Assembly: GCA_016934035.1 (NCBI GenBank)
Contig: JAFGTP010000048.1
Coordinates: forward strand, 1-64,000
From: Fidelibacterota bacterium
Lineage (GTDB): Bacteria > Fidelibacterota > UBA2242 > JAFGTP01
DNA: 64,000 nt
Direction: 5' to 3'
Shown here: piece after piece, positions 1-64,000 of the stretch
How the letters are laid out: every line of letters begins with the position of its first letter
How positions within the stretch are numbered: position 1 is the stretch's first letter
Notes under the pieces: generated by a model
What the model saw: only the letters and a program-made list of their open reading frames with translations
Database searches by the model: none
Told to the model about the DNA's origin: nothing
Made by a program: the position numbers and the translations under genes

Positions 1-1310
1 ATGCCTTTATAAATGACATTGTTCGTTTTGTAAAGTGTTATAAGTGGATTATTACTGAAATTAACAATGATACAATTTCGAGTAATAATTCCAAAGACAA
101 AGAAATCAAAGAATTAATAAGAAATATCTTCCACGACATAAAGGCAGAAGCTTTTAAGCCTTTTGTTTTGGGACTATTAGAGTATCATCAATACATCATA
201 AACAATTTAAAGCTAAGCGACGAAATACTAATTTCGACTTTAAAAGCAATAAGAATCTATTTAATTAGACGAAGAGTATTAGGGTTAACTCAAGGGGAAA
301 ACAAGAATATTGTTTTATTAAGCAAGAAAATAGAAGGGCTAGCCAACGGAAGTATTTCAATGTTTGAGCTTTTAACAAACTTGTTTTACAGGCTCAGATT
401 GCCTAACAACACCGAGATGATGAATATGTTAATATCAATGAATTTTTATGAAAGTTTAAAACAGTATTCAAAACTCATTTTAGGCAAGATTGAAGAGCAT
501 AACTCTAAAGTGGCGGTTGATTTTCGAAATCCAAAAATTACAATTGAACATATAATGCCTCAAAAATTGAATGACAGTTGGAAAGTAGAATTAGGAGATA
601 ATTTTGATGAAATTCACAAAAATTATCTTCACAACATTGGTAATCTTATTCTCACAGAATTTAATAGCGAAATAGGAAACAAATCTTTTGAAATAAAAAA
701 AGGGAAACTGAACACATCCTCACTTAATTATAGACTAGATGTCATTAATAGAAACATTTGGAATGAGCAAAGCATAAAGGAGCATCAATCAAATATGGTA
801 AATTGGTTCATTGAAACTTTTCCATTACCTGAACAATACAAAGACAAAGCAAATTGGAATTCTCAAACAATTGAAAACACGTCATTTTCTCCATTAGATA
901 TTGATGCAGGTAATATGGCAGAAGGGAACAAACCAGTCGAACTTCATATTTTTGACGATATTATAAAGGTTAATTCTTGGCAAGATGTGTTTATCAAGTT
1001 TTTAAAATATTTAAGAGATAAACCTGAATATGATTTCGAATTCATTTTAGATAATCAACTCGAAATGTTCCGGCGTGACGAAACCATTTTAAAATGGGGT
1101 AATTTAAAGGAATTAATAGATTCTAATGTTGATTTGTCAAATCGCTTTAAAACTTTTGATGGGAAGGTTTGGGATAAGGTGAAAGAAATAAATGACGACT
1201 TGCTTTTTATCCATATTAATATTTCAGCATCCAATTGTATGACAAGAGTTGCAAATGTGATGGAGAAATTATTTATGCCTGAAAATTCAGTAGAAATTAA
1301 ATTAAAATAG
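1..1310 (+). CDS. GmrSD-like DUF262/DUF1524 protein, 5' end missing
   Basis: The reading frame is open from base 3 of the window, so this is the C-terminal part of a longer gene that runs off the left edge; the TTG at 168 is not a convincing start. The motif EHIMPQKL, followed by HNIGNLILT and a conserved tail, is the DUF1524 HNH-type nuclease signature found at the C-terminus of GmrS/GmrD-like proteins, whose N-terminal DUF262 domain binds NTP. Family members are type IV restriction enzymes against modified phage DNA or parts of other defence systems. About 110 residues after the HNH region form an extra C-terminal domain that I do not recognise. There is no visible partner gene. The family call is firm; a defence role is inferred from the family. 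Confidence 0.75.
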   Translation, partial: AFINDIVRFVKCYKWIITEINNDTISSNNSKDKEIKELIRNIFHDIKAEAFKPFVLGLLEYHQYIINNLKLSDEILISTLKAIRIYLIRRRVLGLTQGENKNIVLLSKKIEGLANGSISMFELLTNLFYRLRLPNNTEMMNMLISMNFYESLKQYSKLILGKIEEHNSKVAVDFRNPKITIEHIMPQKLNDSWKVELGDNFDEIHKNYLHNIGNLILTEFNSEIGNKSFEIKKGKLNTSSLNYRLDVINRNIWNEQSIKEHQSNMVNWFIETFPLPEQYKDKANWNSQTIENTSFSPLDIDAGNMAEGNKPVELHIFDDIIKVNSWQDVFIKFLKYLRDKPEYDFEFILDNQLEMFRRDETILKWGNLKELIDSNVDLSNRFKTFDGKVWDKVKEINDDLLFIHINISASNCMTRVANVMEKLFMPENSVEIKLK

Positions 1311-1338
1311 CAAGAAAAAAATGACTGAAAGACAGCAC

Positions 1339-1465
1339 ACAACATTTTGTATACATAATAGCAGGAAATGCAGTAAATATCAAGGTTGGTAGTCCGCTTC
1401 AACTTTTGTGGAACTTGACAGGAATGAAGCCCACAATCGGTTACTATTCTTATACCAACTGTTGT
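1339..1465. repeat. Folded spacer A, attC-like imperfect palindrome
   Basis: The spacer between the DUF262 gene and the C_GCAxxG gene holds an outer inverted pair (acaac at 1339-1343, gttgt at 1461-1465) and an inner stem (GCTTCA 1396-1401, TGAAGC 1425-1430). The segment around 1382-1415 (aaggttggtagtccgc then tcaacttt) recurs almost unchanged in the spacer at 4270-4300. Size and nested stems recall integron attC sites, but no canonical core pair is present. No promoter was recognised. Confidence 0.35.
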
Positions 1466-1518
1466 GGTAACAGTATAGAAAACAGCACTGAAACTTTAAC
1501 AATAAATAAGGAATAGAA

Positions 1519-2364
1519 ATGGAAACAGTTAAAAAGAAATTAAATCCTCGAAAAACCTTTTGGAAGTACGGAGCATGTTCACATGCTATGTATCATCTCT
1601 TGAATCATGAATTTGGAAATGAGAAACCCCAAGAAGAAAAGGCTTCGGATATGTTGGCAGGTGGAATTGCCCAAAAGGGACATCAATGCGGTATGCTTTG
1701 GGGCGGTTCTTTAGCCATAGGAACCGAAGCTTATCGGAAATACGAAAACAAAAACATGGCAATAGCATCAGCAATAAATGTATCAAAACAATTGGTAGAT
1801 TCTTTTTACAAAAGAACCAAAACAGTAAATTGTAAAGATATTTCAAGGGTTGATTGGGAAAACAAATTCCAACTGATTATCTATATGCTCAAAACCATAG
1901 CACAGGGATTTGTGTTTAGTCCTTGCTTCAATCTTATTGTGAAATGGACACCGGAAGCTATTCAAGCGGCAAATGACGGGCTAAATGAGCATATTAACTT
2001 TAATCAGCCCTGTATCAGTTGTTCAACTGAGGTAGTAAAAATAATGGGAGGAACAGAAGAAGAATCCATTATGGTTGCAGGTTTTGCCGGAGGAATTGGA
2101 TTAAGCGGAAATGCTTGTGGAGCACTGGGTGCTGCAATATGGTACAAAATGCTGGAATGGACAAAAAACAATCCGGACAAATCAGCATCAATGTTTAATA
2201 ATCCTGATGCAAATAAGGTTTTAAGGACCTTTTATACGCAAACAGATTCGGAAATGTTATGCCATAAAATATGTAATCGAAGTTTTAGCACAATTGATGA
2301 ACACTCCGATTATATCAAATCGGGCGGTTGCAGCAAAATAATTGAAGCATTGTCAAAATCATAG
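1519..2364 (+). CDS. Double-domain C_GCAxxG_C_C family redox protein
   Basis: The protein has 281 residues and two modules, each resembling the C_GCAxxG_C_C family of putative redox-active proteins. The first has Cys20, then HQCGMLWGG around Cys57, and a later VNCKD cysteine. The second has CISCS, NACGALGAA, LCHKIC and GGCSKII. The conserved cysteines beside glycine/alanine turns suggest a thiol- or metal-based centre; the biochemical function of the family is not established. There is no signal peptide, so it is probably cytoplasmic. The gene lies 12 bp before a cysteine desulfurase gene on the same strand, which implies a two-gene operon and hints at sulfur handling. The start ATG follows AAGGAATAGAA, a plausible ribosome site. 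Confidence 0.8.
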   Translation: METVKKKLNPRKTFWKYGACSHAMYHLLNHEFGNEKPQEEKASDMLAGGIAQKGHQCGMLWGGSLAIGTEAYRKYENKNMAIASAINVSKQLVDSFYKRTKTVNCKDISRVDWENKFQLIIYMLKTIAQGFVFSPCFNLIVKWTPEAIQAANDGLNEHINFNQPCISCSTEVVKIMGGTEEESIMVAGFAGGIGLSGNACGALGAAIWYKMLEWTKNNPDKSASMFNNPDANKVLRTFYTQTDSEMLCHKICNRSFSTIDEHSDYIKSGGCSKIIEALSKS

Positions 2365-2376
2365 CAAGAGCCAAAT

Positions 2377-3531
2377 ATGCTTAACCTGTTCAAAAGAAAT
2401 GTTTACCTCGATCATAATGCTACCACTCCTTTAGGCAGTTCCGTTCGAAAAACCATGAACCGGGTTATGAAACATCATTGGGGAAATCCGTCATCAGGTT
2501 ACCAAAAAGGTAAAACAGCTTTTCAAATTATCGAACATGCCCGAGAACAAGTTGCTCAATCAATTAACGCTCATTCCCATGAAATCTATTTTACAGGTAG
2601 CGCAACGGAAGCGAATAACGCTGTATTAAAAACCCTGTCGAATCATTTTTACCCCACAAAGAAAAAAATAATTTCAACACCTATTGAGCACCCTTCAGTC
2701 ATGAATACACTTGAATTTTTGAAAACTCAGCGAATTATAGTTCAATATTGTCCGGTTGACCGTTTTGGTTTTGTTTCTGTAAAAGAATTAGAAAAACTAA
2801 TGGACGAAGATACTTTTCTAATTTGCTGCATGCTCGCAAATAATGAGATCGGGACAATCCAAAATATTCAGGAAATATCGGCACATGCAAAAAAGCATAA
2901 TATTCTGGTAATGTCCGATTGTGTTCAGGCATTTGGAAAGATTCCCATCCATGTTAAAGAAATGGGAATGGATTATGCCACGTTTTCTGCTCACAAACTA
3001 TATGGGCCCAAAGGAGTTGGGGGATTGTATGCAAAGATTAGCAGTCCACTTTCACCTTTTATCCATGGTGGACATCAGGAAGAAGGCATGCGAGCTGGAA
3101 CTGAGGCGGTTCATAACATTGCCGGTTTTGGAAAAGCCTGTAATCAAGTTCGTAACCTAATCTCTACTGCAAATGACATAAGATTACTTAAAGCATACTT
3201 TGTCGAAAGATTAAAAAAGGTTAAGCCTGACATTATCATTCATTCTCCCTCACAAAACAGTATACCAAATACAATTAGTGTAACCTTGCCGGATATAAAA
3301 AGCAGAGAATTAATGATGATGCTCGATTATTATGGTATTTGCGTATCATCAGGTTCTGCATGCAGCACTCAGCTAAACAAACCCTCTCATGTATTAAAAT
3401 CAATTGGATTATCGGATAAAGAAGCAGAAGAAACCCTTCGTATCAGTTTAGGAAAAGACACAAAAAAAGGAGACATAAATTATACAATAAAAATTATTGA
3501 GAAATATTTAAAAACAAACAAAACTGAGTAA
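2377..3531 (+). CDS. Cysteine desulfurase (NifS/IscS-like)
   Basis: This PLP-dependent class V aminotransferase-fold enzyme removes sulfur from cysteine as a persulfide. It starts with the family hallmark VYLDHNATTPL and has WGNPSS, the PLP lysine in SAHKLYGPKG (Lys207), a GGHQEEGMRAGTE segment and the catalytic loop SGSACS with Cys329. Its 384 residues match the family length. No iscU, nifU or other Fe-S assembly gene is nearby, so it more likely serves its upstream neighbour, the double C_GCAxxG protein, than general Fe-S assembly. That pairing is inferred. I assign no specific symbol because NifS, IscS and related paralogues cannot be separated here. Confidence 0.9.
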   Translation: MLNLFKRNVYLDHNATTPLGSSVRKTMNRVMKHHWGNPSSGYQKGKTAFQIIEHAREQVAQSINAHSHEIYFTGSATEANNAVLKTLSNHFYPTKKKIISTPIEHPSVMNTLEFLKTQRIIVQYCPVDRFGFVSVKELEKLMDEDTFLICCMLANNEIGTIQNIQEISAHAKKHNILVMSDCVQAFGKIPIHVKEMGMDYATFSAHKLYGPKGVGGLYAKISSPLSPFIHGGHQEEGMRAGTEAVHNIAGFGKACNQVRNLISTANDIRLLKAYFVERLKKVKPDIIIHSPSQNSIPNTISVTLPDIKSRELMMMLDYYGICVSSGSACSTQLNKPSHVLKSIGLSDKEAEETLRISLGKDTKKGDINYTIKIIEKYLKTNKTE

Positions 3532-3589
3532 ATATACCGTACCTGATATCATAAAAAAAACTGAGGTTTTAAGGGGTTAAACAAACATA

Positions 3590-3679
3590 TTGCCCCGCAT
3601 TGGCATTTTTGGGGCAAATAGGGAAAAAGCCCGCACTCCCCTATGATTCATACACACAACCGTAAGCAGTCATGCGGGT
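3590..3679. repeat. Folded spacer with two hairpins
   Basis: A perfect stem TTGCCCC (3590-3596) / GGGGCAA (3611-3617) is followed by a second stem gcccgca (3629-3635) / tgcgggt (3673-3679, one G-T pair). The second stem covers the ATG at 3672, which argues that the acetyltransferase starts further downstream. The spacer belongs to the same style of folded intergenic elements as 1339-1465 and 4229-4355. Confidence 0.4.
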
Positions 3680-3725
3680 CAATATGACAGAAAATAAATC
3701 TGACAATGAAGGAATTATCAGAAAT

Positions 3726-4178
3726 ATGGTAAAAATCGAAAAAATTATCAAAAACAAGAAACAATTTCTGGACTTATTGTTGTTGGCAGACGAGCAGGAA
3801 AATATGATCGACAAGTATCTGCCCGGTGGTGACCTGTTTGCTTTACATGACAATGATTTGAAAAGTGTTTGCGTTGTCGTGCCCATAGACAGCGAAACCT
3901 GCGAACTGAAAAACATTGCAACTTACGAGAAATATCAAGGCAATGGGTATGGTCGGTCATTGGTCCGTTTCATTTCCGATTACTACAAAAACCACTATAA
4001 AACCATGCTTGTGGGGACAGGCGAAACACCGGCAATCTTGTCATTTTATGAAAGTTGCGGATTTGAAAAGTCCCATCGGGTCAAGAATTTTTTTACTGAC
4101 AATTACGACCACCCCATTTTCGATGGCGACATACAGCTTGTGGATATGATTTATCTCAAAAAGGATTTACAGAAGTAG
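3726..4178 (+). CDS. GNAT family N-acetyltransferase
   Basis: The GCN5-related acetyltransferase fold is shown by the acetyl-CoA loop in [20 protein letters not shown] (Q/R-x-x-G-x-G/A type) and the later segment [18 protein letters not shown], typical of the final strand and helix. The substrate is unknown; related small GNAT proteins act on amino groups of metabolites or proteins. I chose the internal ATG at 3726, preceded by AAGGA at a somewhat long spacing, because the earlier ATG at 3672 lies within a hairpin and the extra N-terminal residues do not look like the family. The alternative start at 3672 gives 168 residues. It is a single gene with folded spacers on both sides, consistent with a cassette-like context. 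Confidence 0.85.
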
Positions 4179-4228
4179 CCGGAATGGGTTGCAGACGAAG
4201 TACAAACACGAAACAAATCAACACTGCC

Positions 4229-4355
4229 GCTGACAGGCAATATAAAAATTGGGGTAAAAAGGGCCTTTTAAGGTTGGAGTCCGCCATCAACTTTCAGGAA
4301 TGATGGACAGGCGAACACAGCCCCCGCAAATCCCTTCCGGCCAGGTTTGTCAGCC
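4229..4355. repeat. Folded spacer B, attC-like, shares a motif with spacer A
   Basis: The outer inverted pair is gctgaca (4229-4235) and tgtcagc (4349-4355). The inner stem is CCATCA (4284-4289) / TGATGG (4301-4306), and the segment starting at 4270 (aaggttggagtccgc then tcaacttt) matches the spacer at 1382-1415. It lies between the GNAT gene and the TauE/SafE gene. Confidence 0.4.
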
Positions 4356-4439
4356 CTTGCTTTATGCTCAATTAATGGCTTTATTTACTAAACATCGTGA
4401 TTTTAATCGTTATCAGAAAAACTGAGGGACAAAAATAAA

Positions 4440-5227
4440 ATGATAATCACATTATTTTTTCTAAGTATTATTGGCGGCTTTTTATCAGGATTTCTTGGAA
4501 TTGGAGGGGCCGTTATTATGGTCCCATTGATGCTTACAATTCCGGAATTACTCAATGTCGGAAATCTACCGGTAAAAACAATCGCCGGATTATCGATGGT
4601 CCAGGCATTCTTTTCAGCAATTTCCGGAATTATCGTGCATAAAAAAAATAGTTATGTAGATTTTCCGACATTATTATTCATTGGTATTCCGATGAGTATT
4701 TTTTCTTTTGCAGGTTCTTTTATTTCGAAGTACATGAATCATTTACTTATTCTGATAATTTTTGGTGTCATGGTACTATTTTCGTTCTTCATATTATTAT
4801 ATAACACCATAATCAATTATAACAACATTTCAATTGAAAACTTCAGTGATAATAACTATATCAATACAAAAAAAGTCTATCCGTCATTATAGGTTCAATC
4901 GTTGGTTGTCTTTCAGGAATAGTAGGAGCAGGCGGAGGGTTTATTTTAACTCCGCTGATGGTGAATCTAATAAAAATTCCGGTGAAAATTGCTATTGGTA
5001 CCAGTATCGGGATAATCTTTATCAGTTCATTATTCGGTGTTTTGGGTAAATTTCTCTCTATGCAAATTGAATATTTATATGCTCTGCCAATAATTGTCGG
5101 TTCGATAATTACAGCACAATTTGGTGCAAAAGTGAGTAAAAAAACATCACCAAATGTTTTAAAAATTACTTTGCTATTCGTAATTTTATTAAGTTTTATT
5201 CAAGTGGTTCTTAAAATTTATGAATAG
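4440..5227 (+). pseudogene. TauE/SafE family permease, split by a -1 frameshift
   Basis: The two reading frames, 4440-4892 and a second from about 4874 to 5227, together make one TauE/SafE-type membrane protein of about 262 residues, the normal family length. The first half starts with the hallmark GFLSGFLGIGGAVIMVPL. The second, in the -1 frame, contains the matching GCLSGIVGAGGGFILTPLM before its apparent ATG at 4958. Each half would contribute about four membrane helices. The frames switch at a run of seven A (4868-4874). Family members export sulfite, sulfoacetate or related anions. The gene may be inactive, expressed by slippage on the A7 run, or intact with a base-calling error in the homopolymer. 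A sulfur-related role fits the nearby cysteine desulfurase but is inferred. Confidence 0.8.
4868..4874 (+). other. A7 slippery run at the TauE frameshift
   Basis: In the upstream frame the codons read aca aaa aaa gtc, so the heptamer is phased as A-AAA-AAA, the layout known from -1 frameshift sites of insertion sequences. A one-base backward slip gives agt cta tcc and restores the second half of the permease exactly. No strong downstream stem was identified. A sequencing indel in the run is an equally simple explanation. Confidence 0.45.
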
Positions 5228-5309
5228 CAGGCACTGTTGACCAGTTAGACATTGTGCGTCATCAAAAGAGAACCAGAAAAGATAGAGATACCAATTTAAG
5301 CTGAATAAT

Positions 5310-6077
5310 ATGAAAGAAAGAACTTCTCATCGTCCGGTTGCCCTGATTACCGGAGTAAGTCGAAAAATCGGAATCGGGGCGGCAATCGCCAGGGAATTAG
5401 CTGAGTCCGGTTGGGATATTGCCATAACCTATTGGCAACCCTACGATAAATCCATGGAATGGGGTAGTGATCCCGATGATTTAAAGTCAATTGTGGCAAC
5501 CATAAAAAAAACTGGCGCCCAGGTGGTTTCATACGAAGCAGATCTTTCCGATATTGAGACACCAAAGAAGATTTTTAATCAGATTGAAAATTCGATGGAA
5601 AGGGTCTCAGCACTGATTGTTAATCATTGCCATTGCATTGAAAGTAATATCCTATCAACGACGGTTGATAGTTTTGATTTACATCTTGCCGTCAATGCCC
5701 GGGCAACCTGGCTCTTGATAAAAGAATTCGTTAGCCGTTTTAAAAATGAACCGGGAACAGGTCGAATTATCTCCATTACAAGTGACCATACAGCCGGCAA
5801 TCTTCCCTATGGAGCCAGTAAAGGAGCAATGGATCGTATTGTACTTGCCTCAGCCTGGGAGTTTAAATCAAAAGGAATCACCGCAAATGTGATTAATCCG
5901 GGGGTGACAGATACCGGATGGATGACTGAAGATTTAAAATCCGATGTGAACAGAAAGACGCTACTCAACCGCGTGGGCTTACCTCAAGATTGTGCTCATC
6001 TGGTATCTTTCCTTTGTTCCAAAGAAGGTGGCTGGATAAATAGCCAATTACTTTATAGTAATGGTGGATTGGAATAG
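5310..6077 (+). CDS. SDR family NAD(P)-dependent oxidoreductase
   Basis: This 255-residue short-chain dehydrogenase/reductase has a single Rossmann fold. The nucleotide-binding motif is ALITGVSRKIGIGAAIA near the N-terminus, a variant of TGxxxGxG seen in 3-oxoacyl-ACP reductase-like members. The catalytic serine lies in ISITSDH and the YxxxK pair in YGASKGA, followed by NVINPGVTDTGWM. The substrate cannot be told from sequence. There is no signal peptide, so it is cytoplasmic. A short spacer with the 7-mer GTTAGAC (5244-5250) precedes it, and a poor ribosome site stands before the ATG. It is monocistronic by spacing. Confidence 0.9.
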   Translation: MKERTSHRPVALITGVSRKIGIGAAIARELAESGWDIAITYWQPYDKSMEWGSDPDDLKSIVATIKKTGAQVVSYEADLSDIETPKKIFNQIENSMERVSALIVNHCHCIESNILSTTVDSFDLHLAVNARATWLLIKEFVSRFKNEPGTGRIISITSDHTAGNLPYGASKGAMDRIVLASAWEFKSKGITANVINPGVTDTGWMTEDLKSDVNRKTLLNRVGLPQDCAHLVSFLCSKEGGWINSQLLYSNGGLE

Positions 6078-6129
6078 AATGAAAAAATGCATAATATCCT
6101 TTAAAAAATATCGGGAGATAAGAGGTAAT

Positions 6130-6231
6130 ACAACCTGCATTTCTGGCATCAAAATTTGTGGGTCACTGACGTAAAACAACCTGCAATCGGCAATGAACCT
6201 TACTGCCGCCCATGGTGCCCAAGTGTTAGGT
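6130..6231. repeat. Spacer with direct repeat ACAACCTGCA and a GTTAGGT core-like 7-mer
   Basis: The 10-mer ACAACCTGCA occurs at 6130-6139 and 6176-6185. The 7-mer GTTAGGT at 6225-6231 matches the integron R' core pattern GTTRRRY, but no matching RYYYAAC partner was found upstream, so identity as an attachment site is weak. It lies between the SDR gene and the PhzF gene. Confidence 0.25.
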
Positions 6232-6256
6232 ACAACATAAACAAATAGTGAGAGTT

Positions 6257-7057
6257 ATGAAAAGGAATAAAACTATTTACCAAGTGGATTCTTTCACCGA
6301 TACTCCCTTTAAGGGAAATCCTGCCGGTGTTATGATTGTCGATAAGGACTGCGACAGTGCCTGGATGCAAAATATTGCCATGGAGATGAATTTATCTGAA
6401 ACAGCATTTGTATTACCCAACGAACAATATTTTGAGATTCGCTATTTTACACCAATAAAAGAGGTCCCGCTTTGTGGACATGCCACCTTGGCAAGTGCTC
6501 ATATCATCTTCGAGCTTGGATTGGTAAACCTGTCAGATACGATATATTTCAAAGCTAAAGGAGGTCATCTGTCTGTCAAAAAGGATGTAGATTGGCTCGT
6601 TATGAACTTCCCCCAGTACCCCCTATTGCTAATGGATACACCGAAAGGATTTCAGGATATTGTTGGATTCAGTCCGATTGAAACTTTTAAAAGCAGTGAC
6701 GATTGGATAATAGCCATTGCTGATTCAGAAACAGCGATATTAGAAGCAAACCCAAATTTTGAGAATTTAAACGCCGGTGGATTAGGACACCTTATGATAA
6801 CTGCACAGAGCCGTTTGCCAGAAGCTGATTTTGTGGTAAGATGCTTTGCGCCCGCTTCCGGGATTAATGAAGATCCGGTAACCGGCTCTGCCCATTGTGC
6901 ATTGACTCCTTTATGGTCTGAAAAACTCGGAAAATTCGAAATGGATTCAATTCAATTATCCAAGCGGACCGGTAAATTGCGAGTAAAAATAATCCATGAT
7001 CGGGTTGAAATAAAGGGCAAGGCAATAACAATTTTTAAAGCTGAACTTCAGATATAA
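6257..7057 (+). CDS. PhzF family isomerase/epimerase
   Basis: The protein belongs to the PhzF phenazine-biosynthesis-like family, which has a pseudo-symmetric diaminopimelate-epimerase fold. The N-terminal half has YQVDSFTDTPFKGNPAGV, the catalytic glutamate in LSETAFV and RYFTP..VPLCGHATLA. The C-terminal half has RCFAPASGINEDPVTGSAHCAL. Its 266 residues are near the family norm of about 280. True PhzF isomerises trans-2,3-dihydro-3-hydroxyanthranilate, but no other phenazine genes are present, so the substrate is unknown. I prefer ATG 6257 over the in-frame GTG at 6248; a gagag element precedes it. It is cytoplasmic and monocistronic. Confidence 0.9.
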   Translation: MKRNKTIYQVDSFTDTPFKGNPAGVMIVDKDCDSAWMQNIAMEMNLSETAFVLPNEQYFEIRYFTPIKEVPLCGHATLASAHIIFELGLVNLSDTIYFKAKGGHLSVKKDVDWLVMNFPQYPLLLMDTPKGFQDIVGFSPIETFKSSDDWIIAIADSETAILEANPNFENLNAGGLGHLMITAQSRLPEADFVVRCFAPASGINEDPVTGSAHCALTPLWSEKLGKFEMDSIQLSKRTGKLRVKIIHDRVEIKGKAITIFKAELQI

Positions 7058-7427
7058 AGAAAGCCGATTCACAAAAAGCGGATCATATCTTTGAGAGTAT
7101 CTATGAAGTCATTTTTCAACAATACACCAAAAATGATTATACTAATCTTCTCTGGTTCAGGGAAGATCGGGGAAGTTGATGCTAAACTAACTCGCAACCC
7201 ATTGAAAAAATAGCATCGCAATTTATCCACGGAAAAAAAATAGGCGAGAGAAAATGCATCGCCCAAAATATCCGTCTGACCCGTCCAGCAGATTGTTTGT
7301 ATCAGGCCTTGTCTGGTTTGTTCTGATCCCTATTCGATTATTCCATTTAGGAAAAGCACAAAACTGAAAGTGAAAGAAAAAATAACGCATAAAAAAAATA
7401 ATCATCCAATCAAACAGGAATTTGACA
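7058..7427. other. 370-bp spacer without a supported gene
   Basis: The + strand holds an open stretch of about 44 codons from 7050 to 7181 (reading ADSQKADHIFESIYEVIF...) that begins without a start codon and could be the remnant of a displaced gene. I recognise no family in it. The remainder is AT-rich with no clear promoter, RNA or terminator, apart from the ribosome site CAGGAA just before the methyltransferase at 7428. Confidence 0.3.
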
Positions 7428-8036
7428 ATGATTGAAAAAGTGTACTTGGAACTCATGCTGTTTCTTTTTATTCTGGCCTTTGTAATCAAAACCCTTCAGA
7501 CATGGTTATCAACAAAACAGCGGATCAGGGGCCATTCGAAAAAAATCTCAATTACAGTTTCCGTCTCTGCTATCATGTATTTTTTGATTTTCTCCAGGCT
7601 CTTCTTTTGGGGCCCCGGAGAATTCCTGGAGGTCCCTGTGCCCGGACAGGTTTTAAAAAATACCGGACTGGTATTGGTGACCGTCGGGTTTATATTGGGC
7701 ATCCTGGCTTTTATATCCATAAAAAATTCCTGGCGCATAGCCATTCACCGGAACCAAAAAACAAAGCTGATCACCAAGGGTATTTATAAAATCAGCCGCA
7801 ATCCCTATTTTCTGTCCTATGATATTTTCTTTCTGGGATATATATTTTATTTTCCTTCTGTTATTTTAATCAGTTTATATATTTTGCTGGTCATTGTCAT
7901 TCATCGGATCATTTTGGATGAAGAACGCTATTTGGAATCCGTCCACGGAACTTCGTATTTGGCCTATAAAAGCAACGTCAACCGGTATTTGACATTCAAA
8001 TGGAAAACCTTCCCAGGCGCCCAGCCATCGGAATAG
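7428..8036 (+). CDS. Isoprenylcysteine carboxyl methyltransferase family membrane protein
   Basis: The protein has about five hydrophobic segments and the C-terminal signature of the ICMT/PEMT superfamily: LITKGIYKISRNPYFLSY, then an EERYL acidic pair and a GTSYLAYKSNVNRYL ending. This part binds S-adenosylmethionine, and family members methylate prenylated proteins, phospholipids or other membrane-embedded acceptors. The bacterial substrate here is unknown. ATG 7428 is preceded by AGGAA at good spacing; an in-frame TTG at 7422 is less likely. The next methyltransferase gene begins 13 bp after its stop, so the two probably form an operon. Confidence 0.85.
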   Translation: MIEKVYLELMLFLFILAFVIKTLQTWLSTKQRIRGHSKKISITVSVSAIMYFLIFSRLFFWGPGEFLEVPVPGQVLKNTGLVLVTVGFILGILAFISIKNSWRIAIHRNQKTKLITKGIYKISRNPYFLSYDIFFLGYIFYFPSVILISLYILLVIVIHRIILDEERYLESVHGTSYLAYKSNVNRYLTFKWKTFPGAQPSE

Positions 8037-8049
8037 CAAAGGAGCCGAC

Positions 8050-8856
8050 ATGCATAAAAAAACAGGTTTAAAGATATTGCTGGAAAACCCCTTTGCCGTT
8101 GTCATGGCGGGAATACGGGCCCGGGAGCAGCAATATTTCCAAAAGAAAACCCAGGCCGCCTATCACCTCGACAGACTGCCCACCCTGGATCTGTTGGACT
8201 TATTCCCCAAGCTGAATGTGAAGATCAGTCCCTATAGTTTTTTATCAGGAACGACTTCAATTTCCGATTTGGTTTTGCTAAAATCCCTGGCCAAAAGAAC
8301 TGGTCCCTGTGCTTATCTGGAAATTGGCCGCTGGCGGGGAGAAAGCCTCGCAAATATGAGCGATGTGTCCCATGACTGCACCTCAGTCTCATTCTCTATC
8401 AATGAAATGAAAAGCCGACACCTGGATAATGAATTTATCAAAGTCCATGGCTTTTTTTCCGACTCGATAAAAACAATCCATAAAATTGACCATGATTCCC
8501 AGACTTTTAACTTTAGTCAGTTAAACCAAAAATTTGATTTAATTTTTATCGACGGTGACCACAGTTATGAAGGCATACTCAGAGACACACAGCAGACCTA
8601 TCCGCTTCTGAAAAATGAACAGTCAACAATAGTATGGCATGATTATGGTTTTGATCCGGAAAAGGTCAGATACAGCACTCTGAAAGCAATATTAGACGGA
8701 ATACCTGAGAAGGAACACAAAAACTTATACCATGTTTCCAACACCATGTGCGCGATTTTTATGAAAAATACTAATATTCCAACTACTCTGACCCATTTTC
8801 CCAGCTATCCCAATAAGAAATTTTCCATAACAATTACAGCTGAAAAGTTATCCTGA
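8050..8856 (+). CDS. Class I SAM-dependent methyltransferase (Methyltransf_24 type)
   Basis: A central methyltransferase fold follows an N-terminal extension of about 70 residues. Motif I is AYLEIGRWRGESLANM, a form in which R replaces the usual glycine run. The acidic motif FDLIFIDGDHSYEGILRD is characteristic of the Methyltransf_24/CmcI-like group, and VWHDYGFDP follows it. The acceptor is unknown; relatives act on sugars and small metabolites and are often found near glycan genes. It is cytoplasmic and co-transcribed with the ICMT-like gene 13 bp upstream. It is the last + strand gene before the NQR operon, which faces it. Confidence 0.85.
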   Translation: MHKKTGLKILLENPFAVVMAGIRAREQQYFQKKTQAAYHLDRLPTLDLLDLFPKLNVKISPYSFLSGTTSISDLVLLKSLAKRTGPCAYLEIGRWRGESLANMSDVSHDCTSVSFSINEMKSRHLDNEFIKVHGFFSDSIKTIHKIDHDSQTFNFSQLNQKFDLIFIDGDHSYEGILRDTQQTYPLLKNEQSTIVWHDYGFDPEKVRYSTLKAILDGIPEKEHKNLYHVSNTMCAIFMKNTNIPTTLTHFPSYPNKKFSITITAEKLS

Positions 8857-8961
8857 ATTTGGCAGATTTCGAATAGTCTCCTCTATTTTCGGGAGATAAA
8901 GGCGGGTCTGAAAGGATTGTTTGTTAAAAATGCCCGGTATTTAACCCGGCGGCGATTCCTG

Positions 8962-9426
8962 TCACTCTTCCAGTTCATCAAATAGATGAAAAAGCCGGAC
9001 AGGGTCGAGACGGTAGCGGCTGCCTTTTCCCTGGAAAAAATCATGTTTCTCAATGAGATTAATAGCCAGGGCTGTAATGACAAAGGTTTCACCGGTCTTT
9101 TCGTTGACAATGACGGCCTCCCCTTTTTCAAACACACCGTCACCGATAAAAGGTGACGGGATCCGTCCCATGGATTCATGATATTCGCCGTAGATATTGT
9201 CTGTGAACCGGACTCTGCGGCCGATTTCCACACGGATCTTCTGATAATAAATTTTCAGAAGATCAACCAGATCATCTTTATCAATCTGGTTAATTTCCAT
9301 CTGATGCAGATCATCAGCGATTATTTCATCCACCGGTCTCTCATCCGTACCGAGAAAACCGGAGCCTGAAAATTTGGAGGATTCCAATCTATGTTTCAAT
9401 TTTTCATAATCAGGTGCTTTTTTCAT
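8962..9426 (-). CDS. Hypothetical protein, 154 aa
   Basis: I do not recognise the family. The start at 9426 is supported by AAGGAA seven bases upstream; a longer reading to 9459 has no ribosome site. The protein is soluble and acidic, with an N-terminal helical half (EIIADDLHQMEINQIDKDD) and a C-terminal half rich in short strands (GRRVRFTDN, GEAVIVNEKTGETFVITALA). There is no signal peptide. It lies about 106 bp downstream of nqrF on the same strand and may be the last gene of that transcript or stand alone. Confidence 0.6.
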   Translation of the reverse strand: MKKAPDYEKLKHRLESSKFSGSGFLGTDERPVDEIIADDLHQMEINQIDKDDLVDLLKIYYQKIRVEIGRRVRFTDNIYGEYHESMGRIPSPFIGDGVFEKGEAVIVNEKTGETFVITALAINLIEKHDFFQGKGSRYRLDPVRLFHLFDELEE

Positions 9427-9532
9427 ACAATTTCCTTTTGTTCGTCCTGAAGAGGCCAACTCATTTTGTCAGCAGAATTCAGGAAGCGTCCTTTGTGGTC
9501 TTGACAATCCACATTCATTTTCTGGTTTTAAA

Positions 9533-10645
9533 TTAAGCAAATTCGTCATAGTAAATTTTGTCTTCTTCAACATTGAATTTTTTTAATTCCTTTTCACAGG
9601 CGCCAACCATTCCCGGTGAGCCGCAAAGGTAGGCTTCGTACCCGGTGAGGTCATCAAAATGTTCAGCCAGGGCCTCGGTGACCAGTCCTCGAAATCCAGT
9701 CCAGCCGGAACTTTCTGGCTCAGCGGAAAGCGCCGGTATAAAAGTGAACCATTCATGATCCCGCTCCAGTTTACGCAATTCTTCCAGATAGAAAAGGTCC
9801 CGTTGCTGTTGGGCGCCAAAAAAGTAGTAACACAACCGTTGAATATTCATTTCAGCCATATGATTGACAATCGAATGGATGGGCGCCATTCCGCTGCCTC
9901 CGGCCATGCAGATCATGGGCGCACTGGTATCACTGAGCATAAAGTCGCCATAGGGCCCGGAAAGCGTAACTTCCTGTCCCTCTTTCATGTGGTCAAAGAC
10001 CCAGGTGGTGCAGATACCATCCGGAACCAGGCGGACATTTAATTCAATATAATTTTTTTCTGATGGGACAGAGGAAATAGAATAAGCCCGCATCACTGAC
10101 TCACGCCCCTTGTAAGTTTCTGAGGTCAATTGCACATACTGGCCGGCTTTGAAATCAATGGTTTGCGGATCAAGCAGTTTAAACCGCAGTTCCAGAATAT
10201 CATGGGTCAGGACTTTTTTGTGCTCTACCCGAGCGCGATATTTTTTGATTTTAAAGAGTGCTTCCGGAATCTGAATGGAAATATCATTGCGTACTTTTAC
10301 CTGGCAGGAAAGTCGCACGCCAGCTTTGATTTCGTCAGCAGTTAGGTAAGGTTCTTCCACCGGTGACAGCTGGCCGCCGCCCTCACTGACCACCAGTTTG
10401 CAATAGGCGCAGCTACCGCGACCGCCGCAGGCCGAGGGGATGTAAATGTTTTTTTCCGCCAGCAAAGATAAAAGGGACGCCCCGCCCTGTACTTCCAGTT
10501 CCTTATTTCCGTCGTTGATGCTGATTTTGCAGGTGCCGTAGTTGAGAATTTTTTTTTCAGCCAGCACCAGCAGAATGGCCAGGACCAAACCCATTAAAAT
10601 AAGAAATACCGTCGCAGTGATGATTCCAGTTAAAATTGTACCCAT
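9533..10645 (-). CDS. nqrF: Na+-translocating NADH:quinone reductase subunit F
   Basis: NqrF is the electron entry subunit: NADH reduces FAD, and electrons pass to a 2Fe-2S centre and on to the membrane subunits. One N-terminal membrane helix is followed by a ferredoxin domain with PSACGGRGSCAYCK and a later LSCQVKV cysteine (four ligands). Then come the FAD domain (RAYSISSVPS) and the NAD(P)H domain (MAGGSGMAPIHSI and the C-terminal YLCGSPGM). Its 370 residues are about 35 shorter than Vibrio NqrF. Seven bases separate it from nqrE upstream. It is the final nqr gene of the operon and sits at the inner face of the cytoplasmic membrane. Confidence 0.95.
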   Translation of the reverse strand: MGTILTGIITATVFLILMGLVLAILLVLAEKKILNYGTCKISINDGNKELEVQGGASLLSLLAEKNIYIPSACGGRGSCAYCKLVVSEGGGQLSPVEEPYLTADEIKAGVRLSCQVKVRNDISIQIPEALFKIKKYRARVEHKKVLTHDILELRFKLLDPQTIDFKAGQYVQLTSETYKGRESVMRAYSISSVPSEKNYIELNVRLVPDGICTTWVFDHMKEGQEVTLSGPYGDFMLSDTSAPMICMAGGSGMAPIHSIVNHMAEMNIQRLCYYFFGAQQQRDLFYLEELRKLERDHEWFTFIPALSAEPESSGWTGFRGLVTEALAEHFDDLTGYEAYLCGSPGMVGACEKELKKFNVEEDKIYYDEFA

Positions 10646-10652
10646 AATTCTC

Positions 10653-11261
10653 TCATATTTTTATCATTCCGGAAAATCCCACAAAGGCCAGTGACATTAT
10701 TCCGATAATTATCAATGTAATACCCGGCCCGGCCAGTCCTTCGGGCAGAAATTTCTCATTAATCTTTTCACGAATGCCGCCAATCAGCGCAATGGCCAAA
10801 AACCAGCCAAAACCGCCCCCCAGTCCGTAGGCAAAACTCTCCCAAAAGCCATAGGGTTTATTGAGCATGAAGAGTGAGATACCCAGGATTGCACAGTTCA
10901 CCGTAATTAAAGGCAGAAAAATACCCAGGGAATTGTATAATTTGATTGAGTAGCGCTCAATCACCATTTCGATGAATTGTGTAAAAGCGGCAATGACGAC
11001 AATAAAAGTGATCAGTTTGAGAAATTCCAGGCCCAGCGGGACCAAAATATAGTAGTAGACCAGGTAATTTAATGCCGCGGTGGTGGCGGTGACAAAAGTC
11101 ACGGCCGCCCCAAGGCCAACCGAGGTATCCACTTTTTTGGAAACGCCGAGACAGGAGCACATCCCCAGAAAACGAGCCAGCAGAATATTATTGGTCAGCC
11201 CTGCAGATATGAAAATAATAAATAAAGTGGCAAAAAAGTTAGTTTCCTGATAGGCTTCCAT
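10653..11261 (-). CDS. nqrE: Na+-translocating NADH:quinone reductase subunit E
   Basis: This six-helix membrane protein is homologous to RnfA. It shows the conserved NNILLARFLGMCSCLGVS segment, whose cysteine helps hold the intramembrane iron centre with NqrD, and the C-terminal GLAGPGITLIIIGIMSLAF. It is 202-203 residues, as expected. AGGAGG lies six bases before ATG 11261; an ATG at 11264 is also in frame. The start overlaps the nqrD stop, which implies translational coupling. Confidence 0.95.
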   Translation of the reverse strand: MEAYQETNFFATLFIIFISAGLTNNILLARFLGMCSCLGVSKKVDTSVGLGAAVTFVTATTAALNYLVYYYILVPLGLEFLKLITFIVVIAAFTQFIEMVIERYSIKLYNSLGIFLPLITVNCAILGISLFMLNKPYGFWESFAYGLGGGFGWFLAIALIGGIREKINEKFLPEGLAGPGITLIIIGIMSLAFVGFSGMIKI

Positions 11262-11878
11262 CATTTACCTCCTTTTTCCAGATTGAGTTGAATTTTTCGG
11301 GAAATCCAGGTGACTATGGCGAGCATAAAAAAGGCGCCCGGGGCCATGACCATGATGGTCCACTGGTGCCACCAGATTTCGCGGCCAGGGAGGGGAAATC
11401 CCAGAAGAGTGCCAAACCCCATGGGTTCACGAACCAACGCAATAACGATCAGTACCAGTGAATAGCCGATGCCCATGGCCAGACCATCCAGGAAAGAAAG
11501 CCAGGGTGTATTTTGGCTGGCAAAGGCCTCTGCCCTTCCCATGATGATACAATTGGTGATAATCAATCCGACATAAGGGCCAATAAAACGATGGATGTCC
11601 GGATTGACAGCTTTGATAAGAATGTCCACAATCATCACATAACTGGCAATGATCAACACCTGCACAATCATGCGAATCCGAGCCGGAATATGGTCTCTCA
11701 GCAGAGAAACAGTAAAATTGGAAAAGGCGGTGACAAACATGACACCAAAGGCCATGAATAAAGTGTTGGTCAACAGATTGGTCACTGCCAGCGAGGAGCA
11801 GATTCCCAATACCTGCCGAAAGACCGGATTGTCTTTCCAGATTCCTTTGATAAATATTTGTTTCGGAGTATCTGCCAT
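11261..11878 (-). CDS. nqrD: Na+-translocating NADH:quinone reductase subunit D
   Basis: This six-helix membrane subunit is homologous to RnfE and contributes the second half of the intramembrane Fe site. The hallmark segments VLGICSSLAVTNLLTNT and LIITNCIIMGRAEAFAS are present, with the conserved cysteine in each. I set the start at MADTPKQ (11878), where AAGGA lies eight bases upstream, because the longer reading to 11923 overlaps nqrC and lacks family resemblance. It is co-transcribed and overlaps nqrE. Confidence 0.95.
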   Translation of the reverse strand: MADTPKQIFIKGIWKDNPVFRQVLGICSSLAVTNLLTNTLFMAFGVMFVTAFSNFTVSLLRDHIPARIRMIVQVLIIASYVMIVDILIKAVNPDIHRFIGPYVGLIITNCIIMGRAEAFASQNTPWLSFLDGLAMGIGYSLVLIVIALVREPMGFGTLLGFPLPGREIWWHQWTIMVMAPGAFFMLAIVTWISRKIQLNLEKGGK

Positions 11879-11879
11879 T

Positions 11880-12497
11880 TTATTTGTCCTTATAATTTTT
11901 CTTAAATTCAGCCAGGTTTTCATTGAGCATGTTCATGAGCGCGTCAGAAGTTTGCGATGCCCCTGTAATAGTTTCGACCACATTGCTTTTGTCCGGATTG
12001 GAAGTGGCGCCAATAATGATTTTCTGGTTGTCATTCCACTTGATTGCCAATTGCTGAAATTGTTCGGTAAACCAGGGCTCTTCGATCCTGGCCCCCAATC
12101 CCGGTGTTTCCTTTTGTTCCAATATTTTTAGGTTGATGATTTTTTCCAGGTCCCGATCCATCACAATAATGCCGGAAATCGGTTCCCAGAAGCCAAGTCC
12201 CTTAAAAATGAAGCCGATATAGTCCTTTTCCCTGTGGCGAAAAAATTCTACTTTTTCCCTTTTGATTTCGATCGAATCGATTTTTATGAATTGTCGAATA
12301 GCATCCTCATAGGCTTCTGGGGTATCTTTTTCCACATCCAGCATAAAGGCCTGGGAAATGATGCGGTTTTTATGGAGTGCTTCATTTTTTTCCAGCATGG
12401 GCAATGTCAGATAATGAACGCTGGAGATCGCCAGGCCAAAAACGAAAGAAATTAAAACGATGAAGATTAATATGTAGGAGGGACTTTTCTTATCCAT
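11880..12497 (-). CDS. nqrC: Na+-translocating NADH:quinone reductase subunit C
   Basis: One N-terminal membrane helix anchors an FMN-binding domain outside the cytoplasm. The C-terminal VVETITGASQTSDAL is the flavinylation motif: FMN is attached by a phosphodiester bond to the Thr/Ser after GA, which here is serine instead of the more common threonine. At 205 residues it is shorter than Vibrio NqrC (about 257). The start at 12497 follows AAAGGAG seven bases upstream. The gene sits two bases after nqrB. No apbE-type flavin transferase is seen in the window. Confidence 0.9.
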   Translation of the reverse strand: MDKKSPSYILIFIVLISFVFGLAISSVHYLTLPMLEKNEALHKNRIISQAFMLDVEKDTPEAYEDAIRQFIKIDSIEIKREKVEFFRHREKDYIGFIFKGLGFWEPISGIIVMDRDLEKIINLKILEQKETPGLGARIEEPWFTEQFQQLAIKWNDNQKIIIGATSNPDKSNVVETITGASQTSDALMNMLNENLAEFKKNYKDK

Positions 12498-12499
12498 AA

Positions 12500-13534
12500 T
12501 CATGCTCCTTTCTTTCCGGTTTGCCACCGTTTGATCCAGAGGTCAAAACTCGGTGCCAGCATATTTCCCATCAAAACAGCAAAACCAACCCCACCGGCAA
12601 AAATCGCTTTATATCTAAAAAAGACGATTAATGCACCGATGGTCAAACCATAGAGCCATTGGGACAGCGGCAATTTGGGGGCGGAAATCGGATCAGTCAC
12701 CATAAAGACAGCGGCAAACAAAAATCCGCCAGAAAGCAGGGTAAAAAGCACTGGGGGTACCGCCTGGATTCCAAATATATTTCGGAGTAAAAGGTTGAAT
12801 ACCGCTGCCCCTACCAGAGTCGAAACAGTCAGTTGCCATTTGGCTGTTTTCGTCACCATCAGATAGATGCCGGCCAGCATAATGACCAGGGCGCAAATCT
12901 CACCAGCCGATCCGGCTGCCAAGGTCAGAGGGTTGCCGTCAAACTGAAAAACTCCGCCAATATTGCCCAAAAACAATTGCCTTAATTCAGTAACATATCC
13001 GTAATCACGGCGAGACCACATGGGCGTTGCTGCTGTTATGGCACCGGTCAATTTCAATCCAGCGACTTTCAGATATTCCGGCGTTTCTTTTAAGGATGCA
13101 AAATCCCAATGGCCAAAGCCACCGGGAAACCCACGAAAAACGGGTACAAACCCGGAAGTCAATTCTCTGGGAAAACTGACATAAACAAAAGCCCGGCCTA
13201 CGATGGCGGGATTAAAAATATTTTTGCCAAAACCTCCAAAGACCTCCTTGGCAAAAAAAATTGCGACAACAGCACCCACAGCGGCAATCCACAGCGGCAC
13301 AGTTGGCGGAAGGGATAAGCCATAGAGAATTGCGGTGACATAAACCGCCTGGGAAATTTTGCCATTCCGGTAAGAACTCATGATCCATTCCGTCAATACA
13401 GCAAAAAAAGTGGATATTGCTACTACCAGTGCGATACGCCAACCAAAATAATAGATTGCAGTCAGCAATACCGGAACCAGTGCATAAACCACTTTTATCA
13501 TCATATTTTGTTTCAGGAAAACTGGTTTTTTCAT
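12500..13534 (-). CDS. nqrB: Na+-translocating NADH:quinone reductase subunit B
   Basis: This large membrane subunit is homologous to RnfD and forms the main Na+ channel. It carries covalent FMN and riboflavin. Around ten hydrophobic segments are visible, with the conserved GGFGKNIFNPAIVGRAF region. The likely flavin threonine lies in TAATPM, a variant of the SGATPL motif. It is 344 residues, against 400 or more in Vibrio, with a shorter N-terminus. The ATG overlaps the stop of the DUF2892 gene by four bases. No nqrA lies upstream or elsewhere in the window. Confidence 0.92.
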   Translation of the reverse strand: MKKPVFLKQNMMIKVVYALVPVLLTAIYYFGWRIALVVAISTFFAVLTEWIMSSYRNGKISQAVYVTAILYGLSLPPTVPLWIAAVGAVVAIFFAKEVFGGFGKNIFNPAIVGRAFVYVSFPRELTSGFVPVFRGFPGGFGHWDFASLKETPEYLKVAGLKLTGAITAATPMWSRRDYGYVTELRQLFLGNIGGVFQFDGNPLTLAAGSAGEICALVIMLAGIYLMVTKTAKWQLTVSTLVGAAVFNLLLRNIFGIQAVPPVLFTLLSGGFLFAAVFMVTDPISAPKLPLSQWLYGLTIGALIVFFRYKAIFAGGVGFAVLMGNMLAPSFDLWIKRWQTGKKGA

Positions 13535-13731
13535 AGTGCCCCATTTTTATTTTTTTCAGTTGTGTCAATGTTGAAAGGAACATAGAGGCCACATCGGGCA
13601 GTTGCGGCAGTGGCTAGCGGAATCAGCCCCAGAACCCCCCACCAGGATTTAAAATAATATCCAATTGCAAGGATGGCAATTCCAAGAATGACTCTGACCA
13701 TTTTGTCAAGATTGCCGACATTTTTCTTCAC
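13531..13731 (-). CDS. DUF2892 (YgaP-like) small membrane protein
   Basis: This 66-residue protein begins MKKNVGNLDKMVRVILG, the usual opening of DUF2892 proteins, and has two membrane segments (AILAIGYYF and WWGVLGLIPLATA) followed by a cysteine-bearing RCGLYVPF end. The family includes the membrane part of YgaP-type proteins; its role is unclear. The GTG start has GGAGGG just upstream. It is the first gene of the nqr operon and overlaps nqrB, so it sits where nqrA would normally be. A role in NQR assembly is only a guess. Confidence 0.8.
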   Translation of the reverse strand: MKKNVGNLDKMVRVILGIAILAIGYYFKSWWGVLGLIPLATAATARCGLYVPFNIDTTEKNKNGAL

Positions 13732-13895
13732 TCCCGCCCTCCATTTAATTCAATAAATATTAATAATATCGAGGTAGATAGTCAAATACTTTTAAAAGTT
13801 ACAGGTTTCATGTGCTAAGGAATAAAAATAAATCCTTAATAATCAATTAGTTCACTTCACTAAGTATCTTTGCTTACGAACAATACTGTGAAATT

Positions 13896-15392
13896 TTATT
13901 TTAATAATTCAATAATTTTGTTTTCTAGGTCTTCATCGCCTGGATGTAACTTGTCTCTTAAAATTCCATTTTTGTCAATAAGAAAAGCGGTCGGCACTCC
14001 AATAATGGCATAGTCTTTAGCCGGTGTAGAATTCCAAGGGTCTTCAGCCAGCACTAATTGAACCCAGTTCATATTATTTTCTCTGATATATTGTCTGGTA
14101 CTTTCCAGATCATCCAGGGCAACACTCACCATCACAAAATCCGGGTTATCTTTATATTTTGCATAGATCGATTTCAGACGCGGGGTGACCTGTTTGCAGG
14201 GGCCGCACCAGGTTGCCCAAAATTCGAGAAATACGACTTTACCTTTTTGATTGGCAAGATCAAAAAAACTTCCATCAATTGCTCCATGAGTCAGAGGCGG
14301 CGAAGGCTGACCTTTCATTTTTAAAGTCGTGATAATAGCTTGGACGGTCTGTTTCATTCGTTCCATCTGAGGACCGATATCCAGTTTTTCGTTTGCTTCC
14401 AGTTTTATTATCTCACCCCATAGGTATTCCTGATATTCCGGGTTATCCTCAAGAACTGAATAAGCGAAACTAAAGATAAAAGGGACCATATCTTCGTAGT
14501 ACAATTTTTTTTGTGAAAATTCAATATAAAAGCTTTTTTTATCCGCCTGATATTGAGCAATGATTTCCGGATCATTATAATCTTTGTTTTTATATTTTTC
14601 ACTTATTTCAGCCTCAAACAATTTTTCACTGAGCACAAAATATCCAGGGTAATTCGTCTCCAGGCCATCTAAGAGTTGTTGGTATTTTACCCTCAAATCC
14701 TTATCAAAAAGAGCAAAACGAGTCAACAATCCGAGTCTGGTTTTGAACTCCTCTTGCAATACCTCTGTGTCGATACTGCTGTTTTCGTCTAGTTTACCGT
14801 CTCCTTGGATGAGGAATTCCAGTCCGTTTTTTACAATCGGTAAGGCGCATTTTGCAACTTTGAATCGCAATTTCACTGCTTCTTCATCAGTGACTTCATT
14901 TTGTTTACGATAATAAGCGATAATTTTATTATTTAATTCATTAATTTCATCACGAGCGGCTAATTCATCGGTTATCATTTTCCAGGCTGAATTTTCAAAT
15001 TCCGTTAATTGACGCGGGTCATCTTTCAAAACACCAAAAATTTTGGAGCCGCTTGCTGATTCACCCTCAAGGGAATTATCCGTGATTTTCAATCGAAATT
15101 CATTTAAAGGATTTTGGAATATTTCGTTGAAAATATAATGCTTTTCAGCGAATATCATAGAATCTGGGGCCGAATACCGTCCTTCAGCATATATCCAGGT
15201 TTTGTAGGAGGGCCACCTCAGTATTCCAGAAAATTCATTTTCTTTTTCAACGATAATTTCCAATTCAAAGGGTGTGACACCGGCAAACATACCGGTCACT
15301 GATTTTTTTGAAAAAACTGGTTTCGTTTTCTGGGCACAACTCATGAAGCAGAATATAAAAATTGTAATAAAAAACAGTGCTTTTCTTGTCAT
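13896..15392 (-). CDS. TlpA/ResA-like thioredoxin-domain lipoprotein
   Basis: The N-terminal signal ends in a lipobox-like FMSC, so the protein is probably lipid-anchored on the periplasmic side. About 330 residues of unrecognised, mostly helical sequence follow. The C-terminal 140 residues form a thioredoxin-like redoxin domain with LEFWATWCGPCKQV (CxxC), VSVALDD and the cis-proline loop GVPTAFLIDKNG. Proteins of this layout reduce disulfides in exported proteins or cytochrome c apoproteins. The start at 15392 has AGAGGGA upstream. It is 48 bp after the thioesterase gene on the same strand, possibly in one transcript. Confidence 0.85.
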   Translation of the reverse strand: MTRKALFFITIFIFCFMSCAQKTKPVFSKKSVTGMFAGVTPFELEIIVEKENEFSGILRWPSYKTWIYAEGRYSAPDSMIFAEKHYIFNEIFQNPLNEFRLKITDNSLEGESASGSKIFGVLKDDPRQLTEFENSAWKMITDELAARDEINELNNKIIAYYRKQNEVTDEEAVKLRFKVAKCALPIVKNGLEFLIQGDGKLDENSSIDTEVLQEEFKTRLGLLTRFALFDKDLRVKYQQLLDGLETNYPGYFVLSEKLFEAEISEKYKNKDYNDPEIIAQYQADKKSFYIEFSQKKLYYEDMVPFIFSFAYSVLEDNPEYQEYLWGEIIKLEANEKLDIGPQMERMKQTVQAIITTLKMKGQPSPPLTHGAIDGSFFDLANQKGKVVFLEFWATWCGPCKQVTPRLKSIYAKYKDNPDFVMVSVALDDLESTRQYIRENNMNWVQLVLAEDPWNSTPAKDYAIIGVPTAFLIDKNGILRDKLHPGDEDLENKIIELLK

Positions 15393-15440
15393 AATCTTCC
15401 CTCTGTTATTCAATACTTTCAATTACTAACTAATTTTTTA

Positions 15441-16178
15441 TCAAATCTTTTCGGCTAAAATTCTGGCTGCAAAAACCATTTTTTCATCAGAATCACGGAT
15501 ACCCTTAAAAATTAATTCGGCTCGATTATCATGAATTGCATGTTGGACATTTATTGTATCGCCAAGCATTGTCTCAGATGTAAAATTAATTTCAAATTCT
15601 TTAACCACATGGGTCTTGTGATATTCGAAAGGAATCGTATCAAGAATCCATTGGGCATATTTTGTATTGTTAACATGATTATTTAAGTCAATGTCACTAT
15701 TTCTGACCTCATAACTTTTTGACCAGGGAAATTCCCATGAGACATTAATTTTTTCCGCTACAAAATCCAAGGTGTAATCGGTCGTGGTATTAATGCATTC
15801 ATTTAAAAAATCGGATTTCATGGGCTTGCGTGTAGTTCCGTCAAGAATCATCCAGGTCGTCGAACATTCACCAATCTTTTTATGATCAAGCAGTATTTCA
15901 AATTCTCGAAAAGCATAGAGGCCCTGAAAATGTTTCGGCCAGGTCCGAATTGTAATAATATCATGCCATTTAGGCCATTTAGCCATGATCAGTTTCTGGC
16001 GAAAAAGGACCCAAAAAATATTCTTATTTATCATATTATCATAACCAAATCCCAATATTTCCGCATGTTCACTAGCTGCATCCTGCAAAAATCCAAGAAT
16101 GCCAATCAGTCCCAGTTTTTTAGTTGAATTGACATGGGTAGTGTTGATTTGATAATTCTGAGTGTAGATGATTTCCAT
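15441..16178 (-). CDS. Acyl-ACP thioesterase
   Basis: The protein shows two hot-dog folds in tandem, as in the PF01643 acyl-ACP thioesterases. The first half has LGIIGILGFLQDAASEHAE-like sequence and FWVLFRQKLIM; the second has EVRNSDIDLNNHVNNTKYAQW, with the Asn/His catalytic residues. The enzyme releases free fatty acids from acyl carrier protein in the cytoplasm. Its 245 residues are normal for bacterial members. It lies in the same direction as the ABC export operon, about 160 bp downstream of yceI; a link to lipid export is speculative. Confidence 0.9.
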   Translation of the reverse strand: MEIIYTQNYQINTTHVNSTKKLGLIGILGFLQDAASEHAEILGFGYDNMINKNIFWVLFRQKLIMAKWPKWHDIITIRTWPKHFQGLYAFREFEILLDHKKIGECSTTWMILDGTTRKPMKSDFLNECINTTTDYTLDFVAEKINVSWEFPWSKSYEVRNSDIDLNNHVNNTKYAQWILDTIPFEYHKTHVVKEFEINFTSETMLGDTINVQHAIHDNRAELIFKGIRDSDEKMVFAARILAEKI

Positions 16179-16337
16179 GACCTATCCTATCCTTGTAAAT
16201 AATAGCAATTCCGATTTGGGTCAATTCGTAAACCGGTTTAGCGATTTGGAATATAACTGATTTCAGATAAATTTTGATATAAAAAATATTCTATTTGTCG
16301 TAAAGGGTTATGAATGTAATTTTTTTTACCAATCAGA

Positions 16338-16862
16338 TTAATTTTTCAGTATGCAAATTATTTCCAAATCCACTTCATCACCAACCATGAAGGTATTTGT
16401 TCCTTTTCCGATTTGATAGTCCAGACGGTGGACTTTGACCTTACCCCAAAACTTTTTCCCATCAAACAGAAACTCACCTTTTTCTTCTTTTGTAATTCCG
16501 TGCATTGTAAGTTTTCCAATTGTAAAAAAGCCATTTTCAGTTTTTGTTATATTTGAGGATTCAAAACAAATTTTCGGGTACTTTTCAACATGAAAAAAAT
16601 CCTTGTTCCGAAGATGGGCATCTCTTTTTACGTTTTCTGTATTTACTGTGGCCGCTTCTATGCAAACATTAAAACTGGAATTTTTCAAATCTTTTTCATC
16701 GAATTTAATTTCACCGTCCATGCCTTTAAAACTACCTGTAACGATATTAACACGCATATTGCTGACACTAAAATTTACAATTGAATTTTCTCTATCTATT
16801 ATTTGGGCTTGTATTGAGACTGAAAAAATACTAAGCAATAGAATAACTAATTTTCTTTCCAT
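16338..16862 (-). CDS. YceI family periplasmic protein
   Basis: A Sec signal peptide (LLLSIFSVSIQAQ) is followed by a lipocalin-like YceI domain: IDRENSIVNFSVSNMRV, the SFKGMDGEIKFDEKD strand pair, RDAHLRNKDFFHVEKYP and a C-terminal GDEVDLEIICI. YceI proteins bind isoprenoid or other hydrophobic ligands in a beta-barrel-like pocket in the periplasm. Length (174) is typical. It follows the last ABC permease by about 60 bp, so it may be co-expressed with the exporter and act on the same hydrophobic molecules; that is inferred. Confidence 0.9.
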   Translation of the reverse strand: MERKLVILLLSIFSVSIQAQIIDRENSIVNFSVSNMRVNIVTGSFKGMDGEIKFDEKDLKNSSFNVCIEAATVNTENVKRDAHLRNKDFFHVEKYPKICFESSNITKTENGFFTIGKLTMHGITKEEKGEFLFDGKKFWGKVKVHRLDYQIGKGTNTFMVGDEVDLEIICILKN

Positions 16863-16923
16863 GGTTTCATCCTTTTTCTAAATCTTGATTATCAGATACA
16901 ACCCAAATGCAATTGTTACAGAA

Positions 16924-18045
16924 CTACACCGTTTTTTTATACCTGAATACTGCTAAATTTAAAATAATTATTCCAAGGACAAACAAGGACATTACATCTT
17001 TAAAGATATCTGTTAAAACACTGCCTTTTAAAATAATCATACGGTTAATTTTTAAAAAATACGCAACAGGATTGATTTTATTCAAAATACGGGCCCATTC
17101 CGGAATACTGTCTATGGGTGTAAACAAACCACTCATTAATAAAAAGAGCATCATAAAAAAATAGGCTACCAACAGAGCTTGCTGCTGGGTGTTGTTAAGT
17201 GTTGATATCAAAAATCCTACAGCCAGCAATGTAAATAAAAATATAATAAGCACGCCATATAATAGGAACAGGGACCCAACAATTGGTATTTGAAAAGCAA
17301 ATTTGCCAATCAGGAGACCAATACTGAATTCTAACAATCCGATCACCATAAAAGGCACCAATTTTCCAATGATGAACTGAAATTTTCCAAGAGGCGTAAC
17401 ATTCAGTTGTTCTATGGTTCCAATTTCCTTTTCCCGGACAATATTCATGGCAGAAAGGAAGACTCCAATCAATGTAACAAGAATTACCAAAATTCCGGGA
17501 ACCATAAAATTTTTATAATTTAATTGAGTGTTGTACCAATAGGATTTATTAGTTAATATTTTTGCTGGTTTTTTATTTTGAGTAATATCTGATACTAAAC
17601 TTACAAAAATTTCTTTATTATAATTTTCAATGATCTCCTTTATATATCCGCTAATCAATCCTGCGTTCCGGCTGTTGACAGCATCAACCACAACACTAAT
17701 TTCTACCTTTTGCTGAGCAATCATTTTTTTTTCAAAATTCGCAGGAATATTGATAAACACTTCCACTTCATTCATCTCAAGTTGCCTTTTTGCTTCATTC
17801 ACATCTGACACAATATTTCTCAGCTGGAAAAAAGCAGAATGATTAAATTTATCGGTAAGTTTGTTTGACATCATCGATAAATCATTGTCTACTACGGCGA
17901 TATCAATGTTTTTTATTTCAAAAGTGGCAGCATGAACTAAAATGACCAATTGAATTAAAGGTACCGCAAAAATTATTGGCAACATGGCCCGGTTTCGAGA
18001 AATTTGCAAAAATTCTTTTTGTATGATAAACAGTATCTTACGCAT
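16924..18045 (-). CDS. ABC-2 type export permease (second of pair)
   Basis: This ABC-2 permease of the YhhJ/YbhR type has an N-terminal membrane helix, a large extracytoplasmic domain of about 150 residues (IDIAVVDNDLSMMSNKL...) and five helices at the C-terminus, including the REKEIGTIEQLNVTPLGKFQFIIGK signature and LLMSGLFTPIDSIPEW. It would form a heterodimer with the permease encoded directly upstream, two bases away. With the two ATPases, HlyD and TolC proteins it makes a tripartite exporter. The substrate is unknown; related systems export drugs or envelope lipids. Confidence 0.9.
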   Translation of the reverse strand: MRKILFIIQKEFLQISRNRAMLPIIFAVPLIQLVILVHAATFEIKNIDIAVVDNDLSMMSNKLTDKFNHSAFFQLRNIVSDVNEAKRQLEMNEVEVFINIPANFEKKMIAQQKVEISVVVDAVNSRNAGLISGYIKEIIENYNKEIFVSLVSDITQNKKPAKILTNKSYWYNTQLNYKNFMVPGILVILVTLIGVFLSAMNIVREKEIGTIEQLNVTPLGKFQFIIGKLVPFMVIGLLEFSIGLLIGKFAFQIPIVGSLFLLYGVLIIFLFTLLAVGFLISTLNNTQQQALLVAYFFMMLFLLMSGLFTPIDSIPEWARILNKINPVAYFLKINRMIILKGSVLTDIFKDVMSLFVLGIIILNLAVFRYKKTV

Positions 18046-18047
18046 AA

Positions 18048-19145
18048 TTATTCCAATCTTATTTTAAATCGCCGGATACTTGCTACAAGCAGGACAACCG
18101 TCATAATGAGTAAGACCAAAGTTTCTTTCCATATGACAACCAAACCAAGTCCTTTCAACATGATGTTTTTAATCGCAATTAAAAACCATTTAGCAGGAAC
18201 AATATTCGAAAGGAACTGCAGAATCCAGGGCATATTATCAATTGGAAAAATGAATCCTGACAACAAAATGGTTGGTAATATCAATGCCACAGCCGAAATC
18301 ATCATTGCCACCAGTTGGCTATTTGTAATAGTAGAAATAAAAATACCAAGTGAGAGCGCTGTGATTATAAAAAACAGGGTTTCCAGAAACAATAATAACC
18401 GGCTGCCGATGATTGGAACACCAAAAATATTTTTCCCCATTCTGATGATAACAATAGCATCAAGAAAAGCCAATAGAGCATAAGGTAATACTTTACCCAA
18501 AATAATCTGCGCCGGTCTCAAGGGGGAAACCAACAAAATTTCCATGCTGCCCAGTTCACTTTCTTTTGTTAAAGAAATTGATGTCATCATTGCAGAAATC
18601 AGCATTAGAATTATTGCCATCAATCCGGGAACAAACATGTAAACACTCTTCATTTCCTCATTATAAAACATACGCATTTGAGGTTGAAGGCCTATATTCA
18701 TGTCGTTTTTTACCCGGAGGAAGTCATTGATTATCGATTCAACATAATTAACAAGAATTGTGGCATTATTCGGATCCGAAGCATCTGCAATTATTTGAAC
18801 GGAAGCTTTTCCTTCATTAGTCAGTCTTTTATCAAAATTATAATCAAAAACAATTATTAGTTTGATTTTGCCTTTTCGAAATTCCGTGTCAATTTCTGGT
18901 TCACTTTGGATAATTTTCGCCAATTTAAAATATCCAGAACTAAGAATTTTATTTGTTAGTTTTTGGGTTGAAATATCCCGGGATTTATCCCAAATTGCAA
19001 TTTCAGCGTCATTGATTTCAGTTTTAATCACAGTTCCGAATAGCAGTAACTGCACCAATGGCATTGCAAAAAGGATCATTAGAGACCTTGGGTCCCGGAA
19101 TATATGATAAAATTCTTTTTTTAAAAATTGAATAAACGCTTTCAT
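18048..19145 (-). CDS. ABC-2 type export permease (first of pair)
   Basis: It has the same layout as the following gene: an N-terminal helix after FLKKEFYHIFRDPRSLM, an extracytoplasmic domain of about 150 residues, then helices with ESELGSMEILLVSPLRPAQIILGK and LLSGFIFPIDNMPWILQ. Together the two permeases correspond to YbhS/YbhR of the E. coli system. It is 30 bp downstream of the second ATPase gene, with the same direction and tight packing. It is an inner membrane protein. Confidence 0.9.
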   Translation of the reverse strand: MKAFIQFLKKEFYHIFRDPRSLMILFAMPLVQLLLFGTVIKTEINDAEIAIWDKSRDISTQKLTNKILSSGYFKLAKIIQSEPEIDTEFRKGKIKLIIVFDYNFDKRLTNEGKASVQIIADASDPNNATILVNYVESIINDFLRVKNDMNIGLQPQMRMFYNEEMKSVYMFVPGLMAIILMLISAMMTSISLTKESELGSMEILLVSPLRPAQIILGKVLPYALLAFLDAIVIIRMGKNIFGVPIIGSRLLLFLETLFFIITALSLGIFISTITNSQLVAMMISAVALILPTILLSGFIFPIDNMPWILQFLSNIVPAKWFLIAIKNIMLKGLGLVVIWKETLVLLIMTVVLLVASIRRFKIRLE

Positions 19146-19175
19146 ATATTTTCCATTAATAATTTGTCTTGAATC

Positions 19176-19934
19176 TTATTCTTTTCTCGCAAGCATGATA
19201 AAAACTTCATTTATGTTTCTTGCTTTTAACTTTTTAACCAGGGCTTTGGGAGTGTCCAGGGCTACAATCCTGCCATCCACCATGATTGAAATCCGATTGC
19301 AGTATTCTGCCTCATCCATGTAATGGGTTGTCACAAAAATTGTTATTCCTTCTTCAGCTGTCTGATAGATCATTTCCCAGAATTGTCTTCTTGTGACAGG
19401 GTCAACTCCACCAGTCGGCTCGTCCATAAAAACAATATTCGGATGATGCAACAATGCCGCAGAAAAAGCCAATTTCTGTTTCCATCCCAGTGGAATATCC
19501 CTTAGTAAAGTATTTCTGGATTTACCCATTCCAAGTTTATTGATGAAATAATCTGCCCGATCTTTGATTATTTTATTGGACAGGCCATATATGCCACCAT
19601 AAAATCGCAGGTTTTCCCAAACAGTCAGATCATCATACAAAGAAAATCTCTGGCTCATATAGCCAATTCGCTCTTTTACCTTTTCCGGATTTTTAAAAAT
19701 ATCAATACCAGCCACCGTTGCCTGGCCTGATGTGGGTGCTAATAATCCACAAAGTTGTCTGATTGCAGTTGTCTTACCAGCACCATTTGCTCCAAGAAAA
19801 CCAAAAATTTCTCCTTTTTCAACATGAAAAGTAAGGTTATCGTTGGCTGTGAAGTGTCCAAATTTTTTGACTAGGTTTTTTACTTGAATTATATTTGAGT
19901 CGAAATTCAAAAGTGTGGAATCTGGCATGATCAT
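19176..19934 (-). CDS. ABC transporter ATP-binding protein (second)
   Basis: This single nucleotide-binding domain of 252 residues has Walker A GANGAGKTT, a Q-loop at YMSQRFSLYDDL, a Walker B region VFMDEPTGGVDP and the H-loop histidine in VTTHYMDEAEYC. The signature region reads RDIPLGWKQKLAFSAALLH, where the usual LSGG is changed to IPLG, so this site may be catalytically weaker, while the paralogous ATPase upstream keeps LSGGMKQK. In E. coli YbhF the two domains are fused; here they are separate genes with a small gene between them. The ATG overlaps that gene's stop. Confidence 0.9.
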   Translation of the reverse strand: MIMPDSTLLNFDSNIIQVKNLVKKFGHFTANDNLTFHVEKGEIFGFLGANGAGKTTAIRQLCGLLAPTSGQATVAGIDIFKNPEKVKERIGYMSQRFSLYDDLTVWENLRFYGGIYGLSNKIIKDRADYFINKLGMGKSRNTLLRDIPLGWKQKLAFSAALLHHPNIVFMDEPTGGVDPVTRRQFWEMIYQTAEEGITIFVTTHYMDEAEYCNRISIMVDGRIVALDTPKALVKKLKARNINEVFIMLARKE

Positions 19935-20278
19935 GATATGCTTTCTTTGAAAATTAAAGTTAATGATTTGAAAAGTTCATCGATTTCATTAAAGAAATTG
20001 GCATATTGTTCATAATCAAGATTGGAGATTTCTATTATCATTTCGAACCAATAACAGGTTTCGCTTACTTCAATCTTATAAATTTGACCCATGAATTCTG
20101 TATTCCTCCCTCCTAATTTAACTTCACAATCAGTTGCAACAATCAATGTTAAAGATTTAATATGTTGCTTTTTTATCACTTTACCCTCTGAATCATTGGG
20201 TTTTAAACAATTAAAATAAAAAAATTTAATTTTTTCCCTTATCTCGTCAGGCGTTTTTGCAAATTTTTCATGATTCAT
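19931..20278 (-). CDS. Hypothetical protein between the two exporter ATPase genes
   Basis: The family is not recognised. The protein has 115 residues from ATG 20278, which has GAAGGA seven bases upstream. It is soluble, with no signal or membrane helix. It shows an N-terminal helix (TPDEIREKIKFFYFNCLKP), a central strand-rich part with VATDCEVKLGG and YKIEVSETCYWFEMII, and a C-terminal helix. Its stop overlaps the start of the following ATPase gene, so it is an integral part of the export operon. It might be an accessory or regulatory partner of the ATPases. Confidence 0.65.
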   Translation of the reverse strand: MNHEKFAKTPDEIREKIKFFYFNCLKPNDSEGKVIKKQHIKSLTLIVATDCEVKLGGRNTEFMGQIYKIEVSETCYWFEMIIEISNLDYEQYANFFNEIDELFKSLTLIFKESIS

Positions 20279-20331
20279 TAGTTTGTCCTTCTCCAAATCT
20301 AGGCTCCTGACTCCATACTATTAAATTAGCA

Positions 20332-21249
20332 TTAGTCACTCGTTCCTCTCATTAATTCAATAAAACAATCCTCAATACCCGGCTGAATTTTTGAAATTGA
20401 AATATTTGGGAATCCATTGTTGATCAAATCCTGTTTCAAGACCTCAATCGATAATTTAGCCTTTCGATTAATAAGGTGAATATTTTGTCCGAAAATCTGG
20501 ACGTCATGAGGATTGGTTCTCTCCTTTAAATGCTTCATCAATCTGTAATTATTCTCAGAAGTCAATGCAAAGAGTTCATGGTGAAACTCCTTGATTATTT
20601 CTGAAGGCAAATTGACAGACATCATTTTACCTCCTTGAATCAGGCCGACTCTGTCACATAATTCGGCCTCATCCATATAGGGTGTGGATACTAAAATGGT
20701 GATACCTCTCTCCTTCAATGTTTTCAGTATTTGCCAAAATTCTTTTCGTGAAACAGCATCTACACCCGTAGTTGGTTCATCCAGTATCAGGACTTTAGGG
20801 TAATGAATCAATGCACAACTCAAGGCCAGTTTTTGTTTCATGCCTCCCGAAAGTTTACCGGCCCGACGTTTTTTAAAAGGCTCAATCTGTGCATAAATCA
20901 ATTTGACCAAATCATAATTTTCTCTGACTGTTGTACCAAATACAGATGCAAAAAAATTCAAATTTTCTTCAACACTCAGGTCATGATAAAGTGAAAATTT
21001 TCCTGGCATATATCCGATTATTTTTCGAATCTTTTTATAATCCCTTGCACAATTCAACCCTTCCAGGTAAGCTTCGCCTGAGGTCGGCAAAATCAATGTC
21101 GAAAGAATACGCATCAGACTGGTTTTTCCGGCGCCATCGGGACCAATCAGACCGAAAATTTCACCTTTTTCAACTACAACGGAAATATTGTCCAAAGCTT
21201 GAGCCTGCTTATATTTTTTTGATACATTTTTTACAATTATTGATTTCAT
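20332..21249 (-). CDS. ABC transporter ATP-binding protein (first)
   Basis: The domain has Walker A GPDGAGKTSLM, Q-loop YMPGKFSLYHDL, the signature KLSGGMKQKLALSCAL, Walker B LILDEPTTGVDA and the switch segment VSTPYMDEAELC, in which the H-loop histidine is replaced by proline (STPYM). About 80 C-terminal residues form an additional regulatory-looking domain (HLINRKAKLSIEVLK). It and the second ATPase therefore have complementary oddities: this one lacks the H-loop His, while the other lacks a canonical signature. Such pairs usually leave one functional composite site. The start at 21249 was preferred over 21261 for spacing to GGGAA. Confidence 0.9.
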   Translation of the reverse strand: MKSIIVKNVSKKYKQAQALDNISVVVEKGEIFGLIGPDGAGKTSLMRILSTLILPTSGEAYLEGLNCARDYKKIRKIIGYMPGKFSLYHDLSVEENLNFFASVFGTTVRENYDLVKLIYAQIEPFKKRRAGKLSGGMKQKLALSCALIHYPKVLILDEPTTGVDAVSRKEFWQILKTLKERGITILVSTPYMDEAELCDRVGLIQGGKMMSVNLPSEIIKEFHHELFALTSENNYRLMKHLKERTNPHDVQIFGQNIHLINRKAKLSIEVLKQDLINNGFPNISISKIQPGIEDCFIELMRGTSD

Positions 21250-21417
21250 ATTTTTTCCCATTCTTTGAAATTCAGAAAGTTATCATTGGAACCTTTTTTC
21301 AGTTCAATGATCCAAGTGAAAAATCTCACTAATAATGACATCTCTATTTAGATTATCAAAAAAGTCAGGATAGTCTTCGGCTGACCAGTTGGAATTTCCT
21401 ATGACATAATCAAAAAC

Positions 21418-22290
21418 CTAAAAATTCACTTCACCGGGCATACCGATTTTGATCAGGCCATTGTTTTTTACCAGGACTTTTACAGCATAAACCTGGTCTA
21501 TTCGCTCTTTTCTGGTCTGAATATTTTTGGGTGTGAATTCCGATGTGGCTGATATCCAGGTGATATTACCAAACAACTGATACGTTGATTCCAGGTTTTT
21601 ATCCACCAGAACTTCGACCTGTTGTCCAATTTTTATGTCATCCAATTGATCAGCGCTGATATAGATTTTCAAATACATGTTTTCCAGATTGGCGATTTTG
21701 TACAATGGCATTCCGATGGAAACCAACTCATGGGTCTCTTTGTACTTTGTGAGAATAGTTCCTTTAACCGGATTCATTATTCTTGTCTTATCTAAATTTT
21801 CTTTGATTTCATTCAGTTGATTGTTCAATGTTTGTTTTTGAATGGTAATAGAAAGAATTTCAGCTTCAAGTGCTTGGATTTTCAGGCCCGTTACATCGAA
21901 TTCAGTGGTTATTTTATCCAGATTTTGTTCTGTTGTCGCTTCATTTTTAAAAAGTTCAAGAATGCGGTTTTGCTCTTTTCCCAACAGCTCATGCTGTCGC
22001 CTCATAGCCTGGAGGTTAAATTCTGCAGAGTGAATTTTCATTGTCATTAATCTGATATTATCCAGTACCTGTTGTTTTTTAATATGCAAAACTGTGGTAT
22101 CAATCTGGCCCAGAATTTGATTTTTCTCAACCACAACTCCTTCAGTTATGTCGAAGTTTAGTAATTCTCCCTGGGCCTGTGCAGAAATTGTAATTTCCGT
22201 GGCCTCAAAATTTCCATAGGCATCAGACCTGCTATCATTTTTTGCACAGGATATAAAAAACAGGAATAAAAAAATCAGTATTTTTTTCAT
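21418..22290 (-). CDS. HlyD-type periplasmic adaptor lipoprotein
   Basis: A signal peptide ending in FFISC marks a lipoprotein. The lipoyl-like half-motifs (GNFEATEITISAQAQGELL and GTILTKYKETHELVSIGMPLYKI) flank a long coiled-coil hairpin (about residues 70-160), and a beta-barrel segment follows (LKIYISADQLDDIKIGQQVEVLVD). This is the membrane fusion protein that joins the ABC permeases to TolC across the periplasm, as YbhG does in E. coli. Its start overlaps the TolC gene's stop by four bases. Confidence 0.92.
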   Translation of the reverse strand: MKKILIFLFLFFISCAKNDSRSDAYGNFEATEITISAQAQGELLNFDITEGVVVEKNQILGQIDTTVLHIKKQQVLDNIRLMTMKIHSAEFNLQAMRRQHELLGKEQNRILELFKNEATTEQNLDKITTEFDVTGLKIQALEAEILSITIQKQTLNNQLNEIKENLDKTRIMNPVKGTILTKYKETHELVSIGMPLYKIANLENMYLKIYISADQLDDIKIGQQVEVLVDKNLESTYQLFGNITWISATSEFTPKNIQTRKERIDQVYAVKVLVKNNGLIKIGMPGEVNF

Positions 22291-23555
22291 AATTCACCTT
22301 TTAATATTTGATAATTTACTTTTTCACAAAATAATTGAAGATGATGGACTTCCATCGCTAACTGTGAACGGATCAAGTCATTGCTGTACTTCAAATAATC
22401 CGTTGTATTCATAATACCATTTTTAAATTTGGATTCTGCTGAAGTTTTGAGTTTTCGGTGTAATTCAATAATTACTTCATCTTTTGTGATTTTCTGGGCC
22501 AGGTTTGAGATTGAACTTTGATATTTATCCAACTCAATTTTGGTTTTTTGATTATAGGCTTCTTCAGTATATTCAATAATTTTTTGGTTGAATTGAAGTT
22601 TTTCACGGTCTCGTTTATTGGTTTTCCAATCCCAGATATTCCATTTCAAACCAACGCCAACCAAATAGTAAGAGTCAACTTCTGCACTCAGCATGTTCAG
22701 GCCAGGTTTGCTATATCCTATCCTTCCGAAACTAAATATTTTTGGCATGCGATTACAAAATGTTACTTTACGGGCAATATTCAAACGCTCCCTTTGATAA
22801 TCAAATAATTGAGATTGGGCATTCATAATCTCTTGATTATCAATATCTTTTGGCACATACATTAGTATATCATCGTCTATCTTTTCCCCGATTAATTCTC
22901 CAAGTATTTCCAAATTGTTTTGACGATAGATTTTATTTTCATCAATTTGCTGCTGCAATTCATGAATTTTTATTTCGATTTCGTAAAGACTGAATCCTTC
23001 TGCAAGTCCGTTTGCGATTAGAGAATTGACGATTTCTTTGCTATTTTCCAAATCTGCCAGCCAAGTTTCCAATATGATTTTTTGGGCATCAAGAAGCAGT
23101 AAATTGTAAAATACATAGGTAATGGAACTTTTAATTGACTGAAAACTAACTTCCAGTTGCTGAAGCGAAATTTTGTTATCCTGTTTCGCCAATTCTTTTT
23201 GGACAGAGATCAGTCCGCCATCGAACACCAACTGATTGATTTCAATCTCAGATTTATAATTGTCCTGATCGGGTGAGGGAATCTCAAATGTTCCCGCCAG
23301 AGTTGGAGGCAGATTAATATTGATGCTGGTTACATCAGACTGATAAGTTGACGAAAGATTGATATCCAGTGTCGGCAGCCATTTCATATTAATATTGGTT
23401 AATTGATTTTTTGTTATTTCATTGATCGGCGTTTTCTGTTTCATCATCGGATGGTTCTTTTCCGCAAGTTGAAAGCATTCTTCCAGACTCAGCCATTGCG
23501 CAAACCCAACTGAAACCCATGCCAGAAAAAAAATCAATAATTTACTTTGCTTCAT
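22287..23555 (-). CDS. TolC family outer membrane efflux protein
   Basis: A Sec signal (LLIFFLAWVSVGFAQ) precedes an outer membrane factor of 422 residues. It has two repeats of long helices and beta-strands, with LSLEECFQLAEKNHPMMKQ at the N-terminus and the second-repeat equivalents near residue 240 (NAQSQLFDYQRERLNIARK). Three copies form the outer membrane exit duct. It is the second gene of the operon, overlapping tetR and the HlyD-type gene by four bases each, so the three are tightly coupled. Confidence 0.92.
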   Translation of the reverse strand: MKQSKLLIFFLAWVSVGFAQWLSLEECFQLAEKNHPMMKQKTPINEITKNQLTNINMKWLPTLDINLSSTYQSDVTSININLPPTLAGTFEIPSPDQDNYKSEIEINQLVFDGGLISVQKELAKQDNKISLQQLEVSFQSIKSSITYVFYNLLLLDAQKIILETWLADLENSKEIVNSLIANGLAEGFSLYEIEIKIHELQQQIDENKIYRQNNLEILGELIGEKIDDDILMYVPKDIDNQEIMNAQSQLFDYQRERLNIARKVTFCNRMPKIFSFGRIGYSKPGLNMLSAEVDSYYLVGVGLKWNIWDWKTNKRDREKLQFNQKIIEYTEEAYNQKTKIELDKYQSSISNLAQKITKDEVIIELHRKLKTSAESKFKNGIMNTTDYLKYSNDLIRSQLAMEVHHLQLFCEKVNYQILKGEL

Positions 23556-24196
23556 TCTACACCTGTTTTCTGTATTTTGATTGAATTAATAACAAACTCC
23601 ACAATAAATTTTTTACGTTCCTGAATGAATAAATCATATTCATGATTCTGAAATCGCGCCAATTGCATAATTAGGGGACGACCGACAAAAGGAAAAATGG
23701 CCATTGAAAGAATACTCACAAATAATTGCTTATGATCCATTTCACGAAGATTGCCGGCTTTGATCTCTCGCTCCATATCTCGCCTGAAAATTTCTATTGG
23801 CGAAATTTCTCTTGAATCAATCGCACGGACTAAAATCGGAATAATATCATCAGCGTTTTTTTCCATTTCACTGATCACAAACAAAGGCAGATTGGGATTT
23901 TTTTGGGATATTTCATCAATATATCGATGAACAAACTTTTCAATCTTTTCAAAAAAAGGTAACTCTTCATACAATACACCTAAAACCGGGGCAAAGAGTT
24001 TTGGAGCCAACCGTTTCAGTACGGCGTAGAATAATTTTTGCTTACTTCGATAATAGTAATGCAGCAACGCTTTATTCAATCCTGCCTCATCGGCAATGGT
24101 TTGCATTCTAGTGCCACTGAAACCATCTCTGATAAAGACTTTTTCCGCAACACCAATAATAATTTCTTCTGTTCTTTTTTTCTCTTCAGGACTCAT
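23552..24196 (-). CDS. TetR/AcrR family transcriptional regulator
   Basis: The N-terminal helix-turn-helix is typical: RTEEIIIGVAEKVFIRDGFSGTRMQTIADEAGLNKALLHYYYRSKQKLF-type sequence, of which GLNKALLHYYYRSK is the recognition helix region. The C-terminal ligand domain (about 150 residues) diverges. As first gene of the efflux operon it most likely represses it and responds to an exported compound. A perfect palindrome 25 bases upstream of its start is the probable operator. Confidence 0.92.
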   Translation of the reverse strand: MSPEEKKRTEEIIIGVAEKVFIRDGFSGTRMQTIADEAGLNKALLHYYYRSKQKLFYAVLKRLAPKLFAPVLGVLYEELPFFEKIEKFVHRYIDEISQKNPNLPLFVISEMEKNADDIIPILVRAIDSREISPIEIFRRDMEREIKAGNLREMDHKQLFVSILSMAIFPFVGRPLIMQLARFQNHEYDLFIQERKKFIVEFVINSIKIQKTGVE

Positions 24197-24220
24197 GATT
24201 TACTCACTTTTTACCATTTG

Positions 24221-24240
24221 ATTTAACTAATCAGTTAAAT
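24221..24240. promoter_or_regulatory. Perfect palindrome, probable TetR operator
   Basis: The 20-mer has arms ATTTAACT (24221-24228) and AGTTAAAT (24233-24240) around AATC. A further half-site (agttaaat) follows in the next bases. It lies 25 bp upstream of the tetR start, in the spacer between tetR and the divergent endolysin gene. Position and perfect symmetry suit autoregulation of the export operon by its TetR protein. Confidence 0.7.
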
Positions 24241-24379
24241 TTAATAGTTAAATATTTCCAAAAACAAGACTTTTTTACCTAATGATTAAAAAAAATTTTA
24301 AACTACCTTTTATTTTTCAAATGTAATGTCTAATGTTAATTGGCTTTAATTTCAATATTTCAACAACATGGAGGTCAAC

Positions 24380-24895
24380 ATGGCAGATTTTTCAACTGCT
24401 TTTGAAAAAATGATTCAGCATGAAGGAGGCTTTATCCTGGAAAATGTAGAACATGATCTGGGGGGATTGACCTACGCCGGAATTACGAAAAAATACCATC
24501 CCGATTGGCAAGGCTGGCAGATTATTGATCTCGGTGAGACAGACAATCCAAACCTAACTCAGATGGTGAAAGACCATTACCGGTCAACCTTTTGGACGCA
24601 ATGTAAAGGCAAAGATATCAACAACCAAAAAATTGCAGAAACTATTTTTGATTTTTCTGTCAATGCCGGTTTCGGAACAGCTGCAAAACTGGCCCAAATT
24701 GTTGTGGGTGCTACACCTGATGGGATCATAGGGCCCCGAACACTGGAAAAACTCAATGTCTGTGACGAAGAATCATTCATTATAAAATATACTTTAGCCA
24801 AAATTGCGCGTTATGCCGAGATTTGCAGGAAAAACCCGGTACAAAAAAAATTCCTGCTGGGTTGGATCAATCGTGCATTAGGAGATCTGTCATGA
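24380..24895 (+). CDS. GH108-type endolysin (muramidase-like)
   Basis: The N-terminal segment FEKMIQHEGGF carries the catalytic glutamate of glycoside hydrolase family 108, followed by GGLTYAGITKKYHP. The central DHYRSTFW..C and the C-terminal peptidoglycan-binding-like part (VGATPDGIIGPRTLEKL) are typical of phage lysozymes and of ZliS/secretion-activator proteins. Its 171 residues fit the family. No signal peptide is seen, so release would need the holin encoded by the next gene, with which it overlaps by four bases. The start at 24380 is preceded by GGAGGT. Confidence 0.9.
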   Translation: MADFSTAFEKMIQHEGGFILENVEHDLGGLTYAGITKKYHPDWQGWQIIDLGETDNPNLTQMVKDHYRSTFWTQCKGKDINNQKIAETIFDFSVNAGFGTAAKLAQIVVGATPDGIIGPRTLEKLNVCDEESFIIKYTLAKIARYAEICRKNPVQKKFLLGWINRALGDLS

Positions 24896-25317
24896 ATTTA
24901 TTGGGAATTGGAAAAATCGTTGAATCCGTTGGCAACATTACCGACGAACTTTTTACTTCTAAAGAGGAAAAACTGAAAATCGCACTGGAAGAAAAGCGGA
25001 TGGAAAACCAGTTAATGAGAGGGCAATTGGAAATTAACAAAGCCGAAGCCCAACATTCCAGCAAGTTCGTTGCCGGATGGCGGCCTTTCATTGGCTGGGT
25101 CGGTGGTATTGCGCTGGCCTATCAATTTCTTATTTATCCAGTGCTAACCTGGTTCTGGACATTGGCCCAGGCAAAAAATTGGATTCCCGCAGCAATCTCA
25201 CCGCCACCGGTTTTCGATTCAGGCCCTTTGTTTGCCATTGTCACCGGAATGCTGGGAATTGGCAGTATGCGGAGCTATGACAAATTAAAAGGCACCGATA
25301 CAAAGAGAGTTGGATAA
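24892..25317 (+). CDS. Holin_3TMs-type phage holin
   Basis: The protein of 141 residues has an N-terminal amphipathic and charged coil (TSKEEKLKIALEEKRMENQLM) followed by AGWRPFIGWVGGIALAYQF, a hydrophobic LIYPVLTWFWTL segment and a C-terminal hydrophobic LFAIVTGMLGIGSMRSYDKLKG. This matches the three-helix holin family that accompanies GH108 lysozymes in prophages. ATG 24892 overlaps the endolysin stop (ATGA). Together they form a complete lysis cassette, but no other phage genes flank them. Confidence 0.85.
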   Translation: MNLLGIGKIVESVGNITDELFTSKEEKLKIALEEKRMENQLMRGQLEINKAEAQHSSKFVAGWRPFIGWVGGIALAYQFLIYPVLTWFWTLAQAKNWIPAAISPPPVFDSGPLFAIVTGMLGIGSMRSYDKLKGTDTKRVG

Positions 25318-25481
25318 AAATATCCTTATCGGCCGGCGAATTCGCATCCGGTCAGTAGCTGTAACTTTTTTATAGCCATTGAATATGAATTTTTCTATAT
25401 TACATTCACTTATTTTATTAAAGAGGATTAATTATCCTGTTTTCTAAAAATAACTTTGTTAACAAAAAAGGGGAGAATTTT

Positions 25482-26891
25482 ATGGCTGAAGCTATCAAAA
25501 GAACGATCAGAGATTCTGCCGGCGCCCGTTGGACGGCTCTTGCAATTGTATCGTTTACAATGTTTTGCGGATATCTATTTACAGATGTCCTTTCACCACT
25601 GAAACCATTATTACAACAGTCCGTTGCTGAAGGCGGTTTGGCCTGGACCAGTATTGATTTCGGTGTCTTTGCCGGAGCTTACGGATTTTTAAATGTTTTT
25701 TTACTGATGCTGATCTTTTCAGGACTTATTCTTGATAAAAAAGGCATTCGGTTTTCACTGATACTATCCGCTGCAATTATGGTCATTGGTGCTGTCCTTA
25801 AATATTTAGCCATTTCAAAAAGTTTCGCTGCCGATGCAACAACGACATTCTTGTTTTGGGAAGTTAAAAGCCAGGTATTCTGGGCATCTTTTGGATATGC
25901 AATTTTTGGTGTAGGTGTTGAGTTTGCCGGAATTACAGTTTCCAAGGTCATTGTCAAATGGTTTAAAGGATACCAAATCGCCTTAGCCATGGGGCTTCAG
26001 GTTTCTTTCGCACGTCTTGGATCAATGTCAGCATTGGCTTTTCCAGCAATAATTGCAGCAAAATGGAGTATTACTACACCAGTGTTACTAGGAACAGTTT
26101 TATTAATTATTGGTTTTCTATCCTTCATTTTCTACACCTTCATGGATAAAAAATTAGATAAACAGGAACAAGACAACAAAGATCTTCAGGAAAATCAGGA
26201 AGAAGAAGAAGGATTTCATGCAAAAGACATTCTTATTATCCTGAAGAACAAAGGTTTCTGGTATATTGCTTTATTGTGTGTATTATTTTATGGCGGCGTT
26301 TTCCCCTTTTACAAATTTGGTGCAGACCTATTTGTAAACAAATTTGGCATGTCCCCCAAATTTGCCGGACTTGTACCTTCAATTATTCCCATTGGAACTT
26401 TAGCTCTGACGCCCCTTTTTGGCAATATATATGACCGCAAAGGCAAAGGTGCTACGATCATGCTGATCGGCGCTGTAATGCTTCTCGGTGTCCATATAAT
26501 TCTTTTCATACCAGGTATTACAAGTGTTGCAGTTGGTGCATTAGCCGTTATCGTTCTCGGTATTGCTTTTTCTCTTGTACCTTCAGCAATGTGGCCTTCA
26601 GTTCCCAAAATCATTCCTGAACATCTTTTAGGAACAGCCTTCGCTTTGATTTTCTATATCCAGAATATTGGTCTGATGCTGATCCCATTTTTCCTGGGAA
26701 TCGTTTTGGATAAATCCAATCCTGGAGTCGCAGCTCAAATAGCATCTGGTCAGGACGTTGTTTACAACTACACAGTGACCATGTCAATTTTTGTCGTTCT
26801 GGCTGCCCTGGCTGTAATTGTTGCTATCGGATTAAAACGTGATGATAAAAAAGAAGGTTTTGGTCTGGAATTGCCAAATATCGAACATTAA
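25482..26891 (+). CDS. Major facilitator superfamily transporter
   Basis: Twelve hydrophobic segments are arranged as two six-helix halves separated by a charged loop (residues about 225-250, rich in KEQD). The first loop between helices 2 and 3 has LILDKKGIRFSL and the second half has GNIYDRKGKGATIML, the MFS GxxxDRxG-type motif. The substrate is not evident; sequence style resembles the nitrate- or organic-anion-like MFS members of Bacteroidota. The ATG is preceded by AAGGGGAG, and a clear terminator follows. It is monocistronic in the cytoplasmic membrane. Confidence 0.88.
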   Translation: MAEAIKRTIRDSAGARWTALAIVSFTMFCGYLFTDVLSPLKPLLQQSVAEGGLAWTSIDFGVFAGAYGFLNVFLLMLIFSGLILDKKGIRFSLILSAAIMVIGAVLKYLAISKSFAADATTTFLFWEVKSQVFWASFGYAIFGVGVEFAGITVSKVIVKWFKGYQIALAMGLQVSFARLGSMSALAFPAIIAAKWSITTPVLLGTVLLIIGFLSFIFYTFMDKKLDKQEQDNKDLQENQEEEEGFHAKDILIILKNKGFWYIALLCVLFYGGVFPFYKFGADLFVNKFGMSPKFAGLVPSIIPIGTLALTPLFGNIYDRKGKGATIMLIGAVMLLGVHIILFIPGITSVAVGALAVIVLGIAFSLVPSAMWPSVPKIIPEHLLGTAFALIFYIQNIGLMLIPFFLGIVLDKSNPGVAAQIASGQDVVYNYTVTMSIFVVLAALAVIVAIGLKRDDKKEGFGLELPNIEH

Positions 26892-26910
26892 TATTATTTT
26901 CATATTATAA

Positions 26911-26942
26911 AAAGTCCCGAAAATTTCGGGACTTTTTTTTTA
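26911..26942 (+). terminator. Rho-independent terminator after the MFS gene
   Basis: A perfect 11-12 bp stem (AAAGTCCCGAAA / TTTCGGGACTTT) with a very small loop is followed by a run of T. It ends the MFS transcript about 20 bp after the stop codon and separates it from nrdJ. Confidence 0.9.
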
Positions 26943-27027
26943 TAATCCATCTAGCTTACTGATTTTCAAAGCCTAATAATTGACCGCAAAAAAAAGAAAA
27001 AAATCCTTTTGAATGGTTACAATTCTG

Positions 27028-27063
27028 AAATAAATTAACCCATATATTGTAGAATAAATTAAC
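27028..27063. promoter_or_regulatory. Direct repeat upstream of nrdJ
   Basis: The 11-mer AATAAATTAAC occurs at 27029-27039 and 27053-27063, 24 bp apart, with CATATATTGTAG between. The middle element loosely resembles an NrdR box but the match is imperfect and only one copy is visible. It could be a regulator or promoter site of nrdJ, which begins 27 bp downstream. Confidence 0.3.
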
Positions 27064-27089
27064 TTATACCACAAAATAATGAGGATTTA

Positions 27090-29375
27090 ATGAAAATTGT
27101 AAGACCAATATGGACAGCCGAAAGACAGCGGGTTTTGGCGGATCGTTACCTTTATAAAGTTGAAAAAACCTGGGAAGATTTAGCAGCAAGGTTAGCCAGA
27201 AATGTAAAAACTGATATTTTTGAAGATCTTGTGAATTATAGATTTTTACCTGCCGGAAGAATTTTATCCGGACTCGGTACAGATACTGTTAAGACTTTTT
27301 TTAACTGCTATGTTTTAGCTTTTGAAAGCGTTGGTGATGGTGTGGACAGCCGCAGTTCAATCATGAACCTCTTCACCCGTGTTTTCGAAATCAGCGCCCG
27401 GGGCGGCGGCGTTGGAATTAACTGGTCTCCCCTGCGTCCTAAAAACAGTAAAATCAGCAAAGTCAATGGTGAATCCTCCGGCTCCGTCTCCTGGATGGAA
27501 TCGCTTAATGCACTTGCCGGACGCATCAGCCAGGGCGGATCGAGACGGGGCGCCTATATGTTTGGTCTGGAAGCCTGGCATCCGGATATAGAAGAATTCA
27601 TTACTATCAAGCGCGATCTGACAAAACTGGAAAACGCCAATCTATCGGTCTTTGTCTCTGATGATTTTATGGAAGCGGTAAAAGCAGATTCCGACTGGCA
27701 CCTGGAGTTTCCCGACCCATCCTATGAAAAATATGATTCCGACTGGGACGGTGATCTGAAAGAATGGAAAAATAAAGGCTATCCAGTCAATCATTACAAA
27801 ACACTAAAAGCAAAACAGTTATTCAATCTCATCACCGATTATGCTCATGGTAACGGCGAACCCGGCCTGATTTTTCTGGAACGATATAACAAATGCAACA
27901 TTGCCAACCAGGATGAAAAAATTGTAGCCACAAACCCCTGTGGCGAACAAGGACTTTCCCCCAATTCTGTTTGCAATCTCGGATCAGTCAATCTGACCCA
28001 ATTCGTTGATACGAACACCAAAACGATTCTCTGGGACCAACTACAAACTACTCTTCACCACTCTGTAGAATTTCTTGATGAAATTATAGATCTGAACCCA
28101 TATTACCTAGAAAAAACACGTCAGCACCAGCATGATTTCCGCAAAATTGGGGTCGGTATTATGGGTTTGGCTGATTTCCTGATCTTGCAAAATATCGCCT
28201 ATGGTTCCGATGAATCCTATTATATTATGGACAAAGTCATGCGTTTTATTCAAAATGAATCTTTTCGCAAATCCGCTCTCCTTGCCAAAGAAAAAGGACC
28301 AGCGCCAATCTGGAAAGAGTACATGCTGAAAAATCCCTATATTCAGCAATTGGACCCTGATGTACTGGCCCTGGTAAAAGCCTACGGTCTGAGAAACACC
28401 AGAATTCTTACTGTAGCTCCCACCGGTTCCATTGGTATGCTGGCAGGGGTTTCTTCTGGCATTGAACCCAACTTTGCTTTCGAATTGACCCGGGCAGACC
28501 GTTTAGGTGAACGCCGGGTTATTCACTGGTTACCTGAATTAAAAGAGGAACTGGGATTATCAGATGAGGTTTTTGTCGAAGCCTCAGACCTCACATCCAT
28601 GCAGCATGTCAAAATGCAATCGGTGGTTCAAAAATATGTCGACAGCAGTATCAGTAAAACCATCAATGCGCCCTCAGAAACATCTAAAGAAGATACCCGT
28701 GAAGTTTACCTTTACGCTTATGATTCCGGATGCAAAGGGGTAACCTATTACCGTGACGGCTCCCGGGTTGGTGTTCTTCGAAAAGAAGAAAAAGAGAACA
28801 TCCAAAATGAAATCACCGAGTTGGAAAAAATGTTTAAAGAAGCAGGAAAAGAAGTCATCAATGATAAAATCAAAATTCCTCTGGAACCGCCGGTTAAACT
28901 TTATAAAAGAAAAGACAATAACCATAAAAAATGGTACTTCTTTATCGCTTTTGCCGACCAGGCCTGTACCCGTCCTTTTGCTCTGTTCATCAAAACCAAC
29001 AATCATGTCAGCAAGGATGTCGCCGACTGGATTATTTCAAAAATGGAACGCATGATGGCGCGCAAGGGAATCAATGAAGACCTGATCGATGAACAGGTAA
29101 GGAAATATTCAGACCAGGATAATGTTGATAAAATTGCCCGCACCATCAGTATGTCCCTGCGTCATAATATTCAAATAAAGGATATTGTCGGTACTTTGGA
29201 CAAAATTGAGCCAGAATTCTCCTCCCTGCTATTCCATATTAAAAAATTACTGGAAAACTTCATTCCCGACGGTACACCGGTTAAAGGGACCTGTCCTGAA
29301 TGCGGCAATACAAAATTGGTCTATCAGGAAGGCTGTCAGTTGTGTCCCTTATGTATGTGGTCAAAATGTGGTTAA
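27090..29375 (+). CDS. nrdJ: Adenosylcobalamin-dependent (class II) ribonucleotide reductase
   Basis: This enzyme reduces ribonucleotides to deoxyribonucleotides using coenzyme B12. It shows RFLPAGRILSG, the first active-site cysteine in FNCYV (Cys73), SARGGGVGINWSPLR, the radical cysteine and glutamate in NPCGEQ (Cys284, Glu286), VCNLGSVNL, and PTGSIGMLAGVSSGIEP. The C-terminus carries a zinc-ribbon-like CPECGNTK...CQLCPLC and the redox-active WSKCG end. Its 761 residues agree with the class. No nrdB, nrdD or nrdR gene lies nearby, and no B12 riboswitch was recognised in the 145-bp leader. The start has GAGGA upstream. Confidence 0.96.
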   Translation: MKIVRPIWTAERQRVLADRYLYKVEKTWEDLAARLARNVKTDIFEDLVNYRFLPAGRILSGLGTDTVKTFFNCYVLAFESVGDGVDSRSSIMNLFTRVFEISARGGGVGINWSPLRPKNSKISKVNGESSGSVSWMESLNALAGRISQGGSRRGAYMFGLEAWHPDIEEFITIKRDLTKLENANLSVFVSDDFMEAVKADSDWHLEFPDPSYEKYDSDWDGDLKEWKNKGYPVNHYKTLKAKQLFNLITDYAHGNGEPGLIFLERYNKCNIANQDEKIVATNPCGEQGLSPNSVCNLGSVNLTQFVDTNTKTILWDQLQTTLHHSVEFLDEIIDLNPYYLEKTRQHQHDFRKIGVGIMGLADFLILQNIAYGSDESYYIMDKVMRFIQNESFRKSALLAKEKGPAPIWKEYMLKNPYIQQLDPDVLALVKAYGLRNTRILTVAPTGSIGMLAGVSSGIEPNFAFELTRADRLGERRVIHWLPELKEELGLSDEVFVEASDLTSMQHVKMQSVVQKYVDSSISKTINAPSETSKEDTREVYLYAYDSGCKGVTYYRDGSRVGVLRKEEKENIQNEITELEKMFKEAGKEVINDKIKIPLEPPVKLYKRKDNNHKKWYFFIAFADQACTRPFALFIKTNNHVSKDVADWIISKMERMMARKGINEDLIDEQVRKYSDQDNVDKIARTISMSLRHNIQIKDIVGTLDKIEPEFSSLLFHIKKLLENFIPDGTPVKGTCPECGNTKLVYQEGCQLCPLCMWSKCG

Positions 29376-29649
29376 TGTCTTAATTTTAAAGGAAGTTACT
29401 TTTATTCAGGATGACGCTTGGGATGAAGAAAATATCTGGACCACTTGTATATTTTTACCGGAGTCATTGCTAACTATTGAAGTTCTGTCTTGGAATCAAA
29501 CCCAAATCGGAAGAATCAGCAGTCCCTGTTCTCATGCGCCATTCGGATTTCTTCAATTTCGAACCTATTGTTTAAAAAAATTACCCATGATAGAATCAAC
29601 AGGACAAGCCAGTTTTTTATTGTAATTTGATACTTCTGGGTTTTATATT

Positions 29650-30051
29650 ATGCAGATGAAAAAGAAACAGATCCTAATGCACCTCCTCTTAATTACACTC
29701 CTACTAAATGTATTCCATGACCTGCTGCCCTATCACAATCACCACAACGCTCATATAAATCATGAAATGCATCGTAACTATTGTGAAAAAGAAGAACACA
29801 GCCATTCAAAAGATCAGGATTTTCATGATTATACCTTATGTAATATTTGCTTTTCCGAGCAAATCAACGTTTTTAATCAATTTCAATGTAAAGTAACATT
29901 TTCCGCCGGTCCAACGGATATTATTCTTCTGGACCAGGATATTGTCCGTTTAAAATTCTGTAATAGTATCGAAAATAACACCTTCACGATTCCCCGATCC
30001 AATTTCAAAAAACGCTCACATGCTCATCGTGCTCCGCCTTTTATTGGTTAA
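29650..30051 (+). CDS. Small His-rich exported protein upstream of metal efflux genes
   Basis: An N-terminal hydrophobic segment (LMHLLLITLLLNVFHDLL) looks like a signal peptide or anchor. It is followed by a histidine cluster (PYHNHHNAHINHEMH), a CEKEEHSHSK segment, two cysteines in TLCNICF and a C-terminal HAHRAPPFIG. I do not recognise a named family, but small proteins of this style often precede CzcA/CusA-type genes in Bacteroidota-like genomes. Binding of Zn, Cu or Co in the periplasm is a reasonable inference. ATG 29650 or 29656 could start it; neither has a good ribosome site. A hairpin at 30073 separates it from the adaptor gene. The 274 bp before it contains no gene I can support. 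Confidence 0.6.
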   Translation: MQMKKKQILMHLLLITLLLNVFHDLLPYHNHHNAHINHEMHRNYCEKEEHSHSKDQDFHDYTLCNICFSEQINVFNQFQCKVTFSAGPTDIILLDQDIVRLKFCNSIENNTFTIPRSNFKKRSHAHRAPPFIG

Positions 30052-30072
30052 TAATCCTAGAAAACAATGAAC

Positions 30073-30108
30073 TTCGCAGGGGCTCATATTACCCCGCGAA
30101 ATATTTTT
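30073..30108 (+). terminator. Hairpin between the His-rich gene and the RND adaptor gene
   Basis: TTCGC.GGGG and CCCC.GCGAA pair with one bulged A, followed by atattttt. It may be a weak terminator or attenuator that reduces read-through from the His-rich gene into the efflux operon. Confidence 0.5.
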
Positions 30109-30133
30109 AATCATTAACTAATGAAAGACTTTT

Positions 30134-31315
30134 ATGAAAAAAATATTTCTTCCGATCATTTTAATCTTCGCATTAGGCACCTGTAATTTTGCTCAGCAGG
30201 GGCACGTCCATTCACACGAAAAAAGCAATCACGATCATGAGCATTTATCCCAAAGTCACGAATGTGAGAATCTCGACCACGATCACGACGACTCAATCAA
30301 CACACACAATCACTCTTCCACAATAGAAAAGTTCAAAACTCAGGCAATAGAGCCCCGAACCTTTATTCGCACAATTTATACAACAGGAATGATCAGAATC
30401 GTCCCAAAAAACGAATGGGTGATTACGGCCAGTTCCGCCGGTATTATCAATTTTTTATCCGGCTCCTTGGTGGAAGGCATCGAGGTGGTAAAAGGCCAAA
30501 CTCTCTTTTCTCTTTCGGGAAATAATATGATTGACGAAAATCCTGCACTGCAGTTTATTCACACAAAAAACGCTTATTTGCAAAGCCTGGAAAATTTTAA
30601 TAGAGCAAAACATTTAATTCAGGAAAAAATTATCAGCTCTAAGGAATTTCAGGAAAGAAAATTAAAACTTGCAGCTGACAGTGCTGCCTATTGGATTTTG
30701 AAGAGAAACTACCATTCAGAATCCCTGACGATACAATCATCGATATCTGGACGGCTTTATAAACTTTTCGTTCAAAATGGCGAGTATGTCGAAGCCGGCC
30801 AAAAATTAGCAATCGTCACCGGCGAAGACAATCATCTTCTGGAAGTTTCCCTGCCCAAAAAATATTTCTCAAATCTTCAGAAAATTGGATCCGGCACCTT
30901 TAAAATGGAGTATGATAAACAATTCTATTCCTTTACATCAACTGCAAGAATTTCCTATGCAAACAGAATAACATCCGGTTCCCCTTACATTCCAGTCTTG
31001 TTTAACATTGAAAACAAAAACCTTCTTCCCGGTAGTTTCGCTGAAGTCTGGCTCAATGTGGAGAAAAAGCCCGACTCAATTGTCATTCCTAAATCGGCAT
31101 TAATAGAGCAGCAAGGGCTGTATTTTGTTTTCAAAGAAGTTGCTGAAAATGACTTTTTGAAAGTCCGGATACAAGTAGAAGCCATCAATGCACATGAAGC
31201 CAAAATTTCCTCCGGCCTGCACGTTGGTGATGAAATTTTGATCGGCGGAGTTTTGGAAATGAAACTCCTTCAGTCCACAGGTGCTATTGATCCTCATGCT
31301 GGTCATAATCATTAA
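30134..31315 (+). CDS. RND efflux periplasmic adaptor (CusB/CzcB-like)
   Basis: A Sec signal (LPIILIFALGTCNFAQQ) is followed by a strongly histidine-rich stretch of about 45 residues (repeated HDHEH, DHDHDD, HNHSS), likely a metal-binding antenna. The adaptor domains follow: barrel-sandwich halves around GIINFLSGSLVEGIEVVKGQ and GRLYKLFVQNGEYVEAGQ flank a short helical hairpin, then a beta-barrel (GTFKMEYDKQFYSFTS) and a membrane-proximal end with HAGHNH. It joins the RND pump to the TolC-like channel. The pump gene begins 16 bp downstream. Confidence 0.92.
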   Translation: MKKIFLPIILIFALGTCNFAQQGHVHSHEKSNHDHEHLSQSHECENLDHDHDDSINTHNHSSTIEKFKTQAIEPRTFIRTIYTTGMIRIVPKNEWVITASSAGIINFLSGSLVEGIEVVKGQTLFSLSGNNMIDENPALQFIHTKNAYLQSLENFNRAKHLIQEKIISSKEFQERKLKLAADSAAYWILKRNYHSESLTIQSSISGRLYKLFVQNGEYVEAGQKLAIVTGEDNHLLEVSLPKKYFSNLQKIGSGTFKMEYDKQFYSFTSTARISYANRITSGSPYIPVLFNIENKNLLPGSFAEVWLNVEKKPDSIVIPKSALIEQQGLYFVFKEVAENDFLKVRIQVEAINAHEAKISSGLHVGDEILIGGVLEMKLLQSTGAIDPHAGHNH

Positions 31316-31330
31316 ACCGGAGAATTAATA

Positions 31331-34300
31331 ATGTGGTTAGATAAAATTGTAAGATTTTCAATTGAGAACCGATTCACTGTCCTTGTGGCGGCAATCGTCG
31401 TGATGGGACTTGGATTTTTCATTGCCGTAAATATGAACGTGGATGTATTTCCGGATCTCACTGCCCCTACAGTAACATTAATGACTGAAGCCCATGGTAT
31501 GGCTACGGAAGATGTGGAAAGACTGATTACCTTTCCCATAGAAACTATTGTCAACGGGGCCGGCAATGTCCGCCGTGTCCGGTCTAAGACCTATCCGGGC
31601 GTATCTATCGTCTGGATTGATTTTGACTGGGGAATGGATATCTATAAAGCCCGTCAAATAGTATCGGAAAAAATGGCTGGGATCCGGGATAATTTACCCC
31701 ATGGTTCCGATGAACCTTTTATGACGCCCCAATCATCCATCATGGGAGAGGTTATGCTCATTGCCGTTACCAGTGATTCAATCTCCACTATGGACCTTCG
31801 CACCCTTAGCGAATGGCAGATCAGGCAACGCTTACTGGCGGTCAATGGTGTGGCACAGGTCATTGTCATGGGCGGCGATGTGAAACAATACCAGGCCCTG
31901 CTCAATCCTGAAAAAATGCGTTACTATGATATTAGCCTGGAAGATGTATATACTGCCTGCCAAAACCTAAACAGCAATTCCTCCGGTGGCATCATCAACG
32001 AATTCAACCAGGAATATTTGATCCGGGGAATGGCCCGAACCACTGACATTGAAAAAATCGCAAAAAGTGTTGTTAAAATGAATGGCCCTGATCCAATTTT
32101 ACTGTCGGACATTGCAATGGTCAAAACAGGGAAAGCCGAGCCCAAAATCGGCGATGCTTTCCTCAATGGTCAAGAGGCTGTAATCATCACTGTTTTGAAA
32201 CAACCTCAGACAAATACACTCAAGCTGACCCGCAAAATTGATATTGCGCTGGAAGATCTGTCGCAAAACCTTCCGTCCCATATCAAAATCAATTCACATG
32301 TTTTCCGTCAGGCTGATTTCATTAATATATCCATCAACAATGTTAAAAACGCATTGGTCCAGGGCGGTGTTCTGGTAACTCTTATTCTGTTCTTTTTCCT
32401 GATGAATTATCGAACAACCCTGATCTCATTGCTTGCGATACCACTTTCCCTATTGGCAACGGTTATTCTGTTAAAAATAATTGGTATGTCCATTAATGCT
32501 ATGGTTTTGGGTGGAATGGCCATTGCTATTGGTGTTTTAGTCGATGATGCCATTGTTGATGTGGAAAATTCCTACAAACGTCTTCGGGAAAATTTCAAAT
32601 TGCCCAAAGCACTGCGCCGACCCGTTGACATTGTTAATTTTGACGCTTCAGTAGAAATTCGTTCTACCATAATCAACACGACACTGATTATCATCGCCGC
32701 TTTCAGTCCCCTGTTTTTTTTGTCAGGAATGGAAGGAAGAATGCTTCGTCCCCTGGGAACCACCTTTATCATATCCCTGATCGCATCGACCCTTGTAGCC
32801 CTGGCTGTGACACCCGCCCTTTGCAGTCTTCTGCTCTCATCAGATAAGCAACTATCCCGACATAAAAATCGCAATAATAAACTGGTCTCACACCTCAATG
32901 ACAAATACATAACTTCACTGGAATATACTCTCAGATACCCAAAAATCATACTAATCCTGGTGGCCCTGTTACTGGTCACTTCAATTGCCACCCTGTTCAC
33001 CCTGGGACGCAGTTTTTTACCGGATTTCAATGAAGGCACCTTGGTCATTAATACTATTGCCAAGCCGGGAATTTCCCTGGAAGCCAATTCGAGATTGAAT
33101 AAACAGATTGAAGTAAAATTACTGGATATGGAAGAAATCCAATATATTTCCAGACGTTCCGGACGTGCAGAGCAGAGCGCACACATGCATGGCGGCTCCT
33201 ATTCTGCCGAAATTGATATTCCTTATCAGTTGAAAAATCGCACTCAAAAAGAATTTCTGACGGATTTGCGTCATCGGCTGATTTCCATCACTGGATTAAA
33301 TATCAGTGTCGGACAACCCCTTTCCCACCGCATCGACCACATGCTCTCGGGCACCAATGCCGCTATCGCACTGAAAATATTTGGAGAGGACCTCAACATA
33401 ATGGCCGGCATCGCCCAAAGCATTGAAAAGGAAATCAAAACTATTCCAGGAATTGTTGATCTGCGCATTGAACCACAGGTGGAAATCCCCCAATACCAAA
33501 TCATTCCCAAAAGGGAAATGATGGCAAAATACAGCATCACTTTGGCGCAATTCAATGAATTCATCCAAACCGCCATTGCAGGTGCAAAAGTTTCACAGGT
33601 TTTCGATGGAGACCGAAACTTTGATTTTATCCTTCGCTATGATACCCAATTCAGAAACACCCTAGAATCAATAAAGAATATTCTGATTGACTCACCGGTT
33701 TATGGAAAAGTTCCCTTGAGTTATGTGGCAGAATTAAAATCCACTTCCGGCCCCAATATGATCAATCGTGAAAATGTCCAGCGCAAGTTGGTTGTATCCG
33801 CAAATATTGCCGGCCGTGATTTGCACAGCATCATTTCTGATATTCAAAAGACAATTAACAAAAAAATCAATATTCCGGAAAATTATCGAATCGAATATGG
33901 CGGCCAATTCGAAAGTGAAGCCAAGTCATCAAAAATAATTTTAGTCACCTCAATTTTTGCTGTCCTGATCATTTTCATGTTGCTGCTCCAGCAATTCAAA
34001 TCCTTGAAAACCACCGGCATTGTTATGCTGAATCTTCCGCTGGCCATCATCGGTGGAATTTTTGCCCTTCGGTTCACCTCAGGAATTTTGAGTATTCCGG
34101 GACTAATCGGCTTCATCACATTGTTTGGTATTGCTGCGCGTAATGGTATTTTACTGGTTTCCCGGTTTGAAACTTTGCAGAGTGAAGGAATGTGCTTACG
34201 AAATTCTATCATCAAAGGCGCCCGGGAACGTTTGGACCCAATCCTGATGACAGCTTTGACTGCCATTTTCGCGCTTGTTCCTTTGGCACTGGCTGGTGAC

Positions 34301-34450
34301 AAACCCGGCAATGAAATCCAGTCGCCAATGGCAATCGTTATTCTGGGTGGATTGATCACTTCGACATTCCTGAATATCTACATTGTCCCCATTATCTACA
34401 GTATGTTTTGCCAGAAAGAAATAAAAGGAGTGACTGATGAAACTAAATAA
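31331..34450 (+). CDS. Heavy-metal RND efflux pump (CusA/CzcA family)
   Basis: This 1039-residue inner membrane pump has the twelve-helix RND layout with two large periplasmic loops. It opens with FSIENRFTVLVAAIVVMGLG and DVFPDLTAPTV, typical of heavy-metal efflux (HME) RND pumps. The helix 4 motif reads AIAIGVLVDDAIVDVENSYKRL, which differs from the DFG..VDG form of CzcA and from the CusA form, so the metal cannot be assigned. The second half has GIAARNGILLVSRFE and RLDPILMTALTAIFALVPL. It is driven by proton (or sodium) influx and works with the adaptor and OMF genes on either side, overlapping the latter by 14 bp. Confidence 0.93.
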   Translation: MWLDKIVRFSIENRFTVLVAAIVVMGLGFFIAVNMNVDVFPDLTAPTVTLMTEAHGMATEDVERLITFPIETIVNGAGNVRRVRSKTYPGVSIVWIDFDWGMDIYKARQIVSEKMAGIRDNLPHGSDEPFMTPQSSIMGEVMLIAVTSDSISTMDLRTLSEWQIRQRLLAVNGVAQVIVMGGDVKQYQALLNPEKMRYYDISLEDVYTACQNLNSNSSGGIINEFNQEYLIRGMARTTDIEKIAKSVVKMNGPDPILLSDIAMVKTGKAEPKIGDAFLNGQEAVIITVLKQPQTNTLKLTRKIDIALEDLSQNLPSHIKINSHVFRQADFINISINNVKNALVQGGVLVTLILFFFLMNYRTTLISLLAIPLSLLATVILLKIIGMSINAMVLGGMAIAIGVLVDDAIVDVENSYKRLRENFKLPKALRRPVDIVNFDASVEIRSTIINTTLIIIAAFSPLFFLSGMEGRMLRPLGTTFIISLIASTLVALAVTPALCSLLLSSDKQLSRHKNRNNKLVSHLNDKYITSLEYTLRYPKIILILVALLLVTSIATLFTLGRSFLPDFNEGTLVINTIAKPGISLEANSRLNKQIEVKLLDMEEIQYISRRSGRAEQSAHMHGGSYSAEIDIPYQLKNRTQKEFLTDLRHRLISITGLNISVGQPLSHRIDHMLSGTNAAIALKIFGEDLNIMAGIAQSIEKEIKTIPGIVDLRIEPQVEIPQYQIIPKREMMAKYSITLAQFNEFIQTAIAGAKVSQVFDGDRNFDFILRYDTQFRNTLESIKNILIDSPVYGKVPLSYVAELKSTSGPNMINRENVQRKLVVSANIAGRDLHSIISDIQKTINKKINIPENYRIEYGGQFESEAKSSKIILVTSIFAVLIIFMLLLQQFKSLKTTGIVMLNLPLAIIGGIFALRFTSGILSIPGLIGFITLFGIAARNGILLVSRFETLQSEGMCLRNSIIKGARERLDPILMTALTAIFALVPLALAGDKPGNEIQSPMAIVILGGLITSTFLNIYIVPIIYSMFCQKEIKGVTDETK

Positions 34451-35591
34451 TAATTATATAAAATTTATTTTATTGATATTTATCCTTTGCGGAACCAACT
34501 TTTTATTGGCCCGGCAATTGGAAGATATTCTTTCTGAAATATTGGAAAACAACCAGGAGTTAAAAGCCATTTCAGCAATGAACAAGCTGGAAATCCTCAA
34601 TGCTAAAAATGAACTATTGCCAGAAAATCCAGCGTTGGAGCAGGAGTTTCATGAAAATGATAATTATGAAATCGGAATAACACAAAGTTTTCAATTCCCC
34701 ACTTTCTATTATCATCAGTATAAGAACCTCCAGATGACAAAAGCCCAGCAGGAAGCCATCTACAAAGCTACCAAAGTGAGAATTCTGGAAGAAGCTAAGA
34801 TCAACCTATATTCATTAAACTACCTTCTAAACCAAATCAGAATTCAAAAAAAACGCCTTGAAGATGCAAATCAATTGACATCTCATTTTGAAAAATTACT
34901 GACACAGGGTGAGATCACTCAATTGGAATTAAATCAGGCTAAGATCCATCAAGTCTCTTATGACAATAGTTTAAGGGATTTGCTGATCCAAAAAGCAGAA
35001 GTATCTGAAACTTTGAAAATGCTTAACGGCGGTATTGAAGTTGAATCACACGTTATTCAATATCAGGAACCCACTCTGGAAATTGAAAGTCTGAAAGAAG
35101 ATTTTCTGCAAAATAATCCTGATCTGGCCATTGAAACAATCAACCAGCAAATTGCAGCACGCAATACCAAAATCGCGAAATACGAATGGCTGCCGTATTT
35201 CAGGATCGGTGTTCATAAAGGAAAAGAATCTGATCCGATGCTACATTATGGAATCTCCATTCCACTGTGGAAAAATCGCAATCGAATAAAGAGAGCCAAA
35301 GCGGTCCAACTTTACAATAATGCTAACCTGGAATATACTACCCAATCCGTAGCCAGCGAATTCAATAAATTAGCCTCAGAATACAAATTGCTTCAACAAA
35401 AACTTCAGCAGAATCTCAAACTCCATTTGAATTCCCATGAGTTACTGGAAAAGAGCCTTGAAGTTGGTGAAATCTCTTCCATTGAATACTTTACTGAAAT
35501 TGAAAATCTTTATGAATTTGAAGATCATATATCAAAGACTAATTTAGATTTGGAAATTGTAAAAGTGAAGTTGACGAGTTTTAAGTTTTAA
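34437..35591 (+). CDS. TolC family outer membrane channel (CusC/CzcC-like)
   Basis: A signal sequence (FILLIFILCGTNFLLARQ) precedes an outer membrane factor of 384 residues with the usual long helices (LEDILSEILENNQELKAI; ARNTKIAKYEWLPYFRIGVHKG) and a strand segment ending in GISIPLWKNRNRIKRAKA. It completes a three-component metal exporter. AGGAG lies before the ATG, which is inside the pump gene, so translation is coupled. It is shorter than CusC (about 460), as is common in this group. Confidence 0.9.
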   Translation: MKLNNNYIKFILLIFILCGTNFLLARQLEDILSEILENNQELKAISAMNKLEILNAKNELLPENPALEQEFHENDNYEIGITQSFQFPTFYYHQYKNLQMTKAQQEAIYKATKVRILEEAKINLYSLNYLLNQIRIQKKRLEDANQLTSHFEKLLTQGEITQLELNQAKIHQVSYDNSLRDLLIQKAEVSETLKMLNGGIEVESHVIQYQEPTLEIESLKEDFLQNNPDLAIETINQQIAARNTKIAKYEWLPYFRIGVHKGKESDPMLHYGISIPLWKNRNRIKRAKAVQLYNNANLEYTTQSVASEFNKLASEYKLLQQKLQQNLKLHLNSHELLEKSLEVGEISSIEYFTEIENLYEFEDHISKTNLDLEIVKVKLTSFKF

Positions 35592-35598
35592 TTTTTGA

Positions 35599-35628
35599 CG
35601 CAGAGACGAGGCATGCCTCGTCTCTGCG
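35599..35628. repeat. Perfect 30-nt palindrome between convergent genes
   Basis: Two 15-base arms (CGCAGAGACGAGGCA and its exact reverse complement) meet without a loop. It sits between the OMF gene and the convergent vWA gene. There is no T run, so it may act as a bidirectional hairpin stop, but the sequence style also resembles dispersed REP-like palindromes (GAGACGAGGC types) known from several phyla. Confidence 0.7.
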
Positions 35629-35649
35629 GTAATATTAACATCAACAAAC

Positions 35650-37716
35650 CTATTTCATAAATATCATCTTCTTTGTCTCAACATACTCACTTCCAACCAG
35701 CAACCGATAAAAATATATCCCGCTTGGTAATCCCGTAGCATCAAAACTTAATGAATAATTCCCTGCATTCCTATTTTCATTCACCAGCATCTGGACAACT
35801 TTTCCCTGCATATCATAGACAATCAATTTCACATTGGATTGCACAGGAATATTGAAAGAAATCGTTGTAGTTGGATTAAAAGGATTCGGGTAATTTTGGT
35901 TCAATTTAAATTTACCCGCAACATCAACTTCATCATCGATTGCAGTTTCATCGCCAGGTTCTGCATAAAGGGCTGTGTATTCTGTCAAAATCTGGAAGGT
36001 CAGACTCAGGTCAATGATTTGATTGATCAATTCGTCTGTTTCTCCATAGACATCAATCAGTTCCATCAAATGCTCTATCTTTGACATTGCCCAAAGTCTC
36101 GGTACAAATCGGTATCCTTGTCCGGGAGTATCATAAAATGCCAACGCATCTGTATAAGATACAATCTCATCTCGCATCATTCCTGTTAATGTAACATTGA
36201 ATTCTCCACCTGCGTCATAAAGCCCAAGTTCCATTGTCTGACTTCCCCAGAAGAGGTCCATTTTTTCTTTTGGGTAATTATCCCAGGGGTCCAGACCATT
36301 GAATTCAAATTCCAGGTCAGCCATTACCGGTTTTGAAATGCAGTTGAAATGGTTATTGACCACTTCTTCAATGTCATCATCAAATTCAATGAAGTAAGAA
36401 TACCCATGGTTTTTCAATGATAATTGTTTGAGGAGTCTTTCGCTTAACGTTTCCCCGATACCAAAGGAATAAATATGGACATTTTTATTGTTTGCTCTGG
36501 TGGTTCGGGCAACAATGGAATCGATATTGGTTTCACCAATTGTCGGTAAACCATCAGTCAGGAAAATCAAAATATTGGAGGAAGAATCACTAAAAGACTG
36601 TTCCATTGAAGTTTCTAAAGCATCGGAAATATTGGTCATTCCCAAAGCATAAATATGGGATACAAAATTTTCCGCTTCACTGAGATTTGCTTCACTGGCT
36701 TCCACCAGGTCATTTTTGAAAGTCTGTACATTGGTTCCGAAAATTACAATGTTGAATTTATCCTGAGGATTAAGTCGATCTAGAAAATTCTGTAAAGATT
36801 CTTTCAGGGCCTTTATCCTGTCACCATCCATACTAGAAGAGACATCAGCCGTAAATACAATATTGCGATTGACAATTTCATCATCTTCAATTTCATCCGG
36901 TGGTGTCACCCAGAGAGCATAAAAACTGGAAGTTCCCATGGAGTCTTCTTCTGTCGGTGTATAGGTCAAGAGGCTGTACTGCACATCTTCCCGGCGGGTT
37001 TCCCACTCAATTTCCAGATCAGTATCGGGGTAGAAATTTTCATCGCCAAATTCCAGGGTGTAATGTTTATCATCCTCTTTTTTCAGCAAAGTGGCTGTGG
37101 AACTTTCATGGCTGGGTGATTCAAAATACTTGAAAGTATTCTGGGTTTTGGCGTCCAGTTTCAAATGCACTGTCTGAAGCGGTTTGGACGACAAATCTGT
37201 TGTATTAAGGAAATATTCATAAGTGGTTTTACCAAAATCATAATCACACATTTCGACATACCTGACCTCTGTTCGCAAATCAGCATTGGCTGCAACCGGG
37301 ACAATTTTTAGGCGATAGAGATTGTCACCCAACTGTTCCAGCAATGCCGGGTCAAGCCACTGATTGAGGTGCTGATTATAATCATTGACAGCTTCCTGAC
37401 GTTCTCGAATCACCGCCTCATAGCGCTGATCTCCCACCCAATAAGCCATTTCCGTGATCATAGCATTTTCAGGTAATGGAAAAATGTAAATCGCTTCGAC
37501 AGATGTATTCAATTCATTGTGAAAAGTTTGGTCAACATAAGTTTCCGCGATCTGGTCCTGGATTTTCACATCAACATTTAATGATTTGATCCAGACTTTC
37601 TGGTAATTATCGCTACTCCAGCGCTTTCTCACATAGAGCGACCCGGTAGCAAAGACATTTTGTACAACTACCAAACTTAAAATTAAAAGGATTAAACCGT
37701 TCCTGATTTTTTTCAT
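35650..37716 (-). CDS. Secreted VIT-vWA protein with T9SS-type sorting domain
   Basis: After a signal peptide (LILLILSLVVVQNVFA) comes a VIT (vault/inter-alpha-trypsin) domain of about 130 residues (IAETYVDQTFHNELNTSVEAIYIFPLPENA). A von Willebrand A domain follows, with an intact MIDAS: ADVSSSM, a threonine in GMTNISDAL and the aspartate in FLTDGLPT. A linker region leads to the C-terminal sorting domain, which has NYPNPFNPTTTISF and ends YVETKKMIFMK. Such proteins bind metal-dependent partners outside the cell. It is the last of three adjacent vWA genes on this strand. The ligand is unknown. Confidence 0.9.
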   Translation of the reverse strand: MKKIRNGLILLILSLVVVQNVFATGSLYVRKRWSSDNYQKVWIKSLNVDVKIQDQIAETYVDQTFHNELNTSVEAIYIFPLPENAMITEMAYWVGDQRYEAVIRERQEAVNDYNQHLNQWLDPALLEQLGDNLYRLKIVPVAANADLRTEVRYVEMCDYDFGKTTYEYFLNTTDLSSKPLQTVHLKLDAKTQNTFKYFESPSHESSTATLLKKEDDKHYTLEFGDENFYPDTDLEIEWETRREDVQYSLLTYTPTEEDSMGTSSFYALWVTPPDEIEDDEIVNRNIVFTADVSSSMDGDRIKALKESLQNFLDRLNPQDKFNIVIFGTNVQTFKNDLVEASEANLSEAENFVSHIYALGMTNISDALETSMEQSFSDSSSNILIFLTDGLPTIGETNIDSIVARTTRANNKNVHIYSFGIGETLSERLLKQLSLKNHGYSYFIEFDDDIEEVVNNHFNCISKPVMADLEFEFNGLDPWDNYPKEKMDLFWGSQTMELGLYDAGGEFNVTLTGMMRDEIVSYTDALAFYDTPGQGYRFVPRLWAMSKIEHLMELIDVYGETDELINQIIDLSLTFQILTEYTALYAEPGDETAIDDEVDVAGKFKLNQNYPNPFNPTTTISFNIPVQSNVKLIVYDMQGKVVQMLVNENRNAGNYSLSFDATGLPSGIYFYRLLVGSEYVETKKMIFMK

Positions 37717-37741
37717 CCTTCATCTCCTTTTTTTTGGTAAT

Positions 37742-37812
37742 ATAGGTGTTTAGGAGTATAGGGCTTTAGGTTTTTAGGAGAACTTCCAACTAAAGCAATC
37801 CTAAACACCTAT
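37742..37812. repeat. 71-nt inverted-repeat element between two VIT-vWA genes
   Basis: Fourteen-base perfect terminal inverted repeats (ATAGGTGTTTAGGA at 37742-37755 and its complement at 37799-37812) enclose a second pair CTTTAG/CTAAAG. The right end overlaps the spacer before the next gene's stop. It folds into one long hairpin and could be a terminator, an mRNA-stabilising stem or a miniature mobile element. Confidence 0.6.
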
Positions 37813-37816
37813 CCAT

Positions 37817-39841
37817 CTATTTCATCAAATTGATTTTCATCGTATTCATTATCCTGTCACCAATCTGCAATGCAGCGATGTAGACACCACTTGGCAGTTG
37901 GTTGCCATAGGCGTCACAGGCATTGAACGGCACAGTATGCCAGCCGGTTTGCAGGTGTGAAATATCAATCACGGCTACCAATCTTCCGCGGAGGTCAAAT
38001 ATCTTTAGCAATTTTACACCGGCATAAAGTTGTGAATTGATATAGATCCGAAAGTTCGTTGTGGGATTAAACGGGTTCGGATAATTGCCGGCAATATAAG
38101 ATTCCGCAACCTGCACTTTTCCTTTTCCATCAATTGCCGTAAAAACATTTTCATAATCAGCAACATAGGCCGTGTAAATACAGCGAATATTGTAATTCAG
38201 GCTGAGATCAATCAATTGTTGTTTTAATTCCGGTGTCTCACCATAGATTTCGATTTCCCACTCAATGCGGTCGATCATGGATTTTGCCCAGAATTTTTCG
38301 ATAAATTTGCAGGTATCATTTTTAGAGGTAAAATTCAGGATGGAATCATAACTTTTGTAGCCGTTGACTGAATTTCCACCAATGCTCAAAGGAACATTGC
38401 CCGGTAAATCATAACGGCCGGTGGTAAAAAAATAGGAGCCTGAATAATAAGACGGGATTTTGGCCGGATTCATATCCGTAAGCGTTGTCGCCCCGCCATA
38501 TTCCATAACAACATCTTTCAAGACAGGCCGGCTGATCCTTCCCCAGAGTTGATCAATTTTATGATAACGATTGTCATTGTCATCGATATAGGTCACAAAG
38601 CCGAAATTTTCTGCGGCAGTCATTTCCAGTTGTGCATAGCTGAGGTCGTCACCAAGGCCTACCGGAAAAATACCGGTTTTATGGGTATTGTAATCAAAAA
38701 CTTCTCCGGGGTCAACCAGGCTTCGGCCACCGGTAAACACAACCAGGGCATTATTAAACTCATCATCGTTAATCTGAGACAGGGCCTGTTTCAGAGCGTA
38801 GTCCATATCTGAGCCACTACTGGCATAGCGACTTGCCAACCAGCTTTTGGCGTTGGTGATGTTTGCCGGCGAAGCTTTCTGACATTCATTGTAACATTTA
38901 TGGACTGAGGTCGTGAAAGCCATAATATTAAACTCATCCTCACTGTCCAGTTTGTCCAGCATATCGGAGATACTTTCAATGCTTTCTTCCAGTTTGACGC
39001 CGTACATGTCCCATGAAGTTGAGAGCAGAAAGATAATTCTTTTTTGAAAAAGGCTGTCAGCGGAAACATCCAGTGCCGGTTTTACAAAAAGCCCGAAATG
39101 GCCATCAGCAGTATCATTATTTACCGAGAAAAAATCAACAGCCAGGTCCTGCTGACTGATAGAATATTCAAAAGTTATGTTCTGGTTGGGATGAAACTTT
39201 GGTTCTGTCAATTGCAGTTTCAATTCTTTTTCAGATTCAGACAATCGGACAAAGCCGGGAAAATTCGGAATATCATAGCCGGTGATGGGTGCTTCGGATT
39301 TCACATGGACATTCATCTCCAGCAGATCATAAGGCTGGGTTACAAAGTCGCCGGTATTCAAGGGAATTTCCTGTAAGCATTTACCCTCGTTAAAATCCAT
39401 TGTACTAATATAATGCAACTCCGTTCTCTGAATCTCCTGGGCTTTGATGCCTTTCAGCAGGATTTTGATGCCGTTATTGCCGATATATTTTGTCACTCTG
39501 GCGGCAAGGTCACTCTCACCATGTCCGGGATTCACGGCCTGCTCTTTGACTTTCAATACTGCTTCATAGACGATATCATTGTACCAGTACAAAAATTTAG
39601 TCGCTTTGGCCTCATCAGGCAGCGGGTAGGAAAACACAGCATCAGTGGAGTCATAGGATTCATTGACAAATTCCTGGTATATGGCAGTTTCAGCAATCAA
39701 ACCATTTATGTTAATATTGATTCTTGTCATTCGGTTACGCAGGAAATCCTTGGGATAATCTTCATCTGCCGGCATTAGCAAACCGTCAGCAAAAATAGAA
39801 GTAACAAGTAAAAGTGTAGTAATAAAAATTCTGTATTTCAT
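37817..39841 (-). CDS. Secreted VIT-vWA protein with degenerate MIDAS
   Basis: The layout is the same as the downstream paralogue: signal peptide (FITTLLLVTSIFA), VIT domain (LIAETAIYQEFVNESYDSTDAVFSYP-like), vWA domain and a T9SS-type sorting domain (NYPNPFNPTTNF, ending NTMKINLMK). In the vWA domain the metal site is lost: the DxSxS position reads LLSTSWDM and the later TDG-like position reads VFTGGRSL. It therefore probably does not bind Mg2+ in the classical way. The start at 39841 follows GGAGG at five bases. It is probably a partner of the other two vWA proteins. Confidence 0.88.
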   Translation of the reverse strand: MKYRIFITTLLLVTSIFADGLLMPADEDYPKDFLRNRMTRINININGLIAETAIYQEFVNESYDSTDAVFSYPLPDEAKATKFLYWYNDIVYEAVLKVKEQAVNPGHGESDLAARVTKYIGNNGIKILLKGIKAQEIQRTELHYISTMDFNEGKCLQEIPLNTGDFVTQPYDLLEMNVHVKSEAPITGYDIPNFPGFVRLSESEKELKLQLTEPKFHPNQNITFEYSISQQDLAVDFFSVNNDTADGHFGLFVKPALDVSADSLFQKRIIFLLSTSWDMYGVKLEESIESISDMLDKLDSEDEFNIMAFTTSVHKCYNECQKASPANITNAKSWLASRYASSGSDMDYALKQALSQINDDEFNNALVVFTGGRSLVDPGEVFDYNTHKTGIFPVGLGDDLSYAQLEMTAAENFGFVTYIDDNDNRYHKIDQLWGRISRPVLKDVVMEYGGATTLTDMNPAKIPSYYSGSYFFTTGRYDLPGNVPLSIGGNSVNGYKSYDSILNFTSKNDTCKFIEKFWAKSMIDRIEWEIEIYGETPELKQQLIDLSLNYNIRCIYTAYVADYENVFTAIDGKGKVQVAESYIAGNYPNPFNPTTNFRIYINSQLYAGVKLLKIFDLRGRLVAVIDISHLQTGWHTVPFNACDAYGNQLPSGVYIAALQIGDRIMNTMKINLMK

Positions 39842-39854
39842 GTCAACCTCCACC

Positions 39855-42161
39855 TTATTTCAGGTACAATATTTTATGGGTTCGCATAAACTTATCGCCA
39901 TTTCCGTCAATGCCGGCTAACTGAATGATGTACATTCCGGTACTGACGTCATGGCCCTGCATATCACGCCCATTCCAGGCGATTTTGTGATATCCTGGTG
40001 AATGCGGAAGTGTGTATTCCATAATCTTTTTACCAAGAAGATTGTAGATGTACATTTTGGTTTTGGAAAGGTCCTGAAGGTTGAGCACAAAATTGATCCG
40101 TTCATTAAAGGGATTCGGATAGACTGTCAGCACTTCTTTGGATAAAGTACCATCAGATGGCACATCATAGGTAAAAATGGATTGGCAGCCCAGACCGTTG
40201 TAGCGCAGTTTCAGGTAAATATCATTTTGGGTGTTTTCCAGGAAAATACTGCCATAGGAAATCATATATTTGTATTCTGACCCCATATTGGCAATATCCA
40301 GAAGGATATCTTTAAAATTTCCATTGATATCATAAAAATTTCCCCCTGTAGGATTGACAATGGGATTGAACCAGTCGGTTTGCAACGAGTTCAGGCCAAC
40401 ACCGTGAACAGTTATTCCCATTTCCAGCATTTTTGCTACCACCTGTTCTTTGCTGTATTGGGTAGTGGGATAAGCTTCGTCGGTTATCCAGACAATTGAG
40501 CGTTTGCTTCTGTCCCGCCAACTCAATTCTGTAGCTCTCATCAAGGCTGAGGGTGAATCTTCAACTCCACCCCAAAGCACAACACTGGAAAGATTATTTT
40601 TTATCTGATCAAGGTCATTGGTAAAATCCCAGACATCATCCACTGTCGTACTAAACGTGATTACACCCACTTGAAAATCATAGCCTTTGTCCAGTAATCT
40701 TTGAGCAAAATCATTGATATTATCTTTCACTGCAGCAATTTCATTTCCCATGCTGCCACTGCAATCCATGACAAAGACAATATCCGCCAGGTTGGATCCA
40801 TCAGACTCAAAAAAACCTAGTTCAAAATCATTGATTCGGGTTTCATTTTCATAGAGGAATATGTTCTCTTCAGAAAGGTCTGTGATTTTGCGTCCGAGGA
40901 GATTGTTTTCCACATTGAATACAAGGCTGACTTCCGGAAAATCGGAAGTGATCAGAGAATCGCCGTAGATCGTCAGCCCACTGTCGCTGACCGGGGTCTC
41001 CGGAAGATAGATATAACGTAATATTTCATCCTGAATTTCGTCATCAGCCGAAACCAAGGCTTTGACCGGCAGAACTAAATCTTCATAGGCAATATTGGCA
41101 TTGATCTGAATTCTTTGAAACAGGGCCTGTTTTCCGCTCAGGTCCAGGTTATAATTTTCAAACTCCGCCTGCAATTTGTCAGGCAAATCAAAAGAAATAG
41201 TTACATTTTCGGGTGCCGATTCTTCACCTTTAATAATTTCCATATAGGTGGATTGGGTCCGGGGAAACATGGAACCATCAACCAGATCGAAAAATACGGG
41301 CAGGTCCCAGCGCGTAAAAAAGGCCCTGGAAAAATCCGCCTCCGGAAAGGTAATGGTCATGGCATTGACCAATGAATCGCCCACTGCTACTGATTGTGCG
41401 GGCCAGTAAAATTTCAATAGTAAATCAAAAATGGTTTGGATTTCTGAATCGCTCATTTCCGGTTCCATCTGTTTGTAGGCGAAGGGCCAGTTGTCAGCCA
41501 CTATTTTCGTAAAATTGATTTCCGATGAGATGTTAACGCCGAGCCCCCTGGCGCCCGTTGGTTTTTCCCAAATTTCCAGGGAACCCGAATTTTCAAATAC
41601 CCTTCTTTCAGCCCCAATCTCGCCATTGGTACGGATCCATCCGTCACCGTATTTGCCAATACCCGGATCAATCATCATAGCGCTGGAAAAATCATGTGGG
41701 ACCTGATCATCATTGATGATTGTTGTGGTCAAAGTTATGGAATGGTCCGGTTGGAGTGACAGGGAAAAGCGATAGGCTATCGATGCATCATTGGTCCCGC
41801 AGATTGATAGTATATTTTCACTTTTTTTAACATAGCAGTCAGCAAAAAAATCTTCGGTTTTATACCAGTTGCCATCAACTGAAAGGAAAGGAAAAGAAGT
41901 CCTGGCATAGGGATGACCATAGGTAATATTGCAATGGTCGTCAAGGGATGAGGCGCTGCTGCCACTCTGAGTGCCCAGCGTAAAATATCCGCCGTTGCCC
42001 AGGGATATTTCAAAATATCCATCATCATAGCATTCATAATTTAACCAGCTTGCTGCTTTACTAAGTCCCAAAAAATCAATATCATAATCGGCTTTTCGAA
42101 CATAATTCGAGGCCCCCAGCGCGCCTGCCAGCATTAAAATAAAAAATAATTTCCACCTCAT
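39855..42161 (-). CDS. Secreted vWA protein with T9SS-type sorting domain
   Basis: A signal peptide (LFFILMLAGALGASNY) is followed by about 430 residues of unrecognised beta-rich sequence without a clear VIT domain. A vWA domain then shows an intact metal site (VMDCSGSMGNEI; later WITDEAYPTT). The C-terminal sorting domain carries VYPNPFNERINF and ends MRTHKILYLK. It is the first of three vWA genes; the next starts 14 bp after its stop. The spacer upstream holds a CRP/FNR-type site shared with the divergent sodN gene. Confidence 0.85.
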   Translation of the reverse strand: MRWKLFFILMLAGALGASNYVRKADYDIDFLGLSKAASWLNYECYDDGYFEISLGNGGYFTLGTQSGSSASSLDDHCNITYGHPYARTSFPFLSVDGNWYKTEDFFADCYVKKSENILSICGTNDASIAYRFSLSLQPDHSITLTTTIINDDQVPHDFSSAMMIDPGIGKYGDGWIRTNGEIGAERRVFENSGSLEIWEKPTGARGLGVNISSEINFTKIVADNWPFAYKQMEPEMSDSEIQTIFDLLLKFYWPAQSVAVGDSLVNAMTITFPEADFSRAFFTRWDLPVFFDLVDGSMFPRTQSTYMEIIKGEESAPENVTISFDLPDKLQAEFENYNLDLSGKQALFQRIQINANIAYEDLVLPVKALVSADDEIQDEILRYIYLPETPVSDSGLTIYGDSLITSDFPEVSLVFNVENNLLGRKITDLSEENIFLYENETRINDFELGFFESDGSNLADIVFVMDCSGSMGNEIAAVKDNINDFAQRLLDKGYDFQVGVITFSTTVDDVWDFTNDLDQIKNNLSSVVLWGGVEDSPSALMRATELSWRDRSKRSIVWITDEAYPTTQYSKEQVVAKMLEMGITVHGVGLNSLQTDWFNPIVNPTGGNFYDINGNFKDILLDIANMGSEYKYMISYGSIFLENTQNDIYLKLRYNGLGCQSIFTYDVPSDGTLSKEVLTVYPNPFNERINFVLNLQDLSKTKMYIYNLLGKKIMEYTLPHSPGYHKIAWNGRDMQGHDVSTGMYIIQLAGIDGNGDKFMRTHKILYLK

Positions 42162-42239
42162 TTGATCTCCTCTTGTGTGCCATAAATTCCTTTGAAATTT
42201 ATTTAAAAATGGATAATGACCATAGCAAAAAAATTATTA

Positions 42240-42255
42240 TGTGATGTAAATCACA
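42240..42255. promoter_or_regulatory. CRP/FNR-family operator between vWA operon and sodN
   Basis: TGTGA-N6-TCACA (42240-42255) is a perfect match to the CRP symmetric core, and the same bases contain TGAT-N4-ATCA, the FNR-like core. It is 79 bp upstream of the vWA gene start and 112 bp upstream of sodN, so it could control either or both. Which regulator binds cannot be told from sequence. Confidence 0.6.
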
Positions 42256-42366
42256 TCAGTGGTTTTTCAATAATATTAATTAAATGCCACTTTTTTTATA
42301 AGTAATATTTACTAATCTGATAATTTTATCTACTTTGTTAATATTATAAACAAAAAGGAGAAAAAA

Positions 42367-42825
42367 ATGAAAAAACCAATGATTATTTTTGTTATATCTC
42401 TTATGATTTTGCCTGTCTTACTTTCAGCCCACTGTCAGATTCCCTGTGGAATTTATGATGATGAACTTCGTATCAGCCTGCTGAAAGAACACGCCAAAAC
42501 CCTGGAAAAATCCATTAGTGAAATTCAGGCCCTCACAACCGGCACGGTGAAAAATGATAACCAACTGGTACGCTGGATTATCAATAAAGATGAACATGCC
42601 GATATGATCAGCGAGATTGTGAGTTATTATTTTCTGGCTCAAAGGATCAAGGAGCCTGAGGGAACGGACAAACACGCCATGGAACATTACGAAACAAGAT
42701 TAAAACTGCTTCATAAAATTTTGGTCCTCTCCATGCAAGTCAAACAAAACGATGACATCGAGCATGTCAATGAACTAAAAAAATATATCCGAAAGTTTGA
42801 AGAGGAATACATAAAAAAGCCTTGA
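42367..42825 (+). CDS. sodN: Nickel superoxide dismutase
   Basis: The mature N-terminus HCQIPCGIYD is the nickel hook of Ni-SOD: His1, Cys2 and Cys6 bind Ni and form the active site that converts superoxide to H2O2 and O2. It lies after a 21-residue leader with a hydrophobic core (MIIFVISLMILPVLLSA), ending in LSA just before the His, which looks like a normal Sec signal peptide. The remainder is a four-helix bundle of about 130 residues (HAKTLEKSISEIQAL, DEHADMISEIVSYYF). No sodX peptidase gene adjoins it. The ribosome site is AAAAGGAG. Export to the periplasm is inferred. Confidence 0.93.
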   Translation: MKKPMIIFVISLMILPVLLSAHCQIPCGIYDDELRISLLKEHAKTLEKSISEIQALTTGTVKNDNQLVRWIINKDEHADMISEIVSYYFLAQRIKEPEGTDKHAMEHYETRLKLLHKILVLSMQVKQNDDIEHVNELKKYIRKFEEEYIKKP

Positions 42826-42827
42826 TT

Positions 42828-42864
42828 AAAAAAAGCCTTGCAGGTCCTCAAAACCAGCAAGGCT
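42828..42864 (-). terminator. Rho-independent terminator of the groES operon
   Basis: Read on the minus strand, the stem AGCCTTGC / GCAAGGCT is followed by seven T. It lies in the short spacer between the convergent sodN and groES genes and ends the minus-strand transcript. Confidence 0.8.
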
Positions 42865-42875
42865 GATTCTTCCTA

Positions 42876-43154
42876 TTATATTTCATCTACCGTTTCATAT
42901 TTGCCAAGAATTTCCGATTCCTGAATGAAAAGAAAATTCTCACCTTCCTGTGAAAATTTCGTGCCTGAATATTCTTTATAAATGACAATATCACCAATAG
43001 AAATCTGTTCTTTTGCAGCAGCCGATAGGGCCACGACTTCTCCCTCATTGGGTTTTTCCCTGGCTGTATCGGGAATAATAATTCCGCTGCTTGTTTTTTC
43101 TTCCCCTTTTGACGTCCGGACCAATACATAGTTGTTTATCGGTTGAATTTTCAT
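42876..43154 (-). CDS. GroES-family co-chaperonin
   Basis: The protein of 92 residues has IQPINNYVLVR, the mobile loop region KTSSGIIIPDTAREKPNEGEVVAL and the C-terminal FIQESEILGKYE, all as in GroES/Cpn10. It would cap GroEL in the cytoplasm. No groEL is present, and the gene follows a glutaredoxin-like gene by 13 bp, so this may be a second, stress-linked copy. The start at 43154 has GGAGGA six bases upstream. I give no symbol because the main groES may be elsewhere. Confidence 0.9.
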   Translation of the reverse strand: MKIQPINNYVLVRTSKGEEKTSSGIIIPDTAREKPNEGEVVALSAAAKEQISIGDIVIYKEYSGTKFSQEGENFLFIQESEILGKYETVDEI

Positions 43155-43167
43155 TGTAAATCCTCCA

Positions 43168-43740
43168 TTATTTTCCATTTATTTGCAATAATTCGTTAAT
43201 TCTTGGCTTATCAAATCCGACAATGATTTCTCCGTCGATATCTGTCTGCGGTACACCGGTTTGACCGGTCCGGTTTTGCAAGTCTCTGGCTGCATTGGGG
43301 TCCGCCGCAACATCCACATCGGAAAACCTGACCCGGTGCTTTCTCAGATAGGCTTTTAACTGGTTGCAATAAACACATGTGGGCGTTGAATATACCGTCA
43401 CACTGGGCTGTCTGACCTCTTCACCCTTTTCATCAAGCACTGGCGCTTCGTTGAAAATCATTTCATAATAGGATTTCTTTTGTTTGCCATAAATAACATT
43501 AAAATTTTCATTTTTACGAATAACCAGCACTGCAGGGACCGAATCAATTTTGTATATCGGATGAATGGTTTTGATTTCCGAGGCATTGACGGAATAAACC
43601 GGCACATCGGGATAATCATTTTTCAACTCTTTAAAAATTTCCAGAGTCTCGAGGCTTTTCTGGGATTTTTCCGTGTAAAAAATAACAATTTTGATGGTTT
43701 CTTCTTTTTTTAATTGGTCAATATTTTTTACCGCTTCCAT
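43168..43740 (-). CDS. Thioredoxin-like/glutaredoxin fusion protein
   Basis: The N-terminal 100 residues resemble a thioredoxin fold without a CxxC (IVIFYTEKSQKSLETLEIF, DSVPAVLVIRK). The C-terminal 80 residues are a glutaredoxin domain with the active site STPTCVYCNQLKAYL, the GVPQTDIDGEIIVGFD cis-proline region and helix end. It would reduce disulfides or glutathione-like mixed disulfides in the cytoplasm. The start at 43740 has GGAG nine bases upstream; 43755 is possible. It forms an operon with the GroES gene, which suggests a role in oxidative stress. Confidence 0.85.
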   Translation of the reverse strand: MEAVKNIDQLKKEETIKIVIFYTEKSQKSLETLEIFKELKNDYPDVPVYSVNASEIKTIHPIYKIDSVPAVLVIRKNENFNVIYGKQKKSYYEMIFNEAPVLDEKGEEVRQPSVTVYSTPTCVYCNQLKAYLRKHRVRFSDVDVAADPNAARDLQNRTGQTGVPQTDIDGEIIVGFDKPRINELLQINGK

Positions 43741-43803
43741 TGAACACATCTCCATTTATTTATTCAATTTTTCGGTATCTATGATCGGTTTGCCAATGAT
43801 TGG

Positions 43804-44511
43804 TTACACCAGTTTTTCAATTCTTTTTTCCAATGGCGGATGAGAAGAAAAGTAATTATATAATCTGCCTTTCTGCCCGGAAACTCCTTTTAACCGATGC
43901 AGCAGGCGGACAGATTTTTCAGCATTATACCCGGCTGCCTGCATCAGGATTTTTCCGCCGGCATCGGCTTCAAATTCCATGTCCTGTGAATACTGGCCTG
44001 ACATAAATTGATCGATAACCTGCCTCGTGACAGCGCCAGTTTTGGAATAATTGGCAAGAATGACTTTCAGTAATTTTGTTCCATAGCCGTTAAAAATCCG
44101 TTTCAGCGGATGGCCCAGCACCACATGCATGATCTCATGTCCGAGCACAAAAGCAATTTCATCGGGGTAATCTCGGATCTGGTCCAGTAGTCCCAGAGTA
44201 ATAAAAATAAATCCACCCGGTAAGGCATAGGCGTTCAGATTTCCGGATTCAAGGATGGTGTACCGGAAGCTGCGGTCCTTGTTTTTCAGCCGATTTTCCA
44301 AGGAGCGCCCGATGTGCCGGACCCGGTCATTTAAATCCGGGCTATCGTCGATTTTCACATGGCCCGGCAGGTCACTGGCGAGATGACGACCCAGAATATA
44401 TTCGGATTTAATGGCATCTTGCTCAGTGCCAGCAGCTGATTGCCAGTACCATCGCGCCCGATTGTACAATTCTCCACCCTTTTTGCCCACTCTTTTAAAA
44501 ATTTCATCCAT
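43804..44511 (-). CDS. M48 family metallopeptidase
   Basis: The zinc site is HEIMH in AFVLGHEIMHVVLGH, with a downstream EADAGGKIL glutamate as third ligand, as in Ste24/HtpX-like M48 proteases. SGNLNAYALPGGFIFIT upstream of it is also characteristic. It is a compact single-domain protein of 235 residues without a signal peptide or membrane helix, so it differs from HtpX and may be cytoplasmic. The C-terminal SSHPPLEKRIEKL matches the usual family end. It is 52 bp downstream of the GH88 gene. Confidence 0.88.
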   Translation of the reverse strand: MDEIFKRVGKKGGELYNRARWYWQSAAGTEQDAIKSEYILGRHLASDLPGHVKIDDSPDLNDRVRHIGRSLENRLKNKDRSFRYTILESGNLNAYALPGGFIFITLGLLDQIRDYPDEIAFVLGHEIMHVVLGHPLKRIFNGYGTKLLKVILANYSKTGAVTRQVIDQFMSGQYSQDMEFEADAGGKILMQAAGYNAEKSVRLLHRLKGVSGQKGRLYNYFSSHPPLEKRIEKLV

Positions 44512-44562
44512 AGGGCAAATATACAGTTTCTGCCGCCAATTGCCAAAGGACAGGGAAAAATT

Positions 44563-45726
44563 CTATTGCATCCTTCTCGATGCTTTCAGCAAGGCTTCCA
44601 TGTAATAATAATCTGCATAATTCAAGGGAACATCGATTTCTGATTGTCCCGGCTTACTACCCACTGAGTGCATCAGGATGAAATGGTTGTTTTCTCCGGG
44701 TTTTGCGAGATATTTTTCACTGGACAGGGACTGCAATATTTTGATCGCCGCATTGAGATATTTTCCGCTGCTTTCTGAACCATATTTACTGAGATCAAAA
44801 AAGGCCGAAGCCATGATTGCGGCGGCCGATGCATCCCGGGGTTCACTGTCGCTATCCACATCAAAATCCCAGTAAGGCACCATATCATGGGGAATATGTT
44901 TTAATATAAATTCAGCGATCTTTTCAGCAAGCTTCAGATATTTCAAATTGCCGGTTTCTCGATACATCATCGTAAAGCCGTAAAGTCCCCAGGCCTGCCC
45001 ACGGGCCCAGGCGGAGCTATCGGACAGTCCCTGCCAGGTCTGTTTGATACGGGGTTGGCCGGTCTTCGGATCATAATCCACCACATGATAGGTCGAAAAA
45101 TCCTCACGAAAGTGGTTTTTCATTGTGTTATCAGCATGAGCAACAGCAATCTTAAAAAATGAAGAATCCCCGGTCTCATGGAAGGCCCACAGCAGCAGTT
45201 CCAGGTTCATCATATTGTCTATAATCACAGGGTATTGCCATTTTTTTTGATTCCAGTCCCAGGACCGGATACATCCGACTTTCGGGTTGTAGCGGGTGCA
45301 CAGGCTTTTTGCTGATTGAATCAAAAGTTCTCTGTATTGTTTATTTTTAGTTATTCGATATCCATTGCCGTAACTGCAATACATCATAAAACCAATATCA
45401 TGGTTTCCTGTAAAATATTGAATATCTTCTAGGAGAGATGAATATTTCTCAGCTGCTGCCTTCCATTTTTCATCGCCGGAATATTGATAAAGATACCACA
45501 AGGCGCCCGGAAAAAAACCGCTTGTCCAGTCTTCAGGCTCAACCAGTTTTAATTCACCCTTTTCAATGGTTCTTGGCAACAATTTCTTTCCATCAATTTC
45601 TACCAACAGGGCATTATATTGTTGCTGGGCGATTTTCATGACCGAGTCAATCGGGATGGTCTTGTTTTCACTGCTACAGTTGCTCCAAAGTACCGCCATA
45701 AAAATAATCAGCAATAACATCCTCAT
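44563..45726 (-). CDS. GH88 unsaturated glucuronyl hydrolase
   Basis: This enzyme hydrolyses the unsaturated uronic acid left at the non-reducing end after lyase action. The (alpha/alpha)6 barrel is indicated by the helical repeats; the two conserved aspartates lie in GNHDIGFMMY and IIDNMMNLELL, and the DSSAWARGQAWGLYGF segment is typical. An N-terminal signal with LWSNC may be a lipoprotein site, though the lipobox is poor. Length (387) fits. AAGGAG lies before the ATG. It is the last gene of the lyase cluster, 11 bp after a PF05426 lyase gene. Confidence 0.93.
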   Translation of the reverse strand: MRMLLLIIFMAVLWSNCSSENKTIPIDSVMKIAQQQYNALLVEIDGKKLLPRTIEKGELKLVEPEDWTSGFFPGALWYLYQYSGDEKWKAAAEKYSSLLEDIQYFTGNHDIGFMMYCSYGNGYRITKNKQYRELLIQSAKSLCTRYNPKVGCIRSWDWNQKKWQYPVIIDNMMNLELLLWAFHETGDSSFFKIAVAHADNTMKNHFREDFSTYHVVDYDPKTGQPRIKQTWQGLSDSSAWARGQAWGLYGFTMMYRETGNLKYLKLAEKIAEFILKHIPHDMVPYWDFDVDSDSEPRDASAAAIMASAFFDLSKYGSESSGKYLNAAIKILQSLSSEKYLAKPGENNHFILMHSVGSKPGQSEIDVPLNYADYYYMEALLKASRRMQ

Positions 45727-45736
45727 TTTTATCTCC

Positions 45737-46909
45737 TTATTTTTTTATCCATAAAACAGGCTCACGAATCGGAAAATTACGTAAGCCTTCATCACTTTCG
45801 GGTAATGGCTTTAACGTTTTCCACAAATCAATATATTCCTGATTTCCATAAGCCAAACCAGCACATAACAATGCCGGATGACGAACCGGCCACTCATCCC
45901 AGTACATAACATCCGGCGGATATGGCCATTTTGATTTATCATAAATGAAAGGAAAAATAAAAGCCATTGCTTCTTCCATTCCAACATATTTCTCAGGCAT
46001 TTTGTAGTTCCACAAATTGTCCTTTTCTGTGGATAAAATATGACAGACCATCGCCATCATATCCAAATTGAACAGGGAATAACCATAGGGCTTTGTGCGA
46101 CTGAGTTCCAATGGAAAACTTCCATCAGATGCCAATTGATTGGGTAAAAGTACTGTTTTGTAGCGATTTTTACAATAATCAAACAATTTTTCATTACCAA
46201 TAAGTTTTGAGAATTCGGCCACTTGCATCACCCAGCAGGTGCCATGATTATTTTTGCGCTCTCGCTCATCAATGCCATATTCATGGGTGGTCATCCATTC
46301 CAGAAAATCGGCAAACCATAGTTTCATCGCTTTAAAATCAGAATCATCTATCATTTTGTTTTTGGATAAAATTTCAATGCAGCGTGCTGGTTCAACCAGG
46401 TGAATGCCATCAATCAGGCCGACACCCCTTCCCGGACAGATGCCTTTGATAGCTTGTGCAAAATTCATATTGGGATTCATCTTTGTGTCACTATTTACAA
46501 ACCATGCTTGCAGATGTGCGATTGATTTTTGGGCATAGTTTACATCCTTTGTGATTTTATAGGCTGCCGTAAGATTTGCCACCTGAATACTCATTCGACG
46601 TAATACTTCACGATGTTCGGTAAAATTATCAGGATTGCTCATCCCATCACGACGAATATAGGGTCGTCCAACCGGATTTTCCGGGTCCGGCCACCAATAG
46701 TCGCCTTCGGAATAAAAATCATGAATTCCTCCAAGACTTCTGTCGCAGGTGAATTCAGTAATCGTGATTGGTTCTTCTATTAGATATTGATTGGCTGATG
46801 CCAGGATTCGTTCTTTGTCGATTTGAACAACATTCACATCAATTTTATGTTTCGATGAGCAACCGATTGTAAAGAACATGATGAGTAGTAATAATGTTAT
46901 TTTTTTCAT
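45737..46909 (-). CDS. PF05426-type polysaccharide lyase lipoprotein (PL38/PL5-like)
   Basis: The protein opens with a lipoprotein signal (FFTIGCSS). The hallmark GDYWWPDPENPVGRPYIRRDG, NSDTKMNPNMNFAQAIKG, GRGVGLIDG and KNNHGTCW motifs place it in the alginate-lyase superfamily with an (alpha/alpha) toroid fold. Related enzymes of PL5 and PL38 cut alginate or glucuronan by beta-elimination. A conserved His and Tyr (NNHGT; KPYGYSLFNLD) are likely catalytic. It is paralogous to the gene at 51358-52569. The cellular site is probably the outer membrane or periplasmic face. Confidence 0.85.
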   Translation of the reverse strand: MKKITLLLLIMFFTIGCSSKHKIDVNVVQIDKERILASANQYLIEEPITITEFTCDRSLGGIHDFYSEGDYWWPDPENPVGRPYIRRDGMSNPDNFTEHREVLRRMSIQVANLTAAYKITKDVNYAQKSIAHLQAWFVNSDTKMNPNMNFAQAIKGICPGRGVGLIDGIHLVEPARCIEILSKNKMIDDSDFKAMKLWFADFLEWMTTHEYGIDERERKNNHGTCWVMQVAEFSKLIGNEKLFDYCKNRYKTVLLPNQLASDGSFPLELSRTKPYGYSLFNLDMMAMVCHILSTEKDNLWNYKMPEKYVGMEEAMAFIFPFIYDKSKWPYPPDVMYWDEWPVRHPALLCAGLAYGNQEYIDLWKTLKPLPESDEGLRNFPIREPVLWIKK

Positions 46910-46944
46910 GGTGTCCTAAAAAATAAAAACCTCTCCTTTTGTTC

Positions 46945-47020
46945 CCCCTCCTTGGCAAGGAGGGGATTCAGGGGTGATCATATTAAATTATTCATCAGTG
47001 TATATCTGTGTAATTCTGTG
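46945..47020. repeat. Dispersed-repeat-like hairpin and 10-nt-period motif
   Basis: The palindrome CCCCTCCTT-GGC-AAGGAGGGG (46945-46965) is followed by a stretch with a 10-base period (tcagtg / tctgtg / tctgtg at 46995, 47005, 47015). Both resemble motifs that recur between genes in many FCB and planctomycete genomes. They fill the 117-bp spacer before the GH2 gene's stop codon. Confidence 0.55.
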
Positions 47021-47026
47021 GCTAAA

Positions 47027-49468
47027 TTAATTTTTTATCTCCAGATAACTTCCTTTAAAATCCTGAGTCCTGGCTTCAATGATACCGGACAAACCCGGCT
47101 CAGGCACATATTCAATATGCGCCCTTCCACTGGCAAATTCAAGAATTCGGGAACCTGTCGGTGTTCCCAGGTTTTCTTTCAAATATCCGCCCCCGTTACA
47201 ATCAAAATAGACCCGTTCATTAAAATCCAGGCAGGTGGTACCCTGTTTGTCAACAACTCTCGCAGTGATCAGATAATTTCCATTGTCCAGTTTTTTAGCC
47301 GTCAACAGAATTTCTTCAGGTGTTCCGATTTTTCGAGCAGTATAAGTAATTTCAATTTTGTCAAAACAGGCTTGCTTTTCACCATTATATCCAATCGCCA
47401 AAATTTCATTTTTCCCATCATCAAATTCAACGTTCCAGTGATATCCTGCTGCCGGAAAATCATTAATATCACGCCTTTTTTTCCCATAAGAAAGGCCATT
47501 GACCACCATTTCCACCTCCTGACAATTGCTGAAGACACAAAGTTCTTTCTTTTCACCGGGTTTTCCGTATCTTTCGGGCCATGTGTGGGATTCGATATAG
47601 CAGAAAGCAGGATTATTTGTCCAATAACTTTTAAACACATAGTAGGCATCTTTGGGGTTTCCATCACGGTCAACCAATCCCTTCTGGTTCATGTAGGGAA
47701 TTGGATTTTCAGGACGGAGAGGTGTACCAAAATCCTTGAATGCCCACTGTGCATTGCCGATAAACCAATCCAATTGTTCTGTGGTTTTCAGGTGCCAGTC
47801 AAAGAGGTCAACAATATAATTTTCGCTCCAGTCACCCACTGATGCAATGCGGTCCACATTGATCATATTAGGACTTTCGGCCCATTCATCCTCTTTGACC
47901 TGGCCTTCGCCGGAAATGGGATTTTCTGAATGACGCCCGACATGGCTGGAACCGCCATATTCTGCATGGAGAAAATGTCTGTATTTTGCACGGGAGGTAA
48001 GCAAAGCTTTTTCATAGGTTTTGTAAACACCGGAATACCAGCCGGCCCAGATTGAGGGTGAAAAGACATCAGTAATATCAGCACCATCGTAAAATTTACG
48101 CATGGTGGTTTTGCGTTGCGGGTCCATTTTGTGAGCTATGTCATTAAGTTCTTTTGCAAAGGTCACCAGTTTTTCTTTGTCATCACCACCTTCGAAATCC
48201 GGCAGCCAGTACATTTCATTGCCAATGGACCAGAGTATAATGCTGGGATGGTTGAAATTCTGATTGATCTGCTCTTCGAATAATTGTTGTGTATTTTCCT
48301 GCCAGACATCATTCCCTACTCCACCCCGACACCAGGGCAATTCATCCCAAACCAGTAAGCCGAGTTCATCGCAGGCTTTATAGATTTCCGGGTCTTGTGG
48401 ATAATGCGCCAATCGAACAAAATTTGCGCCCATATCCTTGATCATCTCCATATCCCGGCGATGAAGTTCATTGGGCATAGCGGCTCCGTAACCCGCCCAT
48501 TCCTCATGACGATGGGTCCCCCGCAACAACAACCTCCTGCCGTTCAGATAAAAGGGCCCCTTGTCTTTAAATTCAAACCAGCGATATCCAAATTTTTGCA
48601 ACAATTGATCACTGTTTTCCAAAGTGATTTCCAGTGAATAAAGATTTGGTGAATCTGGCGACCAAAGCTGCGGATTTTTCAAAGTTGGCAAATCAATTTT
48701 CACCTCATTTTGCCCTTTGTTCAATTTTTGGTCTAAAGCTTTTTCACCAACAACCAAACCGTCGTTATTGAGTAATTTTATGATTATAGATTGAGTTTTC
48801 CCGGTATTGCTTTGTACTGATACAGTCACATAAGTTTGCGCCTCTTTTTCAGTGACTTGCGGTGTAAAAATTTTCATTCCGAAAATATGAACCGGGTTTA
48901 ACACTTTCAGATAAACGTCTCGGGTAATGCCGCCATAAATGAAAAAATCAGATTTCTGTGACGGAATAATTTCACGATTGATGGAATTATCTACTTTCAC
49001 CCGAATAGAATTGGTTTTGCCAAATTTCACGAAATCAGTAATATCCACTTCAAATCCCACATAACCGCCCACATGTCCACCGGCGCGTTTGTCATTCACA
49101 AAAACATCACATACTATATTTACACCTTCAAAACAGAGATATAACTTCTGATCGGATTTAAGTTTCGGAATAAAAATTTCTTTTTTGTACCAGCTGATAT
49201 CCCGACGATAACCCGGATTATTGTCCGTGGCATCAAACGCATTCCAGGTATGCGGCAAATTGATATTTTGCCAGGGCACCGCAGAATTTCCCAGGTCAGT
49301 CATCGTGGGACAATTATCTTCCAGATACTGCCAGTCGTTGTTCAGTAAAAATATTAGTCGATGCGGGGCAATCTCAATTTTTCCCACGTAGGGACGAGTG
49401 ACATTTCCAAACAGAAACAGGCCGTTTAGCAGAAGTAACAAAATGGATAATTGAATATTACGTTTCAT
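47027..49468 (-). CDS. GH2 glycoside hydrolase (beta-galactosidase/glucuronidase family)
   Basis: A Sec signal precedes the sugar-binding jelly roll (WQNINLPHTWNAFDATDN), an immunoglobulin-like domain and a TIM barrel with GTHRHEEWAGYG, NFVRLAHYPQDPEIYKACDELGL in part, acid/base Glu418 in SIGNEMYW and nucleophile Glu503 in HAEYGG. C-terminal domains include a DUF4982-like region. Family members release beta-linked galactose, glucuronate or mannose from oligosaccharides. Given its neighbours, a uronic-acid or galactose side chain is a fair guess. It is 813 residues and probably periplasmic. Confidence 0.92.
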   Translation of the reverse strand: MKRNIQLSILLLLLNGLFLFGNVTRPYVGKIEIAPHRLIFLLNNDWQYLEDNCPTMTDLGNSAVPWQNINLPHTWNAFDATDNNPGYRRDISWYKKEIFIPKLKSDQKLYLCFEGVNIVCDVFVNDKRAGGHVGGYVGFEVDITDFVKFGKTNSIRVKVDNSINREIIPSQKSDFFIYGGITRDVYLKVLNPVHIFGMKIFTPQVTEKEAQTYVTVSVQSNTGKTQSIIIKLLNNDGLVVGEKALDQKLNKGQNEVKIDLPTLKNPQLWSPDSPNLYSLEITLENSDQLLQKFGYRWFEFKDKGPFYLNGRRLLLRGTHRHEEWAGYGAAMPNELHRRDMEMIKDMGANFVRLAHYPQDPEIYKACDELGLLVWDELPWCRGGVGNDVWQENTQQLFEEQINQNFNHPSIILWSIGNEMYWLPDFEGGDDKEKLVTFAKELNDIAHKMDPQRKTTMRKFYDGADITDVFSPSIWAGWYSGVYKTYEKALLTSRAKYRHFLHAEYGGSSHVGRHSENPISGEGQVKEDEWAESPNMINVDRIASVGDWSENYIVDLFDWHLKTTEQLDWFIGNAQWAFKDFGTPLRPENPIPYMNQKGLVDRDGNPKDAYYVFKSYWTNNPAFCYIESHTWPERYGKPGEKKELCVFSNCQEVEMVVNGLSYGKKRRDINDFPAAGYHWNVEFDDGKNEILAIGYNGEKQACFDKIEITYTARKIGTPEEILLTAKKLDNGNYLITARVVDKQGTTCLDFNERVYFDCNGGGYLKENLGTPTGSRILEFASGRAHIEYVPEPGLSGIIEARTQDFKGSYLEIKN

Positions 49469-49514
49469 TATGATTCCTCTTCATTCCAGTTATCAGTACA
49501 AAAGAGTGATGTCG

Positions 49515-49556
49515 GCAAGCCCCTGTTACCATATAGAGTGGCGCCAACAGGCTTGC
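49515..49556. repeat. Hairpin in the DUF4955-GH2 spacer
   Basis: GCAAGCCCCTGTT (49515-49527) pairs with AACAGGCTTGC (49546-49556) with two bulged bases. There is no T run. It lies in the roughly 225-bp spacer before the GH2 gene and may be a processing site or a weak stop. Confidence 0.45.
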
Positions 49557-49693
49557 TAAATTATTACAAACCTCTCTAAACCGGGCTTCAACTTCGAAAT
49601 TGTCCTGAAAAGGAGTTCGGGGCATCTCGGTTGCATAAGTTTGCAATTCCTTAAAAAATTCGGCATGAAAGTTTTTTGGTTCTTTTCCCATCA

Positions 49694-51346
49694 TCATCTC
49701 AAATTCTGTTTCATTCTTTTTTCCAACTGATAGTGATATAGCGATATTACAGCAATGTCTGGTTTATTCATTCCTTCGATATAGGCATCCGGGCCATAGG
49801 AAATTTCCATTGAATAATTGCCGTGGATGCCAATCAGGCGCACATTCGGACCATCCTGGATTCCCTCGATTTTGATCGGTTTCCGAGAAAAATGGGGATA
49901 ATCGAAATTCACATCAATATTCCAGAAGGTGGCATAGGCACAATGGCTGGGTTTCCAGTATTTGGCACCGCCACCTGTGATAAAGGTGTGAAAAGGTTCC
50001 CGCTCTGTGATGCGAATATTGTCAAATAGATTTTGCATGTTGGCGCCGCTATGCTGATCAAGGGTTGCCTGCATGTTAATATCACAATCGGTGAAAACAG
50101 AACGACGGGTTCCGGTATTGCAGCTGAGGGAATGAATGCAGGGCGCATTGACTGTGATATTTTTGCAAAGCATGTTGTATACATTGCCCAATTCCAAAGT
50201 GTAATGAAAAGTCCTTCCGGTCGTTTCAATATTTTCAATGGTGACATTGGCACAGTCTTCGGTGAGGATACAATTATCACCGTTGTTGACCTTGATATTC
50301 CGGACCCAGGAATGGGCCAGGCCGGTGAGGAAGATGGCACTGTAACCGTCTTCTACATGATGAGCATTGTACAGATCATAGGGAAAATCAAAACGCAGGT
50401 GCTCGATCCCCACCTCTTTGAGATGTTGCCATTCCACAATGATCGGCGACCATTCCGGACGTAAATCATGCATCAGCGGCGACTTGATTGTGATGGTATT
50501 CCCGCATATTTTTGTGATGGTCACTTCCTGAGTAATGAGCGGATAGCCGGGATTATCCCAGTGACGGGAGCCAATGAAGAGATCACGGGTATTGTACATG
50601 TGGTCGATAAGAGAACCATTTTCACCCGTTTTGTTGTACCAATGGAGGCTGACAATTTCGCCAACTTTGAGATTTTCAGTATTTTCTACTGTGACGGTAT
50701 GCTCACTACGTTTTCCGAATATGACTTTTGCCAAAACCTTCGGCTCGGTATTGTATTGGTCCATGTAGGGTTTAATGCGTTTGCCTTTTACCCGAGTCCA
50801 GATAAATCCACCAGTCCAGGCATAGAGAGAAAAGGGCACTTTTACATCCATGTCCTTGATATACTGGACTTTGTCATTGATTATCAGGTATTCCCTGAGT
50901 TCTTCCATTCCTTCGGGCATAGGTAAATCATTGAGTGGAATTGGATAATAAAGCACTGTTCCCTGATTGTCACTGCCGGCACCACGGAGAACAAAATCAC
51001 TGCGCTCAATATAAAGAATATCCCGGACAATGAGTTTTCCGGCTGGCAATTGAAGCACAACCGGACCTTCCTGATCGTGGGCTGCTGCAAAAGCCTTTTT
51101 CAGGGCCTGGGTGTCATCTTCATCATCATCGGGAATGACACCAAAATCAAGGGCTTTTATGGTTGTCGGTAATTGTGGAATTGTTTTCTCGCCCCAATGA
51201 TACCCGGCATAGGAAAAATCCGGCAGAAAAACTTTCGAATCTGGATTTAATATATCCGGTATCCATTTCTCCTTTACACTGGATGTGTGGCAATTATAAA
51301 ATAATATTATCAAAAATACATACAGCAAAATTTTATCATGGTTCAT
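49694..51346 (-). CDS. DUF4955-like right-handed beta-helix protein, probable lyase or hydrolase
   Basis: The N-terminal hydrophobic segment (ILLYVFLIILFYNCHTSS) is a signal, possibly lipoprotein type. The body is a parallel beta-helix beginning with ALDFGVIPDDDEDDTQALKKAF, the pectate-lyase-3-like opening seen in GH28 and related enzymes, followed by repeated short turns (NVTIENIETTGR, NTGTRRSVFTDCDINMQ). The DUF4955 assignment is from pattern memory. No catalytic residues can be assigned with confidence. Its position between lyases suggests activity on the same polysaccharide. AGGAT lies seven bases before the ATG. Confidence 0.7.
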   Translation of the reverse strand: MNHDKILLYVFLIILFYNCHTSSVKEKWIPDILNPDSKVFLPDFSYAGYHWGEKTIPQLPTTIKALDFGVIPDDDEDDTQALKKAFAAAHDQEGPVVLQLPAGKLIVRDILYIERSDFVLRGAGSDNQGTVLYYPIPLNDLPMPEGMEELREYLIINDKVQYIKDMDVKVPFSLYAWTGGFIWTRVKGKRIKPYMDQYNTEPKVLAKVIFGKRSEHTVTVENTENLKVGEIVSLHWYNKTGENGSLIDHMYNTRDLFIGSRHWDNPGYPLITQEVTITKICGNTITIKSPLMHDLRPEWSPIIVEWQHLKEVGIEHLRFDFPYDLYNAHHVEDGYSAIFLTGLAHSWVRNIKVNNGDNCILTEDCANVTIENIETTGRTFHYTLELGNVYNMLCKNITVNAPCIHSLSCNTGTRRSVFTDCDINMQATLDQHSGANMQNLFDNIRITEREPFHTFITGGGAKYWKPSHCAYATFWNIDVNFDYPHFSRKPIKIEGIQDGPNVRLIGIHGNYSMEISYGPDAYIEGMNKPDIAVISLYHYQLEKRMKQNLR

Positions 51347-51357
51347 TTTTAATCCTG

Positions 51358-52569
51358 TTATTTTTTCATTGAGGGATACAATAGGTCTACCAGAAACGCC
51401 CGTTGTTTTTCTACAGGTATATGGACGGCTGTTTTTTCAAAGCCATCATCATCATAGGCCCGGGCAGCGGACTTCAAAACCAGATAAAGATCATTGAAAC
51501 CTTTCTGCCAGCTGGTAATTTGCCGGTAAGGCCATTTTGCCGTATCAGTAGCATAAGGCACCAGAAATTCAATCGCTTTTCTGATTCCGGCACCCTCCGA
51601 TGTTGTATAATTATAAATATCAATATTCAGTTTTTTTCCCAGTTCCGCCGCCAACATGTGGGCCCGCAGGTTAAACAGAGAGTAGGTGAAGGCCCGGGTT
51701 CGTTCCAGTTCATAGGGCTGACTGCCGTCAGTTTTGACCTGGTGGGCGATACGCTCTTTGGGAAAAGCGGACAAAATTCTTTTGGCTTCTTCATATTCTC
51801 CCAGATAATAGGCAATATGAGCATATTGCACATCAAACCAGGAACCATGATTATTTTTATGTTCCTGCTCCTCTTTGGCAATAGGACTGGTTTGCATCCA
51901 TCTGAAATAGTCTTTGAGCCACTGGTCCATCTGTTTTTGGTCATTTCCAGTCCAATATCTTGAATCCTTTATCAGGATAATGGCATCTAGCACATCGATC
52001 AAATTTTTCATTTCAATAAGGCCGACACCCCGCCCTGGTTCCTTTCCCGGTACTCCCTGGCCAAAATTCAGGTTGGGGTTCATTTTGGTATTCTCGTTGA
52101 TGAACCATGTTCGTAAGAGCCCGGCAGATTTTTTGGCATATTTTTCTTTACCGGAAAAGTAATAGGCAATCGCCAGGACCAAAGCATTTTCATGAACATG
52201 AACAAAGGATCGCTTATCAAATTTTTCCCGTTCCGGGTTTACCTCGCCATCACGCCGAATGTAAGGCAGACCATCGGCTTTTTCCGGATCCGGCCACCAG
52301 TAAGGGCTCAGACTCATATAATCGTGCTTGTCACCGGAGGGTGGGGTTACCGGCTTATCCATTACTGACCACGGACCTTCCGTCAGTGCTTCATCAGCAA
52401 TTTTCAATAAATAGCGATAGGCAGGATATAAAGCTTCGTCTTTGCGGCCTACCTGGGTTTTTGCGTATTGTAAATGCTCAAAATCCAGCGTCAATAGTTC
52501 CGTTTTTTCTGCCGAAACAAGGATTGTGAACAAGGATAAAAAAATAATTTTTCCAATCAATTTTTTCAT
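51358..52569 (-). CDS. PF05426-type polysaccharide lyase, exported
   Basis: This paralogue of 45737-46909 has YMSLSPYWWPDPEKADGLPYIRRDG, NENTKMNPNLNFGQGVPG, GRGVGLIEM and KNNHGSWFDVQ. It has a Sec signal (IIFLSLFTILVSA) and no lipobox, so it is probably periplasmic. The lyase cuts uronic-acid polymers; alginate, mannuronan or glucuronan are candidates. I set the start at 52569, where AGGATA precedes the ATG, rather than the longer reading to 52674, which overlaps the PL6 gene. Eleven bases follow its stop before the DUF4955 gene. Confidence 0.87.
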   Translation of the reverse strand: MKKLIGKIIFLSLFTILVSAEKTELLTLDFEHLQYAKTQVGRKDEALYPAYRYLLKIADEALTEGPWSVMDKPVTPPSGDKHDYMSLSPYWWPDPEKADGLPYIRRDGEVNPEREKFDKRSFVHVHENALVLAIAYYFSGKEKYAKKSAGLLRTWFINENTKMNPNLNFGQGVPGKEPGRGVGLIEMKNLIDVLDAIILIKDSRYWTGNDQKQMDQWLKDYFRWMQTSPIAKEEQEHKNNHGSWFDVQYAHIAYYLGEYEEAKRILSAFPKERIAHQVKTDGSQPYELERTRAFTYSLFNLRAHMLAAELGKKLNIDIYNYTTSEGAGIRKAIEFLVPYATDTAKWPYRQITSWQKGFNDLYLVLKSAARAYDDDGFEKTAVHIPVEKQRAFLVDLLYPSMKK

Positions 52570-52580
52570 AATTAAGTATC

Positions 52581-55286
52581 CTATTTTATATAGAGCATTG
52601 GCCATATGAGGCGTCTTGCTTCTGTTGTGATTTTGCAATAGTAAATTCCCGAAGGCTGACTGACCGGTGACCAATCGAATAAATATTTACCGGCCTGTTT
52701 ATGGACCAACGATTGCTTAAATACATTTTGTCCCTGAAGATTATAAATCCCGATCTTTACCCTTGTCCCCTCGCTGATAGTGTAAAAGATTTTGGTCGTG
52801 CCATTGAAAGGATTGGGATAATTACCAGCGACTATGCAGGCTTCAGCAAACTCCTCTTCATGCTCCAGCGCGACATAGGATTCATCAACCCAGCGCAAAT
52901 CGCCCAGGGACAATCCGTCATTGCCAAGGCCATAAACCGGTGAATGGCTGCCAAGAGTAAAATCGCCCGCGGCTGAATTTCGATAGCCCGGATCAACACT
53001 GACCATTCCCTCTTTGATATTAGCGCCCCGGTTCAATGAAAGGGAATCACAATTATAAATATCACAGTACTCAATATAAGACCAGCCGTAAAGCGCTATT
53101 GGACTGGCATTCGGGGAACAATTGGTGAAGATAGAGTTGGTTACTGTCGCCAGATCAATCTCCCGCAAATTCAGCGTGGCCCACCCGTCATTCCCGCAAT
53201 GATCAAAGGTGCAGTGATTGATTTTTACCGAAGGCCCAAAAGTGAAGGGAACGGAATCACCGCCATAAATGGAAACTGCTTCTTCAGCAATATTCCAAAA
53301 AGTGCAATTGTTCAATTCCAGGTAAGTTGTATTGAAAAGGGCGCTTCCTTCGGCTTCACTATTCAGCTTGAAAGCAGCGCGGCCCCCACTGGCGAAAGTA
53401 CAATGGGTGAAAATCAGCGAATCCGCTTTTGTACCGGCATTTGCCAGTAGGAATTGCCCGTCCTGAACATTTTGAAGAGTACAATTGTTGAGTTTCACTT
53501 TGTAATATTGACTGAAAGGATTGTGAGACGATGCAATCAGAGATTTGCAGGCTTTATTGCTGTCATCAAGGATCACACCGTCAAGGTTCAAATTTCCAGT
53601 TGCTTTCATCTCAAAAATACATGCATCGGGATTGCTGTCACTTTTTCGGGTGATGATGGGTTTTTCCTCCGTATTTGCTAGAATAGTCACTTTTTTGTTA
53701 ACTGGAATGTTATTATCAACTTCATAAACACCACCGGACGTCGTCAAAAAAATTGTGTCCTGCTCCCCAATCATTTCGATGGCTTCCTGCAGATTATTTT
53801 CAGCGGCATCCACATAAAGATTTTTTATCTCAATGATTTCCCAATGAATACCGACATCTTTTTTGGATAATGGACGATTGGTGATGGCCTCTGAACTCTG
53901 TTCATCACAACCAACTTCAAAAGGTGTTGTGCGGGTCTGTCCGTCAATGTCAAAAGGGACATCATAAGCACCGACAGCAGCATTCAAAAGCGGGCTATCA
54001 TCTGCAGGGCGATAGATGGAATCTTCAGCATTATAAACCAACTTTGGATCAACCCAGACAATGCCGCCGGGATCATCATCTTCATAATCACCAATCATAA
54101 TATTGCCTTCCCATTTAAAGTCCACAGGCTTAGATTCATCGTCACCATATTCAATGGCATCATCCTGTGAGTAAACCGCATTGTTTGCGATGGTGCAATT
54201 AATGGGCGGTAAAGTCTGGTCGTCGCTTGTTCCATATCCCAGTTTGAATACATTATTGCAGTTGACAAAAGTATTAAAGGCGACCAGTGTATTTTTCACC
54301 TGGAAATATCGATTCAGAGGAGAATTTTCGACGCCTTCAACAATTGTTAATGCAGATTTATACCCTGAGCCATTAAGATCCTGAAAATAATTGTTGTAAA
54401 CCTGGTGATCTTCCCCGATAATTCGAACACCTCCGGTATCGTATTTTTTTTCACCAAAAAAGTAATTTGAATAGACATAGCAGCGATTACCATGACGTAA
54501 AGTTAGTGTGCCAATAGATTTTCTAAAAGTGTTATAGCGGTATGTATTTTCGCAACTTTTATTAGAAATGATTTCGGTTTCACCATCACATTCCTCGAAG
54601 ACATTGTATTCGACAATGGAATAGGAATCAGTCATAGAATGATCAGATGTTCCTATTCTGATTGTTTCACCACCATTATATCCAAGATCAGGTCTGGAGC
54701 CAAAATAATTATGGTCAATTAAATGGTAATTATTGCGATCCTCTTCGGTTGTCAGCCAAATAACAAAAGTTGTTCCGCTATGCTCTTTCCCTTCGAAATG
54801 GCAATGATCCACACGGTTATTCTGACCATACATTCCCACCCATTTATAGTCTGTATCTTTGTTGGCCGGATTGTAATCAATAATAGCAGAATTGGTGAGA
54901 CGGCAGTTGTGGGCACGGCCGTGATCACCACGAAACTCAATCACCGAATGTCCCGTACTGTAGCCACCCAGGAAACATAATCCATCAACAATCAGCCAAT
55001 TACCACTGATTTCCAGCCAACTGCCACCTTTGAGGATCACTTGTCCGGGATTTTCTGCACGCATGAGAATTGGCGCACTACTGGTGCCATCGGCTTCAAA
55101 TTCAATAATTTGGCTATCCCAGGTGCCATTGGTCAAAGTCAATGTATCGCCGGGTAAAACATTCTTCAGTGTGGATGTAATTTCTGATGCTGTGGAGACA
55201 AAATATTCTGTAGCCTCCAGGCTTGCAAACAAAGCCGTCAGGATACAAAACATTTTAATAATTGAGAGTAAAACAGCTTTTTGCAT
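52581..55286 (-). CDS. PL6 alginate lyase-like protein with second beta-helix and T9SS sorting domain
   Basis: The first half (about residues 25-460) is a chondroitinase-B/PL6 right-handed beta-helix: GGSWLEISGNWLIVDGL, NGGETIRIGTSDHS, the catalytic lysine in IISNKSCEN (Lys243 from this start) and arginine in LTLRHGN (Arg264). Family enzymes degrade alginate or dermatan-type uronates with Ca2+. The second half is another beta-helix ending SPVYGLGNDGLSLGDLRWV, shared with the two genes upstream, then a sorting domain with NYPNPFNGTTK. ATG 55286 is preferred to GTG 55307. The enzyme is probably displayed on the cell surface. Confidence 0.92.
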   Translation of the reverse strand: MQKAVLLSIIKMFCILTALFASLEATEYFVSTASEITSTLKNVLPGDTLTLTNGTWDSQIIEFEADGTSSAPILMRAENPGQVILKGGSWLEISGNWLIVDGLCFLGGYSTGHSVIEFRGDHGRAHNCRLTNSAIIDYNPANKDTDYKWVGMYGQNNRVDHCHFEGKEHSGTTFVIWLTTEEDRNNYHLIDHNYFGSRPDLGYNGGETIRIGTSDHSMTDSYSIVEYNVFEECDGETEIISNKSCENTYRYNTFRKSIGTLTLRHGNRCYVYSNYFFGEKKYDTGGVRIIGEDHQVYNNYFQDLNGSGYKSALTIVEGVENSPLNRYFQVKNTLVAFNTFVNCNNVFKLGYGTSDDQTLPPINCTIANNAVYSQDDAIEYGDDESKPVDFKWEGNIMIGDYEDDDPGGIVWVDPKLVYNAEDSIYRPADDSPLLNAAVGAYDVPFDIDGQTRTTPFEVGCDEQSSEAITNRPLSKKDVGIHWEIIEIKNLYVDAAENNLQEAIEMIGEQDTIFLTTSGGVYEVDNNIPVNKKVTILANTEEKPIITRKSDSNPDACIFEMKATGNLNLDGVILDDSNKACKSLIASSHNPFSQYYKVKLNNCTLQNVQDGQFLLANAGTKADSLIFTHCTFASGGRAAFKLNSEAEGSALFNTTYLELNNCTFWNIAEEAVSIYGGDSVPFTFGPSVKINHCTFDHCGNDGWATLNLREIDLATVTNSIFTNCSPNASPIALYGWSYIEYCDIYNCDSLSLNRGANIKEGMVSVDPGYRNSAAGDFTLGSHSPVYGLGNDGLSLGDLRWVDESYVALEHEEEFAEACIVAGNYPNPFNGTTKIFYTISEGTRVKIGIYNLQGQNVFKQSLVHKQAGKYLFDWSPVSQPSGIYYCKITTEARRLIWPMLYIK

Positions 55287-55387
55287 TTTGGTTCGATTCC
55301 TTTTCACCCAAATTATACTCAGCCAATTCTAATTAACTAAAAAAAACTATGGGCAGACCCTCAAAGCCTGCCCATAATCTGAAAAAC

Positions 55388-58300
55388 TTATTTTAAAAAC
55401 ATCATTTTTTTAACAGCAGTGAAATTACCGGAAGTCAGTTTGTAAATATAAACACCGGAAGAAAGATTGATATTATCAAAAGTCACCTGATGATAACCGG
55501 CTTTCATATCATGATTCATCAAAGTGGCAACTTCGCGTCCCAGCACGTCATAAACAACCAGAGTAGTCATTCCATCAGCTTTGAGCGCAAACTTTATGTT
55601 TGTGGATGGATTGAAGGGGTTCGGATAGTTTTGTGACAAATCATATTCCATCGGGACCAGTTCTTCAACTATGCTGACTTCAGGTGGTTCTTCGTTGTTG
55701 AACCAGTAGGTTAATTCAACATCTTGTGTAACAGTCAGTGTTCTGTTTGACCCACCATTTGGAAATTCTGATTTGTCAGCATCCCATGAACGGTTTATGC
55801 GGAACTTGAATTCCAGGTCTGGATAGTTTTCATCAACTTTAATTGAATAGGTGTACACAGTATCACCATCTTCATCAGTCATTAATGGGCCACTACCCCA
55901 ACCATTCATTGTGCCGGCACAATCAACAGAATCAACTCCGGGACTGAATCGATCTGTAGCTGCCCAGTAACTCATATTGACATTCAAAGTAACATCAAAA
56001 TAGGCTTTGTTAAAGACTGCTTCAACAACTTTGTCTGCATCCATGGTGACAGAAACCACTGGATCCACACCTGTTGCATCTCCGGACCAGTTGCCGAATT
56101 TGTACAGGGAATCAGCATCTGCTGTCAATGTCACCACTGTTCCGGGTACATAAAATTTTGCCCCAGGGGCAGGATCAGCTGAAACTGTTCCATGATCACC
56201 AACCACCAGGTCAAGAGCATGATATTGAGTCACATTTTTACTGGTCGCCCATCTCAGGTCACCAATAGCAGCAGTTCCGTCATCAGAGAGATGATAGGCA
56301 ACAGAACCATCGGTCAGGGTCAAATCTCCGGAATAAGTATAGGCAAACATTGGATCATACCAATAATTATCAGCACCAATTACTGCACCGTCCCGCATAT
56401 CCAGTTTTGTTGGAGTATTAAAGAACAAACAATCATCAATGATTGAATTTTCACCGGTAATGCGTACCGCATAGGGTATATAATCAACACCATCAAAAGG
56501 CATATTTGACACAATGGAATTGGTGACGGACATATCTGTAACACCTTCGCAACGGAAAGCAGGGAATTTTGCGCCTTCTGTTCCATATCCATAACCACAG
56601 CTGTCAATGGTTACATGGTCAACAACAATTTTGGGAGACATATTCATACAGTAAATAATCTGACGGCCAACCTGGGTAAAAGTAGAATTAATCAATTCAA
56701 CATTTGAAGCATCACCAACAGAATTCAGAAAAATCATTTCTTTACCGATTTCAGTAACCGTACAATTTACCAAACTCAACATATCAAGGTTTACGCCGGC
56801 ATAATTTTTATAAAATGCTTCCATGGTTCCCAAAAAATCACAATTTGTGGCTTTTAATGAAACATGAATTGAATCGCCGCCATCATCAGAACGGATAATA
56901 TACTTGGTTGGTTTGCCTTCAGAAAAATATCCATTAACGACAATATTGTCCAAAGTCAAATGACCATTGGCACGTAATCTGAAAAGGCCCTCTGATCCGC
57001 CTTCGCCAAAACCTTTTATTACAGGCTTGACACTATCAGCACCAGCTATTGTAATCGGAAAATCGATGTTAAGATAAGGGATTTTACCATCAACCCGATC
57101 TTCTTCTGCCAGTGTGTAAGGACCGGTTTCCGTCAATCTAATCAAATCTACTGTACTGTTGTTTTTGGCCCATTCAAGTGCATCCCGCAAATCCCAACTG
57201 GCATCGACTAACAATTCACCATCAATACTAATTATTTCACTAAATTCTGCAATAGCAATTTTATCAGCATCCAAAGTCAGGGTAATTGTTAATGTATTGC
57301 CACTTACATCGCCTCTCCAGGCTACTAATTCCCAACCCATTGCAGGTGCTGCTGTGATCGTTACTTCCTGGCCAACATCATAGGTTGTAAATCCGGAAAC
57401 TGGTCTCGGAGTAATTGTTAATGAACCCATTCCTTCAATAGAGTCCGTCAAAGTCACCTGTGGAAGTGTACTTCTGAACATAGCAATGAAGAATGTATCG
57501 ACTTCTGCAACTTTGTAAGATAGTGGAGCAGTATTATCCAAAGAATCACCAGCCTCATTTACCCAGTAAGCAAATTCCCAGGTTGTAGAATCAGCAACCG
57601 GAGTCAATACCAGAGAATCGGTTTCATAGTAACCTGCAACATTAAAATTGGATATTTTTTCAATTTCTACATGTCCGAGACCAATGGAATCAATCACAAT
57701 CTGTCGCTCTTCGATAGTCGGAATAAAATAAGCCACCACATCCATATTTTGGGTCAGAGTTATCACGGCTGTCGGATTGTTCGGCGGAAAGACAAAGACA
57801 TTATCTGACCAATGATGAAAGGCGTAATATTCATCAGCAACGGCTGTCAGGGTCACAACCGTGGCACTGTCATAGAGACCACCCGGAGGATCCAGGGTGA
57901 CCGTACCCTTGCCTTCAGTATAGACCTTCAGGATAAATTTCCCATCCAATGGAGCCCATCTTGGATCACCCAACGGCCCGCCGTCATCACCGTAAGTCAA
58001 CAATGGAGAACCACCCGGTAATGTAAAATCTCCCTGTGACGGATCGGCAAAGGCAGGATCAATGTGGATTGTATCACTGACCGTCGCATTGCCAACTTCG
58101 AAATTGGTAGTGGCCCAAACCACGTTATGATGGAACAGACTGGAGGCTGAAGCAAAATCAGCAAATTTTTCAGCATCGGCATTATCATTTTCGGAGAAGA
58201 TACAATTTTTGACTTCCACATTTTCCATGTTGCGGAAATAGATCATGGCTTTTTTATCATTTCTTCCGATATCATAGAAAGTACAATGATTGACAAGTAC

Positions 58301-59908
58301 TTTGGTATCGGGATGGGTCTGACCTTTGATAGCCTCACGTTCCACCGCATAAAAAGTACAGTTTTCAATAATGGCATCATTCATCACCACTGCCGGATCC
58401 CCGGAGGAGCCGGAATAAAGCACAATGCCTTCTGAAGCGCCGGTATGGAAAACAGAATTTGTTATTTTTAATGTGTCCATGCCGCAATTTGCATAGGGTT
58501 TGATAAATTTATCAGTGAAATCATGGATATAACAATCATCAACTATCAGGTCCATGTTGCCTGTTGGATCGGCATTATCCACCCGTAAAAAATATTTTGC
58601 TACAGCTGTACCGGTACCATTGGCACCATCAAGTTCCAGACCTTCAAAAACATATCTGGCATTCACACCCGTCAGTTTGAACATGTAATCGGCTTCCGGT
58701 GTCCGAATCACTGGCTTACTGCTCAGTCCTTCGGCAGCCCGTATGGTAATGCTATTGCTGATGCTGGCAAACTTGGCACTTTCTGCATAGATACCACCAC
58801 TGGTAGTCAATTCAATGATATCACCATCTTTGGCACCATTGATCGCAGCACTGAGTACATCGGTGCCTTCAGCAACCTGTATCACAGTAGGTTCCGGGGC
58901 GGCAGGAACCCATCTTGGATCACCAATTGCTCCGCCATCATCGGCAAAAGTCAAAAGCACAGAGCCTGACGGTAGGGTAAAATCTCCGTTGGTTGCATCA
59001 ACAAAATCAGGATCTGAATGAAGAGTATCAGTAACAGTCCCGTTTCCAACTTCCATATTGGCAATGTCCCAGACAACATTGTGGTGGAACAGCGATACAG
59101 CAGAGTTCATGTCCACAAATTCTTCACCTTCATCGGTATTTTGATTGTTGGCAAAAATACTGTTTTTTACTTCCACCTGATCCATATTGCGAAAGTACAG
59201 CATGGATTTTTTTTCAACATTGCCGCAATCAAAAAAGGTGCACCGGTCAATCAACACCTCTGTTTTGTCATAGGTCTGCCCTTTAATGGCTTCTCTTTCA
59301 ATCTGCTTAAAGGTTGAATGGGTGATGGTGGCTTTTTTCATATAGACTGCCGGGTCTGAAGATGATCCGGAAAAAAGTACCAAACCTTCAGAAGCACCAC
59401 CACTGAATACACAGTTATCGACGATAAACTCTTCAATACCGCAATTTGCATAGGGCTTGATAAATTTATCGGTAAAATCATGGATATAACAATCAAGAAC
59501 ACTAAGGCTCATAGTGCCTGATGTATCGGCATTGTCTACCCGCAAAAAATATTTTGCCACAGCGGCACCGGTGCCATTGGTGCCGTCAAGTTCTAAACCT
59601 TCAAAAACATACCGAGCATTCACGCCCGTCAGTTTGAACATGTAATCGGCTTCCGGTGTCCGGATCACCGGCTTACTGCTCAGTCCTTCGGCAGCCCGTA
59701 TGGTGATGCTCTTGCTGATGCTGGAAAACTTGGCGCTTTCCGCATAGATACCACCACTGGTAGTCAGTTCAATAATATCTCCATCAGCAGCAGAACTTAA
59801 GGCTGCACTGAGTACATCTGTACCCTCAGCCACCTGTATCACCGCTGCACTGGCCATGAAAAAAGTCATCGCCATAACCAGCAAAATTGACCAAAATTTT
59901 CGTTTCAT
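55388..59908 (-). CDS. Giant secreted beta-helix protein with InlB-like repeats and T9SS sorting domain
   Basis: After a signal peptide (LLVMAMTFFMASA) come two near-identical beta-helix modules of 319 residues (residues 23-341 and 342-660), starting VIQVAEGTDVLSAA. Three InlB B-repeat-like units follow (GKGTVTLDPPGGLYDSATVV and similar), then a third beta-helix (about 920-1240), another InlB-like unit (GDHGTVSADPAPGAKF), a CBM-like domain (CAGTMNGWGSGPLMTDEDGD) and the sorting domain (NYPNPFNPSTN). It has no clear catalytic site, so adhesion or polysaccharide binding at the surface is likely. DUF4957/DUF5123-like modules occur in similar proteins. Confidence 0.85.
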   Translation of the reverse strand: MKRKFWSILLVMAMTFFMASAAVIQVAEGTDVLSAALSSAADGDIIELTTSGGIYAESAKFSSISKSITIRAAEGLSSKPVIRTPEADYMFKLTGVNARYVFEGLELDGTNGTGAAVAKYFLRVDNADTSGTMSLSVLDCYIHDFTDKFIKPYANCGIEEFIVDNCVFSGGASEGLVLFSGSSSDPAVYMKKATITHSTFKQIEREAIKGQTYDKTEVLIDRCTFFDCGNVEKKSMLYFRNMDQVEVKNSIFANNQNTDEGEEFVDMNSAVSLFHHNVVWDIANMEVGNGTVTDTLHSDPDFVDATNGDFTLPSGSVLLTFADDGGAIGDPRWVPAAPEPTVIQVAEGTDVLSAAINGAKDGDIIELTTSGGIYAESAKFASISNSITIRAAEGLSSKPVIRTPEADYMFKLTGVNARYVFEGLELDGANGTGTAVAKYFLRVDNADPTGNMDLIVDDCYIHDFTDKFIKPYANCGMDTLKITNSVFHTGASEGIVLYSGSSGDPAVVMNDAIIENCTFYAVEREAIKGQTHPDTKVLVNHCTFYDIGRNDKKAMIYFRNMENVEVKNCIFSENDNADAEKFADFASASSLFHHNVVWATTNFEVGNATVSDTIHIDPAFADPSQGDFTLPGGSPLLTYGDDGGPLGDPRWAPLDGKFILKVYTEGKGTVTLDPPGGLYDSATVVTLTAVADEYYAFHHWSDNVFVFPPNNPTAVITLTQNMDVVAYFIPTIEERQIVIDSIGLGHVEIEKISNFNVAGYYETDSLVLTPVADSTTWEFAYWVNEAGDSLDNTAPLSYKVAEVDTFFIAMFRSTLPQVTLTDSIEGMGSLTITPRPVSGFTTYDVGQEVTITAAPAMGWELVAWRGDVSGNTLTITLTLDADKIAIAEFSEIISIDGELLVDASWDLRDALEWAKNNSTVDLIRLTETGPYTLAEEDRVDGKIPYLNIDFPITIAGADSVKPVIKGFGEGGSEGLFRLRANGHLTLDNIVVNGYFSEGKPTKYIIRSDDGGDSIHVSLKATNCDFLGTMEAFYKNYAGVNLDMLSLVNCTVTEIGKEMIFLNSVGDASNVELINSTFTQVGRQIIYCMNMSPKIVVDHVTIDSCGYGYGTEGAKFPAFRCEGVTDMSVTNSIVSNMPFDGVDYIPYAVRITGENSIIDDCLFFNTPTKLDMRDGAVIGADNYWYDPMFAYTYSGDLTLTDGSVAYHLSDDGTAAIGDLRWATSKNVTQYHALDLVVGDHGTVSADPAPGAKFYVPGTVVTLTADADSLYKFGNWSGDATGVDPVVSVTMDADKVVEAVFNKAYFDVTLNVNMSYWAATDRFSPGVDSVDCAGTMNGWGSGPLMTDEDGDTVYTYSIKVDENYPDLEFKFRINRSWDADKSEFPNGGSNRTLTVTQDVELTYWFNNEEPPEVSIVEELVPMEYDLSQNYPNPFNPSTNIKFALKADGMTTLVVYDVLGREVATLMNHDMKAGYHQVTFDNINLSSGVYIYKLTSGNFTAVKKMMFLK
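57929..59842. repeat. 957-bp tandem duplication inside the giant beta-helix gene
   Basis: Two in-frame copies, offset by exactly 957 bp (319 codons), are nearly identical at DNA level in their 5' parts; for example the segment around 58684 recurs at 59641 with few changes. The 3' parts of each copy diverge more (SGTMSLSVLD against TGNMDLIVDD). The pattern suggests recent duplication with partial gene conversion or selection for diversification. Confidence 0.85.
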
Positions 59909-59924
59909 ATCTTCTCCTCGTTCA

Positions 59925-61424
59925 TTATTTAAGAAAAATCATTTTCTTTGTAGCATTGAAATCACCCGATTCAAGACGATAGAAATAAACACCTGATGTC
60001 AAATGAGAAGCATCAAAGTTCACTTCATATTGTCCGGCCGTGTAATTCTGGTTGTTTACAAGATTGACGACTTCCTGCCCAAGCATATTATAGATTGTGA
60101 GAGTCGTTACAGCAGTTTTCGGTAAGGCAAATTTTATAACTGTCGCCGGATTAAAAGGATTAGGATAATTTTGCATCAGTTCAAATTGACCGGTTACAAT
60201 TTCTTCATCCTCAATTGCCACCGGCATATGGGTTGCCCAGCGTAAATCTCCAATGGCAGTTGCATCCGATGACAAATAATACATTGGAGAACCTTCAGCC
60301 AGTGTATAGTTTCCGTTTTCATAATCCTCAAACATAGGGTCATATCCGTAGATCGTCGATTCATCAACATAGCCGCCTTTTGTGGCACCGATTCTGGGAT
60401 CATAATCCATGGTAAAGTAAACATCAAAAGTATCGATATGTGAAACCGTACTGCCGCTGAGTTGAATTTGAATATTGTAATCGCCCCGGTCTCCACGGGA
60501 AGCCGAGGGACTACGGCCATGAGCGATGAGAATGTTGCGGACTGTGACAGCACGATAGTTTTTGGCATAAATGAATCTTGGTGAGCAATTGACTACGGTA
60601 ACATGGTCCACCAGGACATAACCATCGACATAAGTGGACCCTTCCTGTCCTGTATCCTTGTCTGCGTAAAAGCGAAGACATTCAGCATCAATATCTTCAA
60701 AGGTGCAATTGGTAACCACCAATGTATCCAAAGCATTGACGCCATTTGTACCGCCGTACTTTTCGTTTTCTGCAATTCGAATCGCTTCATCTCCAATATC
60801 TTTAATGATACAATTATTAAAGAAAACCCGGGTATTTCTTAAATGGTCGAGACTCGTATCATCTGGTCTCAGGTAATAAAGAAAATTTCCCTGTTGGGAA
60901 TCATCTCCGAGTGAATGAAAGCCTTCCATTTCACAATTGTCAAAAACAATTCGTGCACCGGTCTTGGCCTTCACCGGCCTTTCAGTGCCGGGCTCAATCC
61001 AGTCACCATAACGGCAGCCATATTTACAGCCATTGCTGGATTCATGATTGCCCACAAAGCGGACACCGTGAAATTCCACATCATTGCAGATCCTGAAAAT
61101 TTCCATCGCGGCATTGGGTTCGCCACTTACAAATCCGGTGTTGGGATGGGTAAAAACAGGTTTTTCTTCCAGGCCGGCCGCCGCCATGATCACAACAGGA
61201 TGTTCAATGACCATCGGGACCGTATCTTCAGTGGAGTAATTAAATCCACTACTTCCCAGAACAATGGTATCCACTCCCTGGGGTACATAGAGTAAAACAT
61301 TTTTAAAATCACTTTGAAAATAGGGTCCAAAGTTTTCAGCTGTTACTTCAATTAATGATGGTATCTGCCCAAAAGCATGCATTGCCAATACCAGCATTAG
61401 TCCAAAACTCACAATTTTCTTCAT
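59925..61424 (-). CDS. Secreted beta-helix protein with T9SS sorting domain
   Basis: The signal peptide (IVSFGLMLVLAMHAFGQ) leads into one right-handed beta-helix module of about 380 residues, ending SPMYYLSSDATAIGDLRWATHMP. The same ending motif is found in the giant neighbour and in the PL6 protein. The sorting domain follows (NYPNPFNPATVIKF, ending KKMIFLK). No catalytic residues are evident. It lies 16 bp upstream of the giant protein gene in the same direction and likely shares its binding role at the cell surface. Confidence 0.87.
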   Translation of the reverse strand: MKKIVSFGLMLVLAMHAFGQIPSLIEVTAENFGPYFQSDFKNVLLYVPQGVDTIVLGSSGFNYSTEDTVPMVIEHPVVIMAAAGLEEKPVFTHPNTGFVSGEPNAAMEIFRICNDVEFHGVRFVGNHESSNGCKYGCRYGDWIEPGTERPVKAKTGARIVFDNCEMEGFHSLGDDSQQGNFLYYLRPDDTSLDHLRNTRVFFNNCIIKDIGDEAIRIAENEKYGGTNGVNALDTLVVTNCTFEDIDAECLRFYADKDTGQEGSTYVDGYVLVDHVTVVNCSPRFIYAKNYRAVTVRNILIAHGRSPSASRGDRGDYNIQIQLSGSTVSHIDTFDVYFTMDYDPRIGATKGGYVDESTIYGYDPMFEDYENGNYTLAEGSPMYYLSSDATAIGDLRWATHMPVAIEDEEIVTGQFELMQNYPNPFNPATVIKFALPKTAVTTLTIYNMLGQEVVNLVNNQNYTAGQYEVNFDASHLTSGVYFYRLESGDFNATKKMIFLK

Positions 61425-61442
61425 CGAATCCTCCTTCTTACC

Positions 61443-62948
61443 TTAAAATTTATAAATATATCCAAGGGATATTTTAGTCGTTACTTCTTTTGCATAATTG
61501 GTATTGCTGAAATAATTGTCGGAATATTTCAACAATCCATATTCCCAGGCCCCGTTGAGGGTGCCGAATTTTCCAAAATTCAACCCGATTCCCAGGGTGT
61601 AACTATTGTTTTCAGGGCCCTTGTCTTTTTCAGCCGCTCCGTCAGGAATAAAGATCTGTGGCACAGACCGGTATCCCAGACGAAAATCAAGCATTTTGGC
61701 AGGTGAAAACTCGATGCCAAACCTGATAATGTTCTGGTCAACCCATGTCCTCCGGGTGGTATCATCATCAGCGAATTTCCATTCAGCTTCTGAATATTTT
61801 CTCAGGTCATAGTCCATTGAAAAGATGAAATTGCTGATGGGATGAAAATTGACACCCAAAGCATAACTGAAGGGTATGGAAAGTTCATCAGTTCCCTTTT
61901 GCTGATTTTTCAAAACGCCAGTGGAATCAGTTTGAATAACATTATAATCCCATTCCCTTTTAATAGTCATCGGCAATCTCAGGTCCAACCCAAAACTGAA
62001 AGCATCATATATCAGTTGCATACCAATTTCACTATGAATGCCACGAAAAGTTGATGTGCCTTTTGTGTAAATATCCAGAGTGTCATAGGACCATTTGAAT
62101 TGGTTCTGGTCAATCAGATTGAAATATCCTACTTTGTTGAAACTCTGTCGGTCGTCGGTTTCACCGGAAAACCAGGAAACGGACAATCCCAGTTTGATGA
62201 CCGGGGTCAGATCAATGGCGACAGCACCCTGAAATTCTGCCCTACTTCCTTCTCTCTGACGGGTAAAATCATACCAGTTGACAATCGTAGAATCGGCTTC
62301 ATTTTCGACCAGTGTTGGCATATGGTATTCCAGATAACCGGGATGTGGGTCAAGGTAGGTTTCATTTTTGTCAAAATCAAAAAAATCACCACAATTGTTA
62401 TAGGAAAGCCCCAGCACAACATTTTTATCCAAAACAGTGACAGGCAGGGCCAGGGAAAGGTTAGAAATACCGCTACCCTGGAGTTGCTTTTTCCAGTCTG
62501 CGGCGCTGTCACTGAAAGGCTCTTGGCCAGTCTCCGGCAAAGCGACGACATAGCCGGAATCAGACAAAGCTTCATAGAAGACTTCATGGTCCAACCGTCC
62601 GTTGTTGACCGGGTCCGGTATATAAAGTCTTTCCAGATAAAATGGCAGCGTGAAAAAATAACGGTTGGCATTGTACACCTGGTTTTCTGTCCACTGACGG
62701 GATATGCTGCTCATCCCTAAAGAAACCTGAATATCCTTCACAGTGGCAAGCCCGGCCGGATTGAAAGCAAGCGCATCGATACTGCCATTCATTGAGATAA
62801 AGGCACTCCCCATGCCCAGCGCACGAACACTGAAATCTGAAACCTTCGCCACGCCCTGAAAACCCAGATTGTTGCCACGGTTCTGGCCTGACAGTATGAT
62901 AGCCATAATCTGTAATAATATTATACTTTTAAAAATACTTTTTATCAT
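61443..62948 (-). CDS. Outer membrane beta-barrel protein (FadL/OmpP1-like, UPF0164 style)
   Basis: After a signal (IILLQIMAIILSGQ) the sequence shows VRALGMGSAFISMNGSIDALAFNPAGLA, typical of PorV/FadL-type barrels where a conserved NPAGL loop follows the first strand. Alternating amphipathic strands continue to the C-terminal aromatic GYIYKF. It may be a hydrophobic-substrate channel or a shuttle partner for T9SS cargo. GGGGAAGG precedes ATG 62948. It is 14 bp downstream of the PorV-like gene and 18 bp before the beta-helix gene, so it belongs to their operon. Confidence 0.85.
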   Translation of the reverse strand: MIKSIFKSIILLQIMAIILSGQNRGNNLGFQGVAKVSDFSVRALGMGSAFISMNGSIDALAFNPAGLATVKDIQVSLGMSSISRQWTENQVYNANRYFFTLPFYLERLYIPDPVNNGRLDHEVFYEALSDSGYVVALPETGQEPFSDSAADWKKQLQGSGISNLSLALPVTVLDKNVVLGLSYNNCGDFFDFDKNETYLDPHPGYLEYHMPTLVENEADSTIVNWYDFTRQREGSRAEFQGAVAIDLTPVIKLGLSVSWFSGETDDRQSFNKVGYFNLIDQNQFKWSYDTLDIYTKGTSTFRGIHSEIGMQLIYDAFSFGLDLRLPMTIKREWDYNVIQTDSTGVLKNQQKGTDELSIPFSYALGVNFHPISNFIFSMDYDLRKYSEAEWKFADDDTTRRTWVDQNIIRFGIEFSPAKMLDFRLGYRSVPQIFIPDGAAEKDKGPENNSYTLGIGLNFGKFGTLNGAWEYGLLKYSDNYFSNTNYAKEVTTKISLGYIYKF

Positions 62949-62962
62949 TGATACCTTCCCCT

Positions 62963-63919
62963 TCATCTGTTGATTGAAAACGAAAATCTGTGAACGTCTT
63001 CAAGGAAATCGCCAAAATTGTTGTAAGCATAGTCCAGACCGAAATTTTTAAACTGTATACCAGCGCCAAGGGTCAAACCCTCACTGTCATAATTGATTTT
63101 GTAGCCCGTGCGCAAAGCAACCATTTTCAAAAATACATATTCCATTCCGATATTGTACTGCTGGTCAAAATCACGCGGCTGGACCAAGTCAAAGGCCATC
63201 AGCAGGCGGTGATTGGTACTGGTTGCCAGCAATGCAGTTTCACCGATAATGCAGGCAGAAATGCCGACATTCAGAGTTTGGGGAAGGGGATACTCATATT
63301 CAAAATACTTGACCTGAGGACCGAAATTCCTCATGGTTGCAGCAATTTTTAAAGATTTGAATTCCGTATCATAGAGAATACCCATGTCCCACATCAGCAC
63401 CGACTCCTCGGCGACAACCATGTCTTCACGGGCATATTTTGCAGCCACACCGTATTGGAACTTATTGGTCAGTTTCTGGCTGAAACCAATTCCGAAAACC
63501 GCAGCACCGGGCGATATTGTCTCCCCGGTCAAGCCAGGATTGTAAGTACCGTCGGCCTGAAAGCCCAGGGCCGAAACCTCTGTGACTTCAATCTTTCCGT
63601 AATCAGCAGCCATAAACATGGCCCCCAGGGAAATACTCCCCAGATTGTAACTGAGAGCCCCACTGTAATGGCCGGTATCGAATATATAATTGACCCTGGA
63701 AAAATCAATGGAAAGGCCCTCTTTCATTACCAGAGCTGCCGGATTCCAGTACATGCCATCAGCACCTTGTGAAATTGAGGAATAGGCACAGCCCAGGGAA
63801 TTGGAACGGGCATCAGGCAATATTTTGAGAAACTGAAAAGAAGTTACCCCCACTTTTTCAAAGGCGAATAGTGTTGAAGAAATACACATTAAGAGAATGA
63901 TTCGTAATTTATTTTTCAT
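62963..63919 (-). CDS. PorV/PorQ family outer membrane protein
   Basis: The protein has a signal peptide (ILLMCISSTLFA) and the PorV/PorQ opening: FQFLKILPDARSNSLGCAYSSISQGADGMYWNPAAL. The later GLTLGAGIQFKNFGLDYAYNNFGD repeats the family's C-terminal strand pattern. PorV shuttles T9SS cargo from the SprA translocon to the cell surface attachment complex, so its place beside secreted sorting-domain proteins is meaningful. The start at 63919 has GAGG upstream. Paralogues are usually many, so a specific role is not assured. Confidence 0.88.
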   Translation of the reverse strand: MKNKLRIILLMCISSTLFAFEKVGVTSFQFLKILPDARSNSLGCAYSSISQGADGMYWNPAALVMKEGLSIDFSRVNYIFDTGHYSGALSYNLGSISLGAMFMAADYGKIEVTEVSALGFQADGTYNPGLTGETISPGAAVFGIGFSQKLTNKFQYGVAAKYAREDMVVAEESVLMWDMGILYDTEFKSLKIAATMRNFGPQVKYFEYEYPLPQTLNVGISACIIGETALLATSTNHRLLMAFDLVQPRDFDQQYNIGMEYVFLKMVALRTGYKINYDSEGLTLGAGIQFKNFGLDYAYNNFGDFLEDVHRFSFSINR

Positions 63920-63932
63920 CGTAAGCCTCAAC

Positions 63933-64000
63933 CTATTTTAAAATGATAAATTTGCCATGACAATCATCCCCTTGCGGAGTCGTCACCACATAAAAATAGA
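63933..64000 (-). CDS. C-terminal end of a T9SS-sorted protein, cut by the window edge
   Basis: On the minus strand the frame reads YFYVVTTPQGDDCHGKFIILK before a TAG stop at 63933-63935. This is the last 21 residues of a sorting domain of the same kind as in the neighbouring genes (typically SG-x-YFY...K-x-x-I-L-K). Its stop lies 13 bp upstream of the PorV-like start, so it probably belongs to the same transcript. Confidence 0.65.
   Translation of the reverse strand, partial: YFYVVTTPQGDDCHGKFIILK

Follow-up and report, generated by a model that had tools for sequence, protein, structure and literature searches.

How does a nickel superoxide dismutase (Ni-SOD) obtain its N-terminal histidine when its precursor carries a Sec-like leader and no sodX lies beside its gene? 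This question is raised by the sodN-like gene at positions 42367–42825 of the window, the whole 64-kb stretch of DNA analyzed here. The free amine of His1 is a nickel ligand in Ni-SOD. The initial annotation had proposed that signal peptidase I could both export and mature the enzyme, which would place nickel loading outside the cytoplasm.

The Ni-SOD gene and its surroundings

The gene, on the forward strand (42367–42825), is a complete open reading frame with an ATG start, closely preceded by an AGGAG-like site, and encodes 152 AA plus stop. Pfam Sod_Ni (PF09055) matched it with an E value of 3.6e-27 and 95.9 bits (curated cut-off of 25), and the NCBIfam SodN equivalog TIGR02753 gave 42.5 bits, below its cut-off of 90. 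From these two scores the product is a member of the family that is distant from classical SodN. A single-sequence search of the PDB with the window protein returned no match at 0.001; a profile of its relatives retrieved the Streptomyces Ni-SODs (1q0d, E 4.5e-13), aligned from His1 to the C-terminus. The AlphaFold model (pLDDT 89.6) has the four-helix bundle of Ni-SOD, and its top Foldseek matches were Ni-SOD 1t6u and relatives, with a probability of 1.00, a TM score (target) of 0.77 and an E value of only 0.026.

The nickel-binding hook of the family (His1-Cys2-x-x-Pro5-Cys6-Gly7-x-Tyr9) is present in full. It reads HCQIPCGIY, mature His1 to Tyr9, at 42430–42456 of the forward strand and is followed by DD. 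Its residues H22, C23, P26, C27, G28 and Y30 of the precursor are invariant across 60 aligned proteins of both leader types described below. Identity to the short-leader relatives is 20–24% over the alignment. The rest of the bundle, with helices at residues 28–58, 64–90, 102–127 and 131–149, is encoded by 42457–42822 of the same strand. The Sod_Ni match, the hook and the modeled fold bear out the identification of the frame as a Ni-SOD in the initial annotation.

The start codon is preceded, at a distance of about 110 bp, by a perfect CRP-type palindrome, TGTGATGTAAATCACA (42240–42255), which is the single match of its type in the 64 kb against 0.07 expected. A conserved CRP/FNR site was sought upstream of the relatives and not found, so that a regulatory role of the palindrome is only possible. 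Between sodN and groES, the latter on the reverse strand, a hairpin (42834–42864; −16.7 kcal/mol, z −3.96) may serve as a two-way terminator, an assignment that is tentative because the forward strand has no strong T run. With this reservation, the hairpin suggests that sodN is a single-gene unit. Neighborhood clustering of 81 loci found no partner gene conserved in at least five of them; the recurrent groups were sodN and the shadow frames antisense to it.

Other genes of the window are described here for completeness. A thioredoxin-like and glutaredoxin domain fusion (43168–43755) overlaps a GroES-like gene on the same strand, and a cluster of alginate lyase, GH88-like and GH2 genes (44563–49468) is probably devoted to degradation of uronic-acid polysaccharides. 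Upstream of sodN, positions 37817–42161 encode tandem VWA-domain proteins, one with a VIT domain, which bear FlgD-Ig or Por-secretion-type C-terminal tails.

The leader and its predicted cleavage site

The first 21 residues, MKKPMIIFVISLMILPVLLSA (42367–42429, forward strand), are predicted to form a Sec signal peptide, with two Lys after Met1, a hydrophobic core and LSA directly before His22, the mature His1. The core reaches a mean Kyte-Doolittle hydropathy of 3.37 over a 10-residue window, unlike the short non-hydrophobic leader of classical SodN, and the residues at −3 and −1 are L and A. The positive N-region, the core and the admissible −3 and −1 residues together have the character of a Sec and signal peptidase I substrate; this assignment is rule-based, from the hydropathy core and the (−3,−1) rule, and is cruder than SignalP. 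The hydrophobic, Sec-like leader of 21 residues described in the initial annotation was thus recovered. Two other routes were considered and rejected. The leader has no RR for the Tat pathway, and with a His in front of it Cys2 does not match the lipobox pattern of lipoproteins (signal peptidase II).

Comparison with relatives supports a predicted cleavage site directly before His1. The (−3,−1) rule is satisfied directly before His1 in 111/111 hydrophobic-leader proteins, whose −1 residue is always A, S, G or T, and at shifted cut positions in 0–49 of the 111. With later reads the figure became 151 of 152, although the compared sequences are related, so that the 152 rows are not independent events. 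The sole exception, L181, has a hydrophobic leader with Pro at −1; this protein may be cut elsewhere, or its sequence may contain an error. Leader sequences vary widely while the hydrophobic core is kept.

The initial annotation had pointed to LSA before the histidine. The tripeptide is there and provides the best signal peptidase I site, but the end of the leader by itself does not tell the two types of precursor apart, since the short-leader, SodX-linked precursors also have Ala before His1 (12/12). What discriminates is the core together with the missing sodX. Core hydropathy is 2.0–3.9 in hydrophobic-leader proteins vs. −1.0 to 0.3 in sodX-linked ones, with no overlap.

Leader type and the presence of sodX

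The assembly to which the window belongs (4.2 Mb, 69 contigs, 88.55% complete) contains one sodN only, and no sodX lies beside it. A genome-wide search with the SodX model TIGR02754 gave only partial matches, covering profile positions 53–87 and 55–87 with 22.3 and 17.8 bits (cut-off of 63.25). The ORFs that contain them, of 269 and 281 AA, encode ordinary signal peptidases I, with PF10502 matches at E values of 1e-38 and 3e-40 and the GSM and NYxKR motifs that hold the Ser and Lys. No SodX-sized gene was found in this assembly. The SodX-dependent arrangement of classical SodN, in which sodX is in the genome and usually adjacent, was therefore not seen here, in agreement with the initial annotation; as the genome is 88.6% complete, the absence is not absolute.

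We extended the comparison to the phylum of the window genome, in which Sod_Ni is present in 84 of 245 genomes. Among the 83 Ni-SOD leaders read, 72 were hydrophobic and 11 were short and hydrophilic. Full-length SodX, searched for in 80 of the Sod_Ni genomes, occurred in exactly 10, each time immediately downstream of a short-leader sodN. Thus 10 of the 11 short-leader genes have an adjacent full-length sodX, and the eleventh (L187) lies at the end of its contig. In the 69 genomes whose Ni-SOD is solely of the hydrophobic-leader type no full-length sodX was found, and in the three genomes that carry both types sodX accompanies the short-leader copy. The counts strongly support a complementary distribution of leader type and sodX across the phylum. 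The window gene had been presented as a single case; the case itself holds, but it is no one-off and belongs to a large group that spans many phyla.

When the window protein was searched against GTDB species genomes, 80 loci were recovered, all with hydrophobic leaders; this sampling favors relatives of the query. They came from Desulfobacterota, Planctomycetota, Omnitrophota, Acidobacteriota, Aminicenantes, Zixibacteria, Calditrichota, Elusimicrobiota, Fusobacteriota, Aquificota and others, and the type is present in named genomes of more than ten phyla. Full-length, high-scoring SodX was found in 3/50 of the named GTDB genomes; in two its gene adjoins an additional sodN with a short leader, and in the third it is the orphan Holophagae gene discussed below. 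In a tree of 124 mature sequences, hydrophobic- and short-leader proteins are split by one branch with 100/100 support; the tree is unrooted, with long branches and few columns, and gives no order of age between the types. The mature proteins also differ in cysteine content. Those with hydrophobic leaders tend to have two or three cysteines, and 59 of 111 have the hook cysteines only, whereas short-leader proteins mostly have 4–7. Few cysteines in the mature Sec-type proteins would fit an exported protein in an oxidizing compartment.

Proposed maturation and known systems

From these sequence features we infer that the precursor is most probably exported by Sec, cut by signal peptidase I before His1 and supplied with nickel outside the cytoplasm, in line with the interpretation of the initial annotation as far as sequence can speak to it (the Sec-like leader, the best site before His1 and the lack of a detected sodX). 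Sec substrates cross the membrane unfolded. Proper nickel binding would then have to follow export, provided that the cut is made by signal peptidase I. In this scheme Sec would translocate the precursor through the inner membrane in unfolded form, and one of the two housekeeping signal peptidases I would cut after LSA and free the amino group of His1. The new N-terminus, together with Cys2 and Cys6, could then take up nickel in the periplasm, where the four-helix protein would assemble. SodX would not be needed, as its task is taken over by the signal peptidase in this proposal.

The same leader could be read otherwise. It appears very unlikely that the precursor stays in the cytoplasm and is cut there, as in classical Ni-SOD, by another protease or by an undetected sodX product. 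The incomplete assembly leaves some room for this, as do the Ala at −1 that classical precursors share and an orphan SodX-like gene (L138, 1297–1806) in one Holophagae genome whose only sodN, on another contig, is of the hydrophobic-leader type. Yet full-length sodX is missing from all 69 hydrophobic-only genomes of the phylum, no partner gene is conserved nearby, and the core has been kept despite the drift of the leader sequence. About as improbable is a protein that is exported and not cut at His1, either remaining as a membrane anchor or starting with Ala-His-Cys, with a different nickel site or another role. In the window protein a cut one residue upstream (LLS|AHC) satisfies the (−3,−1) rule as well, and the relative with Pro at −1 points the same way, but that upstream position conforms in only 11 of 111 relatives vs. 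111 of 111 for the site before His1, and His1, Cys2, Pro5, Cys6, Gly7 and Tyr9 do not vary.

We also consider it unlikely that the protein is exported and cut but is no active superoxide dismutase, acting for example in periplasmic nickel binding or storage. Its score below the SodN equivalog cut-off is compatible with such a role, as is the replacement of Asp3 of the classical enzyme by Gln/Glu in the hydrophobic-leader type; the positions aligned with Lys64 and Arg47 differ from 1q0d too, and other exported His1 proteins are described as only carrying nickel (DUF4198, PMC12537917). Against it stand the complete hook with its invariant Tyr9 and the match of the fold to Ni-SOD, and the Arg47-aligned residue varies in sodX-linked relatives also (Gln, His, Tyr). 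Export, cleavage before His1 and nickel binding in the periplasm thus remain the preferred account, with superoxide dismutase as the probable activity.

Neither Fe/Mn-SOD, Cu/Zn-SOD nor the DUF4198 nickel-binding protein was found in the own genome of the window. It does encode, in a region at L145, 972–2364, a leaderless desulfoferrodoxin-type superoxide reductase flanked by ferritin-like and rubrerythrin-like ORFs; the names of these two ORFs come from reading the sequence and not from a family search. A flavodiiron-like fragment adjoins this group. As neither of the other dismutases was found and the desulfoferrodoxin is leaderless, a division of labor is plausible, in which Ni-SOD would remove superoxide outside the cytoplasm and the reductase would serve the cytoplasm.

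More broadly, it is likely that the branch as a whole, in its many phyla, is exported by Sec, matured by signal peptidase I alone and loaded with nickel in the periplasm, with no dedicated maturase, and this may be the usual arrangement in many anaerobe-rich phyla. Judged from sequence, the hydrophobic-leader Ni-SODs would form a large, little-described group that does without a dedicated activating protease. If so, these organisms gain a periplasmic superoxide dismutase without copper, and general secretion would be an uncomplicated way to create an N-terminal metal site. It then has to be asked how a thiolate-nickel center gets loaded outside the cytoplasm, where reduced cysteines and nickel must come together; neither a conserved neighboring gene nor a DUF4198 protein of the genome offers a candidate for this step. 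A 2021 survey described cyanobacterial Ni-SOD as cytoplasmic and interpreted the absence of sodX as a hint that a strain might not be able to use Ni-SOD (PMC8346466); for the hydrophobic-leader branch the latter reading would be wrong.

In the literature we found no description of the distribution of leader type vs. sodX, although the diversity of Ni-SODs is the subject of Dupont et al. 2008, where leader types may have been noted before. Ni-SODs with signal peptides are on record: in work published in 2025, the signal peptide of a Roseiconus lacunae Ni-SOD served to probe for similar sequences, and many Ni-SODs were retrieved (PMC12537917). That protein (WP_230780104.1) belongs to Sod_Ni and has the signal peptide MTRLLTATLALMFTASIASA immediately followed by His; we liken it to the window protein from the published description. 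It served only as a probe, and the passages seen contain no discussion of SodX or nickel loading. A cultured fusobacterium, Ilyobacter polytropus DSM 2926, has a 44% identical protein, WP_013389192.1, already annotated as superoxide dismutase [Ni], with the leader MNKLVLILSLLILIPNYLFA directly before HCEVPCGIYDDELR. Its gene lies on a 962-kb plasmid downstream of a cyclic nucleotide-binding-domain gene and has no adjacent sodX. Desulfoluna limicola is another cultured organism with a Ni-SOD of this type.

Classical Ni-SOD (SodN of Streptomyces; 1q0d, 1t6u) shares with the window protein the HCxxPCGxY hook, the four-helix bundle and the Ala before His1. It differs in its short non-hydrophobic leader and in the sodX next door, whereas the window protein has a Sec-like leader, no detected sodX and a residue 3 that is Gln/Glu in its type. 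The likeness to the exported metalloproteins LPMO, CopC and DUF4198 is one of principle only, as their folds are unrelated and their metals or ligands differ; in them, too, signal peptidase I exposes a metal-binding N-terminal His.
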